A DNA stretch of 64,000 nt from Microvirga sp. TS319 (GTDB lineage: Bacteria; Pseudomonadota; Alphaproteobacteria; Rhizobiales; Beijerinckiaceae). The stretch spans positions 851,501 to 915,500 of the forward strand of contig NZ_JBGGGT010000001.1 in NCBI RefSeq assembly GCF_041276405.1. Reading direction: 5' to 3'. Every line of letters starts with the position of its first letter. Within the stretch, counting starts at the first letter, position 1. The notes under the pieces are model-generated. The model had not been told where the DNA came from. It worked only from the letters and a program-made list of their open reading frames with translations, and did no database searches. Shown piece after piece: positions 1 through 64,000 of this stretch. The translations under genes and the position numbers were made by a program.

Positions 1-71
1 CAGAAAGCCGCGTCGCCGCAAAGATCCCGGTCAGGGAGCGCGGCAATGAGTCTGAACAAGCCAATGGGTCC

Positions 72-755
72 TCAATGCTTGTTTCCACCCGCTAAAGCAG
101 TCTGGGCCAAGTTTGCGACTACCTGCACATGGTCCATGCTCGCATCGTAAGCTGCGTCACCGTCCCCAGCCTCAATGGCTGCCAGAATGCGGCGCATCTC
201 GGCGATTGCGGCTGCTCCACGTCCTGGTGTGGAGATGGTAATGGACCGAAGATGATTGATGCGGGCATTCAACGACTTGACCACGTCCCAGGCAACGTCC
301 TTACCGGCGCAGGAGAAGAGAGCCTCGTAAAAGTCCGTCGTGCCTTTCAGAACGTCCCGGGCATTGCCAGAGGCGAACGCCTGCTCGTTGCGGTCAATTG
401 CCTTACGGAGGCGTTCAATATCAGCAGGCATTGCCTTGTCTGCACAAGCTCGGGCAGCCTCTGCCTCAAGCAAAGCGCGGATTTCATAAATCTGCGACGC
501 TTTGGTCGGATCCGGGCGGGCGACAGCCGGGCCCTGTTGCGAGGCGCTTTCGACAAGCCCTTCCGCCTCGAGATGCCGCAAGACCTCACGGACGACCGTC
601 CGGCTGACCCCCAGCCGCTCGCAGAGGGTGCGCTCCACCAACCGCTCGCCTGGCCGGAAGTGAAAGTTCAGGATGCCATCCCGCATCTTTTCCAGCGCGA
701 GTTCCCGGAGGGTCTTGGCGCTCCGGTCAATCCGCAAGCCGTGATCATCATTCAT
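72..755 (-). CDS. GntR-family transcriptional regulator, FCD subfamily
   Basis: A 227-aa DNA-binding regulator, probably the local repressor of the divergent catabolic operon starting at 891. Residues about 14-78 form the winged helix-turn-helix (GERLVERTLCERLGVSRTVV region), and residues about 85-215 are an all-helical FCD ligand-binding domain. I chose the ATG at 755 rather than upstream starts in the same open frame because GAGGGAC sits just before it and the protein then begins right before the HTH. Two positions that are usually histidine metal ligands in FCD domains seem to be replaced (DFYEALF instead of a D-x-x-FH pattern; EMRRIL instead of EHxxIL), so effector binding may not be metal dependent. 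A perfect palindrome of the kind bound by this subfamily lies in the shared promoter region. The effector is unknown but is likely the operon's substrate. Confidence 0.88.
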   Translation of the reverse strand: MNDDHGLRIDRSAKTLRELALEKMRDGILNFHFRPGERLVERTLCERLGVSRTVVREVLRHLEAEGLVESASQQGPAVARPDPTKASQIYEIRALLEAEAARACADKAMPADIERLRKAIDRNEQAFASGNARDVLKGTTDFYEALFSCAGKDVAWDVVKSLNARINHLRSITISTPGRGAAAIAEMRRILAAIEAGDGDAAYDASMDHVQVVANLAQTALAGGNKH

Positions 756-834
756 ACTCTGTCCCTCACTGAAAGCAGCCGGTTGCTCCCCTACACGAAA
801 ATTCCATACGGCTGAATTTCTGTGTTGCTCTCCG

Positions 835-844
835 TGGTATACCA
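835..844. promoter_or_regulatory. Putative GntR/FCD operator palindrome
   Basis: TGGTATACCA is a perfect 10-bp palindrome in the 135-bp divergent intergenic region between the GntR gene (start 755) and the DUF1185 gene (start 891). FCD-type GntR regulators typically bind TGGnnnnCCA or TnGTATACnA palindromes, so this is the natural operator for the neighbouring regulator. It is followed by TATTATGG, which might overlap a -10 element. The assignment to this regulator is inferred from position. Confidence 0.6.
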
Positions 845-890
845 TATTATGGTCTTCCATATCCAGCGACAACAGACGCCGAGGCACGCA

Positions 891-1478
891 ATGACAGCGG
901 GAATCCGTAAGGTTGTTACCTATGTCGAAGAGACGTTCGTCGAGGGTGGCCGCACGGCTCCCCAGCCGCTCAAGCTCTTCGCCGCCGCTGCCGTGGTCAC
1001 GAATCCCTGGACCGGGCGCGGCTTCGTTGAAGATCTCAAGCCGGAAATTCACGCAGTGGCTCCTGAACTTGGCGCGTTGCTGACCAAGACGATCCTGGAC
1101 ATTGCCGGCTCGGGCGAGGCGGTCGAGGGCTACGGAAAAGCAGCCGTCGTCGGAACTTCAGGGGAGATCGAGCATGCCTCGGCCCTGATCCATACCCTTC
1201 GGTTCGGCAACCACTTCAGAAAGGCCGTCGGAGCAAAGAGCTATCTCAGCTTCACGAACACCCGTGGAGGGCCGAACTGCCCTGTGGTGATCCCGCTCAT
1301 GCACAAGAATGACGAGGGCATGCGATCGCACTATCTGACCATTCAGTTCTCGATCCTGGATGCGCCCGCTCCGGACGAAATCGTCGTGGCGCTCGGGGCG
1401 TCGATTGGCGGTCGACCGCATCACCGCATCGGCGACCGATACGAGGATCTCAAGGAACTGGGTGGCACCGATGTCTGA
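891..1478 (+). CDS. DUF1185 (PF06684) amino acid synthesis family protein
   Basis: A 195-aa protein with the hallmarks of PF06684: it opens MTAGIRKVVTYVEETFVEGG and has a central stretch around GYGKAAVVGTSGEIEHASAL and the LSFTNTRGGP segment. Known structures of the family show a chorismate-mutase-like trimeric fold; its reaction is not established despite the 'amino acid synthesis' name. The ATG at 891 has GAGG upstream and lies 47 nt after the operator palindrome; an open frame runs further upstream across the operator and is rejected. It is the first gene of the operon, and its stop overlaps the start of the next gene. The context suggests a role in breakdown of the operon's substrate (inference). 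Confidence 0.85.
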   Translation: MTAGIRKVVTYVEETFVEGGRTAPQPLKLFAAAAVVTNPWTGRGFVEDLKPEIHAVAPELGALLTKTILDIAGSGEAVEGYGKAAVVGTSGEIEHASALIHTLRFGNHFRKAVGAKSYLSFTNTRGGPNCPVVIPLMHKNDEGMRSHYLTIQFSILDAPAPDEIVVALGASIGGRPHHRIGDRYEDLKELGGTDV

Positions 1479-2337
1479 CGCTGACACCCTGGTTCATCAT
1501 CTCCGCGGGAAGGCAGCGGGGTCGACCCGCTACCTTCGGAGCGGACAGGGTGATCCGGTGATCCTTATTCACGGGGTCGGAATGGCGTCGTCGATCTGGG
1601 CGCCGCAGCTGGCGGCGCTGTCCACCGACTTCGACGTTATAGCCTATGACATGCTTGGCCATGGCGGCTCGAGCCTCCCTCCTGAGAATGCGCGACTGTC
1701 AGATTACTCCGATCAATTGCTCAGCCTGATCGAGGTTCTGGGTTTGCAGCGCCCGCAAATCGTTGGCCATTCAATGGGAGCCCTGGTGGCGCTTGAGTTC
1801 GCGCTCACCCACCCGACACGCCCCGCAGGCGTAACAGCGCTCAATGCTGTATACTGCCGGACGGCCGAGCAACGGAACGCAGTCTTGGGCCGGGCCGAGG
1901 CTCTCGAACGCGCGGGCGAGTTGGGCTCGCATGAGGGCACCATTGCCCGCTGGTTCGGGAACCCGGTCCCGACAGAGCTGACTAGGGAGGCCGACCTCGT
2001 GCACAGCCTCCTGACATCCGTCGATCCCTTGGGTTATTCCCGCACCTATCGCCTCTTTGCACAATCCGATGAGGTACATAAGGGACGGCTTGAGGGCCTT
2101 GCCGTGCCGGCATTGTTCATGACTGGGGAGTTCGATCCCAACTCAAGCCCGGCTATGTCGCAGGCGATGGCCGAGGCAGCGCCCCAGGGGCGGTGCGAGA
2201 TCATTCCCCGTGTCCGCCATATGATGGCTCTTACCGATCCCGATGAAGTCAACATCCGGCTCAAGACGTTCGTGGCGAGTGTCTCGCGAGGGCAGGGGCA
2301 TAACGTCGTCAGCAGACCAAGCGGAGTACAGCCATGA
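1471..2337 (+). CDS. Alpha/beta hydrolase
   Basis: A 288-aa cytoplasmic alpha/beta-hydrolase fold enzyme. The oxyanion-hole motif HGVG is at residues 34-37, the nucleophile elbow GHSMG places the catalytic serine at 101, the acid is probably Asp222 (GEFDPNSS) and the base is His250 (RVRHMMAL). The start overlaps the last codons of the DUF1185 gene, and its stop overlaps the next start as ATGA, so translation is probably coupled on both sides. The length matches ring-fission hydrolases and simple esterases, so it may cleave an ester, lactone or C-C bond in the product of the downstream monooxygenase. The substrate cannot be read from sequence. Confidence 0.88.
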   Translation: MSDADTLVHHLRGKAAGSTRYLRSGQGDPVILIHGVGMASSIWAPQLAALSTDFDVIAYDMLGHGGSSLPPENARLSDYSDQLLSLIEVLGLQRPQIVGHSMGALVALEFALTHPTRPAGVTALNAVYCRTAEQRNAVLGRAEALERAGELGSHEGTIARWFGNPVPTELTREADLVHSLLTSVDPLGYSRTYRLFAQSDEVHKGRLEGLAVPALFMTGEFDPNSSPAMSQAMAEAAPQGRCEIIPRVRHMMALTDPDEVNIRLKTFVASVSRGQGHNVVSRPSGVQP

Positions 2338-3272
2338 CCTCCACCGTCGGCATCGATTCAAAGAGTTTCCGTCAGGCGCTTGGCGCGTTCCCCACGGGCG
2401 TCACCATCGTGTCGACGCTCCAGGAGGATGGCCAGCCTCGCGGGTTTACGGCGAACTCTTTTACGTCAGTTTCGCTCGATCCGCCGCTCGTGCTGGTCTG
2501 CATCGGCAAGACGGCGTCGAGCTATCCGGTCTTCTCGGAGGCTCCCCACTTCTCTGTCACCGTATTGGCGGAAAGCCAGAAGGATGTCTCGAGCCTGTTC
2601 GCTTCCAAGTCGCCGGACAAGTTCTCCAGCGCGAGCTGGCAACGCGGCCCAGCGGGAAGTCCCGTGATTGAGGGGGCGGCAGCCTGGTTCGACTGTCGGC
2701 GCCATCAGGTAGTCGATGCTGGCGATCACATTATCCTGATCGGCGAGGTTGTTGGCTTTAGCCATTCCAATGCCAGCCCGCTGGGATACTGCCGGGGCGC
2801 TTATCTCACCTTCAGTCTCTCGCAGGACGCGGTCGCTGCCGCAGGTCACAGGACCCTGGTCGGCGCCATCCTTGAGAAGGGTCGCTCCATTCTGTTCCTC
2901 GAAAGCGCAGATGGGTCCCTCCAGCTTCCCACCGGAAACGCGCTTGGACCGGTGTCAAATGACAAGAGCCTCCATGGCGTTCTCAGGCGCCTCGGCATCG
3001 AAGCCGAGCTGAATTTCCTGTTCGCTGTCTTCGAGGATCCACGAGCCGAAGCGGGATCGACATCAATCTATTACCGCGGTTCCATCGACGGCGTTCCGGC
3101 TGATGAAACGAGGCTTCGTCTCGTTGGGCTTGATGAGATCCCGTGGGACCGCATCAAGGATGAGGCCGTGCGCTCAATGCTCGGCCGCTTCGTGCGCGAG
3201 CAGAACGAAGACACGTTCGGAATTTACGTCGGCGACGCCGACCATGGAACGGTGAAGGCTCTCGCCAGCTAG
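2334..3272 (+). CDS. Flavin reductase fused to a degenerate Nudix-like domain
   Basis: A 312-aa fusion. Residues about 8-165 are a flavin reductase of the HpaC/NtaB type (ALGAFPTGVTIVST, FTANSFTSVSLDPP, and GDHIILIGEVV), which uses NAD(P)H to supply reduced FMN. Residues about 170-300 look like a Nudix fold (TLVGAILEKGRSILFLE at the start and LVGLDEIPW at the end), but the Nudix box REUXEE glutamates are not visible, so it is probably not a hydrolase and may bind nucleotide or regulate the reductase. The LLM monooxygenase 31 nt downstream is the obvious recipient of the reduced flavin. The start overlaps the hydrolase stop (ATGA). Confidence 0.85.
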   Translation: MTSTVGIDSKSFRQALGAFPTGVTIVSTLQEDGQPRGFTANSFTSVSLDPPLVLVCIGKTASSYPVFSEAPHFSVTVLAESQKDVSSLFASKSPDKFSSASWQRGPAGSPVIEGAAAWFDCRRHQVVDAGDHIILIGEVVGFSHSNASPLGYCRGAYLTFSLSQDAVAAAGHRTLVGAILEKGRSILFLESADGSLQLPTGNALGPVSNDKSLHGVLRRLGIEAELNFLFAVFEDPRAEAGSTSIYYRGSIDGVPADETRLRLVGLDEIPWDRIKDEAVRSMLGRFVREQNEDTFGIYVGDADHGTVKALAS

Positions 3273-3303
3273 AGCCCAGCCACATGACCGGGAGGAAACG
3301 ACC

Positions 3304-4341
3304 ATGAAATTCTCGCTGTTCGTTCACATGGAGCGCAACGACCTTGAGAAGTCGCATGCAGAGCTGTTCAATGACTTGACGGATCTTGTGCAAACCGCCG
3401 AGGCCGGTGGCTTCGAAGCGGCCTGGATCGGAGAACACCATGGGATGGAGTTCACGATCTCGCCTAATCCATTCATTAATATTGCGTATCTCGGTGCGAA
3501 GACGAACAGGATCCGGCTCGGCACCGGAACTGTCATTGCGCCGTTCTGGCATCCGCTCCGACTTGCTGGCGAGGCGGCCATGACCGACATCGCGACCGGA
3601 GGGCGACTTGATCTTGGCATCGCACGCGGCGCGTACTCCTTCGAATACGAGCGCCTGATGCCCGGACTCGACGCATGGACCGCGGGACAGCGCATGCGGG
3701 AACTTGTTCCCACGCTCCGCAAGCTCTGGCAGGGCGACTACGCGCATGAGGGCGAGTTCTGGCGCTTTCCGACATCCACTTCGGTTCCAAAACCCGTACA
3801 GGAATCATTCCCGCCAATTTGGGTTGCGGCGCGTGACCCGAACTCGCACGACTTTGCGGTGTCCAACCGCTGCAACGTTCAGGTCACGCCGCTTGCCTCG
3901 GGAGATACCGAGGCCGCGAGCCTCATGGATCGCTTTCAGACTGCGTGCGCCGCGCATCCTGACATCCCGCGCCCGCAGATCATGCTGCTTCAGCACACCT
4001 TCGTGGCTGACTCCGCGGACGAGGCTGACCGACTGTCGAAAGATCTCAGCTCGTTCTACTGCGCGTTCGGGGCATGGTTCCAGAACAAGCGGCCGATCCG
4101 CGAGGGCTTTATCGAGCCTCTCACCGCAGAGGAGGAGGCGGCGATGGCGAACTACGCCCCCGACGTGATCCGCAAGAACCTGGTAATCGGCGAGCCGGAC
4201 GAGGTCATCAGGCGCCTGAAAGGTTATGAGGCGCTCGGCTATGACCAGTATTCGGTGTGGATCGACGGCGGAATCAGCCACGAGAGGAAGAAGAAGTCAC
4301 TTGAGCTCTTCATCCGGCACGTCCTGCCCGCTTTTGCCTGA
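3304..4341 (+). CDS. LLM-class flavin-dependent monooxygenase
   Basis: A 345-aa bacterial-luciferase-like monooxygenase (F420/FMN TIM barrel). Recognisable are MKFSLFVHMER at the N-terminus, AWIGEHHGMEF with the family's EHH, NRIRLGTGTVIAPFWHPLRLA, and GRLDLGIARG in the flavin-binding region. The C-terminal VIGEPDEVIRRLKGYEALGYDQ is typical of the family. It would oxidise the substrate with O2 and reduced FMN made by the neighbouring flavin reductase, giving a two-component system. A strong GGGAGG ribosome site precedes the ATG. The following aldehyde dehydrogenase suggests that oxygenation releases an aldehyde. Confidence 0.9.
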   Translation: MKFSLFVHMERNDLEKSHAELFNDLTDLVQTAEAGGFEAAWIGEHHGMEFTISPNPFINIAYLGAKTNRIRLGTGTVIAPFWHPLRLAGEAAMTDIATGGRLDLGIARGAYSFEYERLMPGLDAWTAGQRMRELVPTLRKLWQGDYAHEGEFWRFPTSTSVPKPVQESFPPIWVAARDPNSHDFAVSNRCNVQVTPLASGDTEAASLMDRFQTACAAHPDIPRPQIMLLQHTFVADSADEADRLSKDLSSFYCAFGAWFQNKRPIREGFIEPLTAEEEAAMANYAPDVIRKNLVIGEPDEVIRRLKGYEALGYDQYSVWIDGGISHERKKKSLELFIRHVLPAFA

Positions 4342-4361
4342 ACCCTGTACGGAGAAAGCCG

Positions 4362-5837
4362 ATGTCGCTTCCCGTTTTCCAGAATTACATTGACGGCTCC
4401 TTCGTCGACGGAGCGGAGACCTTTGAGAGCTTAGATCCGTCCACCGGCGCCCCTTGGGCTGTGATGCCTGCGGCGGGGGCGGAAGAGGTGGATAGGGCCG
4501 TGCGTGCGGCGCATCGGGCCCTGAGCGACCCCGCCTGGGCCGGGCTCACCGCGACACAGCGTGGGAAGCTCCTTTACCGGTTGGGAGATCTCATCGCGCA
4601 GCAGGCCGGCAGGCTCGCGGAGCTCGAGACACGCGACACCGGAAAGATCATCCGCGAGACGCGGGCCCAGATCGGCTACGTGGCCGATTACTATCGCTAC
4701 TATGGTGGCCTCGCGGACAAGATAGAGGGTGCCTATCTCCCGGTCGACAAGGTTGACATGGAGGTCTTCCTGCGCCGCGAGCCTATCGGCGTCGTTGCCG
4801 CCATCGTGCCTTGGAACTCTCAACTGTTCCTCTCGGCCGTAAAGCTCGGACCTGCGCTCGCAGCCGGATGCTCCGTCGTCCTGAAAGCTTCCGAGGACGG
4901 CCCAGCCCCGCTGCTCGAATTTGCCCGGCTTGTTCACGAAGCGGGTTTCCCGCGCGGCGTCGTGAACGTGCTCACCGGTTTTGGCGATACCTGCGGCAGA
5001 ACGCTGACCAGTCATCCGCTCGTTGCCCGCGTAGCCTTTACCGGCGGGCCCTCGACCGCCCGCCACGTAGTGCGCAACACGGCCGAGAACCTCGCCTACA
5101 CGACACTGGAACTCGGCGGAAAGTCCCCGGTCGTCGTGTTTGAGGATGCCGATCTCGAGAGCGCGTCGAACGCAATCGTTGCCGGCATTTTCGCAGCGAC
5201 GGGACAGAGCTGCGTTGCGGGCTCACGCCTGTTCGTCGAGCGGAGCGTCCACGACCGATTGCTTGATATTCTCGCCTCGAAAGCCAAGGCGATCCGCATC
5301 GGCGACCCGCAGGATACGGCGACAGAGATGGGGCCGCTCGCGACCGAGCGCCAGTTGCAGCATATCGAAGCCGTGATCGAGCGCAGCGTCGCCTCCGGCG
5401 CACGGGTGGTCACGGGCGGGCAAAGGCCCCCGGGCTTTCGCAGCGGTTTCTACTACGAGCCGACCATCCTGGCAGGGGTCGAGAACGAAACCCCATGCGC
5501 TGCGGAGGAGCTCTTTGGCCCGGTTCTCAGCGTTATCCCGTTTGAGGGCGAAGACGATGCAGTCGCAAAGGCGAACGATACGCCCTTTGGACTCGCGTCC
5601 GGCCTCTTCACCCGCAATCTGACCAGAGCTCATCGCATGATCCGGCGGATCCGGGCCGGCGTCGTGTGGGTGAACACCTACCGGGCGGTCTCGCCGATCG
5701 TTCCGTTCGGCGGCTATGGCCTGTCTGGCCTTGGGCGTGAGGGCGGATCCGAGGCTGTTCTCGACTATACCCGGGTCAAGTCGGTCTGGCTTCGCACGTC
5801 CGACGACCCGATCCCTGATCCGTTCGTCATGCGCTAG
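4362..5837 (+). CDS. NAD(P)-dependent aldehyde dehydrogenase
   Basis: A 491-aa full-length ALDH-superfamily enzyme that oxidises an aldehyde to a carboxylate. The oxyanion Asn152 is in IVPWNSQL, the general base Glu250 in TLELGGKSP and the catalytic Cys284 in TGQSCVAGSR. The C-terminal motif PFGGYGLSGLGREGG is also typical of the betaine-aldehyde/gamma-aminobutyraldehyde-like ALDH branch. It starts 20 nt after the monooxygenase with GGAG upstream. It probably takes the aldehyde product of this pathway; the exact substrate is not readable. Confidence 0.93.
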   Translation: MSLPVFQNYIDGSFVDGAETFESLDPSTGAPWAVMPAAGAEEVDRAVRAAHRALSDPAWAGLTATQRGKLLYRLGDLIAQQAGRLAELETRDTGKIIRETRAQIGYVADYYRYYGGLADKIEGAYLPVDKVDMEVFLRREPIGVVAAIVPWNSQLFLSAVKLGPALAAGCSVVLKASEDGPAPLLEFARLVHEAGFPRGVVNVLTGFGDTCGRTLTSHPLVARVAFTGGPSTARHVVRNTAENLAYTTLELGGKSPVVVFEDADLESASNAIVAGIFAATGQSCVAGSRLFVERSVHDRLLDILASKAKAIRIGDPQDTATEMGPLATERQLQHIEAVIERSVASGARVVTGGQRPPGFRSGFYYEPTILAGVENETPCAAEELFGPVLSVIPFEGEDDAVAKANDTPFGLASGLFTRNLTRAHRMIRRIRAGVVWVNTYRAVSPIVPFGGYGLSGLGREGGSEAVLDYTRVKSVWLRTSDDPIPDPFVMR

Positions 5838-5849
5838 GGTAGGTGAGCC

Positions 5850-6164
5850 GTGATCTACGAAATTCGCACCTATCGGCTCAGGACAGGAACGGTGCCAACC
5901 TACCTTCAACTGGTGGAGGAGGAAGGCATCGCAATTCAGAAAGAGCATCTCGGTCAGCTCGTCGGTTATTTCTTCGGCGAGATCGGGCCGCTCAACGAGA
6001 TCGTTCATGTCTGGGCCTATGCCAGCCTGGACGAGCGGGACTGCCGGCGCAGTGCGTTGGCAGCAGACCCGCGATGGCAGACGTTCCTGCCCAAGATCCA
6101 GGCCCTGATCGAGGTCATGGACAACAAAATCATGAAGCCGACCGCCTTCTCGCCCCTCGCTTGA
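5850..6164 (+). CDS. NIPSNAP family protein
   Basis: A 104-aa protein of the NIPSNAP family (PF07978), a dimeric alpha/beta-barrel fold of unclear biochemistry. Diagnostic features are the opening MIYEIRTYRLRTGTVPTYL, the GYFFGEIGPLNEIVHVWAY strand and the DPRWQTFLPK segment. The start is a GTG at 5850 preceded by TAGGTGAG, 12 nt after the ALDH stop. NIPSNAP-like proteins are often found with catabolic oxygenase genes, where they may act as small isomerases or monooxygenase-like enzymes. Here a role in the pathway is inferred from operon position only. Confidence 0.85.
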   Translation: MIYEIRTYRLRTGTVPTYLQLVEEEGIAIQKEHLGQLVGYFFGEIGPLNEIVHVWAYASLDERDCRRSALAADPRWQTFLPKIQALIEVMDNKIMKPTAFSPLA

Positions 6165-6215
6165 GCGGACGAAAGGGATTGTTACGCCAAACAACAGCCC
6201 AATGGAGGAAGCGCA

Positions 6216-7238
6216 ATGTCCAGACTGAATGTTCTCGCCGCAAGTGCAGCCATAGCGTTGCTGGGGCTGAGCTCTGGTGCCGCTCAGGCGCAGAGCATGG
6301 TGTTCACGAGTTGGGGCGGCACGACACAGGACGCCCAGAAGAAGTATTGGGCGGAGCCGTTTACGAAGGAAACCAAGATCCGTGTCCAGCAGGACGGTCC
6401 TACCGACTACGGCAAGCTCAAGGCGATGGTCGAGAGCGGCAATGTCTCGTGGGACGTGGTCGACGTCGAGTATGACTTCGCCGTGAAAGCCGCCAAGGAT
6501 GGCCTGCTGGAGCCGATCGACTTCAATACGGTCAAGCGCGCTGACATCGATCCGCGTTTTGCCACAGACCACGCAGTTGGAAGCTTCTACTACTCGTTCG
6601 TCATTGGCTACAGCAAGGACAAGTTCGGCAGCAAGGAGCCGAAATCATGGGCCGACGTGTTCGACACACAGGCGTTTCCGGGCAAGCGCACGTTCTACAA
6701 GTGGTCGGCCCCCGGGGTGCTTGAGATTGCGCTCCTGGCAGACGGCGTTCCGGCTGACAAGCTCTATCCCCTCGACCTCGACCGTGCCTTCAAGAAGCTC
6801 GATACCATCAAGAACGATATTGTTTGGTGGTCGGGTGGAGCTCAGTCACAGCAATTGCTTGCCTCAGGCGAAGCCCCGATCGGCCAGTTCTGGAACGGTC
6901 GCCTCTATGCCTTGCAGAAGGGCGGTACAAAGGTCGGCATCTCGTGGGACCAGAACCTGACTGCGGCGGACATGCTGGTTGTGCCAAAAGGCGCGAAAAA
7001 CAAGGACGCCGCCATGAAGTTCCTAGCCTATGCGACGAGCGCCAAGCCCCAGGCAGATTTCTCGAAAGAGACGGCCTATGCGCCAATCAACGTGAAGTCC
7101 AAGGACCTGATGGACAAAGAAGTCGTGGCAACGCTCCCTGACGAGCATACGACCACCCAGATCAACCTGAACATGCAGTACTGGGCCGACAATCGCGACG
7201 CCATCGCCAAGCGCTGGTACGCCTGGCAGACCCAGTGA
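6216..7238 (+). CDS. ABC importer substrate-binding protein, spermidine/putrescine type
   Basis: A 340-aa periplasmic binding protein of the PotD/PotF kind (SBP_bac family). A Sec signal peptide covers about residues 1-26 (hydrophobic core AASAAIALLGL, cleavage after AQA). The mature start MVFTSWGGTTQDAQKKYW is typical, as are the hinge SFYYSFVIGYSKDKFG and the WSGGAQSQQLLASGE ligand region. It delivers the substrate to the two permeases and the ATPase that follow. A strong stem-loop follows the stop codon and probably lets this protein be made in excess over the membrane components. The ligand is presumably the compound degraded by the upstream enzymes, perhaps a cationic amine. Confidence 0.9.
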   Translation: MSRLNVLAASAAIALLGLSSGAAQAQSMVFTSWGGTTQDAQKKYWAEPFTKETKIRVQQDGPTDYGKLKAMVESGNVSWDVVDVEYDFAVKAAKDGLLEPIDFNTVKRADIDPRFATDHAVGSFYYSFVIGYSKDKFGSKEPKSWADVFDTQAFPGKRTFYKWSAPGVLEIALLADGVPADKLYPLDLDRAFKKLDTIKNDIVWWSGGAQSQQLLASGEAPIGQFWNGRLYALQKGGTKVGISWDQNLTAADMLVVPKGAKNKDAAMKFLAYATSAKPQADFSKETAYAPINVKSKDLMDKEVVATLPDEHTTTQINLNMQYWADNRDAIAKRWYAWQTQ

Positions 7239-7247
7239 CGATCCCAG

Positions 7248-7271
7248 GCGGCTGGCCCTGCGGCTAGCCGC
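7248..7271 (+). terminator. Stem-loop after the binding-protein gene (attenuator or mRNA stabiliser)
   Basis: GCGGCTGGCC (7248-7257) pairs with GGCTAGCCGC (7262-7271) across a CTGC loop, a 10-bp stem with one G-U pair, nine nt after the binding-protein stop. It is followed by TTCTTC rather than a T-run, so partial termination or 3'-end protection is more likely than full termination, and the operon continues into the permeases. Confidence 0.55.
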
Positions 7272-7297
7272 TTCTTCAGATCCGATGAGTGCGAGCC

Positions 7298-8173
7298 ATG
7301 TCAGTGACCCGATCGACAATCCTTCCTATGCCGCCACAAGCGGAGGCCGCTAAGCCTCGTCGTACCGGCCTCTCGGCCGTCATCCCAGCGCTGGGGTTTC
7401 TGTCTCTGTTCTTCATTGTACCGGTTGCCATGCTGCTGATCCGCAGCCTTGTGGAACCCGAACTCGGATTGCAGAACTACGCGGAGCTGTTCGGTTCGAC
7501 GACATACCTGAAGGTGTTCATGAACACCTTCATCGTTGCCGGTCTGGTGACCATCGTGACGCTCTTGATCGCCTTCCCGGTCGCTTGGTTCCTTGCCATT
7601 GCGCCGCGCGCCTGGTCGAGCCTGCTGTTTGCCGTCCTGATCCTGTCGATGTGGACGAACCTTCTTGCCCGTACCTATGCCTGGATGGTGCTGCTCCAGG
7701 GAACAGGGGTCATTAACCGCGCGCTCATGAGCATTGGGCTCATTGCCGAGCCGCTCCCGCTCATCAACAATCTCGTTGGCGTGACCATCGGCATGACCTA
7801 CATCATGCTGCCGTTCATGATCATGCCTCTCAATGCGACAATCAAGACCATCGACGCATCCGTGTTCCAGGCGGCATCGTTGTGCGGTGCGAGCCGGTGG
7901 CAGTGTCTGACCCGTGTCTTCCTGCCTCTTATCGCCTCAGGTGTGGCAGCCGGCGGCCTGATGGTCTTCGTCATGTCGCTTGGCTATTTCGTCACACCGG
8001 CCCTCCTGGGAGGCACGTCGAACATGATGCTGGCCGAGCTGATCGCGCAGCTCGTGCAATCCCTGCTCAACTGGGGTCTCGCGGGTGCGGCCGCCTTCGT
8101 CCTGCTTGCGGTCACACTGGCGATCTACGCACTTCAGATCCGCTTCTTCGGCTTCGGCCGAGCCGCGGGATAG
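7298..8173 (+). CDS. ABC importer permease, PotB type
   Basis: A 291-aa inner-membrane permease with about six hydrophobic helices, the first at roughly residues 26-48 (VIPALGFLSLFFIVPVAMLLI). The EAA-type loop is at ASLCGASRWQCLTRVFLPLIASGVAAG. It pairs with the next permease to form the channel of the polyamine-type importer. I prefer ATG 7298; a GTG nine nt upstream is an alternative, and neither has a strong ribosome site. Location just after the stem-loop fits lower expression than the binding protein. Confidence 0.9.
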   Translation: MSVTRSTILPMPPQAEAAKPRRTGLSAVIPALGFLSLFFIVPVAMLLIRSLVEPELGLQNYAELFGSTTYLKVFMNTFIVAGLVTIVTLLIAFPVAWFLAIAPRAWSSLLFAVLILSMWTNLLARTYAWMVLLQGTGVINRALMSIGLIAEPLPLINNLVGVTIGMTYIMLPFMIMPLNATIKTIDASVFQAASLCGASRWQCLTRVFLPLIASGVAAGGLMVFVMSLGYFVTPALLGGTSNMMLAELIAQLVQSLLNWGLAGAAAFVLLAVTLAIYALQIRFFGFGRAAG

Positions 8174-8182
8174 GAGAAAGCC

Positions 8183-8983
8183 ATGTTGCTCGACTTCGAT
8201 CGGCTTGGGGCACTGCGTTACGTACTCGGCGGCATCAGCCTTCTCGCGGGCATCTTCCTCCTCTTTCCCGTGGTGATGATCGTCGCGTTGTCGTTCGGAT
8301 CCTCGCAATGGCTGCAGTTTCCACCACCGGGTTGGACGCTGCAATGGTATGAGGAGCTGTTCGCTGACCCTGCATGGCTCGATGCATTCCTCACGAGCCT
8401 CGAGATTGCGGCGATCGTCACGGTCCTATCCGTTGTCATCGGATTGATGGCGTCGTTTGGCTTGACCCGGGGAACGTTCCGGGGACGCGAGGTCCTGCGG
8501 GCTCTGTTCCTGACCCCCATGATCCTGCCGGTCGTGGTTTTGGCTGTCGCACTCTATGCTTTCTTCCTGCGGCTCCATCTGAACGGCACCCTGATCGGTT
8601 TTGTCATTGCTCACCTCATCGTCGCGCTGCCGTTCTCGATTATCTCGATCACCAACTCTCTTGAACGGTTTGACAAGTCGATCGAGGACGCGGCCGTCCT
8701 GTGCGGAGCGAGCCCACTGGAAGCAAAGCTGCGGGTTACACTGCCCGGGATTCGCCTCGGGATCATGGGAGCGGCGATTTTCTCCTTCTTGGCGTCATGG
8801 GACGAGGTGGTGATCGCCATCTTCATGGCCAGCCCCGACCTTCAGACACTCCCCGTCATGATCTGGAGCACGCTCCGACAGGATCTGTCCCCCGTGATTG
8901 CCGCCGTCTCGACACTCCTCGTCGGGTTCACGGCCATTCTCATGATGTTTGCAGCCTTTATCCGCAAGGAGCCCCAGCAATGA
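8183..8983 (+). CDS. ABC importer permease, PotC type
   Basis: A 266-aa inner-membrane permease, second half of the channel. It has about six membrane segments (the first around LRYVLGGISLLAGIFLLFPVVMIVAL) and the EAA loop DAAVLCGASPLEAKLRVTLP. A TAGGAGA ribosome site lies just before the ATG at 8183, 9 nt after the preceding gene. Its stop overlaps the ATPase start as ATGA. Confidence 0.91.
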   Translation: MLLDFDRLGALRYVLGGISLLAGIFLLFPVVMIVALSFGSSQWLQFPPPGWTLQWYEELFADPAWLDAFLTSLEIAAIVTVLSVVIGLMASFGLTRGTFRGREVLRALFLTPMILPVVVLAVALYAFFLRLHLNGTLIGFVIAHLIVALPFSIISITNSLERFDKSIEDAAVLCGASPLEAKLRVTLPGIRLGIMGAAIFSFLASWDEVVIAIFMASPDLQTLPVMIWSTLRQDLSPVIAAVSTLLVGFTAILMMFAAFIRKEPQQ

Positions 8984-10068
8984 GCGCGCCATTCCTCAGC
9001 ATCAGAGGCATTCGCAAGAGCTTCGGCAGCTTCGTCGCCGTTGAGAACGTCTCTCTCAACGTGCCGAAAGGTGAATTCCTCACCTTTCTGGGCCCCTCAG
9101 GATCCGGCAAGAGCACGACCCTCTATGTCATCGCAGGCTTCCAGGAGCCGAGTGAGGGTGACGTCATGCTGGAAGGGAGGTCCATCCTCAACGTCCCATC
9201 CAACAAGCGCAACATCGGCATGGTATTCCAGCGCTATACGCTGTTCCCGCACCTGTCCGTAGCCGAGAACGTGGCCTTTCCGCTGAGAGTCCGCCGCCGC
9301 TCGCGAGCTGACATCGATGCGAAGGTTGCCGCGATGCTGAAGCTGGTCCGGTTGGATCGCTTTGCTGACCGGAAGCCTGCGCAACTCTCTGGAGGTCAGC
9401 AACAGCGTGTCGCGCTTGCTCGTGCTCTGGCCTACGATCCGCCGCTCCTTCTCATGGATGAGCCCCTCTCGGCCTTAGACAAGAAGCTGCGTGAGGAGAT
9501 CCAGTACGAAATCAAACGCATCCACACGGAAACCGGTGTCACGATCCTTTACGTGACCCATGACCAGGAAGAAGCGCTTCGGCTTTCAGATCGGATTGCC
9601 CTCTTCAACCATGGCCGGATCGAGCAGATCGGCAGCGGCCGGGACCTGTACGATGCACCACAAACCCGGTTTGTCGCCGGCTTCATCGGGAACTCCAACT
9701 TCATTCGCGCCTCCGTTCTTAAGCGCAATGGAGCAAGCGGACAGGTTTGCTGCCCCGATGGCTCGACCGTCGACGGCGTATCCCTGACCGATCTTCCGTC
9801 GGCGGAGAGTGATGCGCTGATCATGGTGCGCCCTGACCGAATCCGCTTGGTGAAGTCGCCTGATGGAGGCACAGGCCTGGCCGGGCGCGTGGCAAGCGCA
9901 ACGTTCTTGGGCGAGTCTCTCCACGTATCCGTGGAGACGCCCTGGGGGGAGGTGATTGATGTGCGCTCATCCCTGGACGTACCGGAGACCCGCGATCTCA
10001 TACCAGGCGATCGGGTCGATGTGCGCTTCAATCCCAGCGACGTGAGGGTATTCAGCCCGACGGCCTGA
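8980..10068 (+). CDS. ABC importer ATPase, PotA type
   Basis: A 362-aa ATP-binding subunit. Walker A is GPSGSGKST (about residues 37-45), the Q-loop is in MVFQRYTLFPHLSV, the signature is LSGGQQQR, Walker B is LLLMDEPLSALD and the switch histidine is in YVTHDQEEAL. A C-terminal TOBE-like regulatory domain follows (about 240-360), as in PotA, FbpC and UgpC. The start at 8980 overlaps the permease stop. It is the last gene of the operon. A longer open frame upstream, within the permease, lacks domain content and is rejected. Confidence 0.93.
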   Translation: MSAPFLSIRGIRKSFGSFVAVENVSLNVPKGEFLTFLGPSGSGKSTTLYVIAGFQEPSEGDVMLEGRSILNVPSNKRNIGMVFQRYTLFPHLSVAENVAFPLRVRRRSRADIDAKVAAMLKLVRLDRFADRKPAQLSGGQQQRVALARALAYDPPLLLMDEPLSALDKKLREEIQYEIKRIHTETGVTILYVTHDQEEALRLSDRIALFNHGRIEQIGSGRDLYDAPQTRFVAGFIGNSNFIRASVLKRNGASGQVCCPDGSTVDGVSLTDLPSAESDALIMVRPDRIRLVKSPDGGTGLAGRVASATFLGESLHVSVETPWGEVIDVRSSLDVPETRDLIPGDRVDVRFNPSDVRVFSPTA

Positions 10069-10586
10069 ACCCAGCCCGTGTGGGGAGCATGGGACTCTCT
10101 TTCGAGGCGCAGATAGAGCCGCGGCACGCCTGAGAGGTAAGCGGTTGGCCCGCTTCGGCGCTCGAGTGCCGACGTTCGTTAAGCCATCGAAACGTGAAAC
10201 TTTGACCACAACGACATGACAGAGGCTGCGGCTCATCGAAGTTGCGTTAAGTCACTCAGAAACCTTTCGGATGCGCGCGACGCGCCGCGGGAACTTGCCA
10301 CGCACGTGTCGCATCCCGAAGCGGTTGAGCCGTATCACGCCGTCTCGACGGCAAGTGGCGTAGAACATGGCTAGGTTGCCCAGGTCTTGAAGGAGCAGAG
10401 ATCGCCTGGATCATCTCTATGTCGGCACGATTGCGTGCTTTGCGCGGAAGTCCGGTAGATGGGATGCCACCTGTACTAATCGAGCCGCCGGCAATCCTCG
10501 GCGGCTTCCGCCTTGCGTGTCGATGTGCTCCGCCATTGGGCTGGTGCCCATGATACGCTACCCGTGTCTTGCTCCTGCAAGCCTGA
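10069..10586. other. Gene-free stretch between convergent genes
   Basis: No convincing gene was found. A 7-bp stem (GCCGCCG at 10484, CGGCGGC at 10499, 8-nt loop) lies here but has no T-run. A 38-codon minus-strand frame at 10252-10368 lacks a ribosome site. Confidence 0.5.
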
Positions 10587-11558
10587 TCACCGCCCGCGTA
10601 GGACGACCTTGCCCTTGCGACCGGGTTCATTGCTGGCGCGCACGGCCTCGGCAATCCGGTCGAGCGGAAAGGTTGCGTCGACCGGGAGAGTGAGCTTGCC
10701 ACTGGCGGCCTCGGCGATGACTTCCTCGAGCAGACTGCCGATCACGTCAGGCCCGAGGCCCGGCTTGGCACCCCAGAAGCCCCGAATGGTGATTTGTTGG
10801 AAGATCGCGACAGATGGCTCGATGCGGATCGGCTGGCCGCTCAGGGCGCCGAAGATGACGATCTCGCCGCCGTCTTCCACCAGGCGCGCAAGTTGCGCGG
10901 GGCCGTCCCCGCCCACAGAGTCCAGCCCGGCGCGGATCGATCCATCGCCGACAAGATCGCGCGCGCGCGCTTCCCAGCCGGGTTGCTCGGTCGACACGAC
11001 GTTGGTGATGCCGTCGGCGGCAAGCTCGGCGACCGCCGCGTCACGCCGTGCGAGGCTGAGCACGTTGATGCCCTTCTCCGCGCCGAAGCGCGACAAAAGC
11101 CGTCCGACCGCACCGGTGGCACTGTTCTGCACGAGCCAGTCGCCGCGCTGAAGGTCAAGGTCGGCCAGCACCATCTTGGCGCTGAGTGGCATGGCGATGA
11201 GCTGGCAAGCGGTCTCATCATCAACGCCGTCTGGCACAGGGCGTGCGTGCCGGGCATCGACCAGGTAATGGTCGGCCCAGGTCTGCCGGCCACCGCCGAT
11301 CACGCGCTGCCCGACCTGGAGGTTCTCGACCCCGGCGCCGAGCTCCTCCACAACGCCGAGCGCCTCCGTGCCGCCGATCGCCGGCAGCGGCGGCTTGATG
11401 CCATACCTGCCAGCCACGGTCATCAGGTCATGATTGTGGATGGGGGACAGGATCATCCGGACGAGCGCCTGCCCTGGCCCGGGCGCCGGCCGCTCACTCT
11501 CAGCAAGGGTTAACACCTGGGCCGGATCACCGAACCGTTCGAATACAATGCTGTGCAT
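10587..11558 (-). CDS. MDR-family NADPH-dependent oxidoreductase (MECR/quinone reductase-like)
   Basis: A 323-aa medium-chain dehydrogenase/reductase. The N-terminal GroES-like domain (VFERFGDPAQVLTL through IGGTEALGVVEELGAGV) lacks the cysteine and histidine ligands of zinc alcohol dehydrogenases, and the nucleotide-binding motif NSATGAVGRLLSRF is at about 148-161. This matches zinc-free trans-2-enoyl-CoA reductases and quinone reductases that use NADPH to reduce an activated double bond. The ATG at 11558 has AAGGA upstream; the longer frame to 11657 is rejected. It stands alone on the minus strand, so the substrate cannot be inferred from neighbours. Confidence 0.85.
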   Translation of the reverse strand: MHSIVFERFGDPAQVLTLAESERPAPGPGQALVRMILSPIHNHDLMTVAGRYGIKPPLPAIGGTEALGVVEELGAGVENLQVGQRVIGGGRQTWADHYLVDARHARPVPDGVDDETACQLIAMPLSAKMVLADLDLQRGDWLVQNSATGAVGRLLSRFGAEKGINVLSLARRDAAVAELAADGITNVVSTEQPGWEARARDLVGDGSIRAGLDSVGGDGPAQLARLVEDGGEIVIFGALSGQPIRIEPSVAIFQQITIRGFWGAKPGLGPDVIGSLLEEVIAEAASGKLTLPVDATFPLDRIAEAVRASNEPGRKGKVVLRGR

Positions 11559-11806
11559 GAGCAATCCTTTTGTCTGAAGAAGTTCTTCAATTAGGTTGGA
11601 TGGTCCTGAGGGCAATACTCGGAACGAGCCTGATGAAAGCCGGACTTCCGCAGGCATAGAGGAAGCTGACCTTCATAACCGGAATGCACGATGCGACTGT
11701 ATCCGCCCCTGGTGTCACGGCATTTTAACTCATCGATGTACAGTCTCACGGCTGCCTCCCGGAAGGGCTGTCGGCCTTGCTCGTGCCGCGGCCGAACTTG
11801 CAAAAC

Positions 11807-11977
11807 TCAGCGCTTCCAAGCACCCTCGTTCTTCCGCTCGTAGTCGCTGAAGGCCCTCTTGAGCTGCGGTTCGTCGACCTTGTCGATGTCCTTGCGCAGG
11901 TGGTCAATGGTTTCCTGCAATCGGGTCTGCATCTTCTGGGTGTGGTGCCGCGGATCGCGGTCGGCTTCACCGACCAT
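11807..11977 (-). CDS. Small hypothetical protein (56 aa)
   Basis: A short charged open frame not unlike small alphaproteobacterial hypothetical proteins: it contains HHTQKMQTRLQETIDHLRKD and then DKVDEPQLKRAFSDYERK. It is predicted to be mostly helical, soluble and without signal peptide. It starts 27 nt downstream of the epoxide hydrolase stop on the same strand, so it may be cotranscribed. No good ribosome site is visible, and an in-frame stop lies only a few codons upstream, so the ATG is the best start. Function unknown. Confidence 0.5.
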   Translation of the reverse strand: MVGEADRDPRHHTQKMQTRLQETIDHLRKDIDKVDEPQLKRAFSDYERKNEGAWKR

Positions 11978-12004
11978 GCCGAATCTGGTTGAGGAATGCG
12001 GACA

Positions 12005-13159
12005 TCAGCGCAACGTTCGAAACAGCGCACGTACCTCTTGAGCCAGGGCATCGGGCTGTTCCATCGCGGCGAAGTGCCCACCATGCTCCATCACACTCCA
12101 ACGCTGAAGGTTCGTGAATGTCCGCTCGGCAATCGAGCGCGGCGGCCGGACGATCTCGCGCGGGAACTCGCAATAGCCGGTGGGGACCGTCACGGTCTCG
12201 CCTGCCGGAATCGGCCAGGGTCCATGCATGCGGGCATAGTAGGGCCAGAAGGACGAGCCAATCGCGGCCGTGAACCAGTAGAGGCTGATGTTCGCCAGAA
12301 GATGATCCCGTGAGAACACGGCCTCAATGTCCCCGCCACAATCGGACCAGGTCCGGAACTTCTCCACGATCCAGGCGGCCAGCCCGGTGGGGGAATCCGT
12401 CAGGGCAAAGGCCAAGGTCTGCGGGCGGGTGCCTTGGATCCACTGGTAGCCGGTCTCCTCCTTGAGCCAGAGCTGTAGCTCGTCCAGAAAGCGACGCTCC
12501 TCGGCTGTGGGATTGGACACCATCGCCGGGTCGCGGCGGATCGGCATCATGTTGAGGTGAATGCCGGACAGACGCTCCGGGTAGGCGTAGCCGAGACGAG
12601 CCGTGATGAACGAGCCCCAGTCGCCACCCTGGGCTCCGAAGCGGTGATAGCCCAGCACCTCGCTCATCAGCGCGGCAAAGCAATCCGCGATCGCCTCGAC
12701 CCCCAACCGCGGCTGACCGGGCGTGAACGACAGTCTATAGCCTGGCAGAGAGGGAGCAATAATCGTGAATGCATCGGCTGGATCGCCTCCGAACCGGCCG
12801 GGGCCGGTGAGGCGAGGGATCAGCTCGAGGAACTCGAAGATCGAGCCGGGCCAGCCGTGGGAGAGCAGGAGAGGGTGGGGATCAGGCCCCTTGCCCGGCA
12901 CGTGCAGGAAGTGCAGATCGATATTGTGGAGCCGCACCTTGTACTGTGGGAAGGCATTGAGCCTCGCCTCCTGGGCACGCCAGTCGAAGCGATCGCGCCA
13001 GTGGTCGACGAGGGTGCTCATGTAGGCCACATCGGTGCCGTAAGCCCAAGGATCTCCGGGGGGCTGGTCGGGGAGGCGCGTACGGTACAGGCGCTCTCGC
13101 AGATCCGTGAGGGCCACCTCCGGGACATGCAGTCTGAATGGCTGTGGTTGGCTGCTCAT
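12005..13159 (-). CDS. Epoxide hydrolase (EHN domain, alpha/beta hydrolase)
   Basis: A 384-aa epoxide hydrolase that opens an epoxide to a diol via an aspartyl-ester intermediate. The N-terminal EHN domain (PF06441) covers about residues 4-110 (FRLHVPEVALTDLRERL, TRLPDQ). The oxyanion motif HGWPGS is at 101-106, the nucleophile Asp180 in AQGGDWGS and the base His362 in HGGHFAAME. Proteins with this domain are related to juvenile-hormone and microsomal epoxide hydrolases. GGAG lies about 13 nt upstream of the ATG at 13159. No export signal is seen. The natural substrate is unknown. Confidence 0.9.
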   Translation of the reverse strand: MSSQPQPFRLHVPEVALTDLRERLYRTRLPDQPPGDPWAYGTDVAYMSTLVDHWRDRFDWRAQEARLNAFPQYKVRLHNIDLHFLHVPGKGPDPHPLLLSHGWPGSIFEFLELIPRLTGPGRFGGDPADAFTIIAPSLPGYRLSFTPGQPRLGVEAIADCFAALMSEVLGYHRFGAQGGDWGSFITARLGYAYPERLSGIHLNMMPIRRDPAMVSNPTAEERRFLDELQLWLKEETGYQWIQGTRPQTLAFALTDSPTGLAAWIVEKFRTWSDCGGDIEAVFSRDHLLANISLYWFTAAIGSSFWPYYARMHGPWPIPAGETVTVPTGYCEFPREIVRPPRSIAERTFTNLQRWSVMEHGGHFAAMEQPDALAQEVRALFRTLR

Positions 13160-13557
13160 GGGTGTCACACTCCAAGGTAGACATTCGCCCCTCTGCGGCT
13201 TCATTCATCCCTTGTCCGACCTTACTGGATCTCACCACAGGGGAGGATGGTTTCAACGTAACCTCCCTCGCTTACTGGGCAAATCGTGGATCAGCCGCAA
13301 CGCGTCACCGTTTGAGTGCCGACCGCATACGACACGTGTCGACCTCTGGAAAAACACCGAGGCTTAGATGCCGGGGGTCGCTACCACCATGAACAGGCCG
13401 GTGAACGCGAACGTTGTCGTCGGCAAAGGCATTTACTTTATCGACAGTTTCGTTCGGGCGGTTTGGCTTGCGGCGTAGACTGACCTTGCTGCCTGGATAA
13501 AGTCCTGGTCGAAACATGACACGGTAAACAGACCGGCATGAGATCGAAGGGGCGGCA
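13160..13557. other. Gene-free divergent promoter region
   Basis: About 400 bases between the divergent epoxide hydrolase and Ivy-like genes. I see no gene, hairpin or repeat I can support here; it must hold both promoters. Confidence 0.5.
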
Positions 13558-13998
13558 ATGGCAAATCGGGTTCTCAAGCGCGCTCTTCGCATCGGCCTTG
13601 TGGCCGCCGGGTCGCTCCTGTGCGTGGGAATGCCCGCCCTGGCAGCCTCATCTGGCTTACCTGAATATCCGTGGGACCTGCGCAAGAAGATGCCCAGTCA
13701 TTACCGGGCATATCTGAAGATCCTGCCGGCCGGGTTGAAGCGCACGCCCTGGTTCGGCCGGTTTGATGGAACCGGCATGCCGGTTGAGCGGGTGACGGTG
13801 GACAGCAAGGTGTACTTCTCGGGCGGAGTCTGCAAGCCGCATGCCTGTTCCGACAATTACCTTACCTTCCTGGTCGAAGCGGACGGATCACGTGCCGTCG
13901 CGATGGTAAAGGGAAGTGAGACAGGCGGCCGGATCGTGGAGCTCGGACATCCGACGATGGCGGAGCGGCTATTCATGGCGAAGGAGCTTCAGGATTAA
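13558..13998 (+). CDS. Secreted Ivy-like lysozyme inhibitor
   Basis: A 146-aa secreted protein. A Sec signal peptide covers about residues 1-29 (LVAAGSLLCVGMPALAA). The mature part carries GVCKPHACSDNYLTFLV, matching the conserved CKPHxC loop of the Ivy family (PF08816), whose disulfide-held loop inserts into the active site of C-type lysozyme. Overall size and the late position of the loop also fit Ivy. It would protect periplasmic peptidoglycan from host or predator lysozymes, or inhibit the cell's own lytic enzymes. GGGGCGG sits just before the ATG. Monocistronic, followed by a dispersed repeat. Confidence 0.78.
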   Translation: MANRVLKRALRIGLVAAGSLLCVGMPALAASSGLPEYPWDLRKKMPSHYRAYLKILPAGLKRTPWFGRFDGTGMPVERVTVDSKVYFSGGVCKPHACSDNYLTFLVEADGSRAVAMVKGSETGGRIVELGHPTMAERLFMAKELQD

Positions 13999-14037
13999 GC
14001 GCCGAGCGAAGAACTGCCTGTCGGACACAACGGCATA

Positions 14038-14199
14038 CTAGAGCATCGGGCGTGAAAAGTGGACTTGCACTTTCGGGATCGATCCGATGCTCCCTTCTTA
14101 GATCTGCGCATCGTTCATTGCGGACCCGAAGGGCCACGCTGGTGAAGACCGGGTCCACTTTTCGCTCGCGCGGCCCGCTGGGTCCGCACGATGCGATAG
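14038..14199. repeat. Dispersed palindromic repeat, full-length copy 1
   Basis: Starts CTAGAGCATCGGGCGTGAAA and ends GCACGATGCGATAG. It has two palindromic halves: GAGCATCGG...CCGATGCTC (14041-14092) and GCGCATCGT...ACGATGCG (14106-14197), with TCCACTTTT motifs inside. Similar copies occur at 15586, 21602, 37344, 49111, 61025 and 63422. Confidence 0.85.
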
Positions 14200-14246
14200 A
14201 AGCATACGGGAGTGTCAGATCCAGGATCATGGGCTAATGCCAAGCC

Positions 14247-15389
14247 ATGTCAGATCACCAAAACGATCAGTCCAACACCTTGCCGACCTTAACCTGCGAT
14301 GAGCCGTTGGGGGTGCGGGAGCCCCAGCGCCGGATCGTGCATGTGGATCTCGATGCATTCTATGCCTCTGTCGAGCAGCGGGACAATCCGGACCTGCGTG
14401 GTAAGCCGGTCGCCGTCGGCGGATCCCGTGAGCGGGGTGTCGTGGCAGCCGCCAGCTACGAGGCCCGGCGCTTTGGGGTGCATTCGGCCATGCCCTCGGT
14501 CACGGCTCGGCGGAAATGCCCAGAGCTTATCTTCGTCAAGCCGCGGTTCGACGTCTACCGCGAGGTCTCGGGCCAGGTCCGGGAGATTTTTTACGAGTAC
14601 ACTCCTCTGGTGGAGCCGCTGTCGTTGGACGAGGCCTATCTCGATGTGAGCGAGAACCTGATGGACATCCCATACGCCACCCAGGTGGCGCGGGAGATCC
14701 GGGCCAGGATCTGGCAGGAAACGCATCTAACAGCATCGGCCGGGATCAGCTTCAACAAGTTCCTGGCCAAAATGGCGTCGGATCAAAACAAGCCGAACGG
14801 TCAGTTCGTGATCACACAGGGAACGGCGCAGGCCTTCGTCGAGGGCCTCCCAATTGGCAAGTTCCACGGCATCGGCCCGGCCACAGCCAGGAAGATGAAC
14901 GAGATCGGCATCTTCACCGGCCTGGACCTGAAGGCCCGGTCCCTGAGCTTCCTGCAGGAACGCTTCGGCAAGGCCGGAGCCCATTATTACTGGATTTCCC
15001 GCGCCGTCGATCATCGCCCGGTCCAGCCGGATCGCATCCGGAAGTCGGTGGGTGCCGAGAACACCTTCGAGAAGGATCGGGAGAGCTTCGAGGAAATGAA
15101 GGCTGCGCTCCAGCCGCTCATCGACAAGGTCTGGCGGCATTGCGAGCAGATGGGTGCGCGAGGCCGGACGGTGACGCTCAAGGTGAAATTCTCCGACTTC
15201 CAGCAGATCACCCGCAGCCATACGCTCCTCGGATATGTCGAGAGCCGGGCGGGACTCGAGCACACTGGTGTCGATCTCCTTCGACAACTGTTTCCTCTCG
15301 GCAAGAGCGTCCGCCTCTTAGGCGTGTCCCTGTCGGCTCTGAATACCGACGAAGAGCCTGAAAGTCCGCAGCTATCCCTGGAGTTGTAG
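14247..15389 (+). CDS. dinB: DNA polymerase IV (Y-family translesion polymerase)
   Basis: A 380-aa error-prone DNA polymerase that copies past lesions. The metal-binding catalytic motifs are HVDLDAFYASVE (about residues 34-45) and SLDEAYLDVS, with the steric region GVVAASYEARRFGV. The helix-hairpin-helix part is at PIGKFHGIGPATARKMNEIG, and the little-finger domain runs from about 235 to 350. The C-terminal QLSLEL resembles a beta-clamp-binding peptide of the QLxLF type. The start ATG lies 48 nt after the repeat. LexA control could be expected, but I did not identify a clear SOS box. Confidence 0.95.
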   Translation: MSDHQNDQSNTLPTLTCDEPLGVREPQRRIVHVDLDAFYASVEQRDNPDLRGKPVAVGGSRERGVVAAASYEARRFGVHSAMPSVTARRKCPELIFVKPRFDVYREVSGQVREIFYEYTPLVEPLSLDEAYLDVSENLMDIPYATQVAREIRARIWQETHLTASAGISFNKFLAKMASDQNKPNGQFVITQGTAQAFVEGLPIGKFHGIGPATARKMNEIGIFTGLDLKARSLSFLQERFGKAGAHYYWISRAVDHRPVQPDRIRKSVGAENTFEKDRESFEEMKAALQPLIDKVWRHCEQMGARGRTVTLKVKFSDFQQITRSHTLLGYVESRAGLEHTGVDLLRQLFPLGKSVRLLGVSLSALNTDEEPESPQLSLEL

Positions 15390-15585
15390 GCGGCCTCCCG
15401 ATAGCCCGCTTTCTCGGCCTGCGCGAAGACAAGGATCCGAGTGTGGTGATCATGGACCATCCGACACCGATGATCACCGGAACGCGTCAGCGCTCCTGAT
15501 CGCTATCGCGCTTTGGGGAGGATCGAACGCAGAGATGCGCCGCAATCCCTCAGACAGGATGAACAATCTCTTCAGATCTCACGCT

Positions 15586-15702
15586 TAGAGCATCGGGCGT
15601 GAAAACTGGAATCCACTTTTGGGATCAATTCGATGCTCCCTTCTGAGATGAGCGCATCGTTCTCGCGAAAAACCGGGCCCACTTTTTCGCACGATGCGCT
15701 AG
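15586..15702. repeat. Dispersed palindromic repeat, copy 2
   Basis: Begins TAGAGCATCGGGCGTGAAAA and ends CGCACGATGCGCTAG, with the same two palindromic halves as the copy at 14038. Its terminal CTAG overlaps the TAG stop codon of the minus-strand PilZ gene. The rest of 15390-15585 shows nothing I can support. Confidence 0.88.
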
Positions 15703-15962
15703 TCGATGAATTTCGCCCCGTAGAAATGACCGTCTGTCCAGACCAGGTGTACATTGGCTCTGGCACCCTGGCTCGGGATCGTCAGCTGGAACTGGACTGG
15801 TACATCGGTGAATTCGGGGAAGATCAGCCGGACACCTTTCTCCGATAGATCCCAGATCATACAGGGTATCGGCTGATGGGGAGGGTAACCGGTGACTATG
15901 CCCTCAAGATCTGTGCGAAACCGCTCACACGATCGGCGTTCTGGTAGTCCTCCATGGCGCAT
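15699..15962 (-). CDS. PilZ-domain protein
   Basis: An 87-aa stand-alone PilZ domain, a cyclic-di-GMP receptor fold. The opening PERRSCERFRTDLEG carries the RxxxR c-di-GMP-binding motif region, and IWDLSEKGVRLIF matches the D/NxSxxG motif. The ATG at 15962 is preferred to one 69 nt upstream because AAGGA lies six nt before it. The stop codon TAG is part of the CTAG at the end of a dispersed repeat, so the C-terminus (GAKFID) may have been set by repeat insertion. It may modulate motility, adhesion or polysaccharide output; the target is unknown. Confidence 0.8.
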   Translation of the reverse strand: MRHGGLPERRSCERFRTDLEGIVTGYPPHQPIPCMIWDLSEKGVRLIFPEFTDVPVQFQLTIPSQGARANVHLVWTDGHFYGAKFID

Positions 15963-16369
15963 GCAGTATCCTTCATTGAGTTGCCACAGGCTAGGATACC
16001 TGGCTTGTGCGAGGGTTCCGTGCCTCGCCACTCCAAGCGACGCTCCCTTGAATGGTATCGCTCTCCGCCGAAGATCTCTGAGCCTCGAACAAGCTGGAAG
16101 ACTCAGGGACCATCATGATCAACAAAGGCCTGATGCTGGGGAGTATATCATTCACCGCTATTCCCGGAATGCACGGGTATGGACTGCCTTGCCAAGGTGT
16201 CCTCTCCCTAATTTCTGCCTGTCGTCAGCCATGACTTCTGCAGGGTTTGTGGCCGTTGAAGACGCAAAATTATAGTAAACACAAGCGCAGCCTGAGACGG
16301 GGTGATGCAGCCTCCTGGTGAGGTGTTCCCGGCCATCGGCTGCATCGATCAGATCACGCCATCAGTTCC
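15963..16369. other. Gene-free stretch with an inverted repeat
   Basis: No gene was recognised. GATGCAGCC (16304-16312) and GGCTGCATC (16338-16346) form a perfect 9-bp inverted repeat with a 25-nt loop just downstream of the RTX gene stop; without a T-run it is at best a weak terminator. Confidence 0.4.
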
Positions 16370-19300
16370 TCAAACCATCCAATCGAAGTTCTGGGCCAAG
16401 AAGAGTTCCGGCGAGGTATCCTCCAGCACGAGGATTGTCGAGAAACCCAATTCCGAGAGCCTGGCCTGGAGCAGCGTGTCCCCAGCGCTCCCCGCCAGGC
16501 GGAGGATGCCCGCCGCGAACGGGTCGCTGCCAACCTCATGGTCCGGCAGGAGGCGCATGATGGAGGTCAGGTCGATCACGTCGCCGTAGGCCCCGGTCTC
16601 GAAGTCGAGGATGTGGTCGGCCACCATGGTCCGTGACGTGCCGAAGAAGAGGGAGAACCGATCCTGCCCGGCTCCTCCCGTGATCAGGTCGACGCCGGGG
16701 CCTTCCGGATCATGGGAGCCATTGTAGGATACCATCGAGATCGTGTCGTTCCCGGCTCCGCCGTCGATCCGGTTGGAGCCGGAAGTGTCCGAAAGCCGGT
16801 CGTCGCCGGTCCCGCCATAGAGGACATCGTCGCCGGTGCCGCCGCTGATATAGTCGTTCCCGGCTCCCCCATAGATCGTGTCGTTGCCGGCATCCCCCAT
16901 GAGCAAATCGTCGTTCGCGCCGACGGCATGGTGGCCCTCGACTTCCATGATGAGATCGTCGCCGGCCCCTCCCCAGAGCCAATCGTTGCCGTTGTCGCCT
17001 TGCAGGCGGTCGTTGCCCTCGCTGCCGTAGAGCGTGTCATCCCCGTCGCCGCCGCTGAGGCGGTCGTCACCATTGCCGCCGTCCAGCGTATCGGAACCGG
17101 TGCCGCCCACCAGGCGGTCGTCGCCGTCTCCGCCATGCATGAGATCGTCGCCGCCGAGGCCGCGGATGATGTCGTCGCCATCCAGTCCCTCGAGGAATTC
17201 GGGGTGCCTGGTCCCATCGAGGATGTCCGCTCCCGCTGTTCCCATGACGTGCCCGGACACTCCGCTCGGGTCATAGGGCGGAACGAAGTTATCCGGCCTC
17301 AGGTCTTCGGCGCGGGTGTTCTCCAATGTCAGGATAGTCCGCAGCCCGTCGGGGTCGAATTGCCCCGGAACCTTGAGGATGGCGCTCGTGCCGTCCTGTT
17401 CCAGGACGAGGTGTCCGGTCACGAACGGGTTGGTGCCCCGGACGTAGCCCGGAAGGCCGCCGAGCAGGCCTGAGACGTCGAGGAGGTCACCTCCCGGCCC
17501 CGTCTCGAAGTCGGTGATCACGTCGGCGGGCGCATGGTCCGCATAGCCGATCATGTAGGTGTCGCGGCCCTCGCCACCCGTCAGGCGGTCGACACCCTCT
17601 ACCGGCCAAAACTCGAGGTAGTCCAGCTCCGGCCGGCTCGACACATAGTGGAAGACGTCGTCTCCGGCCCCGCCGATGATCGTGTTCGAGCCGCCTTGCC
17701 ACTCGTAGAAGGTATCGTTGCCGTCACCGCCGTCGATATAGTCCGGACCGCCGTAGTCGCGGGGCGGCGACCAGCGATCGTTCCCATGGAAGGGAGGATC
17801 TCCGACGATCTCGTCGTCGCCTGCGCTGCCGTAGATCGTGTCGGCACCGTAGCCGCCGTCGAGGCGGTCATTGCCGTCGCCGCCGTCGATCCGGTCGTTT
17901 CCATCATTAGCCTGGAGGACGTCGTCCCCGCCAAGCCCTAAGATCTCGTCATCCCCGAGCGATCCGTCCAGGCTGTCGTTCCCGTCCGTGCCGACCGCGC
18001 TCGAGACCTGCCCGAGCGGATGGTAGGCGGGATTGAAGTTGAAGGCGGCCAGTGCCTCTGGCGCGACGTTCGCCAACCGCACGATCGTCCCGTATCCCAC
18101 ACCCTTTCCGATCCATTCCAGGTCGACCTGTATCAGAGTGTCGTTCCCGGAGGCTGCTACGCGGATGAGCCCGCTGGTGAAGGGATGAACCGGGTCCTGG
18201 AACCAGGGGTATGGCATCTCGTTGCGTGGGTCGACGGCCTCGACGGCCCAGGCGATGTCGAGGATGTCCCCACCGTAGCCGACCTCGAAGTCCATGATCG
18301 TGTCGGGGGCATCCACAGCCGCAGCGAAATCGGACAGGCGGTAGCGATCCGCGCCACTGCCGCCCAGAATGAGGTTCCATCCCTCCAGGTCGATCAGGTC
18401 GTCCCCGGCGCCGCCCCGGATCGTGTTGGATCCTGCGCCGGGCGAGATGATGTCGTTGCCGTCTCCTCCGACGAGCACGTCGTCCCCGTCTCCGCCTTCC
18501 AGCGTGTCGTTGCCTGCGCCGCCGTCGAGGCCGTCGTCACCCGCTCCGGCCGAGAGCCAGTCATGCCCGTCGCCGCCTATGAGCCAGTCGTCGCCGTCGC
18601 CGCTAGTCAGCCAGTCGTCGCCCGTGCCGCCCAGCAACGTGTCCGATCCGATGTCCCCGAGGAGGTGATCGTTGCCCGCCCCACCGACGAGCAAATCGTC
18701 TCCTGCGGTGCCCAGGATCGTATCGTCGCCGCCGAGGCCGTCGATGAAGTCGTCACCCGGCGTGCCGTTCAGGACATCGTCGCCCTCGGTCGGCACCGTC
18801 GCGATGGGGACCGGCGCGTAAGGCGGATCGAAATTGTCGGCCGTGAGGGATGCTAGATCGGTGCCCCGGAGGACCAGAATTGTCCGCAGGTCCTCCGGAG
18901 CGATGCCGCCGGTCACGCTCCCCTTGAGAACGGTGTCGCCCCCCTCGCGCTCCAGCCTGAGATGCCCTGTGGCGAACGGGTTGGGGGAGCCGATCGCGCC
19001 GCCGCCCAACACGGACTGAAGGAAGGTGAAATCGATCCTGTCGCCGCCCGCTCCGGCTTCGAAATCCGTGATGACGTCGGCCGAGGCGTCGGGGGCCAGC
19101 GCATCGGGAGACAGCTGGAAAGAGTCGCTCCCGGTCCCGCCGGACAGCGTGCTCTCGCCGGGCGAACCGGACACGTACCAGAACGCATCGTTGCCGGCGC
19201 CGCCGATGAGCCTGTTCACGCCCGACTGGTCCGCCAACCAGTCGTCGCCGTCGCCTCCGTCCAGGGTGTCGTTTCCTTCGCCTCCGTAGAGACCGTCATT

Positions 19301-19771
19301 CTCCGCGCCACCCGACAGGATGTCATTCCCCTGGTCGCCGTACAGGAGATCGGCTCCTGCTCCGCCCACGAGCGTGTCATTGCCGTCGTTCCCTTGCAGG
19401 GTGTCGGAATCCGCGCCTCCGTCCAAGAAATCGTCGCCGCTGCCGCCGTAGAGATAGTCGGAGCCTGTGCCCCCGCTCAGAGAATCGTTACCTTCGCCGC
19501 CATGGAGGTCATCATTGCCCGCGTCGCCCGACAGGCTGTCATTGCCGCCTTCACCGTACAGGCGATCCCTGTCCGTTCCTCCTGACAGGGTATCGTCGCC
19601 GCCTCGGCCGTAAAGAGTGTCGGATCCGCCCAGCCCCAGAATCACATCGGGACCTTCCCCTCCGACGAGGCGGTCGCTGAACGGGGTACCCGTGAGGGCC
19701 ATGCCCGGCGGCTGGTCGATTGAGATAGCCTGAGCGGCGAGAGATAAAGTCAGCGGCTGCCCTGAAGTCAT
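16370..19771 (-). CDS. Large RTX-type calcium-binding repeat protein, four modules
   Basis: A 1133-aa, very acidic and glycine-rich protein built from GGxGxDxLx nonapeptides that bind calcium in parallel beta-rolls. It has four similar modules ending near residues 314, 580, 829 and 1133. Each is a run of RTX repeats followed by a capping segment with D(V/T)I(T/M)DFE.G.GGD, then NPF.TGHL.L or a variant, and ending NF(D/N/V)P.Y or NFDW. No enzymatic domain or Sec signal is visible; secretion would be by a type I system recognising the C-terminus, but no such genes are in the window. GGGA precedes the ATG. Possible roles are adhesion, surface layer or biofilm matrix. Confidence 0.9.
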   Translation of the reverse strand: MTSGQPLTLSLAAQAISIDQPPGMALTGTPFSDRLVGGEGPDVILGLGGSDTLYGRGGDDTLSGGTDRDRLYGEGGNDSLSGDAGNDDLHGGEGNDSLSGGTGSDYLYGGSGDDFLDGGADSDTLQGNDGNDTLVGGAGADLLYGDQGNDILSGGAENDGLYGGEGNDTLDGGDGDDWLADQSGVNRLIGGAGNDAFWYVSGSPGESTLSGGTGSDSFQLSPDALAPDASADVITDFEAGAGGDRIDFTFLQSVLGGGAIGSPNPFATGHLRLEREGGDTVLKGSVTGGIAPEDLRTILVLRGTDLASLTADNFDPPYAPVPIATVPTEGDDVLNGTPGDDFIDGLGGDDTILGTAGDDLLVGGAGNDHLLGDIGSDTLLGGTGDDWLTSGDGDDWLIGGDGHDWLSAGAGDDGLDGGAGNDTLEGGDGDDVLVGGDGNDIISPGAGSNTIRGGAGDDLIDLEGWNLILGGSGADRYRLSDFAAAVDAPDTIMDFEVGYGGDILDIAWAVEAVDPRNEMPYPWFQDPVHPFTSGLIRVAASGNDTLIQVDLEWIGKGVGYGTIVRLANVAPEALAAFNFNPAYHPLGQVSSAVGTDGNDSLDGSLGDDEILGLGGDDVLQANDGNDRIDGGDGNDRLDGGYGADTIYGSAGDDEIVGDPPFHGNDRWSPPRDYGGPDYIDGGDGNDTFYEWQGGSNTIIGGAGDDVFHYVSSRPELDYLEFWPVEGVDRLTGGEGRDTYMIGYADHAPADVITDFETGPGGDLLDVSGLLGGLPGYVRGTNPFVTGHLVLEQDGTSAILKVPGQFDPDGLRTILTLENTRAEDLRPDNFVPPYDPSGVSGHVMGTAGADILDGTRHPEFLEGLDGDDIIRGLGGDDLMHGGDGDDRLVGGTGSDTLDGGNGDDRLSGGDGDDTLYGSEGNDRLQGDNGNDWLWGGAGDDLIMEVEGHHAVGANDDLLMGDAGNDTIYGGAGNDYISGGTGDDVLYGGTGDDRLSDTSGSNRIDGGAGNDTISMVSYNGSHDPEGPGVDLITGGAGQDRFSLFFGTSRTMVADHILDFETGAYGDVIDLTSIMRLLPDHEVGSDPFAAGILRLAGSAGDTLLQARLSELGFSTILVLEDTSPELFLAQNFDWMV

Positions 19772-20399
19772 GGTATTCCCATTGCCAAGTCATCAAAGCA
19801 ATAACACCGCCGTCAAAACGATGGAATCGAATTTTCATTGAAGAAGATACATCGATTTTGGAAATATTTTTTGACCACGACGGTGCTATGGAGGGCATCA
19901 TTTGCAATTTGCTCGGTAGATATACTTGCAGATTAGGGTAGCCGCTCCGAGTCCGATTGCGGTCGATTGGTCCATACTAGTCAGGTCGAATGAGGCTTCG
20001 CAAGCTGACCGCGAAGTTCTCCTAATGGCACGCCTGAGACCTGAGCTCGAAGGCGCCAATCCTGCCTGAGCGGCGAGGAGGGCGGGTCCTTCAGACACTC
20101 GGCAGCAAAGACCGCCAAGCAGAATTAAGTACCTGGACAAGTGGGCAATTTTCCCGTTCACGATCAAAGAAACCTTTGAGGTGTCGGTTTGGGAGCGGTT
20201 TCAGTATGACATGAAAGCGGGCCTTCCATTGTTCGGTGCCGCTCCCCGGTTTGATCCGAAGCCGCCATAAGGGGGCTTGGAGGAAGGTCCTGGCAGGATG
20301 GATTGCAGCCCCTTCTCCTTCTATGCTTGCACTACACGAATCCCGACGCGTCCGTCACGCACCGAACGACCATTCGACGTGCCCGGAGGAAACCAGCGA
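19772..20399. other. Gene-free stretch, partly AT-rich
   Basis: About 630 bases. The part next to the RTX gene (about 19790-19930) is much more AT-rich than the surroundings and probably holds its promoter. Open frames here have no ribosome site or recognisable domain. Confidence 0.5.
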
Positions 20400-20957
20400 A
20401 TGGCGTTTGATGATCGGACCAAGATAATTCACAGGAGAACGCCGGAATCAGCGGCTATGGTAGCGAACACCAAACGAGCGATGGCAATCACCGCCACACT
20501 CAACCGCTTGACGTTCACCGATGCAGACGAAATTCGGACACTCTTCAGTGAACTCATCGGCAAAAAGGTGGATGAGAGCTTTCTACTGTTGCCGCCATTC
20601 TATACGGCAGGCGGGGACGAAATCCGCGTCGGGCGGAACGTCTTCGTCAATCAAAACTGCACTTTCTATGATCTTGGCGGGATCGACATCGCAGACGATG
20701 TCATGATCGGTCCGAACGTGAGCATCATCACGACGGGCCATCCTCTCGAACCTTCGCAACGACGGGCCATCACGATCGGGAAGCCCATTGTAATTGAGAA
20801 AAACGTCTGGATCGCAGCGGGCGCAACGGTCATTGGCGGGGTGACGGTAGGCGAAAACTCAGTCGTGGCTGCCGGTTCGGTCGTCACCAAGGACGTTCCC
20901 CCGAATACCCTTGTCGGAGGAAATCCCGCGCGCATCATTCGTTCTATCGGCGACTGA
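20400..20957 (+). CDS. Sugar O-acetyltransferase, left-handed beta-helix family
   Basis: A 185-aa acetyl-CoA-dependent O-acetyltransferase of the maltose/galactoside/NodL type. Residues about 15-60 are the N-terminal helical Mac domain (NTKRAMAITATLNRLTFTDA), followed by hexapeptide-repeat strands: GRNVFVNQNCTFYDLGGIDI, VMIGPNVSIITTGHPL with the catalytic histidine in TGHP, then VWIAAGATVIGGVTVGENSVVAAGS and the terminal NPARIIR. The ATG at 20400 has GGAGG upstream; the longer open frame is rejected. It acts on a sugar or oligosaccharide in the cytoplasm; the acceptor is unknown. Confidence 0.9.
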   Translation: MAFDDRTKIIHRRTPESAAMVANTKRAMAITATLNRLTFTDADEIRTLFSELIGKKVDESFLLLPPFYTAGGDEIRVGRNVFVNQNCTFYDLGGIDIADDVMIGPNVSIITTGHPLEPSQRRAITIGKPIVIEKNVWIAAGATVIGGVTVGENSVVAAGSVVTKDVPPNTLVGGNPARIIRSIGD

Positions 20958-20967
20958 GGAAATGTTG

Positions 20968-21168
20968 TCACGAGGTAGGAGGCTCTATGGCCTCGATCCT
21001 GTGTGCCAGTCGATCTGCCTCACCGAGCAAGTCGGCGCGCCTGCGTTTCAGTTCCTCTTCAACTCTCGCGTTGCCGCACTCCGGGAATGAAGCGGAAACG
21101 ACCCGATGGGCTGAAGCAGGTCTGGTGGCTTTTGCGACCGAGTGCCGGGTCCTTCCGACCTTCCGCAC
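20968..21168 (-). CDS. Doubtful small hypothetical protein
   Basis: A 66-codon frame. Only the C-terminal part, ARVEEELKRRRADLLGEADR and following, looks protein-like (charged helix, possible coiled coil). The N-terminal half is compositionally odd, and no ribosome site is clear. It may be the end of a decayed gene. Confidence 0.3.
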   Translation of the reverse strand: MRKVGRTRHSVAKATRPASAHRVVSASFPECGNARVEEELKRRRADLLGEADRLAHRIEAIEPPTS

Positions 21169-21312
21169 CGAGCAATAGACCGGGCGTCAGACTTGGCTTC
21201 GGTCGTGTTTGTGGCCCCATAACGGCAGGGTCACGTTGCCGGGGACAGACTCCAGAGCGGCAGCCATGGCATCCTGGTTTTCGATGCAGCCACTTGGGCC
21301 GGGAGATACTGA

Positions 21313-21606
21313 ATGATCTGGGTGCGAATGATCATCGAGCCGACCGAATGGGACGCGGTTCAAGAACAGTTTGAAGGCCTGTTCATGAAGCTCGGATGCC
21401 CGGGCCAGATGATGCTGGTAGCCTCCGCCGGCTCGGGTCCACCCACACTCTTCGCCAGCCTCCCTAACCCAGGCCTTCTGAACGCCTTGACCGGTTGTGA
21501 GCGGATTGATGACAGCAAATTGCCGCCCGAAGCCTCCCTGCTCATCGGCCATCCCCACGTCTTCGAGAAGCGCTTCATATATCCGAAATGGAAGCCGGCG
21601 AGCTAG
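21313..21606 (+). CDS. Small hypothetical protein (97 aa)
   Basis: A 97-aa protein with MIWVRMIIEPTEWDAVQEQF, then GQMMLVASAGSGPPTLFASL and PPEASLLIGHPHVFEKRF. It is soluble, without signal peptide, and has coding-like codon choice. A GGGAGA ribosome site lies seven nt before the ATG. The stop TAG (21604-21606) is inside a CTAG that starts a composite dispersed repeat, so the C-terminus may be repeat-determined. I do not recognise a domain; function unknown. Confidence 0.6.
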   Translation: MIWVRMIIEPTEWDAVQEQFEGLFMKLGCPGQMMLVASAGSGPPTLFASLPNPGLLNALTGCERIDDSKLPPEASLLIGHPHVFEKRFIYPKWKPAS

Positions 21607-21888
21607 AACATCGTGCGGACCCAGCGGGCCGCGCTACAGCGTCAGACGTGAAATCGAACTCACGTCCGACGCAGTCAGTCTATGCTCTTGAGCATCTTCA
21701 CGCAAAACCGGTTCCCACTTTTGGGTCCGATGCTTTAGCGCATCGGGCGGACCTGGCGGGCCGCGCGAGCGCATCGTGCGAAAAGTGGCCTCGGTTATTT
21801 CGCAAGAACGATGCGCTCTTTCCAAGAAGAGAGCGTCGGATCCGGTCCCAAAAGTGCAAGTCTGCTTTTCACATCCGATGCCCTAAGC
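21602..21888. repeat. Composite, nested dispersed repeats
   Basis: Several units lie back to back. CTAGAACATCGTGCGGACCC opens an outer unit. From about 21634 comes TACAGCGTCAGACGTGAAAT, running to GGGTCCGATGCTTTAG at about 21737; this second type is the same as the copy inside the IS110 gene at 61025. From about 21735, TTAGCGCATCGGGCGG leads into further arms ending CACATCCGATGCCCTAAG. The arrangement suggests one repeat inserted next to or into another. The remaining 21889-22143 is AT-richer leader DNA of the LysR gene. Confidence 0.75.
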
Positions 21889-22143
21889 ATCCCGCCGCCC
21901 ACACAAGAGCCTACCGCAGGCAAAGACCTTGTGGGCGGGACTACCGCCTGTCTTGCAGCTCCCAGAAGTGTTCCGCTTTGCAATTGGACGCGAGAGGTGC
22001 CGAACGAAGGCCGGTCGAGTCGGCCTCATGTCGAAGGCAACTGCCGCATTTGAAAATTGAATGTATATATATTTAGCATTCCAAATCTGGATAGAGCCCC
22101 TCCCACTGGAGGCTCTTCAACGCCGCTCATGGTAGGGGGAATG

Positions 22144-22974
22144 ATGCTTGATCCGCGCCTTCTTCGTTCTTTTGTCACGATCGCCGACGCGGGAAGCTTC
22201 ACTCGGGCTGCCCAGCATCTGAACATGACGCAATCCACGATCAGCCAGCAGCTTGGCCGGCTCGAGGACGCGGTCGGCCACCCGCTCGTGGATCGCATTG
22301 CGCGGCCGGTCCGGCCGACGGACGCAGGCGAGCGCCTGCTGGGCTATGCGCGCCGGATTCTCGCCCTCCAGCAAGAGGCGGAAACCGTCCTCAGCGATCC
22401 TGCCGGCACGACATCCATCCGCATCGGGCTTCCGGAAGATATCGTCAGCATGGCGATGGCGGAAGCCTTCGGGGAATTCGCCAAACGCCATCGCGAGATA
22501 AGGCTGGATGTCACCGCCGGGCTGAGCCGCGATCTGACGAGGCGCTACCGCGGCGGCGAGTTTGACATCGTCATCGTCAAGGAGCCTGCCGCCAGTCCCG
22601 ACTACCGGGCGACCTTCCCGCAAGCAATGGCGTGGTTCGAGAGCGTCAAAGCCCCTGAATGGCCGGATCCTGTGCCGCTGGTCGCCTTCCCGCCGGGCGG
22701 TCTTTACCGTGAAGCCATGTTCGAGCGCGTCGAACGCGAGCGTCGCCGCTGGTACATCGCCTTCTCGGGCAGCAGCCTTCACAATGTTCTTGTCGGAGTG
22801 GAGGCCGGGCTCGGCCTGTCGCTTTTGCCGGTCGGCACGACGGCCGGACGCCAAGTCCGACCGTATGCCCCGTTCGGCACGGAGCCCTCGATGGTTGTCT
22901 CAATCTATGCCTGGGAGAAGACGGGGCCGACCTCGGAGCTGGTTCAGCACATGATCGCCACCCTTCATCCGTAA
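22144..22974 (+). CDS. LysR-family transcriptional regulator
   Basis: A 276-aa LysR-type regulator. The N-terminal winged HTH is at residues about 3-62 (LRSFVTIADAGSFTRAAQHL, then TQSTISQQLGRLEDAVG), and the effector-binding domain runs from about 88 on (IRIGLPEDIV). Of several in-frame starts (22129, 22141, 22144) I prefer 22144 because GGGGGA is correctly spaced from it. It lies upstream of, and on the same strand as, the ankyrin, deaminase and transporter genes and may control them. The effector is unknown. Confidence 0.88.
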   Translation: MLDPRLLRSFVTIADAGSFTRAAQHLNMTQSTISQQLGRLEDAVGHPLVDRIARPVRPTDAGERLLGYARRILALQQEAETVLSDPAGTTSIRIGLPEDIVSMAMAEAFGEFAKRHREIRLDVTAGLSRDLTRRYRGGEFDIVIVKEPAASPDYRATFPQAMAWFESVKAPEWPDPVPLVAFPPGGLYREAMFERVERERRRWYIAFSGSSLHNVLVGVEAGLGLSLLPVGTTAGRQVRPYAPFGTEPSMVVSIYAWEKTGPTSELVQHMIATLHP

Positions 22975-23148
22975 CACCATTCATATTCGGATTAGTAATA
23001 GTAGCGATCCAGATATTTAATTTCCAAATACGATGTTTCGAACTTATTTCAACGACGTACCCGATGCTGGTGGGAGCCGTTCATGCCGCAGCCTGGAAAT
23101 GCTCGGCAGGCCAAAGCCCATTAGGCTAATGCGCAACAGAGCAAGTCA

Positions 23149-23820
23149 ATGCTTCGCTATACGATCATTTTTTGTGCCGCCGTATCGGCCCTGGCATCCA
23201 TTCCTTTTACTGCGTCAGGAAAAACTATGAGTGAGATCCCAATGCATGCCGCGGCGGAAAAGGACGATGTCGCGGCGATTGAGAAGCTTCTGGCGGAAGG
23301 CGTAAAAATCGATGCGCGCGATCGCACGGGCGCCACTGCCTTGCTGGTGGCGACGCATGGAAACAGGCTGGCCGCCGCAAAAACGCTGATCGAGGCCGGC
23401 GCCGATGTCAACGCCAAGGACAAGATCGAGGACAGCCCTTATCTCTATGCCGGCGCGCGCGGCCATCTCGAAATCCTCAAGATGACGCTCTCGCATGGCG
23501 CCGACTTGAGGAGCACCAACCGCTACGGCGGCACCGCTCTCATTCCGGCATCGGAGCGCGGCCATGTTGAGACCGTGCGCACGCTGATCGCGGCAGGGGT
23601 CAACGTCGACCATGTCAACAAACTCGGGTGGACTGCCCTTCTGGAAGCAATCATCCTCAGCGACGGCGGCGAACGTCACCAGGAGATCGTCGAACTGCTC
23701 ATCGGAGCGAAGGCAAACATCAATCTGCCGGATCGCGACGGCGTCACGCCGCTCCAGCATGCGCGCAGCCGCAGCTTCAGGGAAATCGAAAAGCTTCTCG
23801 TTGCCGCGGGCGCGCGATGA
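23149..23820 (+). CDS. Exported ankyrin-repeat protein
   Basis: A 223-aa protein with an N-terminal hydrophobic stretch (residues 1-24, FCAAVSALASIPFTASG) that looks like a signal peptide, followed by about five ankyrin repeats: MHAAAEKDDVAAIEKLLAEG, TGATALLVATHGNRLAAAKT, then DSPYLYAGARGHLEILKM, GTALIPASERGHVETVRT, and a final DGVTPLQHARSRSFREIEKL. Ankyrin repeats bind other proteins, so it is probably a periplasmic binding or protective factor. Its stop precedes the ribosome site of the deaminase gene by a few bases, which implies cotranscription. Confidence 0.88.
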   Translation: MLRYTIIFCAAVSALASIPFTASGKTMSEIPMHAAAEKDDVAAIEKLLAEGVKIDARDRTGATALLVATHGNRLAAAKTLIEAGADVNAKDKIEDSPYLYAGARGHLEILKMTLSHGADLRSTNRYGGTALIPASERGHVETVRTLIAAGVNVDHVNKLGWTALLEAIILSDGGERHQEIVELLIGAKANINLPDRDGVTPLQHARSRSFREIEKLLVAAGAR

Positions 23821-23837
23821 AGGATCCGGAGGTGATC

Positions 23838-24311
23838 ATGAAGGAAGACAGCCATTTCCTGTGCGAGGCCATTGAACTCGCGCATGCCAACGTCAGAAAC
23901 GGCGGTCGCCCCTTCGGGGCCGTTGTCGTCAAGGACCGCAAGGTCATTGCGACCGGGGTCAACGAAATCCACAGCACCAACGATCCCACCGCACATGCGG
24001 AACTAACGGCCCTCCGCGCCGCCAGCCGCAAGCTCGGCTCGCCTGATCTCGAAGGCTGCGCGGTCTATGCCAGCGGCCATCCCTGCCCGATGTGCATGGC
24101 CGCGATGCGACTGGCCGGCGTCCGCGAGGTCGCCTACGCCTATTCCAATGACGACGGCGCGCCTTACGGCCTTTCGACGGCGGAGATCTATGCGGAACTC
24201 GCCAAACCGTTTGCCGAGCAATCGATGAAGATCCGCTACGTGCCGGTGCGGCTGGAGCATTATCCAGGCCCTTATGCCGAGTGGGAGCAGATTCGGGACA
24301 AGCGGGCGTAG
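23838..24311 (+). CDS. Nucleoside/guanine deaminase-like zinc enzyme (CDA superfamily)
   Basis: A 157-aa cytidine-deaminase-fold enzyme. The zinc site is His53 and catalytic Glu55 in PTAHAELTALR, plus Cys83 and Cys86 in GHPCPMCMAAM. The length, the NDPTAHAE motif and a C-terminal extension of the GuaD kind suggest guanine deaminase (guanine to xanthine), although tRNA-adenosine deaminase relatives cannot be excluded. The start at 23838 is fixed by an excellent ribosome site (GGAGGTGAT); an ATG at 23817 overlapping the ankyrin stop is less likely. It sits between the ankyrin gene and a transporter, so the cluster may salvage or detoxify purines or analogues. Confidence 0.87.
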   Translation: MKEDSHFLCEAIELAHANVRNGGRPFGAVVVKDRKVIATGVNEIHSTNDPTAHAELTALRAASRKLGSPDLEGCAVYASGHPCPMCMAAMRLAGVREVAYAYSNDDGAPYGLSTAEIYAELAKPFAEQSMKIRYVPVRLEHYPGPYAEWEQIRDKRA

Positions 24312-24314
24312 AAT

Positions 24315-25547
24315 ATGGAGCGCAAGAATTCTCTGCCGGCGGCCAACGCCCTGCTCCTCGCCGTCGTCGCTCTGGTCGGCCTCAATCTCAGGCCGTTCAT
24401 TACCGGCGTCGGCCCGCTTGCCGCAAGCGTGAGCGCCGAAACCGGCCTTGGCCTGCAGGGCATGGCGCTGCTGACCCTCGTGCCGATGCTGCTGATGGGG
24501 GTGTTCGCCTTCGCCGGTCCTTCGCTGCAGGCCAGATTCGGCGCGCGGCGGTCAGTCGTCGCCGCGCTCGCCGTTCTGTCCCTCGGCTCGTTCCTGCGCC
24601 TGTTCGTCGCGACAGGCTGGCAGATGCTGGGAACGGCGGCGCTGCTCGGGCTTGGCGCTGCAATCGTGCAGGCTGTGTTTCCGGGAATCGTCAAGCTGCG
24701 GTTTCCCCGGCATGTCGGCCTCGTCACGGGGCTATATTCGGCGATGCTGATGGGCGGCGGAGCTCTCGGCGCATTGATGGCGCCGCTGATTGCCGCCCCA
24801 GCGCGGAACTGGCATGCCGGGCTTGCGTGGATGGCGATCCCGGCGCTGCTCGCCGCGGTTCTGGCCGCCCGATGCCTGCCGCGCGACGGCACGCCGCAAG
24901 CGGGCGGCCGTGCAGCGGCGGTTCTTCTCAAGCGGCCGCGGACATGGTTGCTCATGGCGTGCTTCGGTCTCGTCAACGGCGGCTACTCCACAGTGGTGGC
25001 ATGGCTTGCGCCGTTCTATCGCGAGCATGGGTGGACCAGCGCGAGCAGCGGCGGCCTGCTGGCGATCATGGCGGTTGCTCAGGCGCTTGCCGCTCTGCTG
25101 CTTCCGGTCCTCGCCGGAAAGCGGGAGGATCGCCGTCCGTGGCTCTGGCTGACGCTCGCGATGCAAGCGGCGGGCTTTGCCGCGCTGGCAGCGAGGCCCG
25201 AGGCCGCGCCGGTCTTGTGGGCGGCCCTGCTGGGAGCAGGGCTAGGCGGCTGCTTTTCGCTTTCCATGATCGTGGCGCTCGATCATCTGCCTGACCCAGC
25301 CGAGGCTGGCGCGCTGTCGGCACTCATGCAGGGGGGTGGCTTCCTCATCGCGGCGATGCCGCCGTGGATCGCGGCCCTCCTTCACGATCTGACGGGCAGC
25401 TTCCTTGCGGGCTGGCTGCTGCAACTCGCCTGCATTGCCACCGTGACGTGGCTGTACTGGCATGTTGACCCACGAAGCTACGAGAGTGCAATCCGTCCAC
25501 CAACTTTACGGAAGGAACTGCCAATCGAGACGGCACCGTCAGCTTAA
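24315..25547 (+). CDS. MFS transporter, CynX/NimT type
   Basis: A 410-aa, roughly 12-helix major facilitator protein. LNLRPFITGVGPLAASVSAE near the N-terminus is characteristic of the CynX/NimT (cyanate/nitroimidazole) branch, as is the LYSAMLMGGGALGALMAPL helix. It starts three nt after the deaminase stop, so it is cotranscribed and may export or import the deaminase's substrate or product. Its last codons and stop (25533-25547) lie in the terminal inverted repeat of an IS6-type remnant, so the tail after the last helix has been replaced by insertion-sequence DNA. Transport function should be intact. Confidence 0.9.
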   Translation: MERKNSLPAANALLLAVVALVGLNLRPFITGVGPLAASVSAETGLGLQGMALLTLVPMLLMGVFAFAGPSLQARFGARRSVVAALAVLSLGSFLRLFVATGWQMLGTAALLGLGAAIVQAVFPGIVKLRFPRHVGLVTGLYSAMLMGGGALGALMAPLIAAPARNWHAGLAWMAIPALLAAVLAARCLPRDGTPQAGGRAAAVLLKRPRTWLLMACFGLVNGGYSTVVAWLAPFYREHGWTSASSGGLLAIMAVAQALAALLLPVLAGKREDRRPWLWLTLAMQAAGFAALAARPEAAPVLWAALLGAGLGGCFSLSMIVALDHLPDPAEAGALSALMQGGGFLIAAMPPWIAALLHDLTGSFLAGWLLQLACIATVTWLYWHVDPRSYESAIRPPTLRKELPIETAPSA

Positions 25548-25912
25548 CCAGTGGGGACCGGGCGGAGGCATATGTGAGGGATGAAGAAGGCCCGTCACCC
25601 TCGCTGCACCGGCCACTGCTTTCCGGCTGAGGTGATCCGTCATGCTGTCTGGCTTTACTTTCGGTTCCCGATCAGCCTGCGCATGGTCAAGGAGATGGAT
25701 CGCGGCTTGAGGTATCCTGGTCAGCTATGAGACGGTCCCGCAACGGGCGCTGACGTTCGGTCGTAGGAGACCTGCAGCGGTTCACCTCGGTCTTTTCAGC
25801 CGTCAGAAACCAGGTCGTCCCCTTCATTCCCGCCGCTCTGCCCTGGAGCATCCACTTTCATCGCCTTCAGGCTATCGCGGCTTGGATAGCCGCGGCGGGC
25901 GTGCTCGCGTGA
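25532..25912 (+). pseudogene. IS6-family insertion sequence remnant
   Basis: The left end GGCACCGTCAGCTTAACC (25532-25549) looks like an IS6-type terminal repeat. From 25605 one frame reads HCFPAEVIRHAVWLYFRFPI then SLRMV, the start of an IS6 transposase. It shifts near 25710 into GILVSYETVPQRALTFGR, and after an internal deletion reads VFSAVRNQVVPF and HFHRLQAIAAWIAAAG to a stop at 25912. The catalytic middle is missing, and no right-hand terminal repeat is evident. It is inactive, and it marks a junction between the MFS gene and the peptide transporter operon. Confidence 0.8.
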
Positions 25913-25943
25913 AACCGGCAAAGCAGGGTTCGTTGCGCACGCC

Positions 25944-26978
25944 TCAGGTTACCGTGACATTATCGTTTCTCATGCTCTCCGACATTGCGGCCACTTCCTC
26001 GCCCCGGTGACAGCGGACCACATGTCCGGCAATCAGCCGGGCCGGCGGAGCGGCGCTCCGGCAGGTCTCGACCGCCATCGGGCAACGAGTGGAAAAGCTG
26101 CAGCCCGGCGGCGGCGACAACGGGTCGGGAAGGTCGCCCTCAATGCTCGCCGCCTCGCGCCGATGTTCAGGATTGGCCTCCGGAATCGCCGACAGGAGAC
26201 CCCGCGTGTAGGGGTGACCGGGGGACTCGAATATGGAGTCGGCATCGGCGAGCTCGACGATTTGGCCAAGATACATCACTCCGATGCGCTGGCTGACATA
26301 GCGCACGACATCGAGGTCATGAGCGATGAAGATGTAAGCGAGGCCGAGGCGCTCGCGCAACTCGACAAAGAGGTTGATGATCTGCGCCTGCACCGAGGCG
26401 TCGAGAGCGGAGACCGGCTCATCCGCAACGAGGATACGTGGCTCGACCGCCAGAGCACGCGCAATGGAGAACCGCTGGCGCTGGCCGCCGCTAAGAGCGT
26501 GTGGCAGGCGGTGCTTCAAAGCAGGCGACAGGCCGACCGTATCCATGAGTTCGTCAACCCGGCTGCTGCGCTCGCCGGCGCCCTTGCGCAGGCCGTGGAC
26601 AAGTAATACCTCGTCGAGCGCCTGTGCCAGCGTCATGCGCGGATTGAGCGAGGAATAGGGATCCTGGAAAATCATCTGAATGGCGCGGCTGCGCTCCAGC
26701 CGAGTTCCTGTTTCGAGGAACGGCCGACCGGCGTACAGAACCTCGCCTTCATCGGGCTTGTAGAAACCCGTGATGCAGCGCCCGAGCGTGGATTTGCCGC
26801 AGCCGCTCTCGCCGACGATGCCGAGCGTCTCACCGGCACGGAGCGTCAGCGAAACGTCGCGTACCGCGCGTAGCACCCGCGTACCGCGCCCGGTCAGAAG
26901 GCCGGCGATAGATGTCTTCGACTTGAAGGACTTGCTGATTCCCTTCAGCTCCAGGATAGGCGCGCCGGACCAGGTCAT
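25944..26978 (-). CDS. Peptide-type ABC importer ATPase, DppF/OppF type
   Basis: A 344-aa ATPase. Walker A is GESGCGKST, the signature is LSGGQRQRFSIARAL, Walker B is ILVADEPVSALD, and the switch region is FIAHDLDVVRYVS. The C-terminal oligopeptide-transporter domain has cysteines in PGCSFSTRCPMA and ETCRSAAPP. It overlaps the upstream DppD-type gene by ATGA and is the last gene of a five-component importer on the minus strand. It powers uptake of a peptide or similar solute. Confidence 0.93.
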   Translation of the reverse strand: MTWSGAPILELKGISKSFKSKTSIAGLLTGRGTRVLRAVRDVSLTLRAGETLGIVGESGCGKSTLGRCITGFYKPDEGEVLYAGRPFLETGTRLERSRAIQMIFQDPYSSLNPRMTLAQALDEVLLVHGLRKGAGERSSRVDELMDTVGLSPALKHRLPHALSGGQRQRFSIARALAVEPRILVADEPVSALDASVQAQIINLFVELRERLGLAYIFIAHDLDVVRYVSQRIGVMYLGQIVELADADSIFESPGHPYTRGLLSAIPEANPEHRREAASIEGDLPDPLSPPPGCSFSTRCPMAVETCRSAAPPARLIAGHVVRCHRGEEVAAMSESMRNDNVTVT

Positions 26979-27964
26979 GGGACAGCTCCCCTGAGGTCGG
27001 CAACGCGCAGGCAGGCGCTGGTGTGATCGGCGCCGAGATCGACAGGCGGCGGCACCTGGCTGCGGCAGGCCTCAATCGCCATGGGACAGCGCGGATGGAA
27101 ACGGCAGCCTGCCGGCGGATTCGCGAGGTCGGGCGGTGAGCCCCCGATCGGCAGCAGCGGCTTGCGGCTGGCGCCGGCGGGCAGCGCCCCCAGGAGGGCG
27201 CGGGTATAGGGATGGCTTGGCCGGGTGAAGATTTCGCGCACTGACCCGGACTCGACGATCCGTCCTGCATACATCACGCCGACCTTGTCGCAGGTTTGAG
27301 CCACCACGCCAAGGTCGTGGGTGACGAGCAGTACGCCGGTGCCGGTCTCGCGGCGCATCCTGAGGATCAGCTTGAGGATCTGATCCTGCACGGTGACGTC
27401 GAGTGCCGTCGTCGGCTCATCGGCGATGAGGAGCCGGGGATGGCAGGCGAGCGCCATGGCGATGAGGACGCGCTGGCGCATGCCGCCGCTGAACTGGTGC
27501 GGGTAGGAATCGACACGCGCGGCTGGGTTGGGCACGCCGACCTGGCCAAGCAGTTCCAGAACGCGGGCGCGCACGGCTGCGCCGCGCAGAGACTGGTGGC
27601 GGCGCAGCACCTCGCCGATCTGCGTCCCAATGGACATGGTCGGATTGAGCGCGGTCATCGGGTCTTGGAAGATCATCGAGATGGCCGCGCCGCGGATCTC
27701 AGAGAGCTTGGCTTCCGGCAGTCTCGCGAGGTCGACGCCCTCGAACAGGATCTCGCCATTGTCGATTCCCGCCGAGGCCCCGGCGAACAGGCGGATGATC
27801 GAGCGGCAAGTCACGCTCTTGCCGCTGCCGGATTCCCCTACGAGGCCAAAGACCTCCCCTTGGCCGACGTCGAAGGAGACGTTGTCGACGACGTTGACGC
27901 GCTTGCCGATTTTGCCGAAGCCGACGCGCAGGTGGCGGACGCTGAGCAGAGGCGTGGTGGTCAT
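26975..27964 (-). CDS. Peptide-type ABC importer ATPase, DppD/OppD type
   Basis: A 329-aa ATPase with Walker [10 protein letters not shown], signature [15 protein letters not shown], Walker [13 protein letters not shown] and switch [10 protein letters not shown]. The C-terminal oligo_HPY domain contains [17 protein letters not shown]. The start overlaps the end of the permease gene upstream (ATGA), and the stop overlaps the DppF-type start. It forms a heterodimer with the DppF-type subunit. Confidence 0.93.
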
Positions 27965-28842
27965 GACTTCGGCCTGAGGAAATCGTCAAGACCGTCGCTG
28001 ATCAATGCGAAGGTGATGCCAACATAGATGATGGCCAGGCCCGGAAAGATCGTGATCCAGGGAGCGTCGAAGATAAAGTTGCGACCCTCGGCGACCATCA
28101 CACCCCATTCGGCCTGAGGCGGCTGGATACCGAGACCGAGGAAACCGAGCGAGGTCACGGCCAGAATGGTGAGGATCACGTCGGACATGGCGAAGACGAT
28201 CGCCGGCGTGATGACGTTGGGGATGAGGTGCCGGAACACGATACGGGCATGGCTGAAGCCCAGCATCCTGGCTGCCTGGACATATTCGAGCTCGCGCGCC
28301 AGCAGCACCTCGCCGCGCACGATCCGGGCGAACGAGATCCACACCACCAGAGTGAAGGCCAGGTACATGTTCCCGACGCTCGGGCCCAGCGATCCGACGA
28401 TGGCGATCACCAGGACATAGAAGGGGAAGGCCCAGACGATGTCGATGATGCGCATCACCACCGCGTCGAAGATGCCGCCGATATAGGCGGACACCGCCCC
28501 GATAATCGAGCCGATCAGGAAGGGCAGGGCAACGCAAACCGCGGCGATTTCAAGGTCGGTGCGCGAGGCTTCCAGCACCCGGACGAGGATGTCGCGACCG
28601 AGATTGTCGGTGCCGAACCAGTGGGCCGCGCTCGGCGGCATCATCGCGTCGTCGAGGGACACCTCGTTGGGATCAAAGCCGCTCAGCATCGGGCCGATCA
28701 CGGTAGCGATCAGCAGCAGGGTCAGCATGATCGACCCGGCCAGGAACGAAGGCGAGCGGCGCACGCGTTCCCAGACGCCGCTTCGCCAGGATCGCGGGCG
28801 AAACGGCACCGGCAGGGGACTGGAATGAGGCACCGTCGTCAT
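27961..28842 (-). CDS. Peptide-type ABC importer permease, DppC type
   Basis: A 293-aa inner-membrane permease. An N-terminal cytoplasmic stretch precedes the first helix (FLAGSIMLTLLLIATVIGPML), followed by about five more helices. SAAHWFGTDNLGRDILVRVL is the DppC/OppC signature, and the EAA loop is AARMLGFSHARIVFRHLIPN. Both ends overlap neighbouring genes by four bases. Confidence 0.93.
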   Translation of the reverse strand: MTTVPHSSPLPVPFRPRSWRSGVWERVRRSPSFLAGSIMLTLLLIATVIGPMLSGFDPNEVSLDDAMMPPSAAHWFGTDNLGRDILVRVLEASRTDLEIAAVCVALPFLIGSIIGAVSAYIGGIFDAVVMRIIDIVWAFPFYVLVIAIVGSLGPSVGNMYLAFTLVVWISFARIVRGEVLLARELEYVQAARMLGFSHARIVFRHLIPNVITPAIVFAMSDVILTILAVTSLGFLGLGIQPPQAEWGVMVAEGRNFIFDAPWITIFPGLAIIYVGITFALISDGLDDFLRPKS

Positions 28843-29777
28843 AGCCGGACCCTCGGGTCTGCGAGCGCATAGGCGATGTCGGTCAAGGCGTTGATCACCA
28901 CGACCAGGACGGCGAAGGTGACGGTGAGGCCCTGCACCATGGGGTAGTCGCGCGCCGCGATGGATGAGACCAGAAGGTAGCCGAGCCCTGGAATGCCAAA
29001 AATGGATTCGATCACGACCGTGCCGCCGATGATCCAGCTCGTGTGCACGCCGAGGACGGAGATTGTCGAAATCAGGGAGTTACGCAGGACATGTTTCAGC
29101 ATCACCGCCTTGACGGTCAACCCCTTGGCCCGGGCCGTGTCGATATAATCGGCTCGCATGACGGCAATGATGCTGCTGCGCAGCGCCCGAATTGTCAGGG
29201 CCGCCGTCGAGAGGGCGATGACGAAGGCGGGCAGGGCGAGATGGTGCAGCCGGTCAAGGAAGCCGTTGCCGTATCCGGAGACTGGGAAGAGACGCCATTC
29301 GAGGCTCAGGAGCAGCACCAGGAGCGTGCCGAGCCAGAAAGAGGGCATCGACATCGCGACGACGAACAGGCCCTTGATGGTGACATCGAAGGGACCGTCC
29401 TTGTCGACCGCAGCCAGCATGGCGAGCGGGACCGTTAGGATGATGGCGATGATCGTGCTGAGGCCGACAAGAGCCAGCGTGGCCCAGATCCGCTCCAGGA
29501 TCAGTCCGCCGACCGGCTGGCGATATGCGATGGACTGCCCAAAGCTGCCGCGGAGAAGATCGAACAGGAAGGAGAGGTATTGGTGCCACAGCGGCGCGTC
29601 GAGGCCGAGCTGTGCGTTGAGCTTGGCGATATCCTCGGCGGTGCCACGGCTGCCCAGGATCAATGTTGCAGGATCACCGGGAAGCACGCGCAGGAGCAGG
29701 AAGGCTGCCAGCGTGATGCCGAGCAGGACCGGTACGAGCTGCATCAGCCGCACGGCGGTGAAGCGCAGGATATCCAT
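28839..29777 (-). CDS. Peptide-type ABC importer permease, DppB type
   Basis: A 312-aa inner-membrane permease. It opens MDILRFTAVRLMQLVPVLLG, then has VLPGDPATLILG, both typical of DppB/OppB, and the EAA loop ARAKGLTVKAVMLKHVLRNS. It is the first membrane component and lies 165 nt downstream of the binding-protein gene, with a stem-loop in the gap. Confidence 0.93.
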   Translation of the reverse strand: MDILRFTAVRLMQLVPVLLGITLAAFLLLRVLPGDPATLILGSRGTAEDIAKLNAQLGLDAPLWHQYLSFLFDLLRGSFGQSIAYRQPVGGLILERIWATLALVGLSTIIAIILTVPLAMLAAVDKDGPFDVTIKGLFVVAMSMPSFWLGTLLVLLLSLEWRLFPVSGYGNGFLDRLHHLALPAFVIALSTAALTIRALRSSIIAVMRADYIDTARAKGLTVKAVMLKHVLRNSLISTISVLGVHTSWIIGGTVVIESIFGIPGLGYLLVSSIAARDYPMVQGLTVTFAVLVVVINALTDIAYALADPRVRL

Positions 29778-29923
29778 GAGGTAGCCGCGTCTTGAGTCAC
29801 GGAGAAGCTCGGATCGGAGCTTACACGATGTTCAGGAGGTCTGAAACCGTCGCGCCGTCCACGAACCGGAAAGCCCGACGGCCATTTCAGGATGACCGGC
29901 ATGCGTCGCAGTGCCCGCAATTC

Positions 29924-29941
29924 CGGGTGCCAAGGCACCCG
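29924..29941 (-). terminator. Stem-loop after the peptide-binding-protein gene
   Basis: CGGGTGCC-AA-GGCACCCG is a perfect 8-bp inverted repeat lying one base beyond the binding-protein stop (29943) on its 3' side. No T-run follows on the minus strand, so it probably acts as a partial terminator or a 3' stabiliser that raises binding-protein mRNA over permease mRNA. Confidence 0.55.
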
Positions 29942-29942
29942 C

Positions 29943-31463
29943 CTATTTCACCACCACGTCCTCGAGCCGGAAGTTCGACGTCGGCAGCACTCGGAAGTCT
30001 TCGACATTGGCGCGCGATGCATAGGTCGCCTGGGCATGGTAGAGGAAGATGAAGGGCGCCGCATCGTGCACGCGCTGCTCGATCTCCTTGAACTGCTTGC
30101 TGCGCTCGGGCCCATCAAGGGTCTGGCGCTCCAGCGCGTAAAGCTCGTTGACGCGATCGTCGTGCCATTGCGTGTGGAAGGCATTGGCGCGCTCAGGGTT
30201 GACCGAGGTGAAGCCGGTGAGCTGGTCGGGATCGATCGTATCCGATGTCGCGTAGCTCAGCGACATCTCGTAATTGCCCGCCTTCGTGGTCGAGAATTGC
30301 GAGGAGCCTTCGATGGTCTGGAGTTCTACCGTCACGCCGATCTTCTTCAGGGCCGCCTGCAGCACGGTTGCGACCTGGCGATAGGTCACGTTGCCGGCCG
30401 GAACCAGCAGCGTGGTGCTGAAGCCATTGGGATAGCCGGCCTCTGCCAAGAGGCTCTTGGCCTTGGCTTCGTCGACTGGATAGGGCTTCAGCTCCTCATT
30501 GTGGTAGGCCATGATCGGAATGGCAGCCACGGCCGGCTTGCCGTTGCCGAACAGCACGCTGCGAATGATCGCGTCTTTGTTCACCGCATAGTTCAGCGCC
30601 TGACGCACGCGCACGTCGCCGAACGGCTTCTTGGTGGTATTGAGTTGCACGAGATCGATACGGAAGACGTCCGCCGTGCCGACCTTGAGGCTGGAATCGG
30701 ATGCGAGCTTCGACATTTGATTGTACGGTACGTCAATTGTGGCGTCGATCTCGCCTGCCTGCAGTTTGAGGACACGGGCATTGTCCTCGTTGATGATGTC
30801 GAGTTCAGCCGAGTCGACGGAAGGCTTGCCGGCCTGCCAATAGTTTGGGTTCTTGGCGAGTTCGATTTTCTCGCCCTTGCTCCAGCGAGTCAGGCTGAAG
30901 GGGCCGCTTCCGATCGGATGCAGAAAGAAGTCCTTGTCCGCCTCGACCAGCTTCTTGGGAACGATCGAGGCCGAGAACAGCGCCAGATTGTTCAGCATCG
31001 GCGTGAACGGTTTGTCGAGCTTCATACGGATCGTCTTGGCGTCAACCGCCTCGAAATGGGTGATGGGCTTGAAGAAGCGAGCCCAGTCGGACTTGTCGCC
31101 GGCGGCGCGCTGCAGCGAATAGATCACGTCATCGGTTGTGACCGGATCTCCATTGGAGAACTTCGCGTCCCGTAGCGTGAAGACGTATTCGAGACCGTCT
31201 GGCGAGATCGTCCACTTCTCCGCCAAGCCCGGCGACAGATTCTTGCCGTCGGGCGTCGGACGGATGAGCTGGTCGAAGATCAGCAGTTCCGTCCAGATCG
31301 AAGGATTGTCGCTGGAAGCGATCGGGTCGAGGGTCAGCGCGTCCTCGGGGATTGCGACGCGGAATTTTGTCGTCGCTTCTGCGGCGCCGCCGAAGACGAC
31401 AGCCAGAATGAGCGGTGTGAGAACCGCACTGCGGCGGATCGTTTGCATGAATGAGCTCAGCAT
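29943..31463 (-). CDS. Peptide-type ABC importer substrate-binding protein (SBP_bac_5)
   Basis: A 506-aa periplasmic solute-binding protein of family 5. It has a signal peptide over about residues 1-30 (AVLTPLILAVVFGGAAEA). The mature start FRVAIPEDALTLDPIASSDN is typical, as are LSPGLAEKWTISPDGLEYVF and VRQALNYAVNKDAII. The ATG at 31463 follows a GGGAGG ribosome site; the open frame to 31499 is rejected, and an ATG at 31448 is an alternative. It delivers substrate to the DppBCDF-type components downstream and lies 69 nt after the serine hydrolase gene. The ligand could be a peptide, a modified amino acid or an opine-like compound. Confidence 0.92.
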   Translation of the reverse strand: MLSSFMQTIRRSAVLTPLILAVVFGGAAEATTKFRVAIPEDALTLDPIASSDNPSIWTELLIFDQLIRPTPDGKNLSPGLAEKWTISPDGLEYVFTLRDAKFSNGDPVTTDDVIYSLQRAAGDKSDWARFFKPITHFEAVDAKTIRMKLDKPFTPMLNNLALFSASIVPKKLVEADKDFFLHPIGSGPFSLTRWSKGEKIELAKNPNYWQAGKPSVDSAELDIINEDNARVLKLQAGEIDATIDVPYNQMSKLASDSSLKVGTADVFRIDLVQLNTTKKPFGDVRVRQALNYAVNKDAIIRSVLFGNGKPAVAAIPIMAYHNEELKPYPVDEAKAKSLLAEAGYPNGFSTTLLVPAGNVTYRQVATVLQAALKKIGVTVELQTIEGSSQFSTTKAGNYEMSLSYATSDTIDPDQLTGFTSVNPERANAFHTQWHDDRVNELYALERQTLDGPERSKQFKEIEQRVHDAAPFIFLYHAQATYASRANVEDFRVLPTSNFRLEDVVVK

Positions 31464-31532
31464 GATCGTCTTCCTCCCTCGGCCCGGCGCTCCGCGCACG
31501 GTTTAATCTTCAATGCGGTCGCCCGCTCGCGC

Positions 31533-32663
31533 TCAATTCATTGGCAGCCCTTGGACAAGGGCACAGGTTGCGGCGGCCAGCGTCGGCAGGACCTCGAGAT
31601 TGACGCTGATCTCGCGACCGTAGGTGAATACAGCAAGCGTGAACTGCCGCCCTCCAGCCAGCTCGACATAGGCGGCATCGTGCCGCCGGTAGCTCGCTGT
31701 CGGATCGCCGGTCCAACCGGTCCAGCCCGCCTTCGACCAGAGCTTGGCACTAGGCGGCAATCCGGCGCCGAAGTATCCGACGATCTGACCATTTGGTTCG
31801 TCACGGACGAAATCGGCATCGTGAGGTCGCCAGAGATAGTCCCGTACGATCTTGGAGCGCGCCGATGTTACGGCCCTTCCAGTCATGACGGCATGAAAGA
31901 GGCGCACCGTCGCATCCGTGGTCAGGCGGTTGTGATTGGCGCCGTTTAGGCCGACAAAAACCTGCTCGCGGCCATAGCGCTGATCATCCATCAGTTTCTG
32001 GCAAAGATTGATGGGCTCGAGTTCGGGCCACCCGAAGTCGGCGAAGAATCGGTTTACCCAGTTGCGATGGTACACCCACTCCGCCATCGCTTCCGGCGCC
32101 AGCAGGGTGTCGCCTGTCGTCTCGGTCACCAAGTCGATGACATAATTGGTTGCAGTGTTGCTGGAAACGTGGATCATATCCCGCATCGCACGCGAGAGTT
32201 CCTCGTGCGGCTGGATCAATCCCTCCTCTAACCGTTGCTGGGCGGCAACGAGATAAAAGAGCTTGACGACGCTGCAGGGATAGAAGGTCTGCGAGCCGTG
32301 TATCGCGAAGCGGGCCGGTGGGTCGCCCTCCGGCTGCCCGTCGAGGGGCTTTTCGTGCACCAGCAGGGTGAGGGCGAACCCCTCGCGCGTCAGGCCGTAC
32401 GAGCCGAAGCGCGCCAGCATCGCCTCGACTAGCGACCTTCCAGCATCGTCGAGAGCCCGATCTTTCCGAAACCACATCAACGCCTCTCCGAGCCGCGCCA
32501 GGACAGCATGACTGCCTTCGCCCAGTGCTGAAGGCGTCCGTTCGGCGCCAAGAGCCATGATCGTCAGGGCGGCAGCACTCATCACGCGGCTTGGGTGCTT
32601 TAGTGGGCGCCCGTCACCGCTCTCAACGTGAGGACCGTAGAAACGGCGTAACCAATCAGTCAA
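31533..32663 (-). CDS. Serine hydrolase, class A beta-lactamase-like
   Basis: A 376-aa protein with the three penicillin-binding/beta-lactamase motifs: SxxK as Ser131-Val-Val-Lys134 in YPCSVVKLFYL, an SxN element as Ser167/Ser168-Asn169 in HVSSNTATNYV, and a KTG-like K-A-G in WSKAGWTG. No convincing signal peptide is visible, so it may act in the cytoplasm on an imported peptide or amide rather than as a resistance enzyme. The likely start is the TTG at 32663, weakly preceded by GAAAG; an ATG at 32582 would remove 27 residues. It is the first gene of the unit with the peptide importer, suggesting that it processes the imported substrate (inference). Confidence 0.78.
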   Translation of the reverse strand: MTDWLRRFYGPHVESGDGRPLKHPSRVMSAAALTIMALGAERTPSALGEGSHAVLARLGEALMWFRKDRALDDAGRSLVEAMLARFGSYGLTREGFALTLLVHEKPLDGQPEGDPPARFAIHGSQTFYPCSVVKLFYLVAAQQRLEEGLIQPHEELSRAMRDMIHVSSNTATNYVIDLVTETTGDTLLAPEAMAEWVYHRNWVNRFFADFGWPELEPINLCQKLMDDQRYGREQVFVGLNGANHNRLTTDATVRLFHAVMTGRAVTSARSKIVRDYLWRPHDADFVRDEPNGQIVGYFGAGLPPSAKLWSKAGWTGWTGDPTASYRRHDAAYVELAGGRQFTLAVFTYGREISVNLEVLPTLAAATCALVQGLPMN

Positions 32664-33475
32664 TTGGATCTTTCGGGACCTATCACCATTCGCCGAATTT
32701 ACGCCTTGGTAATCTATGCAGCGACGAAAGATACGGCGCTATTCAGATGGCAGACCTTCGCCCTTGCGTTACACCGCAATCCGGTATGGTCCGCCCGAAC
32801 AGTAGCGCGCTCGGCTTGGGCGATCATGGCCTGGGCGACCATCACTTCCTCAACCTCGATACCCATGTCGTCTGGACTGCCGAGCAGCGCCTGACGCTCC
32901 CCAGGGACTCAGAAGCTCTCGACGTGCCATCACTCATCCCCTACACTTGGTGCCAGTCCCTTCGGCGGTCCGGACGAACTGCCTGATCTTGGTTCGTCGA
33001 ACGGGAAGGGGGCGAGCAGCCCCGACAGACGAGAGTTTCTGTTTCGTTCCAGCTTGGAGAGGGTTCGGGAGCAGTTCTTGTGTCGGCACCGTCAATGTAA
33101 CCAAGTAGAATCCGTCTCCCGGCGATTTCAACTATTCCCCGGTATGTCAAAGCCACTGAAAATGCATGACCGTATCGAGCTTGAATACAGGAAATAACAA
33201 GTAAAAGCGTTGGTCGAGCGGTGCCGCTGGGAGTTTGCCGCCTATCCTAGTCTCGTACCCCGCGAGGCCCAAACGTCATCAACAATCCCATCTTCCAACG
33301 GGCACCATCCAGACATGACAACACCTTCGGCGGTTATCTCACTCGGTTGGAACCACCATTGACGAGAGGTTGTTGTCGCCTGGAGACCATTTCGGCCGTG
33401 ACTGTGGCGCGCGGCCAGTTTCGGGCTGTGGCGGAGCGGAGCCGGCCTTCGCAGTCAACAGAGCAAGGAGGCCAT
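32664..33475. other. Long gene-free region holding a MITE-like element
   Basis: About 810 bases between divergent operons. Apart from the element at 33085-33225 I find no supportable gene. A plus-strand open frame across 32591-32986 has no ribosome site or recognisable domain. Promoters for the serine hydrolase and pao operons must lie here. Confidence 0.5.
33085..33225. mobile_element. MITE-like element with IS6-like ends, copy A
   Basis: A 141-bp non-coding element starting GGCACCGTCAATGTAACC and ending in the inverse GGTCGAGCGGTGCC. It aligns along its whole length with 54846-54987, including the shared blocks CTATTCCCCGG, TCAAAGC, TGAAAATGC and GTAAAAGCGTT. The right end has drifted more than the left. 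It looks like an old miniature element mobilised by an IS6-type transposase. Confidence 0.65.
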
Positions 33476-34108
33476 ATGTCGGATCATGGCGAGCCGAATG
33501 TGAATCGGCGCGAGGTGATGGTCGGTGCTGGGGCCTGTGCGGCGCTCGCGGCGGCGCCGTCGGTGAGGGCGCAACCCGCCCCGGGTGGGACGCCGGTGAT
33601 GACACAGGTTTCGTTCAACGTGAACGGGCAGGTTCGCACGCTCGAGCTCGACACCCGTACGACGCTCCTCGACGCTCTCCGGGAGCACCTTCATCTCACG
33701 GGCACCAAGAAGGGCTGCGATCACGGCCAATGTGGAGCTTGCACGGTCGTGGTCGATGGGCGGCGGATCAATTCCTGTCTGACTCTCGCCGTGATGCACC
33801 AGGGCAGCGCGGTCACGTCGATCGAGGGGCTCGGCACGCCGGATGACCTGCATCCGATGCAGGCGGCGTTCGTCAAGCACGACGGCTATCAGTGCGGCTA
33901 CTGCACGCCCGGACAGATATGCTCGGCCGTGGCGGTGCTGGACGAAATCAAAGCCGGGATTCCGAGCCATGTCACGGCCGATCTCACCGCCCCGGTGCAG
34001 CTCAGCGAGGCCGAGCTCCGCGAACGAATGAGCGGCAATCTCTGCCGGTGCGGCGCTTACTCCAACATCGTCGAGGCCATCGTCGAGGTCGCCGGGAGGC
34101 AGGGATGA
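33476..34108 (+). CDS. paoA: Aldehyde oxidoreductase [2Fe-2S] subunit, PaoA-like, Tat-exported
   Basis: A 210-aa iron-sulfur subunit of a periplasmic molybdenum aldehyde oxidoreductase. A Tat signal is present ([20 protein letters not shown], twin arginine at residues 11-12). The plant-type [2Fe-2S] cluster cysteines are in [20 protein letters not shown] and the following SC, and the second cluster ligands are in QCGYCTPGQ and [16 protein letters not shown] precedes the ATG. It overlaps the FAD subunit gene by ATGA. The Tat signal on this subunit carries the folded heterotrimer across the membrane, as in E. coli PaoABC. Confidence 0.92.
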
Positions 34109-35055
34109 GAGCTTTCACATATGAGCGCGCCAATGCGCCCATCGAGGCAGCTGCCGCCGTCGCACGCATGCCCGGCGCGAAGTTCATCGCGGGCGGCACG
34201 AATCTGCTCGACCTGATGAAACTGCAGATCGAGACCCCCACCCACCTCGTCGATGTGAACGGTCTGAAGCTCGACGCCATCGAGCCAACCCCGGATGGCG
34301 GGCTTCGCATCGGCGCGCTCGTCCGTAACACCGACCTTGCCGCCGATGAGCGCGTCCGACGCGACTACGGTGTCCTGTCACGGGCGCTGCTCGCTGGCGC
34401 GTCCGGCCAGTTGCGCAACCGGGCCACGACGGCAGGGAACCTTCTCCAGCGCACCCGCTGCCCCTACTTCTATGACACCGATCAGCCTTGCAACAAACGA
34501 CAGCCCGGCAGCGGCTGCTCGGCCATTGGCGGGTTCAGCCGACAGCTCGGCATCATTGGGGTGAGCGATGCCTGCATCGCCACCAACCCGAGCGACATGG
34601 CGGTAGCCATGCGGGCGCTCGACGCGACGGTCGAGACCGTGCGGCCCGACGGCGCTATCCGGACGATCCCGATTGCTGAGTTTCACCGCCTGCCCGACGA
34701 CACCCCCCACGTGGAGACGGCGCTGGAGCCGGGTGAGCTCATCACGGCACTGACCTTGCCACCGCCCATCGGCGGCCGGCAGATCTACCGCAAGGTGCGA
34801 GACCGCGCATCTTACGCCTTTGCTCTCGTCGCGGTGGCGGCGATCATTCAGCAGGACGGCACAGGACGCGTTGCTGTGGGCGGCGTGGCGCATAAACCTT
34901 GGCGGATCGAAGAGGCCGAATCCGATCTGCCGCGCGGACCCAAGATTGTGACTGAACAGCTGCTCGCCGATGCCAAGCCGACCCATGACAACGCATTCAA
35001 GGTATCCCTGGTCGAGCGCACGCTCGGCGCGGTACTCTCAGAAGCGAGGAGCTGA
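34105..35055 (+). CDS. paoB: Aldehyde oxidoreductase FAD subunit, PaoB-like
   Basis: A 316-aa FAD-binding subunit of the molybdopterin dehydrogenase family. The FAD-binding segment is [17 protein letters not shown], and [20 protein letters not shown] is typical. Four cysteines ([20 protein letters not shown], then SGC and DAC) match the extra [4Fe-4S] site seen in PaoB but not in eukaryotic xanthine dehydrogenases. It has no export signal of its own. It lies between the iron-sulfur and molybdenum subunits, with ATGA overlap upstream and three bases before the next gene. Confidence 0.92.
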
Positions 35056-35058
35056 GAC

Positions 35059-37278
35059 ATGCGGTTCGACACTCCCGCCGACACCAACCCGATCGACCAG
35101 CTCAAGGTCGTCGGACGGCCCACCGACAGGATCGATGGGCGATACAAGACGACCGGCAAGGCGCCCTACGCCTACGAGCGGCACGATGTCGTGCCAGGCC
35201 AAGCCTATGGCTTCGTGCTGGGTTCTGCGATCGCCAAAGGCCGCATTGTTGCCATGCATCTGGGGGAGGCCAAGATCGCGCCAGGCGTTCTGGCGATCGT
35301 GACGACGCTCGACATGCCCCGATTGGAGCGCGGCAAGATGAATGCCGCCTACCTGTTCGGCGGACCGGTCGTTCAGCATTACCACCAAGCAATCGCCGTG
35401 GTGGTCGCGGAGACCTTCGAGCAGGCCCGCGCCGCAGCCTACCTGATCCGCGTCGACTACCAGCCCGAGATGGGCAAGTTCGACCTTGCCGCGGAGGCGC
35501 CACACGCCCCGCTCATTGGGGACGACAGTGGTGAGGGAAGCAGCGGACCTCCTGAAGCCCGTGTTGGCAACTTCGAGGATGCTTTCGCGGCAGCGGCAGT
35601 GAAGCTCGACGAGACTTACACGACGCCCGACGAGAGCCACGCCATGATGGAACCACACGCCACCATCGCAGCATGGGACGGCGATCGGCTGACCCTCTGG
35701 ACATCGAGCCAGATGATCGCCTGGGGCAAAGGCAGCATTGCGAAAATCCTCGGCATCAGCGCAGAGAACGTTCGGCTCGACTCGCCCTATATCGGCGGTG
35801 GCTTCGGAGCGAAGCTATTCATTCGGGCCGATGCCGTGCTGGCAGCGCTTGGTGCCAGAGCGGCGCGAAGACCCGTCAAGCTGGCACTCACCCGCCCGCT
35901 CGTCGCCAACAACACCACCCATCGGCCTGCCACGATCCAGCGCATCCGCATCGGCGCGAATCGTGACGGCACGATTACGGCAATCGCGCATGAGAGCACC
36001 TCCGGCAATCTGGCTGAGGGCAAGCCCGAGACGGCAGTATCCCAAACAAGGCTCCTCTACGCGGGCGCAAACCGCCTGACGGCGATGCGGCTCGCTGCGC
36101 TCGATCTTCCAGAAGGCAATGCGATGCGCGCACCGGGCGAGGCGCCCGGCATGATGGCGCTTGAGGTCGCCATGGACGAGATGGCGGAAAGGCTCGGCCT
36201 GGATCCGATCGACTTTCGGATCCTGAACGACACTCAGGTCGATCCAGAGAAACTCGACCGTCGCTTCTCGCATCGCGATCTCGTGGGCTGCCTTCGCCTT
36301 GGCGCCGAGCGCTTTGGTTGGGATATGCGCAATCCCCGACCTGCTCAGGTGCGGGACGGACGCTGGCTCGTCGGATTGGGCGTAGCGGCAGGCTTCCGCA
36401 ACAATCTCCTGACAAAGTCCGCAGCGCGGGTCCGGCTCGACAGCCAGGGAGGGGTCACGGTCGAGACCGACATGACCGACATCGGGACCGGTTCCTACAC
36501 CATCATTGCCCAGACGGCGGCCGAAATGATGGGCATAGCCTTGGACAAGGTGACCGTCCGGCTCGGTGACTCGGCTTTCCCGGCTTCCGCCGGCTCCGGG
36601 GGCCAGTGGGGCGCGAACAACTCGACCGCCGGTGTCTACGCGGCCTGTGTCAAACTGCGCGAAGCCGTCGCGCAGCAGCTCGGCTTCAATGCCGCCGATG
36701 CCGTATTCTCGGACGGAGACGTGCGATCGGGCAACCGCAGCGTGCCGCTTGCCGAGGCTGCACGCGCGGGCGAGCTTGTCGCGGAAGACGCCATCGAGTA
36801 CGGCGATCTCGCTAAAACACACCAGCAGTCGACTTTCGCGGCTCATTTTGTTGAGGTCGGGGTTGACGCAGCGACGGGAGAGGTTCGGATCCGGCGTATG
36901 CTCGCGGTGTGCGCGGCTGGGCGCATTCTCAACCCGAAATCCGCGAGGAGCCAAGTGATCGGCGCGATGACCATGGGAGCCGGGGCGGCTTTGATGGAGG
37001 AACTGGCCGTCGATAAGCGGCGAGGTTTCTTTGTCAACCACGACCTTGCGAGCTACGAGGTCCCGGTTCATGCCGACATCCCGCGCCAGGAAGTCGTCTT
37101 TCTCGATGAGGTTGACCCGATGTCCTCACCGATGAAGGCCAAGGGCGTCGCTGAGCTTGGCATCTGCGGCGTCGGAGCGGCGGTCGCGAACGCGGTTTAC
37201 AATGCCACCGGCATCCGCGTGCGTGACTATCCGCTCACGCTCGACAAGCTCATCGATCGCCTGCCCGAGGCTGTCTGA
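35059..37278 (+). CDS. paoC: Aldehyde oxidoreductase molybdenum subunit, PaoC-like
   Basis: A 739-aa catalytic subunit carrying molybdopterin cytosine dinucleotide. The N-terminal a/b hammerhead domain (GRYKTTGKAPYAYE) is followed by molybdopterin-binding regions such as IGGGFGAKLF, EGNAMRAPGEAPGMMALEVA and SAGSGGQWGANNSTAGVY. The catalytic glutamate lies in KGVAELGICGVGAA near the C-terminus. The enzyme oxidises aldehydes in the periplasm to acids and passes electrons through the FeS and FAD subunits. The chaperone gene paoD/xdhC that normally inserts the cofactor is not adjacent. Confidence 0.93.
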   Translation: MRFDTPADTNPIDQLKVVGRPTDRIDGRYKTTGKAPYAYERHDVVPGQAYGFVLGSAIAKGRIVAMHLGEAKIAPGVLAIVTTLDMPRLERGKMNAAYLFGGPVVQHYHQAIAVVVAETFEQARAAAYLIRVDYQPEMGKFDLAAEAPHAPLIGDDSGEGSSGPPEARVGNFEDAFAAAAVKLDETYTTPDESHAMMEPHATIAAWDGDRLTLWTSSQMIAWGKGSIAKILGISAENVRLDSPYIGGGFGAKLFIRADAVLAALGARAARRPVKLALTRPLVANNTTHRPATIQRIRIGANRDGTITAIAHESTSGNLAEGKPETAVSQTRLLYAGANRLTAMRLAALDLPEGNAMRAPGEAPGMMALEVAMDEMAERLGLDPIDFRILNDTQVDPEKLDRRFSHRDLVGCLRLGAERFGWDMRNPRPAQVRDGRWLVGLGVAAGFRNNLLTKSAARVRLDSQGGVTVETDMTDIGTGSYTIIAQTAAEMMGIALDKVTVRLGDSAFPASAGSGGQWGANNSTAGVYAACVKLREAVAQQLGFNAADAVFSDGDVRSGNRSVPLAEAARAGELVAEDAIEYGDLAKTHQQSTFAAHFVEVGVDAATGEVRIRRMLAVCAAGRILNPKSARSQVIGAMTMGAGAALMEELAVDKRRGFFVNHDLASYEVPVHADIPRQEVVFLDEVDPMSSPMKAKGVAELGICGVGAAVANAVYNATGIRVRDYPLTLDKLIDRLPEAV

Positions 37279-37343
37279 GACGCGCTTCACGCCTTGGCGC
37301 CAATCTTGTAGACTCCGCGCCATTGCAGACGGATCTTTCGATA

Positions 37344-37407
37344 CTCTCTTCTTGGAAAGAGTGCATCGTGCAAAAGACCGGATCCACTTTTTCGCACGAT
37401 GCGCTAG
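37344..37407. repeat. Dispersed palindromic repeat, half-length copy
   Basis: GAGTGCATCGTGCAAAAGAC through CGGATCCACTTTTTCGCACG to ATGCGCTAG matches the second palindromic half of the full-length copies, with the first half missing. The remainder of 37279-37552 contains no supportable gene. Confidence 0.75.
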
Positions 37408-37552
37408 CAAACGGGTTAGGGGCGGGCTCATCAGGAAACTCGTCGTGACCCTTGCGTTTCTTGCTCTGGACCGGCCCTTGCGCCGCGACCTTGACGACGC
37501 CCTATAGGAGCAGCGACTTCCATTTCTGTCGGTTTCGGCAGGCACATTCAAT

Positions 37553-39022
37553 TCAAACCTGGACTTCGAGCGCTGTCACTGACGCTTTTGGGAAACGCCA
37601 GGCAATCGTTCCATTCTCGACCGGCACCGAACATGTCTCCACGTCAAACACATTCAGAGCAGTGGTATCGATTGCAGTCGATAGATCATCAGGCGCAATT
37701 TGATGAGCTACGGCAGATCTGGGCTGATCCCCAATCACAGTAAGCTCGGCCTTTGTTGCACTTTGCAGGTCGGTGTTGACTACATGCAGATAAAGAGTCT
37801 GGCCGCTTCGGCTCGCTGTCACATCCAGTGTTGATCCCTCGCTTGTCACATTGAGGGCGGCGTCGCCACCGTACTTTCTGAAAAGCCGCATCACGTGTCC
37901 GACTGGGAGCAGATAGGGAGACTCTCGGGGGGAGCCAAGCATCACCGTATTGACCAACCAAGATACCCCCACGAAATCAGCCAACGTCGCAATATCAACG
38001 AAGTCCGCGTTGCGTTCATAAAGGTTCAGGACCCTAGCGTGGTAGAGAGCTGAAATCCATTCGCGAAGGATTTCACATTTGTTGCATGGCTGGAGGGAGA
38101 GATGCCCCTCCGTGATCGCCACGCGTTGTGAAGCGTCTATTGCCTGGATGACGTTTCGAGCTTCGGTGAGTTTGCGATCAACCTTATCATACATCGAACA
38201 AAGCTCGGTCCAGCTTGCTTGATAATCGTTCCGATACTCACGCCCTCTCAAAACCGTATTTGGACTGTCTGGCTTCTGGTGCATCATGTGAAGTGCCACC
38301 AAGTCGACAAGATCTCCAGATTCGCGCAGGAGATCCTCCGCCCACCACTTGTCGGTATCGCTCTCCTGATCTCCCCAACCGATAAGCCGGATTGAGCTAT
38401 CAGCAGACCGCATGGCTTCGGCAAAACTTCTGTATTCACGAGCATTTTCTGCGCTGCTGAAGCGATGGCCTGCCTTTGGATAGGACGTCTCGTTGCCAAT
38501 CTGCCAGAACTTGACCCGCCACGGCTCAGTCCGGCCGTTTGTCCGGCGCTCGCTGTGATCTGGATTATTGCAGTAGTGGACAAGATCCGCCGCGTCTCGG
38601 GCAGTTCCCATCCTCCTCTCCCCACGGATCGTGTTGACGTATTCGGGCCGACCGTCACTCGCAAAATTGACAGCAATGATAGGCTCGGCTCCCAACTCCT
38701 CACACAAACCAAGAATTTCGTGAATCCCAACTCGGTTCGGCTGCACGCCTCCCCAGCGGTAATTGAACATGGGTTTCCGGCACGCGCTGGGACCGACGCC
38801 CTCTTGCCATCTCCAATAACTGGTCAGGATCCCACCCCACCGTATGGCACCAGGAGCCATGTCGCGGACTGTTGCAACGAAGTCTCTGCGCCACTCGTCA
38901 GTGTTATAGTCCCAGGCAGCCTCGACCGAGGCATCGGTGGTACCGAGAGGCTCCATGAATTGCATGTAAAGGCGCGGCGAGACAGAGAATGTCGGAGTAG
39001 GGTCAACTGTAATCCGAGGCAT
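37553..39022 (-). CDS. GH51-like glycosidase (alpha-L-arabinofuranosidase type)
   Basis: A 489-aa clan-A-type glycoside hydrolase. The acid/base glutamate is in WQIGNETSYP (about residue 176), preceded by the GAIRWGGILTSYWRW motif typical of GH51 enzymes, and the nucleophile is probably the glutamate in RVAITEGHLSL. The C-terminal ~100 residues form a beta-sandwich-like domain. No signal peptide is visible, so it would act in the cytoplasm on imported oligosaccharides. AGGAG precedes the ATG. The codon and base composition is clearly lower in GC than all neighbouring genes, and it has no operon partners, which points to recent transfer. Confidence 0.78.
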   Translation of the reverse strand: MPRITVDPTPTFSVSPRLYMQFMEPLGTTDASVEAAWDYNTDEWRRDFVATVRDMAPGAIRWGGILTSYWRWQEGVGPSACRKPMFNYRWGGVQPNRVGIHEILGLCEELGAEPIIAVNFASDGRPEYVNTIRGERRMGTARDAADLVHYCNNPDHSERRTNGRTEPWRVKFWQIGNETSYPKAGHRFSSAENAREYRSFAEAMRSADSSIRLIGWGDQESDTDKWWAEDLLRESGDLVDLVALHMMHQKPDSPNTVLRGREYRNDYQASWTELCSMYDKVDRKLTEARNVIQAIDASQRVAITEGHLSLQPCNKCEILREWISALYHARVLNLYERNADFVDIATLADFVGVSWLVNTVMLGSPRESPYLLPVGHVMRLFRKYGGDAALNVTSEGSTLDVTASRSGQTLYLHVVNTDLQSATKAELTVIGDQPRSAVAHQIAPDDLSTAIDTTALNVFDVETCSVPVENGTIAWRFPKASVTALEVQV

Positions 39023-39219
39023 GGCATACTCCTGGAATTATCTGACCCCAGCTTTCGGGCGCATGGCCCTGATGATCCAGCATTGCGCCACGAGAAACAG
39101 AAGGATCGCTTGCAAACCCCTTAGTAACTCAATTCGGTCTGCGCCTCCGGCAAGTTTCGAAGGCGAACGATGTTAACGGGCCGTTCTTTCGATTGTTCGG
39201 TGATCCTGATCTGAGTTCG

Positions 39220-39350
39220 GCGGTACCTGGCTTATGACTTGATCCGAGTGGGATTGAGACGGTTCACTTGATGCGCAAAGGACAGGCGAAATACGCCCGT
39301 GGGTCACAATCATCCCTCGCCGGGCAGTTCAAGCTCGTGGCTGCGCGAGG
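39220..39350 (+). pseudogene. Probable transposase tail fragment
   Basis: From 39259 the plus strand reads VHLMRKGQAKYARG and SSLAGQFKLVAA in one frame. This resembles the C-terminal end of IS6-type and related transposases (xxHMIRKGQ...). A preceding frame (YLAYDLIRVG) suggests a frameshift. It is too short to be sure. The rest of 39023-39415 contains nothing I can support. Confidence 0.4.
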
Positions 39351-39415
39351 CCTGCAGGGAGAATGACCCTCCTTCTGTCCGCATCCAAAATTAGCGACGG
39401 AGTCCGCTCCTCGGA

Positions 39416-40357
39416 TTATTTCGTCTGGGGCGTGGCACCAGTTCTAGGTCGCTTGGGATCGGCTAGGCGCCGGGAAACCTCTAAGGCAACTTGGTCGAGT
39501 TCCTGAATGCAATCCTGCAGGATTTGGGAAGGCCGTGGCGTAAGCGGGAAAAGCAAAAGGGTCCTAAAGTGCACAGCTGGCGCGAATGGCTTCAGAATGA
39601 GACCATTGTTCACATAAACCTCTGCTGTCAAAGGATTAACGAGTCCGCATCCGAGCCTGGCGTGGACCATCGAGCAGACAGTCGAGGAAAAAGGCGTTTC
39701 GAGGACGACCCGCGTTTGGACGCTGGCTGCAGCAAGAATGGCGTCAGCTTCTCGTCGTGTCGTATCCTCTGGCGCCAGTGCGATGAACTCCTCGCCGTGC
39801 AGATGATCCGGCGTCACAATGTCGACATTCTCCAGGCGGTGCCCTGGGTATATCGCGAGACATGCTCTACACGTCATAAATGGTCGGGCGATTACACCGG
39901 TTACATCCACCTCGTCTGCTGCGATCCCAAGGTCGAACTGCCCTGAAGCGATCAGGTCGCGGATGGTCGCCGAAAGATGCGCCTGGAGCGTGATAGCGAC
40001 CTGTGGATGCCTGTTCCGGAACTGGCGAAGGGCCTGCGGGACAATGTTGGTGCTCAACGCCGACAGGCTTGCAATTCGGATTTCGCCGGAGCCGAAGTCA
40101 CGTATTCTGGCAGCTGCCGTGCGCAAGTGTGCCATCCCGAGGAAGGACGCCTCGACCTCCCGCTGAAAGAGCTTGCCCTCCGGGGTCGGGATCATTCGGC
40201 CCTTGAGCCTTTCGAAGAGCGGAAACCCGATAGACCGCTCCAGTTCCTGAATTGCCTTGCTGACGGCCGGCTGCGAGATCCGGAGAACCTCTGCGGCCCG
40301 CGATGCTGTACCGGCCGTCATAACGGCGTGAAACACGTCGATCTGTCGTTGGTTCAT
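39416..40357 (-). CDS. LysR-family transcriptional regulator
   Basis: A 313-aa LysR-type regulator. The HTH is at the N-terminus (IDVFHAVMTAGTASRAAEVL, RISQPAVSKAIQELERSIGF), and the effector domain starts near residue 90 (GEIRIASLSALSTNIVP). The HAVMTAGTASRAAEVL and FPLFERLKGRMIPTPEG segments are typical of regulators of amino-acid and opine catabolism. It is divergent from the beta-lyase and transporter operon, with 116 bp between starts, so it almost certainly controls that operon in response to its substrate. Confidence 0.92.
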   Translation of the reverse strand: MNQRQIDVFHAVMTAGTASRAAEVLRISQPAVSKAIQELERSIGFPLFERLKGRMIPTPEGKLFQREVEASFLGMAHLRTAAARIRDFGSGEIRIASLSALSTNIVPQALRQFRNRHPQVAITLQAHLSATIRDLIASGQFDLGIAADEVDVTGVIARPFMTCRACLAIYPGHRLENVDIVTPDHLHGEEFIALAPEDTTRREADAILAAASVQTRVVLETPFSSTVCSMVHARLGCGLVNPLTAEVYVNNGLILKPFAPAVHFRTLLLFPLTPRPSQILQDCIQELDQVALEVSRRLADPKRPRTGATPQTK

Positions 40358-40473
40358 GGTTATTCCATTTCAAAGCTGAGCCCTATAACCGGGGAGAATA
40401 GACTGCCGCAATTATCATATTGGACGGAATAAGGCAGCTATGGTCTAGTTTTGGCTCAGCAAGGATAACGTGT
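40358..40473. promoter_or_regulatory. Divergent LysR/operon promoter region
   Basis: The region is AT-richer than its flanks. TTATTCC (40360-40366) and its inverse GGAATAA (40426-40432) are 59 bp apart and could be LysR contact sites at the recognition and activation positions. The beta-lyase ribosome site AAGGA is at about 40461. The link to LysR binding is inferred from layout. Confidence 0.4.
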
Positions 40474-41673
40474 ATGAGCGATTGGACCGATTGTGTGATT
40501 TCGTCAGAAGCAAGCCGCGATGGCTTCGCGAGTTTGGGAATCCCGGTTTATCGAGCCTCCACCATCCCTTTTCCTGACGCCAAGAGCTACCAGGCCCGCC
40601 ACGAGCGTGGGGAGGATGGGTATAGCTATGGCTTGTCGGGCACGCCGACGTCTCGCTCGCTCGCACAGAAGATTACGGCTCTTCAACAAGGGCTTCGGAC
40701 ATTTCTCGTCCCATCCGGACAGGCAGCTATTACGGTTTCCATTCTGTCATTCGTTCAGGCTGGAGATCGTATTCTCATCGCCGATACGGTCTATCCGCCC
40801 CTGCGCGACTTTGCGGAGCGTGACCTGCGTCGCCTTGGAATCGATATCACATTCTACGACCCCATGGCTCCTGACGGCCTGGAGCGGATCATATGCGATA
40901 AGACCCGGCTGATCTGGGCCGAGTCACCGGGCTCCACGACGATGGAGGTTCAGGATATGGCTCGCCTTGCAGACATCGCCCACCGGCATGGAGCCTTACT
41001 TGCGTGTGACAACACTTGGGCAACCCCGTTGTACTTCAAGCCGCTCGCCCATGGTGCCGACATTGTCGTCGAAGCACTGACAAAATATTTTTCTGGTCAC
41101 TCCGATGTCCTGATGGGTTCAATCACGGTTCGCGACCAGGCCGCAGCCGCAGCCATCAAGGGAAAACTCAGCCGTCTTGGCATTGGAGTATCGCCTGACG
41201 ATTGCTCGTTGGTTCTGCGTGGAATGGAGACGATGCCTATCCGGCTCCAATACTCGTCCGACATCACGAAGCGCTTGCTCTCATCGATCGTCGAACAACC
41301 TTCTGTCGATCGAATTCTCTACCCTGCTTTGAGCACATGCCCGGGTCACGAAATCTGGAAACGCGACTTCAAAGGTGCAAGCAGTGTTTTCGGGATCGTC
41401 TTTACATCCGATGCAACACCACGCGTCTTCGCGGCGCTCGATGAACTCAAAGTATTTGTAATCGGCGCGTCGTGGGGCGGGACGCGGAGCCTGGTCGCTC
41501 CGATGCCTGTCAAGGCAAACCGCACGGCGAAGCCCTGGAACGGGGAGGACCTCGTCCTGCGCGTCAGTATCGGCGTGGAATCGTTCGCCGATCTTCGGGA
41601 TGATCTCGACCGGTTCTTCAACTATCTGAACCGGCGCTCTATAGCGGCCATTCAGGCTACTCAGTCCACTTGA
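40474..41673 (+). CDS. metC: Cystathionine beta-lyase-like PLP enzyme
   Basis: A 399-aa PLP-dependent enzyme of the Cys/Met metabolism family, which cleaves C-S bonds (cystathionine to homocysteine, pyruvate and ammonia). The PLP lysine is in EALTKYFSGHSDVLMG, the aspartate holding the pyridine nitrogen is in LLACDNTWATPLYFKPL, and the cofactor phosphate region is FLVPSGQAAITVSIL. The motifs fit alphaproteobacterial MetC better than cystathionine gamma-synthase. The ATG at 40474 has AAGGA upstream. Being first in an amino-acid uptake operon, it may act on imported S-substituted cysteines rather than in methionine synthesis (inference). Confidence 0.88.
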   Translation: MSDWTDCVISSEASRDGFASLGIPVYRASTIPFPDAKSYQARHERGEDGYSYGLSGTPTSRSLAQKITALQQGLRTFLVPSGQAAITVSILSFVQAGDRILIADTVYPPLRDFAERDLRRLGIDITFYDPMAPDGLERIICDKTRLIWAESPGSTTMEVQDMARLADIAHRHGALLACDNTWATPLYFKPLAHGADIVVEALTKYFSGHSDVLMGSITVRDQAAAAAIKGKLSRLGIGVSPDDCSLVLRGMETMPIRLQYSSDITKRLLSSIVEQPSVDRILYPALSTCPGHEIWKRDFKGASSVFGIVFTSDATPRVFAALDELKVFVIGASWGGTRSLVAPMPVKANRTAKPWNGEDLVLRVSIGVESFADLRDDLDRFFNYLNRRSIAAIQATQST

Positions 41674-41717
41674 GAAACCACGTTCAGATAGTCACGCAAC
41701 AAACAGAGGGAAATGTG

Positions 41718-42596
41718 ATGCTGAAGATGACGAGAAGAGTATCGATCAAGGCGAGCCTCGCAGCAGCCGCGCTCATGGCGCTTGGGATCGGGCCCGCAGC
41801 GCATGCGGAGTCGGGAGCGAAGGATCGCCTAGCGTCAGGAAAGGTGACCATCGGGATCCATAACCGGGCACCTTGGGGTTTTCGCAGCAGCACTGGCGAA
41901 GTAGCTGGGTATCATCCGGATCTCGTTAAGGCGGCTCTCGAACCGCTCGGCATCAAGGAAATTAACTTCGTCATTACCGAGTTCGGCGCCCTTATTCCGG
42001 GCCTGAACGCCAACCGGTTTGACATGATTGCATCCGGCATTGCCATTACTCCGAAGCGTTGCCAGGAAGTGATCTTCAGTGAACCGGATCTAGCGGTCGG
42101 CGACGGCCTCATCGTGAAGCAGGGTAACCCGCAGAACATCCACAGCTATGCCGATTTCGCAAAGAACTCGAAGCTCCGGCTTGCTGGCGGAAGAGGCACG
42201 GAGAACACCAAGAACGCCATTGCCGCAGGTGTTCCTGAGGACCAGATTCTGCAACTGCATGAAACGACGGACTTGGTCTCGGCGGTGATCGGCGGCCGCG
42301 CCGATGCTGCGACACTTTCCGCCCCGAGCGTGGTTTCGTTTCTTCAGGACAAGAACGTCAAGGGTCTTGAAAGGGCAACGCCGTTCACCGGCCTGATGAA
42401 AGAGGACGGCCGGCCTGCGGCAATGTACACGGCAATCGCGTTCCGCAGCGACGATGCCGCCCTTCGGGATCTTTTCAACGAGAGGCTCGCAAAGCTGAAG
42501 GCCGATGGCACGGTACGAAAGATTATGGAGACCTATGGCTTCACCGACGCCGAGCTGGCTCCTGACATCAAGACCGCAGACGTCTGTAAGGGATAA
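41718..42596 (+). CDS. Amino-acid ABC importer binding protein, EhuB-like
   Basis: A 292-aa periplasmic binding protein of family 3. A signal peptide covers about residues 1-32 (ASLAAAALMALGIGPAAHAE). The mature sequence has GYHPDLVKAALEPLGIKEIN, VITEFGALIPGLNANRFDMI and ASGIAITPKRCQEVIFSEPD, a pattern close to ectoine-binding EhuB proteins. GAGGG precedes the ATG, 44 nt after the lyase gene. The ligand may be ectoine-like or another zwitterionic or N-acylated amino acid. Confidence 0.88.
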   Translation: MLKMTRRVSIKASLAAAALMALGIGPAAHAESGAKDRLASGKVTIGIHNRAPWGFRSSTGEVAGYHPDLVKAALEPLGIKEINFVITEFGALIPGLNANRFDMIASGIAITPKRCQEVIFSEPDLAVGDGLIVKQGNPQNIHSYADFAKNSKLRLAGGRGTENTKNAIAAGVPEDQILQLHETTDLVSAVIGGRADAATLSAPSVVSFLQDKNVKGLERATPFTGLMKEDGRPAAMYTAIAFRSDDAALRDLFNERLAKLKADGTVRKIMETYGFTDAELAPDIKTADVCKG

Positions 42597-42628
42597 TATG
42601 CTCTGGTAACCAATGAGGATGCCTTAGA

Positions 42629-43288
42629 ATGAGCTTTGCCGACATCCTGGTTGGTATCTTTGAAGGGTTCGGCGTCACGGCCTCCGTCACTATGTGGGGA
42701 ATGGCCTACGCCGTACCTTTTGCCCTCGTGTTTGGAATCCTGCAGCATTTCACGAGGGGACCGACACGCTTGGCTGTGACTTCGGTCATCGAGTTCTGGC
42801 GCAGCTCGCCGGTCATCGTCCTGCTGTTCGTCTTCTATTATACACTTCCAACTATTGGAATCACGCTGTCCGGGATCACCGTGGCTGCCATGGCTCTCGG
42901 CCTCAATATCGGCGGTTATGGCAGTCAGGCGGTTCGAGCTGCGCTTCAATCTCTCGACCCCGGGCAGGTTGAGGCCGGAAAGGCACTTGGTCTGCGCCGT
43001 CTTCACATTCTGATCCTGATAGAGCTGCCGCAGGCGTTCAAGGCGATGACGCCGACCTTCATCAATCAGTTCATTCAGCTCATTAAGGGAACCGCTTTGG
43101 TTTCGCTTATTACACTGACCGACATGACCTTTCGCGCAAAGGAGATCTCACAGCTGCAATATGACCCGGTTGGGACATATACGGCGCTCCTCGTGGCATA
43201 CTTCATTGTTTGCTACCCGGCCACGATCTTCGGTCGCTGGGTCGAGAAGCGCGTAGCGATTAGCGAAAGGAACCAAGGTGAAATTTAA
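42629..43288 (+). CDS. Amino-acid ABC importer permease 1 (EhuC/HisQM type)
   Basis: A 219-aa inner-membrane permease. It has about five helices and the HisQM motif GGYGSQAVRAALQSLDPGQV then EAGKALGL, which contacts the ATPase. The preceding IEFWRSSPVIVLLFVFYYTLP is typical (FRGTP-like in the family). It pairs with the next permease, whose start overlaps its end by 11 bases. Confidence 0.92.
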   Translation: MSFADILVGIFEGFGVTASVTMWGMAYAVPFALVFGILQHFTRGPTRLAVTSVIEFWRSSPVIVLLFVFYYTLPTIGITLSGITVAAMALGLNIGGYGSQAVRAALQSLDPGQVEAGKALGLRRLHILILIELPQAFKAMTPTFINQFIQLIKGTALVSLITLTDMTFRAKEISQLQYDPVGTYTALLVAYFIVCYPATIFGRWVEKRVAISERNQGEI

Positions 43289-43937
43289 CCTCGCCTTCGC
43301 GATCGAAAGTCTGCCGCTCATTCTCTCCGCCTTATGGACGACGGTCTGGGTCACAGTGGCAAGCTGCGCTGGCGCAGCACTGTTGGGGTTCCTTTGGGAG
43401 ATCGCACGTCGTTCCAGTCGGCCGCTGTCCTACGTCATGCGGTTTGTGATCGATTTCATCCGCTCCACGCCCCTTCTGGTGCAACTCTATTTCCTCTATT
43501 TTGTGTTGCCCTTCTACGGTGTCACCCTTCCGTCGTTCGTCGTGGGGATCGTGGGCTTGAGCGTCTATTACAGTGGTTACCTGGCCGAAGTCTTCAAGGC
43601 CGGTATTGACGGCATTCCCGTTGGCCAGTTCGAGGCAGCTCAGTCACTTGGTCTCAAGCGCCTGGACATCGTTGCCTTTGTCATAGCGCCGCAGATGCTG
43701 CGCAACATCGCGGCTCCCATGGGAAACTACTTTGTATCGGTTCTGAAGGCGACACCGTACCTAGCGATCATTGCTGTGCCCGAGATGCTCGGGGAAGCCA
43801 TGGAGATTGCGTCGGACACGTTCCGGTATGCCGAGCCCATGCTGACCGTCGGTGTTGTCTTCCTTGTCCTCGCCGTAGCGGTGGCCCAACTGGTCCGGCT
43901 CATGGAGATGCGTCTCCTGAAGTCCGCAAGACGTTGA
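43278..43937 (+). CDS. Amino-acid ABC importer permease 2 (EhuD/HisQM type)
   Basis: A 219-aa inner-membrane permease with the family motif [19 protein letters not shown] and the ATPase-contact loop [20 protein letters not shown] then [10 protein letters not shown]. Its start lies inside the end of the previous permease gene (11-base overlap), and it ends 13 nt before the ATPase gene. The two form the membrane channel of the importer. Confidence 0.92.
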
Positions 43938-43950
43938 AGGAACTCCTAGT

Positions 43951-44727
43951 ATGCAGATCGATGCCGCGGTCAGTCCTCGCTCTGACGTTCATGGGTCGGA
44001 GGCCGCCATAGAAATCATTGCCCTGAACAAGTGGTATGGGTCGTTCCATGTCCTCAAGGACGTTGATCTTCAGGTTGAGAGCGGCCGGCAAATCGTTATT
44101 TGCGGGCCCTCGGGCTCTGGGAAATCCACACTGATCCGCTGCATCAACCAGCTAGAGCGGCACCAGCGGGGACAGATCTTCATTCACGGTTCCGAGGTAG
44201 ACCCGAACACATGGGCGCTACACGACCTGCGCCGCGACGTGGGTATGGTCTTTCAACACTTCAATCTCTTTCCTCACCTGACTGTGCTTCAGAACTGCAC
44301 ATTGGCAATGCGCCGGGCCCGGGGCATGACTCGCCACGAAGCAGAAGAGATTGCACGTCACTATCTGGAGCGGGTCCGGATCCCAGAGCAGATAGGAAAG
44401 TATCCGAGCCAGCTTTCAGGGGGGCAGCAGCAACGTGTCGCTATCGCGCGGGCTCTGTGCATGCGCCCGAAAGTCATGCTCTTTGACGAGCCGACCTCAG
44501 CCCTTGATCCTGAAATGATCAATGAAGTGCTCGATGTCATGACCGAACTCGCCAGTGACGGCATGACCATGCTGTGCGTGACCCATGAGATGGCGTTCGC
44601 CCGGAAGGTAGCCGATGCCATTGTCTTCATGGATGGGGGACGCATCGTCGAGCAGGCGTCACCATCGGATTTCTTCACTAATCCAAAGAACGAGCGGACG
44701 AGGACATTCCTTCGGCAGATCCTCTGA
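43951..44727 (+). CDS. Amino-acid ABC importer ATPase (EhuA/GlnQ type)
   Basis: A 258-aa ATPase. Walker A is GPSGSGKST, the Q-loop is [17 protein letters not shown], the signature is [15 protein letters not shown], Walker B is [12 protein letters not shown], and the switch is [13 protein letters not shown]. This is the standard polar-amino-acid type. A 20-residue extension precedes the conserved start ([17 protein letters not shown]). It energises the two permeases upstream. Confidence 0.94.
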
Positions 44728-44777
44728 AGCGCCGATCACGAAGACCTTTCATAGCTCCGGCCCGAGGAGATCACACC

Positions 44778-45791
44778 GTGCCTACCACTAGTAGAATCTG
44801 GACCACCGTTGATTTCGAACAGGATGGGAGGCAGTCCGACTATCTGCGGTTACCCTTCTCCTCGGACATATCCGCCTATGGTTGGCTTCCCATCCCCCTG
44901 CTGTGTATCCGGAACGGGTCTGGTCCGACGATCCTCCTTACCGCAGGTAACCATGGAGACGAGTACGAAGGCCAGATCGCGTTGATCAGGCTCGCTCAGG
45001 AGATTGCCCCGTCCGACGTCAACGGGCGGATCATTATTCTGCCGGCGTTGAACTACCCCGCCGTGGCAGCAGGCCGCCGCGTCTCACCGATCGACGAGGG
45101 GAACCTCAATCGTCTCTTTCCGGGACGGTCTGATGGCTCGCCGACGGAAATGCTTGCGCACTATATCGATGACGTCCTCTTCCCAATGGCGGACGTGGTT
45201 ATCGACCTGCATTCCGGTGGCCGCTCTCTCGATTACCTGCCGCTTGCGCTCGCGCGGCCCGGCCTAACAGCCCCGAACCAGAGGGCGGTAAGGGAGTTGC
45301 TGGCTGCATTTGGCGCACCGGTCAGCGTACTGACGGACGGCGATGGAGGCGGTGGATCTACCACACTCTACGCAGCAGCTGAGAAGCGTGGAATACCCGC
45401 CCTAACAACGGAACTCGGCGGAGGAGCAACTCTCTCCCCCCGCGGCCTAAAGGTTGCTGAGGATGGTGTCAGACGAGTCCTCAAACACTACGGTGTGGTC
45501 ACCAAACTCGAGGTGAACGCATCAACCGGGTCTCGCCTAATGAGGTCCCTTGGACGGACATCCGCAATCTATTCACCCGAGAACGGGTTGTTCGAACCGC
45601 TCGTCAACGTCGGCGATAAGGTAGAGGAAGGTCAAGCGGCAGGGAACATCTACTTCTATGACAACCCGCTGCGTGAGCCCCTGAGGCTTCGCTTTCCCGC
45701 AAGTGGGGTGGTCAGTTGCCGACGCTTTCCCACTCTCACCGCGCGAGGTGACTGCCTGTACAACCTGATGTCCGATCTGAATGACTCTTGA
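44778..45791 (+). CDS. Zinc deacylase, succinylglutamate desuccinylase/aspartoacylase family, DoeB-like
   Basis: A 337-aa zinc amidohydrolase. The metal ligands are His and Glu in AGNHGDEYEGQI and His in VIDLHSGGRS; the substrate loop SPIDEGNLNRLFPGR is also conserved. It resembles DoeB, which removes the acetyl group from N-acetyl-2,4-diaminobutyrate in ectoine breakdown. The ectoine ring-opening enzyme DoeA (M24 type) is not in the operon, so another N-acyl amino acid is possible. It starts 50 nt after the transporter ATPase and is probably cotranscribed with it. Confidence 0.85.
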   Translation: MPTTSRIWTTVDFEQDGRQSDYLRLPFSSDISAYGWLPIPLLCIRNGSGPTILLTAGNHGDEYEGQIALIRLAQEIAPSDVNGRIIILPALNYPAVAAGRRVSPIDEGNLNRLFPGRSDGSPTEMLAHYIDDVLFPMADVVIDLHSGGRSLDYLPLALARPGLTAPNQRAVRELLAAFGAPVSVLTDGDGGGGSTTLYAAAEKRGIPALTTELGGGATLSPRGLKVAEDGVRRVLKHYGVVTKLEVNASTGSRLMRSLGRTSAIYSPENGLFEPLVNVGDKVEEGQAAGNIYFYDNPLREPLRLRFPASGVVSCRRFPTLTARGDCLYNLMSDLNDS

Positions 45792-46021
45792 CGTCGGACA
45801 TTGACCTCCCGCGCATCGGCAATTCAGCAAGTCGACGTGAAGGCACAGCCGAGCCGGTTGATGATAGCCGGTCGTGGGATAGTTGGAGTGGGACTAGGGC
45901 AGGAATTCATACCCTCAATGGGTATTTTTCGAATACCAGATCTGCATCTTCCACGGGCAGCATGGCTCTTTCCAGATTTCCCATTTTTCGGCACGCTGAT
46001 GACGAACAGGGAGACAGAGCC

Positions 46022-47371
46022 ATGCCACATCCTCTTCGGACACTTGCATTTGCAACTTCGATGATCGTCCTTGCCGGGGTATCGACTTCCCCTTCCAGGG
46101 CCCAATCCCTTGTTCCCGATCTCGAGCAACAGATCCGCTCCAGGGCGGCACAGATTGAGGACAAACTGATCGCCTGGCGACGTGACATTCATCAGAACCC
46201 GGAACTCGGGGAGCAGGAGACCCGGACGGCAGGTCTTGTGGCCGAGCATCTCTCAAAGCTCGGACTCGACGTAAGAACCGGCGTCGCACAGACAGGTGTA
46301 GTTGCCGTGCTCAAGGGAGCGAAGCCCGGCCCGGTTGTGGCGTTGCGAGCCGACATGGATGCCCTGCCTGTCAAAGAACCACAAGGCCTGCCCTTCGCCT
46401 CCATGGCAAAAGGCAAGTATCTCGGTCGTGATGTCGATGTCATGCATGCCTGTGGCCATGACGCGCACACGGCTATCCTGATGGCGGTGGCCGAAGTGCT
46501 TGCCGGCATGAAGGATCAGCTGCCTGGCACAGTAAAATTCATATTCCAGCCTGCCGAGGAGGGGCCGAGCCTCTATGCGGCCTTCACGGGCAAGGTCTGG
46601 GGTGCCAAGGCGATGATCAAGGAAGGCGTGCTGCAGAATCCAAAGCCGGATGCGGTCTTTGGGCTGCATGTCACGTCAGGGCTGCCAAGCGGCCGGATCG
46701 GCTACCGAGCGGGAGCGGCGAATGCGAGCGCGGATGAGCTGCGCATCAAGGTCACAGGAAAGCAAGGCCATGCAGGCTATCCATGGCGGGCGGTTGATCC
46801 GATCACGACAGCCTCTCAGATTGTGCTCGGTCTCCAGACGGTGGTCAGCCGCCGGACCGACCTGATGAAATCACCGACGGTCGTGAGCGTCTCGACCATC
46901 AATGGCGGCTCACGATTCAACATTGTTCCGGAAACGGTGGAGATGAGCGGCACGATCCGCACCTATGATGCCGGCGTACGGGCACAGGTTCATAACGATA
47001 TCCGGCAAATTTCCGAGAACATCGCAGAGAGTGCAAACGCCAAGGCAGAGGTTGAGGTCATTGAGCTCTATGATCCGCTCGTGAATCACGACAAAGTCAC
47101 AGCCCGCATGGCACCGGTACTCGAAAGGGCAGCGGATGGGGATGTCGTGGTGACCGAGCGCTCCGGAGCCTCCGAGGATTTCTCGTTTTTCCTAAACGAG
47201 GTCCCCGGCATGTTCTTTAATCTCGGTATCGTGCCAAAAGATCAGGATCCGAGCAAAGCGGCTCCGAACCACAGTCCGAACTTCTACGTCGACGACAAGG
47301 CCTTGGTCGTCGGTGTAAGGGCATTGGCTGCCGTGACAGTGAACTATCTAGCCTCTGCTAAAACAGACTGA
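46022..47371 (+). CDS. Exported M20-family amidohydrolase
   Basis: A 449-aa metallopeptidase-like amidohydrolase (hippuricase, N-acyl-amino-acid hydrolase type). A signal peptide covers about residues 1-28 (LRTLAFATSMIVLAGVSTSP, then SRAQ). The metal-site motifs are LRADMDALPV, HACGHDAHTAILM and FQPAEEG, with the inserted dimerisation domain from about 215 to 325 (KVTGKQGHAGYPWRAVDPI). GGGAGA precedes the ATG, and the open frame upstream is rejected. The 230-nt gap from the deacylase gene leaves its operon membership open. It could hydrolyse N-acyl amino acids in the periplasm before uptake. Confidence 0.9.
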   Translation: MPHPLRTLAFATSMIVLAGVSTSPSRAQSLVPDLEQQIRSRAAQIEDKLIAWRRDIHQNPELGEQETRTAGLVAEHLSKLGLDVRTGVAQTGVVAVLKGAKPGPVVALRADMDALPVKEPQGLPFASMAKGKYLGRDVDVMHACGHDAHTAILMAVAEVLAGMKDQLPGTVKFIFQPAEEGPSLYAAFTGKVWGAKAMIKEGVLQNPKPDAVFGLHVTSGLPSGRIGYRAGAANASADELRIKVTGKQGHAGYPWRAVDPITTASQIVLGLQTVVSRRTDLMKSPTVVSVSTINGGSRFNIVPETVEMSGTIRTYDAGVRAQVHNDIRQISENIAESANAKAEVEVIELYDPLVNHDKVTARMAPVLERAADGDVVVTERSGASEDFSFFLNEVPGMFFNLGIVPKDQDPSKAAPNHSPNFYVDDKALVVGVRALAAVTVNYLASAKTD

Positions 47372-47391
47372 CCGACCAGAACGTCAACCAA

Positions 47392-47409
47392 GAGCCGGTG
47401 TATCGGCTC
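47392..47409 (+). terminator. Weak hairpin after the amidohydrolase gene
   Basis: GAGCCG (47392) pairs with CGGCTC (47404) across GTGTAT, 20 nt after the stop. It has only six base pairs and no T-run, so it is at best a weak terminator for the LysR-linked operon. Confidence 0.3.
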
Positions 47410-47543
47410 CGCAGGACCCCAGGTGCTCCCAAGATCCGGGGCGCCAGGGTCCCGCCATTCAGGCCGCGGCCTTCAGGCAATCCCGTTCTTCGCCCGCAGG
47501 CAGGGAAGGGGCATTTGAGAAGCTGGATGACTTCTGCCAAGTC

Positions 47544-47756
47544 GTGGAGGAGATGGTCGCTAACAGCAACAGGAAACCCGATCGCCTGATCCTCGACCGC
47601 GAGCTGATGCAGCTGGTGACGAAGGCGTGTCGCTCCAACTTCAAGCGGCCGGATCGCGCGAGTATCTTCTTATATCATCCACGAGTGACGGTGTTGATCG
47701 GGCCAAGCTCTTGGAAGTCACGCCCATGCTTGCCTCCGTGGCCGGTTCAACAGTAG
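47544..47756 (+). CDS. Doubtful hypothetical protein fragment
   Basis: A 70-codon frame whose first 50 residues (EEMVANSNRKPDRLILDREL, MQLVTKACRSNFKRP) read like a charged soluble protein. The same frame extends upstream without a start codon (AFEKLDDFCQVV), so it may be the internal part of a decayed gene. Not recognised. Confidence 0.3.
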   Translation: MEEMVANSNRKPDRLILDRELMQLVTKACRSNFKRPDRASIFLYHPRVTVLIGPSSWKSRPCLPPWPVQQ

Positions 47757-47767
47757 GGCGATGTCGT

Positions 47768-48070
47768 CATGGGAGTTCGAACGTGACGGTGAAGCGATAC
47801 AAATTGAACCGAGAGGGCCACTTCTGGTGAGTCTGGGCTCAGCCACGGATCTCGCCGTTGAGGCGGCACTTGCCGGTGTCGGCATCATCTATCTCCATCA
47901 TCTATCTCTTTGAAGACTGGTTGCGCCCGCACCTTGAGAGTGGTGCCCTTCAACCTGTTCTTGAACCCTGGTGGCTCAGCTTTCCGGGGCCGTATCTATA
48001 TTACCCTGGGAGGCGTCTTGTGCCCGGGCCGCTGAGGGCGATGCTCGACTTCATCAAGGTTTCGGCATAA
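47768..48070 (+). pseudogene. LysR-type regulator remnant (C-terminal part)
   Basis: One frame from 47768 reads SWEFERDGEAIQIEPRGPLL then TDLAVEAALAGVGIIYL, a typical LysR effector domain. It shifts near 47890 into IIYLFEDWLRPHLESGALQP and VLEPWWLSFPGPYLYYPGRR, ending DFIKVSA at 48070. The duplicated ATCATCTATCTC at the junction suggests the shift arose by slippage in a short repeat. The HTH half is absent, so it is not functional. Confidence 0.8.
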
Positions 48071-48260
48071 CCGGAGTGATGGACACTAAGTCAAGGCCGT
48101 AGATCCCGCTCTCAGCATGAAGAGAGAGGCTGCTGGCCGAAGCTTGACGCCTCGGCGGCCCCTCTGCTGAGACAAAGTGCGAATGGCGGCTCCTGGCCGA
48201 TTTCGTTCTCTAATGGGTTGAAAAAGTCCTCATAAACGGCGGCTCGTGATTGCCGAACGA

Positions 48261-48518
48261 GACATTGTCGACGAGCATGCCGGGGAGGTCGCCCGTGCAC
48301 TGGCCGGCACGCCAGCCTGTGAGCGGTCGCGCCAGGGCCGCAAGCGCATCGAGATGCGGGTTGCCCGTCTCAAGCGGGTTCTCACGATGGGACGTCTGCG
48401 GGTGCGGGGTCCGTGCGGCGCTCGGGACGAGTTCCTGCTGGCAGCAACGGCTTAGAACCTGAGAAAGCCCGCCAGGCTGGTCACTTCACCAGGGCGTCCC
48501 ATGATCCAACGAGCCTGA
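48261..48518 (+). pseudogene. DDE transposase C-terminal remnant (IS1182/IS5-like)
   Basis: The frame reads DEHAGEVARALAGTPACERS, RQGRKRIEMRVARLKRVLTM and RVRGPCGARDEFLLAATA, then a TAG in place of the usual glutamine, then NLRKPARLV. This is the conserved end of IS1182/IS5-like transposases (ERSRxxRKxIEMLFAHLKR...DEFLLAATAQNL). The N-terminal two thirds are missing. Confidence 0.75.
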
Positions 48519-48704
48519 AAAGGCCCGAAGGATACCCCTCACCACAGTCCTAGCCTCAACTAAGCGAACCTATACGTAGCCATGCCGTGCGGCCATCGCG
48601 CGCTCCGCTTGATTGCTAGAGCTCCCAACACCGGAACGAACGTTCCCTGAAACAGAAGCGTCAGCTTGGGTGTTAGCTCCACAGTTGTCGCAGGAGCCTC
48701 GCCC

Positions 48705-49057
48705 ATGGAGGGAGCCTACACGTTCGACCTGCATCGGATCCTGCTGCGTACCTCCATCGTCTACTTCTTTGCCCTGGTCATGGTCCGCACGATCGGCAAG
48801 TGCGGCATGGGCCAGCTCGCCCCCTTCGATCTGGAGCCAAGCGGGAAGATCAGCGTCTTCCGGCAACCGCAGGAGAGCGTCCGCGCTGGCCTGCCGGTGC
48901 TGCCGGAGGGGAGATCGAAGGATCGCTGCGGAGCCACCGCCGCAGAGAGACGGGGCTTGCCGGCGGCCTCTATGCCTGCTGGGAGTGTGGTCACATAGCC
49001 GATCTGACTTCAGGCAACCCATTTCCGGAATGTACGATCTGCCAGGAGGATCGATGA
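48705..49057 (+). pseudogene. DUF421 (YetF-like) membrane protein remnant
   Basis: It starts MEGAYTFDLHRILLRTSIVY, then FFALVMVRTIGKCGMGQLAP and FDL, as in DUF421 proteins. It then jumps directly to EPSGKISVFRQ, the end of the DUF421 domain, so the central part is deleted. After a frameshift it reads GGLYACWECGHIADLTSGNP and PECTICQEDR, a zinc ribbon with two cysteine pairs, to the stop at 49057. The gene is broken. Confidence 0.7.
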
Positions 49058-49110
49058 ACGAGAGCCGTCAGAAGCGTGCATGGGGCATTGGGACTGGTCT
49101 CTCGCGCAGA

Positions 49111-49187
49111 GTAGGGCGCCTCGCGCATCGTGCGGACCCGGCGGGCCGCGCTCGCGAAAAGTGGACCCGGTTTTCCGCACGATGAGA
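49111..49187. repeat. Dispersed palindromic repeat, variant copy
   Basis: TAGGGCGCCTCGCGCATCGT, then GCGGACCCGGCGGGCCGCGC, then GAAAAGTGGACCCGGTTTTC and GCACGATGAGATGC. It shares the GCGCATCGTGCGGACC start with the composite copy at 21602 and the GTGGACCCGG...CGCACGATG end with the others. The rest of 49058-49452 shows no gene. Confidence 0.7.
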
Positions 49188-49452
49188 TGCGCCAATAATC
49201 CGGAGATGGCCCGGGTACAGGAAGATCCCTTCCGCCAAGGCTTTCGTCCACCCACCGCCCTCTGCGCAGCTAACGAGCCTCCACCCGACTCATGAACCCT
49301 GCGGGATCATCGGTAATGGGCGGCTCTCCCGCGAGGTCCCGGCCGCACCGCAGCCACGCCGGACCGCTCCGTGAACGGCCCGTCAAGCTTAAGTCCCCGT
49401 CCTCTGAGCGGACCGGGAATGGCACGCCTCTGCCGCTTGCCTGTTCAGACCA

Positions 49453-50244
49453 TCAGGGCATGAGCCAGTAATAACTGACCTGATAGTAGTCGTGCAGTCC
49501 CTGCTCGCTCTCCCGATCCGGCCAGTCCCGACTGCGGCTACCGGAGAGGCTCGGCGCACGCCGAAGCTGCTCTGCCGTGATCTGGATGCGATACCCTTCC
49601 AAGCGCGGATCGTAATCGAGCATGCGCCAGGGAACGGCGTATTCGTCCGCGCCCATGCCGAAATAGCCGCCGAACGACATCACTGCATAGGCCACACGTC
49701 CACCGATCTTGTCGATCATGATCCGCTCGACGGTGCCGATGCGTTTGCCGCTCTGATCATAGACAGCGGTTCCTTCTACCCGGTCGCTCTCGATCAAAGG
49801 CTTGCCGGAGCGCTGACCAGGGTAGCCCCTGCGGGGCCTGCCACGAACTGGCGTACGCTCCTGCCTTCTTGTCAGACCGCCAATGATCCAGGCCATGCCA
49901 AGCCCGACCGCGCCGACCGCCAGCAGCGATACGAGGGGGGCTTCTGTGAACTGGTGCTCGATGGACTGTGTGGCTCGCTCATAGTAGCGCTGGGCCTGAG
50001 GATGCCGCTCGCCGGCCCGGCGGACGTACCGTTGACCCTGATCGTAAGCCTCACGGGCGACATCGGAGGCACGGCCGGCAAGATCAGCGGCGGTGTTTCT
50101 CGCCTGATCGACCAGGCCTTCAGGTGAGCCCCCGCTTCCTTGAGCGCTCCCTTGGGCCGTGTCTCTACCGCCGCCTGCTTGGTTTGCAGCGTTGGACTGC
50201 ACGCTTCCCGCCTGCCCAGGTCCTGTTCTCTGTTTCTCGTCCAT
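49453..50244 (-). CDS. PRC-barrel domain membrane-anchored protein
   Basis: A 263-aa protein. Residues about 1-50 are low-complexity and glutamine/glycine-rich. Residues 45-100 form a charged helix (RNTAADLAGRASDVAREAYD). One membrane helix is near 105-125 (APLVSLLAVGAVGLGMAWII). Residues about 145-225 are a PRC-barrel domain (SDRVEGTAVYDQSGKRIGTV, then MSFGGYFGMGADEYAVPW). Such proteins are common stress-induced envelope components in Hyphomicrobiales; the biochemical role is unclear. CAGGAG precedes the ATG. It is monocistronic. Confidence 0.87.
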   Translation of the reverse strand: MDEKQRTGPGQAGSVQSNAANQAGGGRDTAQGSAQGSGGSPEGLVDQARNTAADLAGRASDVAREAYDQGQRYVRRAGERHPQAQRYYERATQSIEHQFTEAPLVSLLAVGAVGLGMAWIIGGLTRRQERTPVRGRPRRGYPGQRSGKPLIESDRVEGTAVYDQSGKRIGTVERIMIDKIGGRVAYAVMSFGGYFGMGADEYAVPWRMLDYDPRLEGYRIQITAEQLRRAPSLSGSRSRDWPDRESEQGLHDYYQVSYYWLMP

Positions 50245-50772
50245 GGTCACTCTCCTGTTGAGATGAAGATCTGACTTTTTGGGGCGACGTGCTTCCAACT
50301 CCTGTGACCAGCCTAGCGTTCAACGTACCCTGAGGCTTGGGTGTGGTGCATAAGGTGTACGGCTCCAGACACGCGGTTGGACAAGCGCGCTGGCATGGCT
50401 GCCTTTGAACCCTTAAGGTGTTGCAGCCTCGAATTGAGCACGCATGATCAAGGTACAGGGACCAAGTTTACTTGAACTTGGCGGCAATCGTCGAAAGCGT
50501 GAGGTTCTGTGGGGCAGCGATGGATCGTTTGAGGGCAGTCCTCATCGACGGGTTGGTAAACGTGTTGAGATGGCCGCCTCTAAATTGATCTGTCATCAGA
50601 CGTCCCACACATCCTTATGGTCCCTTCTCTTGTCTGTGTCGACGTAACGCTGCCCTTTGACACAGCGGGGCCGTGGGGGAACAACCCTATCAGATCTTGC
50701 GCCGGCCCCAGTCGGAGACTTGGCGCTGTTTTGCGCGTTACGTCTATGTGCACTCGACGCAGGACGGCACGC
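50245..50772. other. Gene-free divergent promoter region
   Basis: About 530 bases between the PRC-barrel and kinase genes. An open frame at 50444-50647 and an upstream extension of the kinase frame lack domain content and ribosome sites. No clear operator or repeat was seen. Confidence 0.45.
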
Positions 50773-53346
50773 ATGAAAGACGAGCAACCGGCAGTCTCCA
50801 CCTACCCCTCCCCAGAGCCGACAGACATCTCGGCCGGCGAACGCGCCTACCGCCTACGTCAGCAGGAGCTGCTGACCCGGTTCGGACGCCTTGCACTCGA
50901 AACCCGCGACTTCATGGTCCTGCTCCAGGAGGCGACGCGGCTCTGCGCCGAGGGACTGAACACCCGCTTCTGCAAGGCCATGGAGTACCTGCCCGACGAA
51001 GACCAGTTTGTCGTTCGGGCCAGCGTCGGCTTCAGGCCTGACGTGGTCGGATCGCGGACCGGTGCCGATCTGGACAGCCCCACCGGCTATGCCTTCCGGA
51101 GGAGCGAGCCGGTCATCTCGAGCCATCTGGATGACAAGGATCGCTTCCGCACGCCGCAGATCCTCGCGGAGCATGGGATCAAGCGGGCCATCAACGTGCC
51201 GATCGTCACCACGGGCGAGCACTACGGCGTCCTGGAGGTGGACAGCACGATCGGGAGCCGATTCACCGAGGCCGACATCACCTTCGTCCAAGGCTTCGCC
51301 AATCTGCTCGGCGTCGCCTTGGAACGTGTCCGGGACGAGGCGGCGCTACACGAGACGAAGGAGCGCTACCGGATGGCCGCCAGGGCCACCAACGACGTGA
51401 TCTGGGATTGGGATTTCGCGTCCAATCGGATTTTCTGGAGCGAGGCCCTCGCCACGCTCTTCGGGTACGCCGAGGTCGCGACAGCTCCCTCCTGGTGGAA
51501 GGACCACATCCATCCAGATGACCGCGAGCGCGTGGTCGCGAGCATCGAGGATGTCATCGCGTCGGATCATGAGAACTGGAGTGCGGAGTATCGCTTCCTG
51601 CGGGCTGATGGATCTGAAGCCAATGTTTTCGACCGGGGCTTCGTCAGACGCGACGCCCAGCGGCGCGCGGTCCGGATGATCGGCTCGATGCTCGACCAGA
51701 CCGAGCGGCGGCGCACCGAGGAGGCGCGCCGCCGCAGCGAGGAGCGTCTCAGGACCGCCTTCGCGATCAGCACGGTGGGCGTGATGTTCTGGGACAAGGA
51801 TTTCGCGTTGACCGAGGTCAACGACGCGTTCCTGTGCATGACCGGCTTCAGCCGCGCGGAGGCGCTCGGCAAGACTTGGCAGGAGCTCACGCCGGAGGAG
51901 TTCCATCCCGCCTCCTGGCGGGCTGTCGAGGAGGTGACCACGCTCGGCGAGGCCACGCCGTACGAGAAGCAGTACTTCCGCAAGGACGGATCACGTTGGT
52001 GGGGTCTGTTCGCGCCACGCGAGGTCGGCGACGAAGTGGTCGAGTTCGCGCTCGACATCACGGATCGCAAGGAGGCCGAGGAGGCCCTTCGCCGCCTCAA
52101 CGAGGAGTTGGAGAGGCGCATCGCCACTGCCGTTGCCGAGCGGGAACGGACCGAAGCCGTTCTGCGCCAGTCGCAGAAGCTCGAGGCTGTGGGCCAGCTC
52201 ACGGGCGGGGTGGCGCATGACTTCAACAACCTGCTCACGATCATCCGCTCCTCCATCGACTTTCTGCGACGACCCAACCTGCCCGAGGAGCGGCGCAGCC
52301 GCTATATCGAAGCCATCTCGGACACGGTCGACCGCGCCTCCAAGCTCACAGGCCAGTTGCTGGCCTTCGCCCGCAGGCAGGCGCTCAAGCCTGAGGTGTT
52401 CGATGTGCCCGAGCGCATTCGAGCGATTGCGGACATGCTGCGCACCATCGTGGGCGCACGTATCCAGATCATCACCGAGTTGGCCTGCGAGCGCTGCCGC
52501 GTGGAAGCGGACGTCACCCAATTCGAGACGGCTCTCGTGAACATGGCCGTGAACGCGCGTGATGCCATGAATGGCGAGGGGACGCTGAAGGTGCACGTCA
52601 GGGCCTTGTCTCGGATGCCTTCGATCCGGGGCCATGCGGGCGGGCCCGGCCGGTACGTGGCAGTGTCGGTCGGTGACACCGGATGCGGTATCCCGCCCGA
52701 GCGGCTGGGACAGATCTTCGAGCCCTTTTTCACCACCAAGGAAGTAGGCAAGGGTACGGGCTTGGGCCTGAGTCAGGTCTACGGCTTCGCGAAGCAGTCT
52801 GGGGGCGACATCGCCGTGGAAAGCGATGTCGGCGTGGGGACCACGTTCACACTCTACCTGCCGCGGACCGAGGGAGATGTGGCGTTGGAATCCGGGGACG
52901 ATGACCGTGCATCAGCCTCTGACGAGGAAGGCCGCGGGTGCCGGGTGCTGGTGGTCGAGGACAACATCGCGGTCGGTCGCTTCTCAACGCAGCTCCTCCA
53001 GGATCTCGGCTACGAGACCACTTGGGCGGCGAATGCGGGTGAGGCGCTTGGGCTGCTGGACGAGGATGCCGGGCGGTTCGACGTGGTGTTCTCGGACGTG
53101 GTGATGCCGGGGATGAGCGGGGTTGATCTGGGCCGGGAGATCCGCCGGCGCTATCCCGGGGTACCGGTGGTGCTGACCTCCGGCTACAGTCACGTGCTGG
53201 CCGAGGAGGGACGGCACGGCTTCGAGCTGCTGCACAAGCCTTATGCGGTCGACGATGTCTCGCGGGTGCTCCGGCGCGTGACGCGCGGGCTCGGTGCCGC
53301 CCAAGCTCATGCGGCCGGATCCGGGCGCTCGCCGGAGCTGAGCTGA
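50773..53346 (+). CDS. Hybrid sensor histidine kinase: GAF-PAS-PAS-HisKA-HATPase-REC
   Basis: An 857-aa soluble kinase without membrane helices. A GAF domain is at about 35-185, PAS domains at about 195-325 (MAARATNDVIWDWDFASNRI) and 325-445 (AFAISTVGVMFWDKDFALTE), and a coiled linker follows. The phospho-accepting His482 is in [10 protein letters not shown]. The ATP-binding domain has N-box NARDAM and G-boxes DTGCGIP and GTGLGLS. A C-terminal receiver (about 720-840) carries the phospho-Asp in [11 protein letters not shown]. The core from HisKA to REC is very similar to the kinase at 55830. GAF and PAS input suggests redox, light or stress sensing. Confidence 0.92.
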   Translation: MKDEQPAVSTYPSPEPTDISAGERAYRLRQQELLTRFGRLALETRDFMVLLQEATRLCAEGLNTRFCKAMEYLPDEDQFVVRASVGFRPDVVGSRTGADLDSPTGYAFRRSEPVISSHLDDKDRFRTPQILAEHGIKRAINVPIVTTGEHYGVLEVDSTIGSRFTEADITFVQGFANLLGVALERVRDEAALHETKERYRMAARATNDVIWDWDFASNRIFWSEALATLFGYAEVATAPSWWKDHIHPDDRERVVASIEDVIASDHENWSAEYRFLRADGSEANVFDRGFVRRDAQRRAVRMIGSMLDQTERRRTEEARRRSEERLRTAFAISTVGVMFWDKDFALTEVNDAFLCMTGFSRAEALGKTWQELTPEEFHPASWRAVEEVTTLGEATPYEKQYFRKDGSRWWGLFAPREVGDEVVEFALDITDRKEAEEALRRLNEELERRIATAVAERERTEAVLRQSQKLEAVGQLTGGVAHDFNNLLTIIRSSIDFLRRPNLPEERRSRYIEAISDTVDRASKLTGQLLAFARRQALKPEVFDVPERIRAIADMLRTIVGARIQIITELACERCRVEADVTQFETALVNMAVNARDAMNGEGTLKVHVRALSRMPSIRGHAGGPGRYVAVSVGDTGCGIPPERLGQIFEPFFTTKEVGKGTGLGLSQVYGFAKQSGGDIAVESDVGVGTTFTLYLPRTEGDVALESGDDDRASASDEEGRGCRVLVVEDNIAVGRFSTQLLQDLGYETTWAANAGEALGLLDEDAGRFDVVFSDVVMPGMSGVDLGREIRRRYPGVPVVLTSGYSHVLAEEGRHGFELLHKPYAVDDVSRVLRRVTRGLGAAQAHAAGSGRSPELS

Positions 53347-53728
53347 AGGAACCGCCGGGAACGGGCGGGGTTGCATCCCGAACCGCGCCAAAGGTCTGAC
53401 GACCGTATTCGTGCCTGGCTCGCCGAAGTTCTCCGCCAGTCCTCCAATTGCCCGGCCACAACACCTTTGCGAGAGCATGAGGAAATGTGGGGCAACAATG
53501 TCGCTCTTGGCCCTGCCTGTCGTTGCACTGTTATGGAATGGCCTTGGTTGTCACCTGTCCGAAGAGACCACTCACAGCTTGCCCCATAGATTCTCACGCT
53601 TTCGTGGGTCGGCTCGACCGGAATGCCGTCATCCGCGGTGACGGTGCAGGAATTCCATCATGGGCCGGCCGCGAGAGCCATCATGAGGGCAACACATTTT
53701 GCAAATCCCATGTCTCCCTCCTGATTGC
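53347..53728. other. Gene-free stretch
   Basis: About 380 bases downstream of the kinase gene. I see no gene, repeat or clear terminator. Confidence 0.45.
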
Positions 53729-54519
53729 CTAAGCTCCTATAAGGTCACGGACCCCAATGAACATTGCGACATAGACGAGCAGAGCAACGGCAGCGCTGCT
53801 GCGTCTCGTGCCCGAGACACGCCAGATCGCATCGAAGCCGCCCCACGCCGCAGTCACGCCTCCTGTAATGCCCAAGGATTCGATTGCGCCATGCTGTTCG
53901 ATAGGAGAGCCACCGGGTCCGTTCGTCGGGATGCCGCCGGTGATCCGGCCATCGCTGTAGATCGCCTCAGTCTCCGGCGGCGTACGGCCAGCCGGCCGCC
54001 CTTGTCGCCGGCGCCGCTCACGAAGATACCAGAACCTAGGACCGGTGCGCCGTTGCGGCTGGCCGAGAGACGGACGGGATCCGCGCTGACGATCACGTCG
54101 GTCTCCAGGATGTCAACGCCACTCACGTCGACATGCCCGCTCCGCACATTGTCGCGCGCAGGGATCTGACCACGGCCGAGCGTGGTCACGCCACGCAGTT
54201 CGATCCGCCACAGGCCGTCCACGCTGGTGTCGTTGAAGATTGCGCGCCTGTCCGCGGAAACATTGAGACAAGCCTGGTGAACTCGCTTGTCTAAGGAAAG
54301 TTGAAGGCCATCATTGCCATCGGCGAAACTGATGAAGGATTGTTCGTCCGCACCACGCAGGGACTGTCCTGGCGAAAGCCTGACGGTTGGTGCATTGGCC
54401 ATCGCGCCGCTGATGACAATGCGTCGGATGCTCCCGCCTCGGGTGGCCATAATCAAGGCGTCGAGCATTGTGACCGCATCGTCTGGAGATTTCATGCAAT
54501 AATCTCCGATGCTGCTCAT
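53729..54519 (-). pseudogene. Frameshifted hypothetical gene of beta-helix-like type
   Basis: The first frame reads SSIGDYCMKSPDDAVTMLDA, RRIVISGAMANAPTVRLSPG and QSLRGADEQSFISFADGNDG, then ELRGVTTLGRGQI. After about DVSGVDI it seems to skip a segment and continues VISADPVRLSASRNGAPVLG, GIFVSGAGDKGGRL. Near 53980 the reading must shift by one to continue ETEAIYSDGRITGGIPTNGP, SPIEQHGAIESLGITGGVTA to a TAG at 53729. The repeating short beta strands suggest a beta-helix family of unknown function. The shift and apparent deletion mark it as decayed. Confidence 0.55.
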
Positions 54520-54637
54520 CTGGCTCGACAGGTAAAAGGTACAACGGCCTGATATCCGAGTTGGTTCAAGGCTGGGACTATGCTCGGTCTTTTTCTGGGG
54601 CGCTGCTGGGCGGCGGCGATCTTTCGGATGGCTCCGA

Positions 54638-54815
54638 GGTACCCATGCTGCCAGCTACATCCGCGCTGGACCACTCCACCACTTCCACGGCATCACTAAG
54701 CCCGACACTATCGGCGAGCCGGGGGCGAGCGGCTGCATTCGTATATTCAACCCCGACATTCTCGACCTGTACAGCCAGTTCTATCGCAACTCTTTCCTTC
54801 CTCCCATGGGGCTAT
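54638..54815 (+). pseudogene. L,D-transpeptidase catalytic-domain remnant
   Basis: From 54638 the frame reads GTHAASYIRAGPLHHFHGIT, then KPDTIGEPGASGCIRIFNPD and ILDLYSQ. HxxxG...SxGCIR is the YkuD L,D-transpeptidase active site, with the catalytic cysteine in SGCIR. There is no start, and the upstream domain is missing; the frame degrades after residue 50. A MITE-like element begins 30 nt downstream. Confidence 0.65.
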
Positions 54816-54845
54816 GGCCCCAGTTGACGGGAGGGATGAAGCAGA

Positions 54846-54987
54846 GGCACCGTCAACTTAACCACGTAGAGGCCGTTTCCCTGCGATTTCAGCTATTCCC
54901 CGGCATCTCAAAGCTATTGAAAATGCGTGACCAACACCGAACCTAAACACCGAAAATTGCAGGTAAAAGCGTTAAGCTGACAGTGCC
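54846..54987. mobile_element. MITE-like element with IS6-like ends, copy B
   Basis: A 142-bp element with inverted ends GGCACCGTCAACTTAA and TTAAGCTGACAGTGCC (12-14 of the outer 16 bases match as inverted repeats). The left end matches the IS6 remnant end at 25532 (GGCACCGTCAGCTTAACC). The interior is AT-rich, non-coding and aligned with the element at 33085. The 255 bases after it contain nothing recognised. Confidence 0.72.
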
Positions 54988-55242
54988 TGTCGCTTCCCCA
55001 CTGCAGTTCTTGGCGCTTCGGGGTATTCCACGACCAAGGAGGGCGCGACCCGGATCACAACGTGTCTAGCTCATCCCATATGCTGACGATGAAGCTGGGC
55101 TGGTTGGCTGATGTGCAATCCTTGTGCGTTGAAATATGAGCCAGCACACCTACTTGGTGGACTTCAATGGCATGGCTCGTAACCCGCTCCCCCATCAGTG
55201 AGCGTTCCTGCCTGTTGGTCTCTCAAAATTGTATAAAGCGCC

Positions 55243-55833
55243 ATGTCTGCCGTTCTCACACGCCATAACGTCAAGGTCGTCGGTCATGGCGAGCAGCCGA
55301 TGATCTTCGCCCATGGTTTCGGTTGCGATCAGAACATGTGGCGGTTCATCACCCCTGCTTTCCAGGACCGCTACAAGGTCATTCTCTTCGACTATGTTGG
55401 ACACGGGCAGTCCGATGCTGCCGCTTTCGATCAAGCCCGATACGGTTCCCTCCAGGGCTATGCTGATGACGTCCTGGCGATCTGCCGCGAGTTGAACCTC
55501 AAGGACGTCATCTTCGTCGGCCACTCGGTCAGTGCCATGATCGGGGTTCTCGCTGCCATCCAGGAGGCCGAGCGGCTCGATCGTCTTGTGCTCATCGGCC
55601 CCTCGCCACGCTACATGGACGATGACGATTATGTGGGTGGGTTCAAGCAGGAGGACATCGCGGGTCTGCTGGATTCCCTCGACAGCAACCACCTCGAGAA
55701 CCTGCCGGGCAGTGAGTTCGTCCTGATGACGGCAACAGGCCATTGTCCGAACCTGAGTGCACCCGAGGAGACGATTGCCGCCATGGAAGCCTTTCTGCGC
55801 GGTTCGGTTCCTAACAAGGCGGCGGCCGAGTGA
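55243..55833 (+). CDS. RsbQ-like alpha/beta hydrolase with an internal deletion
   Basis: A 196-aa protein. Residues 1-148 match RsbQ/KAI2-type hydrolases closely: FAHGFGCDQNMWR, LFDYVGHGQSD, the nucleophile Ser95 in FVGHSVSAMIG, and SPRYMDDDDYVGGFKQEDI. The C-terminal match resumes at residue about 160 with ATGHCPNLSAPEETI, including the catalytic His167. Full-length relatives are about 265-270 aa, so roughly 75-80 residues, including most of the lid and the catalytic aspartate, are missing without breaking the frame. The stop overlaps the start of the kinase gene. It may be inactive as an enzyme, or a binding partner only. Confidence 0.75.
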   Translation: MSAVLTRHNVKVVGHGEQPMIFAHGFGCDQNMWRFITPAFQDRYKVILFDYVGHGQSDAAAFDQARYGSLQGYADDVLAICRELNLKDVIFVGHSVSAMIGVLAAIQEAERLDRLVLIGPSPRYMDDDDYVGGFKQEDIAGLLDSLDSNHLENLPGSEFVLMTATGHCPNLSAPEETIAAMEAFLRGSVPNKAAAE

Positions 55834-57473
55834 ACATAGACCCAAACGCGATCAACGAAACTCCGGAGGAGCTCTACGAGAACGCCCCGTGCGGTTACCT
55901 CTCGACCCTGCCGGATGGCACTATCATCAGAGCCAACCAAACCTGCCTCACCTGGATCGGTATGGAGCGGCAGGGCCTTGTCGGCAACAAGTGCTTCCAG
56001 GACCTTCTGAGCATCGGCGGCAGGATCTTCTACGACACCCATTTCGCGCCGCTCCTGCGGATGCAGGGCTTTGTGAACGAGGTCGCCTTTGATCTGATTG
56101 GAGCCGACGGACGCGCCTTGCCGGTTCTCGCCAATGCCGTCCAAAAGCGGGACGCGGGCGGGAAGCCTGTCGTCAACCGCATCACCCTCTTTAATGCCGC
56201 CGACCGGCGACAATACGAGCGAGAGTTGCTTCTCTCGCGCCAAAAGGCCGAGCAGGCCGTCGAGAACCTCAAGCGTCTGAACGAGACACTGGAGGAGAGG
56301 GTGCATCAGGAGGTCGCCGAGCGCCTCAAAGCCGAGGCGGCGATGCGCCAATCCCAGAAGATGGAGGCGGTGGGCCAGCTTACCGGGGGCGTGGCGCACG
56401 ACTTCAACAACCTGCTCACGGTCATCAAGTCGTCGACGGATCTCCTCAAGCGACCGAACCTGTCAGAGGAGCGGCGGGCCCGCTATGTCGCCGCGATCTC
56501 CGATACCGTAGACCGGGCCGCCAAGCTCACGAGCCAGCTTCTGGCCTTCGCCCGGCGCCAGGCCCTCAAGCCGGAGACGTTCGATGCAGGGCAGTCCGTT
56601 CGGATGCTCAGCGACATGGTCGGCACGCTGACCGGGGCGCGGATCCAGATCATCACCTACCTGCCCGATGAGCCGTGTTTCATCAGCGCCGATCCGAGTC
56701 AGTTCGACACGGCGCTGATCAACATCGTGGTCAACGCGCGTGACGCGATGGACGGTGAGGGCCAGATCACGATCACCGTGTGGCCGGCCGAGACAATGCC
56801 CGCCATCCGCAGACATGCGGCGGTCAAGGCTCCTTACGTGGCGATTTCAATCGCCGACACGGGCTCGGGCATCCCGGCAGATCGGATTGATCAGATCTTC
56901 GAGCCGTTTTTCACGACAAAGGGTGTTGGCCAAGGCACCGGCCTCGGATTGTCCCAGGTGTTCGGGTTCGTCAAGCAGTCCGGCGGGCAGGTGATCGTCG
57001 AGAGCGAAGTCGGCCAAGGCACTACATTCACGCTGTACCTGCCCCGCGTCACAGCCGCTCTCGGAGTGCCCGCTCCAGAGGAGGAGAACACCGAAGACGG
57101 GTCCGGCACCTGCGTGCTGGTGGTCGAGGATAATCGGGATGTCGGCACCTTCGTGACGCAGACCCTGGCCGAGCTGGGCTATCACACGACGTGGGTCGAG
57201 AATGCCCAAGCGGCGCTCGATGAGCTGGCGAAGTCTCCAAGCGCCCATGATATTGTGTTCTCGGACGTGGTGATGCCGGGCATGAATGGTGTGGAGTTGG
57301 CCCGCCACGTGCAACGGCTCTACCCCGATCTGCCACTGGTGCTGACGAGCGGGTACAGCCACGTGCTTGCCGAGGGAGGGCACGGCTTCGAGCTGTTGCA
57401 GAAGCCCTATTCCGTTGAGGCATTGTCACGCGTGCTTCGCAAGGCGTCTAGCAAGCTGCGCAAGCGGACATAG
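55830..57473 (+). CDS. Hybrid sensor histidine kinase: PAS-HisKA-HATPase-REC
   Basis: A 547-aa soluble kinase. The PAS domain (about 12-125: [40 protein letters not shown]) is of the kind found next to RsbQ-like hydrolases. A coiled coil is at 128-175. The phospho-accepting His190 is in [10 protein letters not shown], the ATPase motifs are NARDAM, DTGSGIP and GTGLGLS, and the REC domain (about 428-545) has the phospho-Asp in [13 protein letters not shown]. The start is a GTG overlapping the hydrolase stop (GTGA), so the two are translationally coupled. It would sense a small ligand handled by the hydrolase and signal through its own receiver. Confidence 0.9.
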
Positions 57474-57530
57474 GCAAAATCGTGAAGAACAGGTGGCATC
57501 GTTGCTCTCGCTTTGCGCCTGCCACGCAGG

Positions 57531-58211
57531 TTAGCCACCCTGTTTGGTTGCAATCCAGATCGTGTGTCTTGCGCCCTTACGCGTTCCGTGAGCGCGAGCG
57601 TTGACCTCATCCACACCAAATCCCGCCTTGCGCAGGCGCTGGGTAAAGGTTCTATTCGGTGCGGATGACCATACGGCAAGGACGCCCCCAGGAGTCAGGG
57701 CTGCCCGAGCGGAATGAAGCCCCGACACGTCGTAGAGGCTGTCATTGGCCCGGCGTGTCAGCCCTTCGGGCCCGTTGTCGACATCCAACAGGATCCCATC
57801 GTAAGCGGACCGGCTCGATCTTATCAGGCCACCGACATCCCCTTCGACGATGCTGACGCGCGGATCCGCAAGGCTATCGCCGAATACTTCGGCCATGGGA
57901 CCGCGGGCCCATGTCACGACGGCGGGTACCAGTTCAGCCACAGTAACCTGAGCATCGGGGCCGAGTTCGGCGAGCGCAGCGCGGAGCGTAAAGCCCATCC
58001 CCAACCCACCGATCAGGATCCGTGGGTGCTCGCGGCCCTGAAGTCTCAGACAAGACAGTCTGGCCAGCGCCTCCTCGGATCCACTGAGGCGGCTGTTCAT
58101 CAACTCGTTGCTGCCCAGCATGATGGAAAACTCGGCCCCACGCCGCTTGAGGCGCAAATCGTCCCGGTCGCCCGGAATTTTTGCCGTGTCGAGTAAGACC
58201 CAGGGAATCAT
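57531..58211 (-). CDS. Spermidine-synthase-like Rossmann-fold protein
   Basis: A 226-aa protein of the spermidine synthase/SAM-binding fold. The nucleotide motif is RILIGGLGMGFTLRAAL (about residues 64-80), followed by VTVAELVPAVVTWA and YDGILLDVDNGPEGLT, where the LLDVDNGP replaces the catalytic DxxDP of true spermidine synthases. No other polyamine gene is nearby, so it may be a methyltransferase-like or degenerate relative. The ATG at 58211 overlaps the TGA of a frameshifted DUF6481-like gene upstream, which suggests former coupling. It converges on the kinase gene. Confidence 0.82.
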   Translation of the reverse strand: MIPWVLLDTAKIPGDRDDLRLKRRGAEFSIMLGSNELMNSRLSGSEEALARLSCLRLQGREHPRILIGGLGMGFTLRAALAELGPDAQVTVAELVPAVVTWARGPMAEVFGDSLADPRVSIVEGDVGGLIRSSRSAYDGILLDVDNGPEGLTRRANDSLYDVSGLHSARAALTPGGVLAVWSSAPNRTFTQRLRKAGFGVDEVNARAHGTRKGARHTIWIATKQGG

Positions 58212-58599
58212 GAAACGCTCTTCGGATAGCACTGCCTATTTCGCGGGACCATGCACAAGTCGGGAACGCGGATCAATGGACACAGGCTCATCCATGCCTT
58301 TGGCCAGCGCGTCACATTCTCTTGCTGATGATCGTGGCCAAATAGATATCGCTCATGCGATACCGTTGGATGTGAGCGCCACTTCCGTGCTTTACGGGCC
58401 TCGTCGGCTGCGCGATGTGCTTCCCATTCAGGCAATTCGATACCCCGCGCGGCGCTCACGGCTGCTCGAGCAGCCCGCTGTTCGGCAACCGCTGGATCAT
58501 CTGGCCCTGGCCGCTGACGGAACTTGGCGGCATGGCCTGCTTTGCGTCTCTGACGGCGCTCAGCCGCTCGCTTAATTCGTTCGGCTTCATTCCACTCAT
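58208..58599 (-). pseudogene. Frameshifted DUF6481-like gene
   Basis: From the ATG at 58599 one frame reads MKPNELSERLSAVRDAKQAM and then loses sense. The neighbouring frame continues AKFRQRPGPDDPAVAEQRAA, SAARGIELPEWEAHRAADEA and RKARKWRS to a TGA at 58208. Joined, they resemble the DUF6481 family (charged helical protein with an RPxPxDPAVxxR segment and alanine/arginine repeats). A one-base shift is needed near 58535. The TGA overlaps the start of the next gene. Confidence 0.5.
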
Positions 58600-58638
58600 T
58601 GAACTCAATACGGATGCCTCATCTGATCCGCGCCGAGA

Positions 58639-58839
58639 CTATCGGACACGCCGGATGCTGGTGATCGTGCCTTCCGGCAGGGAGCCTTGCTCTTGCTGGG
58701 CTTGGGCAATCACGCCGACAGCCCAGGTGTCGCTCGCCTTTGCTGGATCATCAATCCACAGATAGGCAGTGCGACCATCGTCATAGTTCACCATGAACAT
58801 GACCGACTTCGCAGGAGGGGCTTTTCGAAACGTGTACAT
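58639..58839 (-). CDS. Small hypothetical protein (66 aa)
   Basis: A 66-aa soluble protein: MYTFRKAPPAKSVMFMVNYD, then RTAYLWIDDPAKASDTWAVG and PEGTITSIRRVR. It has coding-like composition and an AGGACGCG ribosome site before the ATG at 58839; a longer open frame to 58899 is rejected. A terminator of the cold-shock gene lies just upstream, so it has its own promoter. Function unknown. Confidence 0.6.
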   Translation of the reverse strand: MYTFRKAPPAKSVMFMVNYDDGRTAYLWIDDPAKASDTWAVGVIAQAQQEQGSLPEGTITSIRRVR

Positions 58840-58889
58840 CGCGTCCTCACGTGTATGGCCATCGAATGATGGAGCGTCGCAAAGAAAAT

Positions 58890-58910
58890 GCCGCTCCACC
58901 CGGGAGCGGC
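58890..58910 (-). terminator. Rho-independent terminator of the cold-shock gene at 58947
   Basis: Read on the minus strand: GCCGCTCC, loop CGGGT, GGAGCGGC, then ATTTTCTTTG. It has an 8-bp GC-rich perfect stem with a T-rich tail, 36 nt after the stop codon. Confidence 0.78.
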
Positions 58911-58946
58911 TTCGAAGAGGCGCTTATAATATGCGCCCAAGCATCC

Positions 58947-59156
58947 TTAGGCTTTCTGGATGTTGTTGACGGCGATCTTCCCGGAGCGGCGGTCCTCGGC
59001 CGTGTCGAAGGAGACCTTTTGGCCTTCGACGAGGTTGCGCATGCCGGCGCGCTCCAGAGCTGTGGCATGGACGAACACGTCCTTGTCGCCGTTGTCAGGC
59101 TGAATGAAGCCGAAGCCCTTCATGTCGTTGTAGAATTTCACAGTACCTATGATCAT
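58947..59156 (-). CDS. Cold-shock domain protein
   Basis: A 69-aa CspA-type RNA/ssDNA chaperone. The RNP1 motif is [11 protein letters not shown] and RNP2 is DVFVHATAL. The opening MIIGTVKFYNDM and the ending GKIAVNNIQKA are typical of alphaproteobacterial forms. AAAGG lies before the ATG at 59156; the open frame upstream is leader RNA. The long untranslated leader and the strong terminator are usual for cold-shock genes. It is related to the second copy at 59893. Confidence 0.93.
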   Translation of the reverse strand: MIIGTVKFYNDMKGFGFIQPDNGDKDVFVHATALERAGMRNLVEGQKVSFDTAEDRRSGKIAVNNIQKA

Positions 59157-59551
59157 AGGGGTAACCTTTCGCGGTTGTTGCAGATGCACGTGAGCCAAGG
59201 CACGCGAAAGTGCGGCCTCAACTCGGTTCGTCGATGTTTGGAAAGAGTGTCTGAACGTGCGCCTGGCAGTGCCAACAGCGAAACGGCCCGATTGTCCGGC
59301 CAAAGTCGATAATAGAAATATAGTGATTAGTAGGGTTTTTACAAGAGGGTGGGCCGGGATTGCTCGAAGAACAGGCGGCGGAAGGATTTGCTTCCCTATT
59401 TTGCTTTCCCATTACGCCAAACGATTTTCGACGACGAGCCCGGAATCTTCCGATCTCACCGGGAATGACTATGAAGGCGGGAGGGATCGCTCTGCGCCGG
59501 GAATCAGCCGGGCAAACTCAGCCATGCCCCCGAGCGCCGGGGCGGTTCAGG
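59157..59551. other. Cold-shock leader region and gene-free DNA
   Basis: The part near 59157-59340 is the probable leader and promoter of the cold-shock gene, with an AT-rich patch at about 59308-59345 (AATAGAAATATAGTGATTAG). No gene was recognised in the rest. Confidence 0.45.
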
Positions 59552-59779
59552 CTAGACGGGTGATCGCGTAATCTTCTTGATCGGAATGCGGGGCCGGCCG
59601 GCTTTCTCCGCGATGGCATTGTCCTGCTCCTCGATGGCTTTCCGGGCCGGCTCATCCCCGTCGAGCCCACCCAGAAGGGACCGCGTTACACGTCGGTTCG
59701 AGCTGCGGGAGCCATCCTCGTAGAGAACGTCGAAGAGAGCATAGCCACTCTCAAGGGGCTTTGACTTCTTGCGGGCCAT
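59552..59779 (-). CDS. Small hypothetical protein (75 aa)
   Basis: A 75-aa basic protein: MARKKSKPLESGYALFDVLY, then GSRSSNRRVTRSLLGGLDGD and a C-terminal RPRIPIKKITRSPV. AAAGGAA precedes the ATG. The middle (EDGSRSSNRRV) and the later DGDEPARKAIEEQDNAIAEK look like a small soluble protein conserved in Hyphomicrobiales, but I cannot name a domain. It lies between two cold-shock genes on the same strand. Confidence 0.65.
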   Translation of the reverse strand: MARKKSKPLESGYALFDVLYEDGSRSSNRRVTRSLLGGLDGDEPARKAIEEQDNAIAEKAGRPRIPIKKITRSPV

Positions 59780-59834
59780 TGTTCGGGTTCCTTTACATAG
59801 CTGTACGCACGAGATGCCTCATAGGCCAAAATGC

Positions 59835-59863
59835 AGAGGCCGCCCCAAGTCGGAGCGGCCTCT
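59835..59863 (-). terminator. Rho-independent terminator of the cold-shock gene at 59893
   Basis: AGAGGCCGC (59835-59843) pairs perfectly with GCGGCCTCT (59855-59863) across an 11-nt loop. On the minus strand it is followed by GCATTTTGG. It sits 29 nt after the stop codon. Confidence 0.75.
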
Positions 59864-59892
59864 CTTGCGAAATCAGGGACCAGAGGGTTTGA

Positions 59893-60102
59893 TCAGGCCG
59901 TCTTCAGGTTCCCTGCCGATTCCTTGCCCGTGCGGCGGTCGGATTCGACATCATAGGAAACCTTCTGCCCCTCAACCAGACCACGCAGACCGGCGCGCTC
60001 CAGTGCGGATGCATGGACGAAAACGTCCTTGCCGCCATTGTCAGGCTGAATGAAGCCATAGCCCTTTGTTTCATTATACCACTTCACCGTACCTGTCGCC
60101 AT
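59893..60102 (-). CDS. Cold-shock domain protein
   Basis: A 69-aa CspA-type protein. It has [20 protein letters not shown] with RNP1 [14 protein letters not shown]2 DVFVHASAL, and the ending [20 protein letters not shown] precedes the ATG. It is about two-thirds identical by eye to the protein at 58947, so the two are probably paralogues kept for different conditions. Confidence 0.94.
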
Positions 60103-60413
60103 GGGGAGCTCCCTTCTCTGTTGATGAGCAATCTAAGCCAAGATGCGTCAGCGCCTTGGCTGGATGAGTATCGATACTTGGGGAGATCGCCCGTGCAGAT
60201 GCACGGTAAGGCACAGCAGCTCAGTCGTCGGCCAGTCTCGATATCGGGACAATAGGACGACTTCGGAGGCGTTACAAGACGGTGATCCGATCTAACTACA
60301 TCTAACGCCAAGCTGTACAATGCCGGAAGGTCGGCTGATGATGCTGTGGACGGCTCCCACCCAGGGTGAGGGAGCATGGCTGTTGTCAGTAGCCACGAGC
60401 CCACGAGCAGCCC
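60103..60413. other. Cold-shock leader and left flank of the IS110 remnant
   Basis: The first half is the leader and promoter of the cold-shock gene on the minus strand. The second half (about 60300-60413) is probably the non-coding left end of the IS110 element. No gene was seen. Confidence 0.45.
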
Positions 60414-61259
60414 ATGAGCACGGTCACCACCATTGGTCCGGACATCGCCAAGTCCGTTTTCCAGGTACACGGCATCAGCGCCACCGGCGAGGTGTTGATC
60501 CGGCGCCAGGTCAGGCGGGGCAGGTGCTCAAGTTCTCGCCAGCCTGCCGCCTTGTCTGATCGGCATCGAGGCCTGTGCGAGCGCCCATCACTGGTCGCGC
60601 GAGCTCCAGAGCCTGGGCCATAAGGTGAGGCTTATGATGCACCTGGCGTGGCTCATGCAGGTGCGGCACAAGACCATGCTGACCAATGCCATTCGGGCCC
60701 ACTTGGCCGAGTTCGGCTTGGTGGCGAAGGTCGGCCGGGAGGGCATTGATGAACTGCTGTTGATGGTCCGTGATGGCGATGAGCGCGTGCCGGAACTGGC
60801 TCGGGCCTGCATCCTGGTGTTGGCAGAGCAGTTGGTGCTGATCACAAGCGTCAGATCCTGGAGGCGGACCGGTGCATCACTGCCTGCCACCGAGCCAGTG
60901 AGGTTAGCCGCCGGCTGGCTGAGATCCCCGGCATTGGCCCGCTGCTGGCGTCTGCTCTGGTGGCGCATGTCCCCAACCCGGAGACTTTCTCCCCAGGGGG
61001 TAATCTGGCGGCTTGGATCGGGCTACAGCGTCGGACGTGAAACCGAACCCACAGCCGATGCTGTCAGTTTCTGTTTCTGAGCATCTTTCCACGCACAACC
61101 GGTGCCCACTTTTGGGTCGATGCTCTTGTGCCGAAGCAGAACTCGAGTGGTGGCAAGGAGCGGCTCGGCGGGGTGACCAAGCAGGGTAACCGTTACCTGC
61201 GTTCCATGCTGACGGCCGGAGCGCTGGCGGTGTTGTCCGCTTGGCGTCTGCAAGGGTAG
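60414..61259 (+). pseudogene. IS110-family transposase, broken
   Basis: It opens MSTVTTIGPDIAKSVFQVHG as in DEDD-type IS110 transposases, shifts frame near 60520, and continues LIGIEACASAHHWSRELQSL. About 30 residues are missing after GHKVRLM. It then reads NAIRAHLAEFGLVAKVGREG and RVPELARACILVLAEQLVLI. Near the end it reaches AWIGL, is interrupted by a 100-bp dispersed repeat (61025-61124), and resumes VPKQNSSGGKERLGGVTKQG, NRYLRSMLTAGALAVL. Frameshifts, deletion and insertion make it inactive. Confidence 0.88.
61025..61124. repeat. Dispersed repeat inserted into the IS110 transposase gene
   Basis: ACAGCGTCGGACGTGAAACC through TTCTGAGCATCTTTCCACGC to CCCACTTTTGGGTCGATGCT. It closely matches the inner unit at 21635-21735. 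The host gene reads GGGCT before it and CTTGTGCCG after it, consistent with a CT target duplication, so its boundaries can be placed to within two bases. Confidence 0.85.
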
Positions 61260-61295
61260 TATTGGCCGGCACGTCGATGATCTTGGACATTGGTC

Positions 61296-62705
61296 CTAGA
61301 CTTGCGCCAGGCTCCGCGCCTTGCTGGTTCTCCTTTGGCCCGCGAGTTCCTTCAGAAAGGCATCGGTCCACCAGGAGATGTCATAGCGCCGGAGCACATC
61401 CATCATCCGCCGCCAGCGATCGATCCGCTCCGCCTGGTCCATGTGGAGGGCCGTGTTGATGGCCTCAGCGACCTCAAACTTGTCGTTGGGGTTGACGATC
61501 AGAGCACTGCCGAGCTGCTCCGCAGCCCCGGCGAACTTGGACAGCACCAACACGCCGGGATCCTCCGGATCCTGCGCGGCCACATATTCCTTGGCCACAA
61601 GATTCATGCCGTCGCGCATCGGCGTGACGAGGCCCACCCGTGCGATCCGGTAGAGCCCTGCCAAGACACTGCGTGGGTATGCGCTCGTCACGTAGTGGAT
61701 CGGCACCCAGCCAGGTTCGCCATGTGCACCGTTGATCCGCCCGAGGGTCTCGCTGACGGTCCGGCTGAGCGAGGCGTATTCAGGGACCTCGCTGCGGCTC
61801 GTGGGCGCGATCTGGAGATAGGTCACGCGACCGCGCTGATCGGGGTTGCTGATGAGAAAACGCTCAAAGGCTTCCATCCGCTCGGGGATGCCCTTCGAGT
61901 AGTCGAGGCGATCGACCCCGATGATGAGGCTGCGCGAGCCGAGGTTGGCGACGGTCTGCTTGATCAGGCGATGGGTGGCGGGGCGGCGGGCAGCCTGCTC
62001 GAAGCCGCTCATGTCGATGGCAATGGGAAACCCCTTCACCCGTGTCTGGCGGCCATCGAGGACGATCACATCAGCTGTGCGCTGGGTGGCATCGGTCTCC
62101 TGGAGGATGCCACGCCGGAGGTTGTCCGCGTCCCGCTCGGTCTGCACGCCGACGAGATCGTAGGCCGTGATCGCACGCAGCAAGTCCGGGCTTCCGGGCA
62201 AGGTGCCGATGACCTCCGGAGCGGGCCAGGGGATGTGATGGAAATAGCCGATCCGGTTGGCCACGCCCAGCGCCCGCAGTTCAGACGCCAGCGGGATCAG
62301 ATGGTAATCGTGCACCCAGATGAGATCCTCCGGCCGGATCAGCCGCGCCAGCGCTCCCGCGAAAGTTCGATTGACCCGCAGGTATCCGGCATAGTCGGCG
62401 CGGGAGAAGTCCGACAGGCCAATCCGGTAATGCATGACGGGCCAGAGTGCCCGATTGGCAAACCCGCTATAATATTCCTGGCGGTCCGTGGCGGTCAGAT
62501 CCATCAGGGCATAGCGCACATGGCCCTTGTCGATCATCTTCGGCTCGGCGGATGGGTGGGCCGAAACTTTTCCGCTCCAGCCGAACCATAACCCGTCCTG
62601 GCCCTGAAAGGCTTCGCGCAGAGCAACCGCCAAACCGCCAGCGGAGCCCTTACCGGTTGGATCGGGGATCGAGACCCGATTGGACACGACGACGAGGCGG
62701 GACAC
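61296..62705 (-). CDS. otsA: Trehalose-6-phosphate synthase
   Basis: A 469-aa GT20 glycosyltransferase that makes trehalose-6-phosphate from UDP-glucose and glucose-6-phosphate. Recognisable are RLVVVSNRVSIPDPTGKGSA (glycine-rich loop), GLWFGWSGKV, WVHDYHLIPLASELRALG, GVDRLDYSKGIPERMEAFER and the UDP-glucose site RDGMNLVAKEYVAAQ. The start is a GTG at 62705 preceded by GGAGAG. The phosphatase partner OtsB is not adjacent; the downstream side is occupied by the IS110 remnant, 36 nt beyond the stop. Trehalose protects against osmotic, desiccation and heat stress. Confidence 0.95.
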   Translation of the reverse strand: MSRLVVVSNRVSIPDPTGKGSAGGLAVALREAFQGQDGLWFGWSGKVSAHPSAEPKMIDKGHVRYALMDLTATDRQEYYSGFANRALWPVMHYRIGLSDFSRADYAGYLRVNRTFAGALARLIRPEDLIWVHDYHLIPLASELRALGVANRIGYFHHIPWPAPEVIGTLPGSPDLLRAITAYDLVGVQTERDADNLRRGILQETDATQRTADVIVLDGRQTRVKGFPIAIDMSGFEQAARRPATHRLIKQTVANLGSRSLIIGVDRLDYSKGIPERMEAFERFLISNPDQRGRVTYLQIAPTSRSEVPEYASLSRTVSETLGRINGAHGEPGWVPIHYVTSAYPRSVLAGLYRIARVGLVTPMRDGMNLVAKEYVAAQDPEDPGVLVLSKFAGAAEQLGSALIVNPNDKFEVAEAINTALHMDQAERIDRWRRMMDVLRRYDISWWTDAFLKELAGQRRTSKARSLAQV

Positions 62706-62954
62706 AAAGCTCTCCGAACTGTTCCGTGACAGGTACCGTGAAGGTACTCGATCCCAAATAGGGCAATCCTGCGCGATGACAGTCTCCGCGACCAGATCAT
62801 GTTCCGCGGCTGCAGAGCATCAGGGTCCGTATGGGGCAAGGAGGTGTCCGTCGTCTCGCCGGATCGTGCGGTAGCATTCGCACACCGCCGGTTCCAGATC
62901 CATTCGGCTGAGCACAATGACACTTCCACGAGCTTGGCAGATCCGCACGGCCGT

Positions 62955-63427
62955 TTAACACTCGGCCCTGACGCGGCGGGTGATGTCCCAAAATGACGCG
63001 AAGTGCTGGATCACGCGACTCTGGCCGTCGTGAACAGGGCTGACGAACTGTGCCGCCCAGACTTCCCGGCCGCTTGTAGCCCGAAGTTGGACCCCAAGGT
63101 TGAGAGGCTCGTCCGCAATCATGGCGGCCCGGATGTGCCGCTCCACCTCAGGATCAGTGTCGGGGCCGGTCGGAAAGAAGTAGTTCTGGCCCAGGGCCCC
63201 TCGCGGGAGTAGCCGAAGAGGTCGATGAAGGATCGGTTCACGTAAACGATGGGATTGCCACTCACCGTGGGGTCGGTCACCGCCATGGGCATGCGGGTGG
63301 CCTCGACCGCGGCGACGAACGGGCGGCCGCCGCGCCGGAAGGCACTCACCCGCTCTTCGGCTCGTCCCTGACGGATGCCAGCGGGTGTTGGGTCAGGCCT
63401 CACATGATTTCGCTCCAGCTCGAGCAT
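62955..63427 (-). pseudogene. Broken PAS-domain sensor protein (LOV-like, without photoactive cysteine)
   Basis: One frame reads [40 protein letters not shown], the start of a PAS/LOV domain. Near 63200 it shifts to [46 protein letters not shown] and WDITRRVRAEC, then stops at 62955. The LOV cysteine motif GxNCRFLQ is GQNYFF here, so even the intact ancestor was not a flavin-adduct photoreceptor. The output domain is missing. The only nearby start (63427) lies at the edge of a dispersed repeat that may have replaced the original N-terminus. Confidence 0.7.
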
Positions 63428-63536
63428 CGGACGCGGGAAGTGCATTTGCACTTTGGGATCGAATCCGATGCTCACTCCTAGCAGTGCGCATCGTTCTTGC
63501 GAAAAACCGGGTCCACTTTTTCGCACGATGCGCTAG
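63422..63536. repeat. Dispersed palindromic repeat, full-length copy
   Basis: GAGCATCGGACGCGGGAAGT through ATCCGATGCTCACTCCTAGC, then GCGCATCGTTCTTGCGAAAA to CGCACGATGCGCTAG. Both palindromic halves are present. One edge overlaps the first codons of the PAS remnant, and the other provides the TAG stop of the 48-aa gene at 63533. Confidence 0.88.
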
Positions 63537-63679
63537 GATGCCCGCTTGCCACCGGCCGGTTTTGGTGGGGTGCTGCCCTTGCCTTGGCTCACGAAGGAAG
63601 AAGTCGGGATTTCGGTTTTAGGCTTGTTCTGTTTCGGCTTCTTTGCTTCGCGGTTACCGCGCTTTTCGCCTCTGGCCAT
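63533..63679 (-). CDS. Small basic hypothetical protein (48 aa)
   Basis: A 48-aa lysine-rich protein: MARGEKRGNREAKKPKQNKP, then KTEIPTSSFVSQGKGS and KPAGGKRAS. It resembles the short MARGxxRGNREAKKPK proteins of alphaproteobacteria. GGAG lies before the ATG at 63679. The stop TAG falls in the CTAG at the end of the adjacent dispersed repeat. Function unknown; probably disordered and possibly nucleic-acid binding. Confidence 0.65.
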   Translation of the reverse strand: MARGEKRGNREAKKPKQNKPKTEIPTSSFVSQGKGSTPPKPAGGKRAS

Positions 63680-63722
63680 CGGTTATCTCCATTGTCAGTC
63701 AGGTCTTGGGAAAGATCTCGTG

Positions 63723-63989
63723 TCAGTTATGGGACGGCTTGTTGAGCAGATGATCGAAATCGGTCAGCACCCGATCGATCAGCGTGCGGCGACGCAGATC
63801 GGCTGCGTCCAAACTCTGCGCGAGCAGACCCAGCAGATAGCGCGCCTTCTCGACAGCTTCCGGCCAATCGGTGGCGGGTGCGGCAGCAAGCAGATCTTCC
63901 AATTCCGCTTGTCGTGCGTGGAGTGCTGCTTGATCGGCCTCAACTTCGGACCGTAGGCGTCGAAGGTCAGTGGCTTTCTGGGCTGCCAT
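63723..63989 (-). CDS. Small coiled-coil hypothetical protein (88 aa)
   Basis: An 88-aa mostly helical protein: MAAQKATDLRRLRSEVEADQ, then AALHARQAELEDLLAAAPAT and EKARYLLGLLAQ, ending RTLIDRVLTDFDHLLNKPSHN. Heptad-like spacing suggests a coiled coil. The ATG lies 11 bases from the window edge, so the ribosome site and true start cannot be fully judged. It lies 43 nt upstream of the 48-aa gene, possibly in one operon. Confidence 0.7.
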   Translation of the reverse strand: MAAQKATDLRRLRSEVEADQAALHARQAELEDLLAAAPATDWPEAVEKARYLLGLLAQSLDAADLRRRTLIDRVLTDFDHLLNKPSHN

Positions 63990-64000
63990 GCCGCGATGCG

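Follow-up and report, generated by a model that had tools for sequence, protein, structure and literature searches.

A ten-gene operon of Microvirga sp. TS319 very probably imports and degrades trigonelline (N-methylnicotinate), a plant alkaloid of legumes and coffee. This reading is built on gene content, gene order, homology and conserved residues, from which all the reactions, the ligand and the regulation given below are predicted (‘the window’ denotes the whole 64-kb stretch analyzed, not the operon alone). The trigonelline pathway is already known; its link to the importer is new as far as could be checked. The original prediction had given the operon no identified substrate, and on this point it is superseded, as synteny and homology to the tgn genes point to trigonelline.

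Organization of the operon and its control

The window does contain all ten genes on one strand and, divergent from them, the GntR/FCD regulator. The first gene on the forward strand encodes a DUF1185/PF06684 protein (891..1478; Pfam AA_synth, 237.6 bits), and is followed on that strand by those for an alpha/beta hydrolase (1471..2337; Abhydrolase), a flavin reductase (2334..3272; Flavin_Reduct), an LLM flavin monooxygenase that is the predicted ring-opening oxygenase (3304..4341; Bac_luciferase) and an aldehyde dehydrogenase, ALDH (4362..5837; Aldedh), these five being TgnF-, TgnD-, TgnA-, TgnB- and TgnC-like, respectively. Next come a NIPSNAP protein (5850..6164; NIPSNAP, 116.8 bits), a periplasmic solute-binding protein of the Atu4243/Pf622 family and predicted trigonelline receptor (6216..7238; SBP_bac_8), two ABC permeases (7289..8173 and 8183..8983; both BPD_transp_1) and a PotA-like ABC ATPase (8980..10068), whose family is from an NCBIfam scan only (TIGR01187, potA subfamily, 351.2 bits). 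The regulator is on the reverse strand at 72..755 (Pfam FCD, 96.6 bits; GntR, 57.9 bits), with 755 its most likely start.

Four-base overlaps had been described at several joints. Two are genuine (2334-2337 and 8980-8983, the ATPase starting at 8980), but the hydrolase starts at 1471 and its overlap with the DUF1185 gene is of eight bases. In positions 1-10700 no sigma-70-like promoter was found, and the eight terminator-like matches there compare with 7.8 from shuffled sequence, i.e. chance level, so that a single transcript is inferred from gene spacing only. Gene content and conserved neighborhood nevertheless bear out a GntR-controlled catabolic operon with its own importer.

The regulator is 41% identical to the GntR protein of the A. 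baylyi tgn cluster. Its predicted operator is a palindrome, TGGTATACCA (835..844, no strand), present as a single copy within the 64-kb window. Of 151 regions lying upstream of DUF1185 genes (some loci counted twice), 100 have the exact sequence, against a background of 1.2% among 5000 random stretches of 260 bp drawn from those loci. The GntR protein would sit on this palindrome, repressing until an inducer comes.

Kinship with the tgn cluster

Perchat 2018 is said to describe the tgn trigonelline-degradation cluster of Acinetobacter baylyi. In an excerpt of PMC7913881, tgn work is credited to A. baylyi ADP1, and one of PMC8269262 assigns the first step, ring opening, to TgnA/TgnB. The A. baylyi genome compared here (DSM 14961) has genes for GntR, DUF1185, hydrolase, reductase, LLM and ALDH in the window's order, and in the syntenic cluster of Acinetobacter PK01, RefSeq names tgnA, tgnB and tgnC. 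Where the window carries the NIPSNAP gene and the ABC importer, A. baylyi has counterparts of genes seen in PK01: the ‘cytosine permease’, SSADH, carboxymuconolactone-decarboxylase-like and DUF1330 genes. Identity to the A. baylyi counterparts is 67% for DUF1185, 61% for the LLM protein (with TgnB) and 65% for ALDH, itself 67% identical to the PK01 gene annotated tgnC; reductase and hydrolase have diverged far more, at only 38-39% (38% for the hydrolase).

Closer in layout are S. meliloti pSymA and an Agrobacterium-type operon in locus L266, with all ten of the window's genes in the same order, NIPSNAP and importer included. Both differ in carrying SSADH after the ATPase, and in a reductase and a hydrolase that share 39-40% identity with those of the window. 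The pSymA reductase is SMa0793, identical over 311 residues to PDB 3RH7. Trigonelline genes of R. meliloti were mapped to pSym, according to the title of Goldmann 1991; in the literature searched, no paper linking trigonelline with S. meliloti SMa0 tags was found.

A tree places the LLM protein with A. baylyi TgnB and away from paralogues at 43-47%; the branch that splits off three of these has 100% SH-aLRT, by a quick method without bootstrap. Five among 120 relatives listed (74-78% identical) are named ‘flavin-dependent trigonelline monooxygenase, oxygenase component’ by JGI. At 15 positions, however, the window type consistently differs from the A. baylyi type. One is A198, where the latter has F, H or W; it aligns two residues from a luciferase tryptophan which we take to be an active-site residue.

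The reductase, placed outside the A. baylyi-type clade, has an N-terminal reductase domain and then, at about residues 172-302, a domain for which a Pfam scan gave no family and a structural model gave a Nudix fold, matched over the domain. HPAH reductase C1 (5ZYR) likewise carries additional C-terminal sequence after a related reductase domain, but in C1 that part is MarR-like. The hydrolase has a GHSMG motif whose serine, S100, is assumed to form the catalytic triad with D221 and H249 (counting from base 1474); each of the three is kept by at least 95% of 116 rows.

For DUF1185, a Bacillus chorismate-mutase-like fold is indicated, with PDB relatives 2QTP and 3BYQ. That its context could define its reaction had been suggested. 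Finding the protein next to such enzymes is no novelty, however: PMC7913881 already names the A. baylyi homologue TgnF.

The predicted route

As had been proposed, LLM protein and flavin reductase make a complete two-component oxygenase, with ALDH and hydrolase as processing enzymes. The binding protein (6216) would capture trigonelline, an Arg holding the carboxylate and an Asp plus an aromatic cage the N-methylpyridinium, and pass it to the ABC importer. Reduced flavin from the reductase (2334) would allow the LLM oxygenase (3304) to open the pyridinium ring. The steps past ring opening are drawn from general knowledge and RefSeq product names: ALDH (4362) would oxidize the ring-opened hydroxybutyrolactone/aldehyde, the hydrolase (1471) may take off the N-formyl/N-methyl part to yield succinic semialdehyde, methylamine and formate, and an unlinked SSADH would oxidize the succinic semialdehyde.

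SSADH is absent from the operon, though homologues (56% and 55%) are present elsewhere in the genome, unlinked. For methylamine ligase the genome has three TIGR03105 matches, none over the cut-off. Several points count against the trigonelline reading: no SSADH in the operon, no methylamine ligase over the cut-off in the genome, the divergence of reductase and hydrolase, the 15 LLM differences, the loci (counted below) where neither a window-type importer nor an NCS1-type permease was found near the LLM gene, and GABA, not trigonelline, as the ligand known for the most closely related proteins of solved structure. Separately, the large sarcosine-oxidase-type subunit of PK01 has one 34% homologue in the genome.

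LLM protein, flavin reductase and hydrolase are also superfamilies in common with the Rut pyrimidine pathway. A Rut-like function is scarcely credible and was rejected, with RutF (102.5 bits; cut-off 254.75) and RutD (83.7; cut-off 238.5) both falling short, and RutA absent among the best 25 of 31 LLM matches.

Recurrence of the gene array

The enzyme order is found again in Alpha-, Beta- and Gammaproteobacteria, which puts the array far beyond chance. Among 108 loci collected by LLM similarity, 98 have hydrolase, reductase, ALDH and DUF1185 all within 10 kb of the LLM gene. Each of the 23 genomes that gave an LLM match also has DUF1185 (in three, the match is a 39-47% paralogue), versus 59 of 398 genomes overall. 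A neighborhood search in which the genes proved scattered had been named as what would refute the operon; they are conserved together. The NIPSNAP gene has the same place in S. meliloti, Azospirillum and Agrobacterium-type loci. Other linkages are looser: SSADH is within 10 kb of the LLM gene in 38 of the 108 loci, and neither a window-type importer nor an NCS1-type permease was found within that distance in 30. Nor is the coupling of importer to enzymes universal, as in several Burkholderia-type loci the importer genes form a separate run in opposite orientation. A search of viral contigs with the Pantoea LLM protein as query found no relative.

The divergence noted above, together with the occurrence of window-type and A. 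baylyi-type sets side by side in four Caballeronia loci, could mean that in the window-type lineage the ring opened is that of a related N-heterocycle (some other N-alkylpyridinium, or a derivative of nicotinate) and not that of trigonelline itself. This is distinctly improbable. On a draft contig of Burkholderia sp. H160, a tgn operon lacks most of its own hydrolase and reductase, and window-type counterparts (56% and 59%) are in the adjacent importer run, paired with the canonical LLM protein and ALDH; this gene loss suggests that window-type hydrolase and reductase work on the same intermediates as the canonical tgn set. The set on Aquabacterium olei pTB101 (reductase 50%, hydrolase 51% and LLM 62% identical to the window's) is adjoined by glnT, amidotransferase, glxC, glutamate synthase and SSADH genes, i.e. 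methylamine-assimilation-type and SSADH genes, a setting that would suit methylamine and succinic semialdehyde as products. Both types of set also occur with one and the same family of binding protein, its contact residues unchanged. In the literature searched, nothing was found on a homarine degradation operon, and a check for a pyridine-type pathway found nothing on pyridine degradation.

The importer and its ligand

That the importer belongs with the enzymes stands; its description as of PotABCD type does not. Pot cut-offs were applied to three of the four components, and all are below them: the binding protein at 66 bits against 582 for the PotD equivalog, permease 1 at 163 against 348 for PotB and the ATPase at 346 against 482 for PotA. 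The ATPase is just under the potA subfamily cut-off (355.6), the one point in favor of a polyamine or other amine catabolic operon. A polyamine importer was rejected on these scores and, with homology and context favoring tgn, such an operon is very improbable.

The binding protein is instead of GABA-receptor type. It is 68% identical over 311 residues to PDB 4EQ7, which with 4EUO we take to be the Agrobacterium GABA receptor Atu4243. With Pf622 (6DGV/9D57), the binding domain of the brain GABA sensor iGABASnFR, it shares 70% identity over 267 residues (compared with 6DGV). The side chains by which Pf622 contacts GABA are W9, T13, F100, Y102 (native F), W202, R205, D228 and Y264 (PMC12999171). 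Corresponding window residues are W33, T37, F124, Y126, W226, R229, D252 and Y288, matching 4EQ7 at all eight positions and Pf622 at seven, the difference being Y126 versus F102 in native Pf622. Across 80 distinct relatives six of these do not vary; the position of Y126 holds Y in 75 and F in 5, and that of Y288 holds Y in 79, the remaining row having no coverage there.

GABA could then be the importer's natural substrate, its importer having been joined to a trigonelline operon because both compounds are degraded via succinic semialdehyde. For the binding protein, the nearest relatives of solved structure have been characterized as GABA binders and have GABA in their structures, and the SSADH linkage above also fits, but this reading is unlikely. 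Among the sampled genomes, the binding-protein family was found in 60, and all 60 have a TgnB-like oxygenase gene no more than 7.5 kb away from it; one of them has a copy identical to 4EQ7 over 312 residues. No gabT-family gene was within 30 kb of it among the matches listed for 20 genomes, and eight of the 20 have no GabT over the cut-off. The Burkholderia-type importer runs, moreover, often include a TgnA paralogue and some also a TgnD paralogue.

From its constant proximity to a TgnB-like gene, the family's natural ligand is taken to be trigonelline. Atu4243 and Pf622 are probably members of a tgn-operon trigonelline receptor family that bind GABA only as a structural mimic, plausibly through a carboxylate and a cation at similar spacing. 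No trigonelline-binding measurements for Atu4243 or Pf622 were found in the literature searched. In open-licence literature, a scope outside which Perchat 2018 and Planamente 2012 fall, trigonelline was not found together with Atu4243 or iGABASnFR.

Implications

A substrate is now predicted for an operon that is widespread and whose importer sometimes carries a polyamine-transport annotation, and the natural gene losses and duplications described are material for finding the role of DUF1185/TgnF. Trigonelline catabolism also becomes connected to bacterial GABA sensing. Atu4243 has reportedly been linked to Agrobacterium behavior, and if the receptor assignment is true the natural role of an Agrobacterium GABA receptor changes, and it is a plant-alkaloid importer on which the bacterium's uptake of GABA and its GABA-linked quorum quenching would ride. 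iGABASnFR sensors should then respond to trigonelline, plentiful in coffee and legumes, and users of the brain sensor would gain a cross-reactant to check.

Gene array and predicted operator

The array given in the original prediction is present, with a divergent GntR/FCD gene and ten plus-strand genes that span 891-10068; starts are corrected to 755 for the GntR/FCD gene (72..755, minus strand), 1471 for the hydrolase (1471..2337) and 8980 for the ATPase gene (8980..10068). A perfect palindrome, TGGTATACCA, is located at 835-844, in single copy in the whole window. Of 151 regions in front of DUF1185 (some loci being fetched twice), 100 have an exact copy no further than 260 bases upstream of the gene, against 1.2% of 5000 windows of 260 bp drawn at random from these loci, and the palindrome is therefore likely to be the GntR operator. 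Downstream, look-alikes of a quinone-oxidoreductase-type protein (10587-11657, minus), an epoxide hydrolase (12005-13204, minus) and DNA polymerase IV (14247-15389, plus) show, on by-eye reading of the sequence, no obvious connection to the operon.

Probable relationship to trigonelline degradation

The JGI name ‘flavin-dependent trigonelline monooxygenase, oxygenase component’ is carried by 5 relatives of the LLM (3304..4341), 74-78% identical, among 120 listed. On a plasmid of Acinetobacter sp. PK01, GntR, DUF1185, hydrolase, tgnA (flavin reductase), tgnB (LLM oxygenase) and tgnC (ALDH) genes, the tgn names being from annotation, are in the same order as in the window, and with the PK01 LLM as query A. 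baylyi DSM 14961 is among the best 80 of 559 relatives in GTDB genomes. Between A. baylyi and the window, identity is 67% for DUF1185 (891..1478), 61% for the LLM, 65% for the ALDH (4362..5837) and 41% for GntR, but 38% for the hydrolase and 39% for the reductase (2334..3272). Pathway chemistry past ring opening is given here from general background and annotation names.

Collection by LLM yielded 111 loci, of which 108 reach an LLM identity of 50% or more, while three, with 43-47% paralogues, stay under that limit. DUF1185, hydrolase, reductase and ALDH are all within 10 kb of the LLM at 98 of the 108 (some loci being incomplete), the enzyme genes being kept together. Within the same distance there is an ABC-type binding protein alone at 25, a PK01-type permease alone at 37, both at 16 and neither at 30. 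Hydrolase and reductase are in a single frame at seven loci (L032, L039, L100, L109, L112, L122, L123), with two from Mesorhizobium (L032:8205-10004, L039:8208-9995) having them annotated as one gene for a protein of ~600 residues. In a phylum-wide sample, an LLM match is present in 23 of 398 genomes (3 being 39-47% paralogues) and DUF1185 in 59, including all 23; coordinates compared by eye place the two <6 kb apart in 20 and 14-18 kb apart in 3. Sampled genomes are related to one another, and such counts are not independent.

Two types of gene set

In a quick reductase tree without bootstrap, 32 rows form an A. baylyi-type clade (99% SH-aLRT). The window reductase is outside it, as are the reductases of Azospirillum, Mesorhizobium and some Burkholderiaceae, and the tree does not resolve these into a single clade. 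Window-type LLMs also do not form one in a comparable quick tree. Comparison of 92 with 10 LLM rows (leaving aside six that are ambiguous and three from the outgroup) gives 15 fixed differences between the types and 106 near-invariant positions common to both.

That both types serve one pathway is argued from three cases. The first is Burkholderia sp. H160 (a draft contig), whose tgn operon has LLM and ALDH 90-91% identical to those of B. multivorans, with its hydrolase reduced to the first 32 residues and its reductase to the last 26; window-type hydrolase and reductase are in the adjoining importer run. The second is Caballeronia (L077, L082), where the A. baylyi-type reductase is missing and a complete window-type set is alongside. 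The third is Aquabacterium olei pTB101 (reductase 50%, hydrolase 51% and LLM 62% identical to the window's; outside the trees), where glnT, class II amidotransferase, glxC and FMN-binding glutamate synthase genes, which we take to be the N-methylglutamate route for methylamine, precede the set, and NIPSNAP, importer, porin, GntR and SSADH genes follow it. Such an arrangement is what would be expected of a pathway whose products are methylamine and succinic semialdehyde.

Four Caballeronia loci (L077, L078, L081, L082) have two tgn-type modules of different types back to back, one being without its own reductase in L077 and one without hydrolase and reductase in L082. A paralogous module, whose LLM is 43-47% identical to the window's, is present at L035:7466-13255 (Agrobacterium fabrum pAt), L036, L141, L180 and L182, with reductase, ALDH, LLM and hydrolase, DUF1185 nearby and sometimes carboxymuconolactone-decarboxylase-like and NIPSNAP genes; the pAt copy is close to a ProX-type glycine betaine importer. 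Perhaps the substrate of this module is a different betaine or N-heterocycle, handled by the same chemistry.

DUF1185 and host distribution

In PMC7913881, the A. baylyi DUF1185 homologue is named TgnF and is reported to stimulate succinic semialdehyde oxidation, an effect not seen with the homologue studied there; a crystal paper (PMC2954203) goes no further than suggesting a part in amino-acid metabolism. DUF1185 genes also form tandem pairs in several genomes lacking an LLM match (e.g. G194:C11:29790-30895, G382:C31:43639-44744, G339:C1:108531-109633), which makes one or more further roles of the family probable.

In a plasmid collection, DNA near the operon has its best matches in Microvirga records (up to 90% over 5% of the query), pointing to a probably Microvirga-like host. 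The LLM (E <= 1e-60) is absent from 36 of 36 same-genus genomes and, in the family, present in 12 of 298: besides the one in the window there are four at 61-75% and seven paralogues at 43-46%. This distribution suggests horizontal acquisition. SSADH homologues are present in the window's genome, unlinked to the operon; a profile search there for methylamine ligase gave no match over the cut-off.

The importer and its probable ligand

The importer had been predicted to be of PotABCD type, an assignment not sustained, as the three components scanned, binding protein (6216..7238), permease 1 (7289..8173) and ATPase, miss the NCBIfam Pot cut-offs. The closest solved relatives of the binding protein are 4EQ7 (E 1.6e-143; 68% identity over 311 residues) and the iGABASnFR structures 9D57 and 6DGV, with 70% identity over 267 residues to Pf622, the binding domain of that GABA sensor. 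We take 4EQ7/4EUO to be Atu4243, the Agrobacterium GABA receptor. GABA-contact residues of iGABASnFR2, as listed in PMC12999171, correspond to W33, T37, F124, Y126, W226, R229, D252 and Y288; among 80 distinct relatives six are invariant, position 126 holds Y or F, and all 79 rows that cover position 288 have Y there. The S. meliloti pSymA array has its own 4EQ7 relative (85%), and PDB 3RH7 is the very reductase of that array. Two genomes encode proteins with 96% identity to Pf622, in rearranged clusters that also have DUF1185, ALDH and hydrolase genes, an LLM (53-54%) and reductase-like genes that are shorter.

The binding-protein family (E <= 1e-80) is present in 9 of the 398 phylum-sample genomes, all 9 also having the LLM at a gap of no more than 7.4 kb (hypergeometric probability 1.3e-12, with kinship left out of account). 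It is present in 38 of 297 genomes of a Rhizobiaceae-type family sample; in every one of the 38 the distance to the LLM is 2.5-3.7 kb and the genes run DUF1185-hydrolase-reductase-LLM-ALDH-(NIPSNAP)-importer. In a one-genus sample it is present in 16 of 39, and the 15 of these that are not already among the other loci all have that order. Over the three samples, double counts removed, the LLM is nearby in 60 of 60 genomes. At one locus (L266, genome G1013) the seventh operon gene encodes a protein that matches 4EQ7 without a difference over 312 residues, and SSADH comes last. In a plasmid collection the family occurs in 231 records; 19 of the 60 listed are also in the LLM lists, with gene starts at most ~6 kb apart in all 19, and Aquabacterium is a twentieth record with both genes (the comparison covering 20 of the 60). 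Among the matches listed for 20 genomes, no gabT-family gene comes closer to the binding protein than 30 kb, the nearest being ~34 kb away. We infer that trigonelline is the probable natural ligand of the binding protein and that GABA, a similarly spaced zwitterion, would be a mimic.
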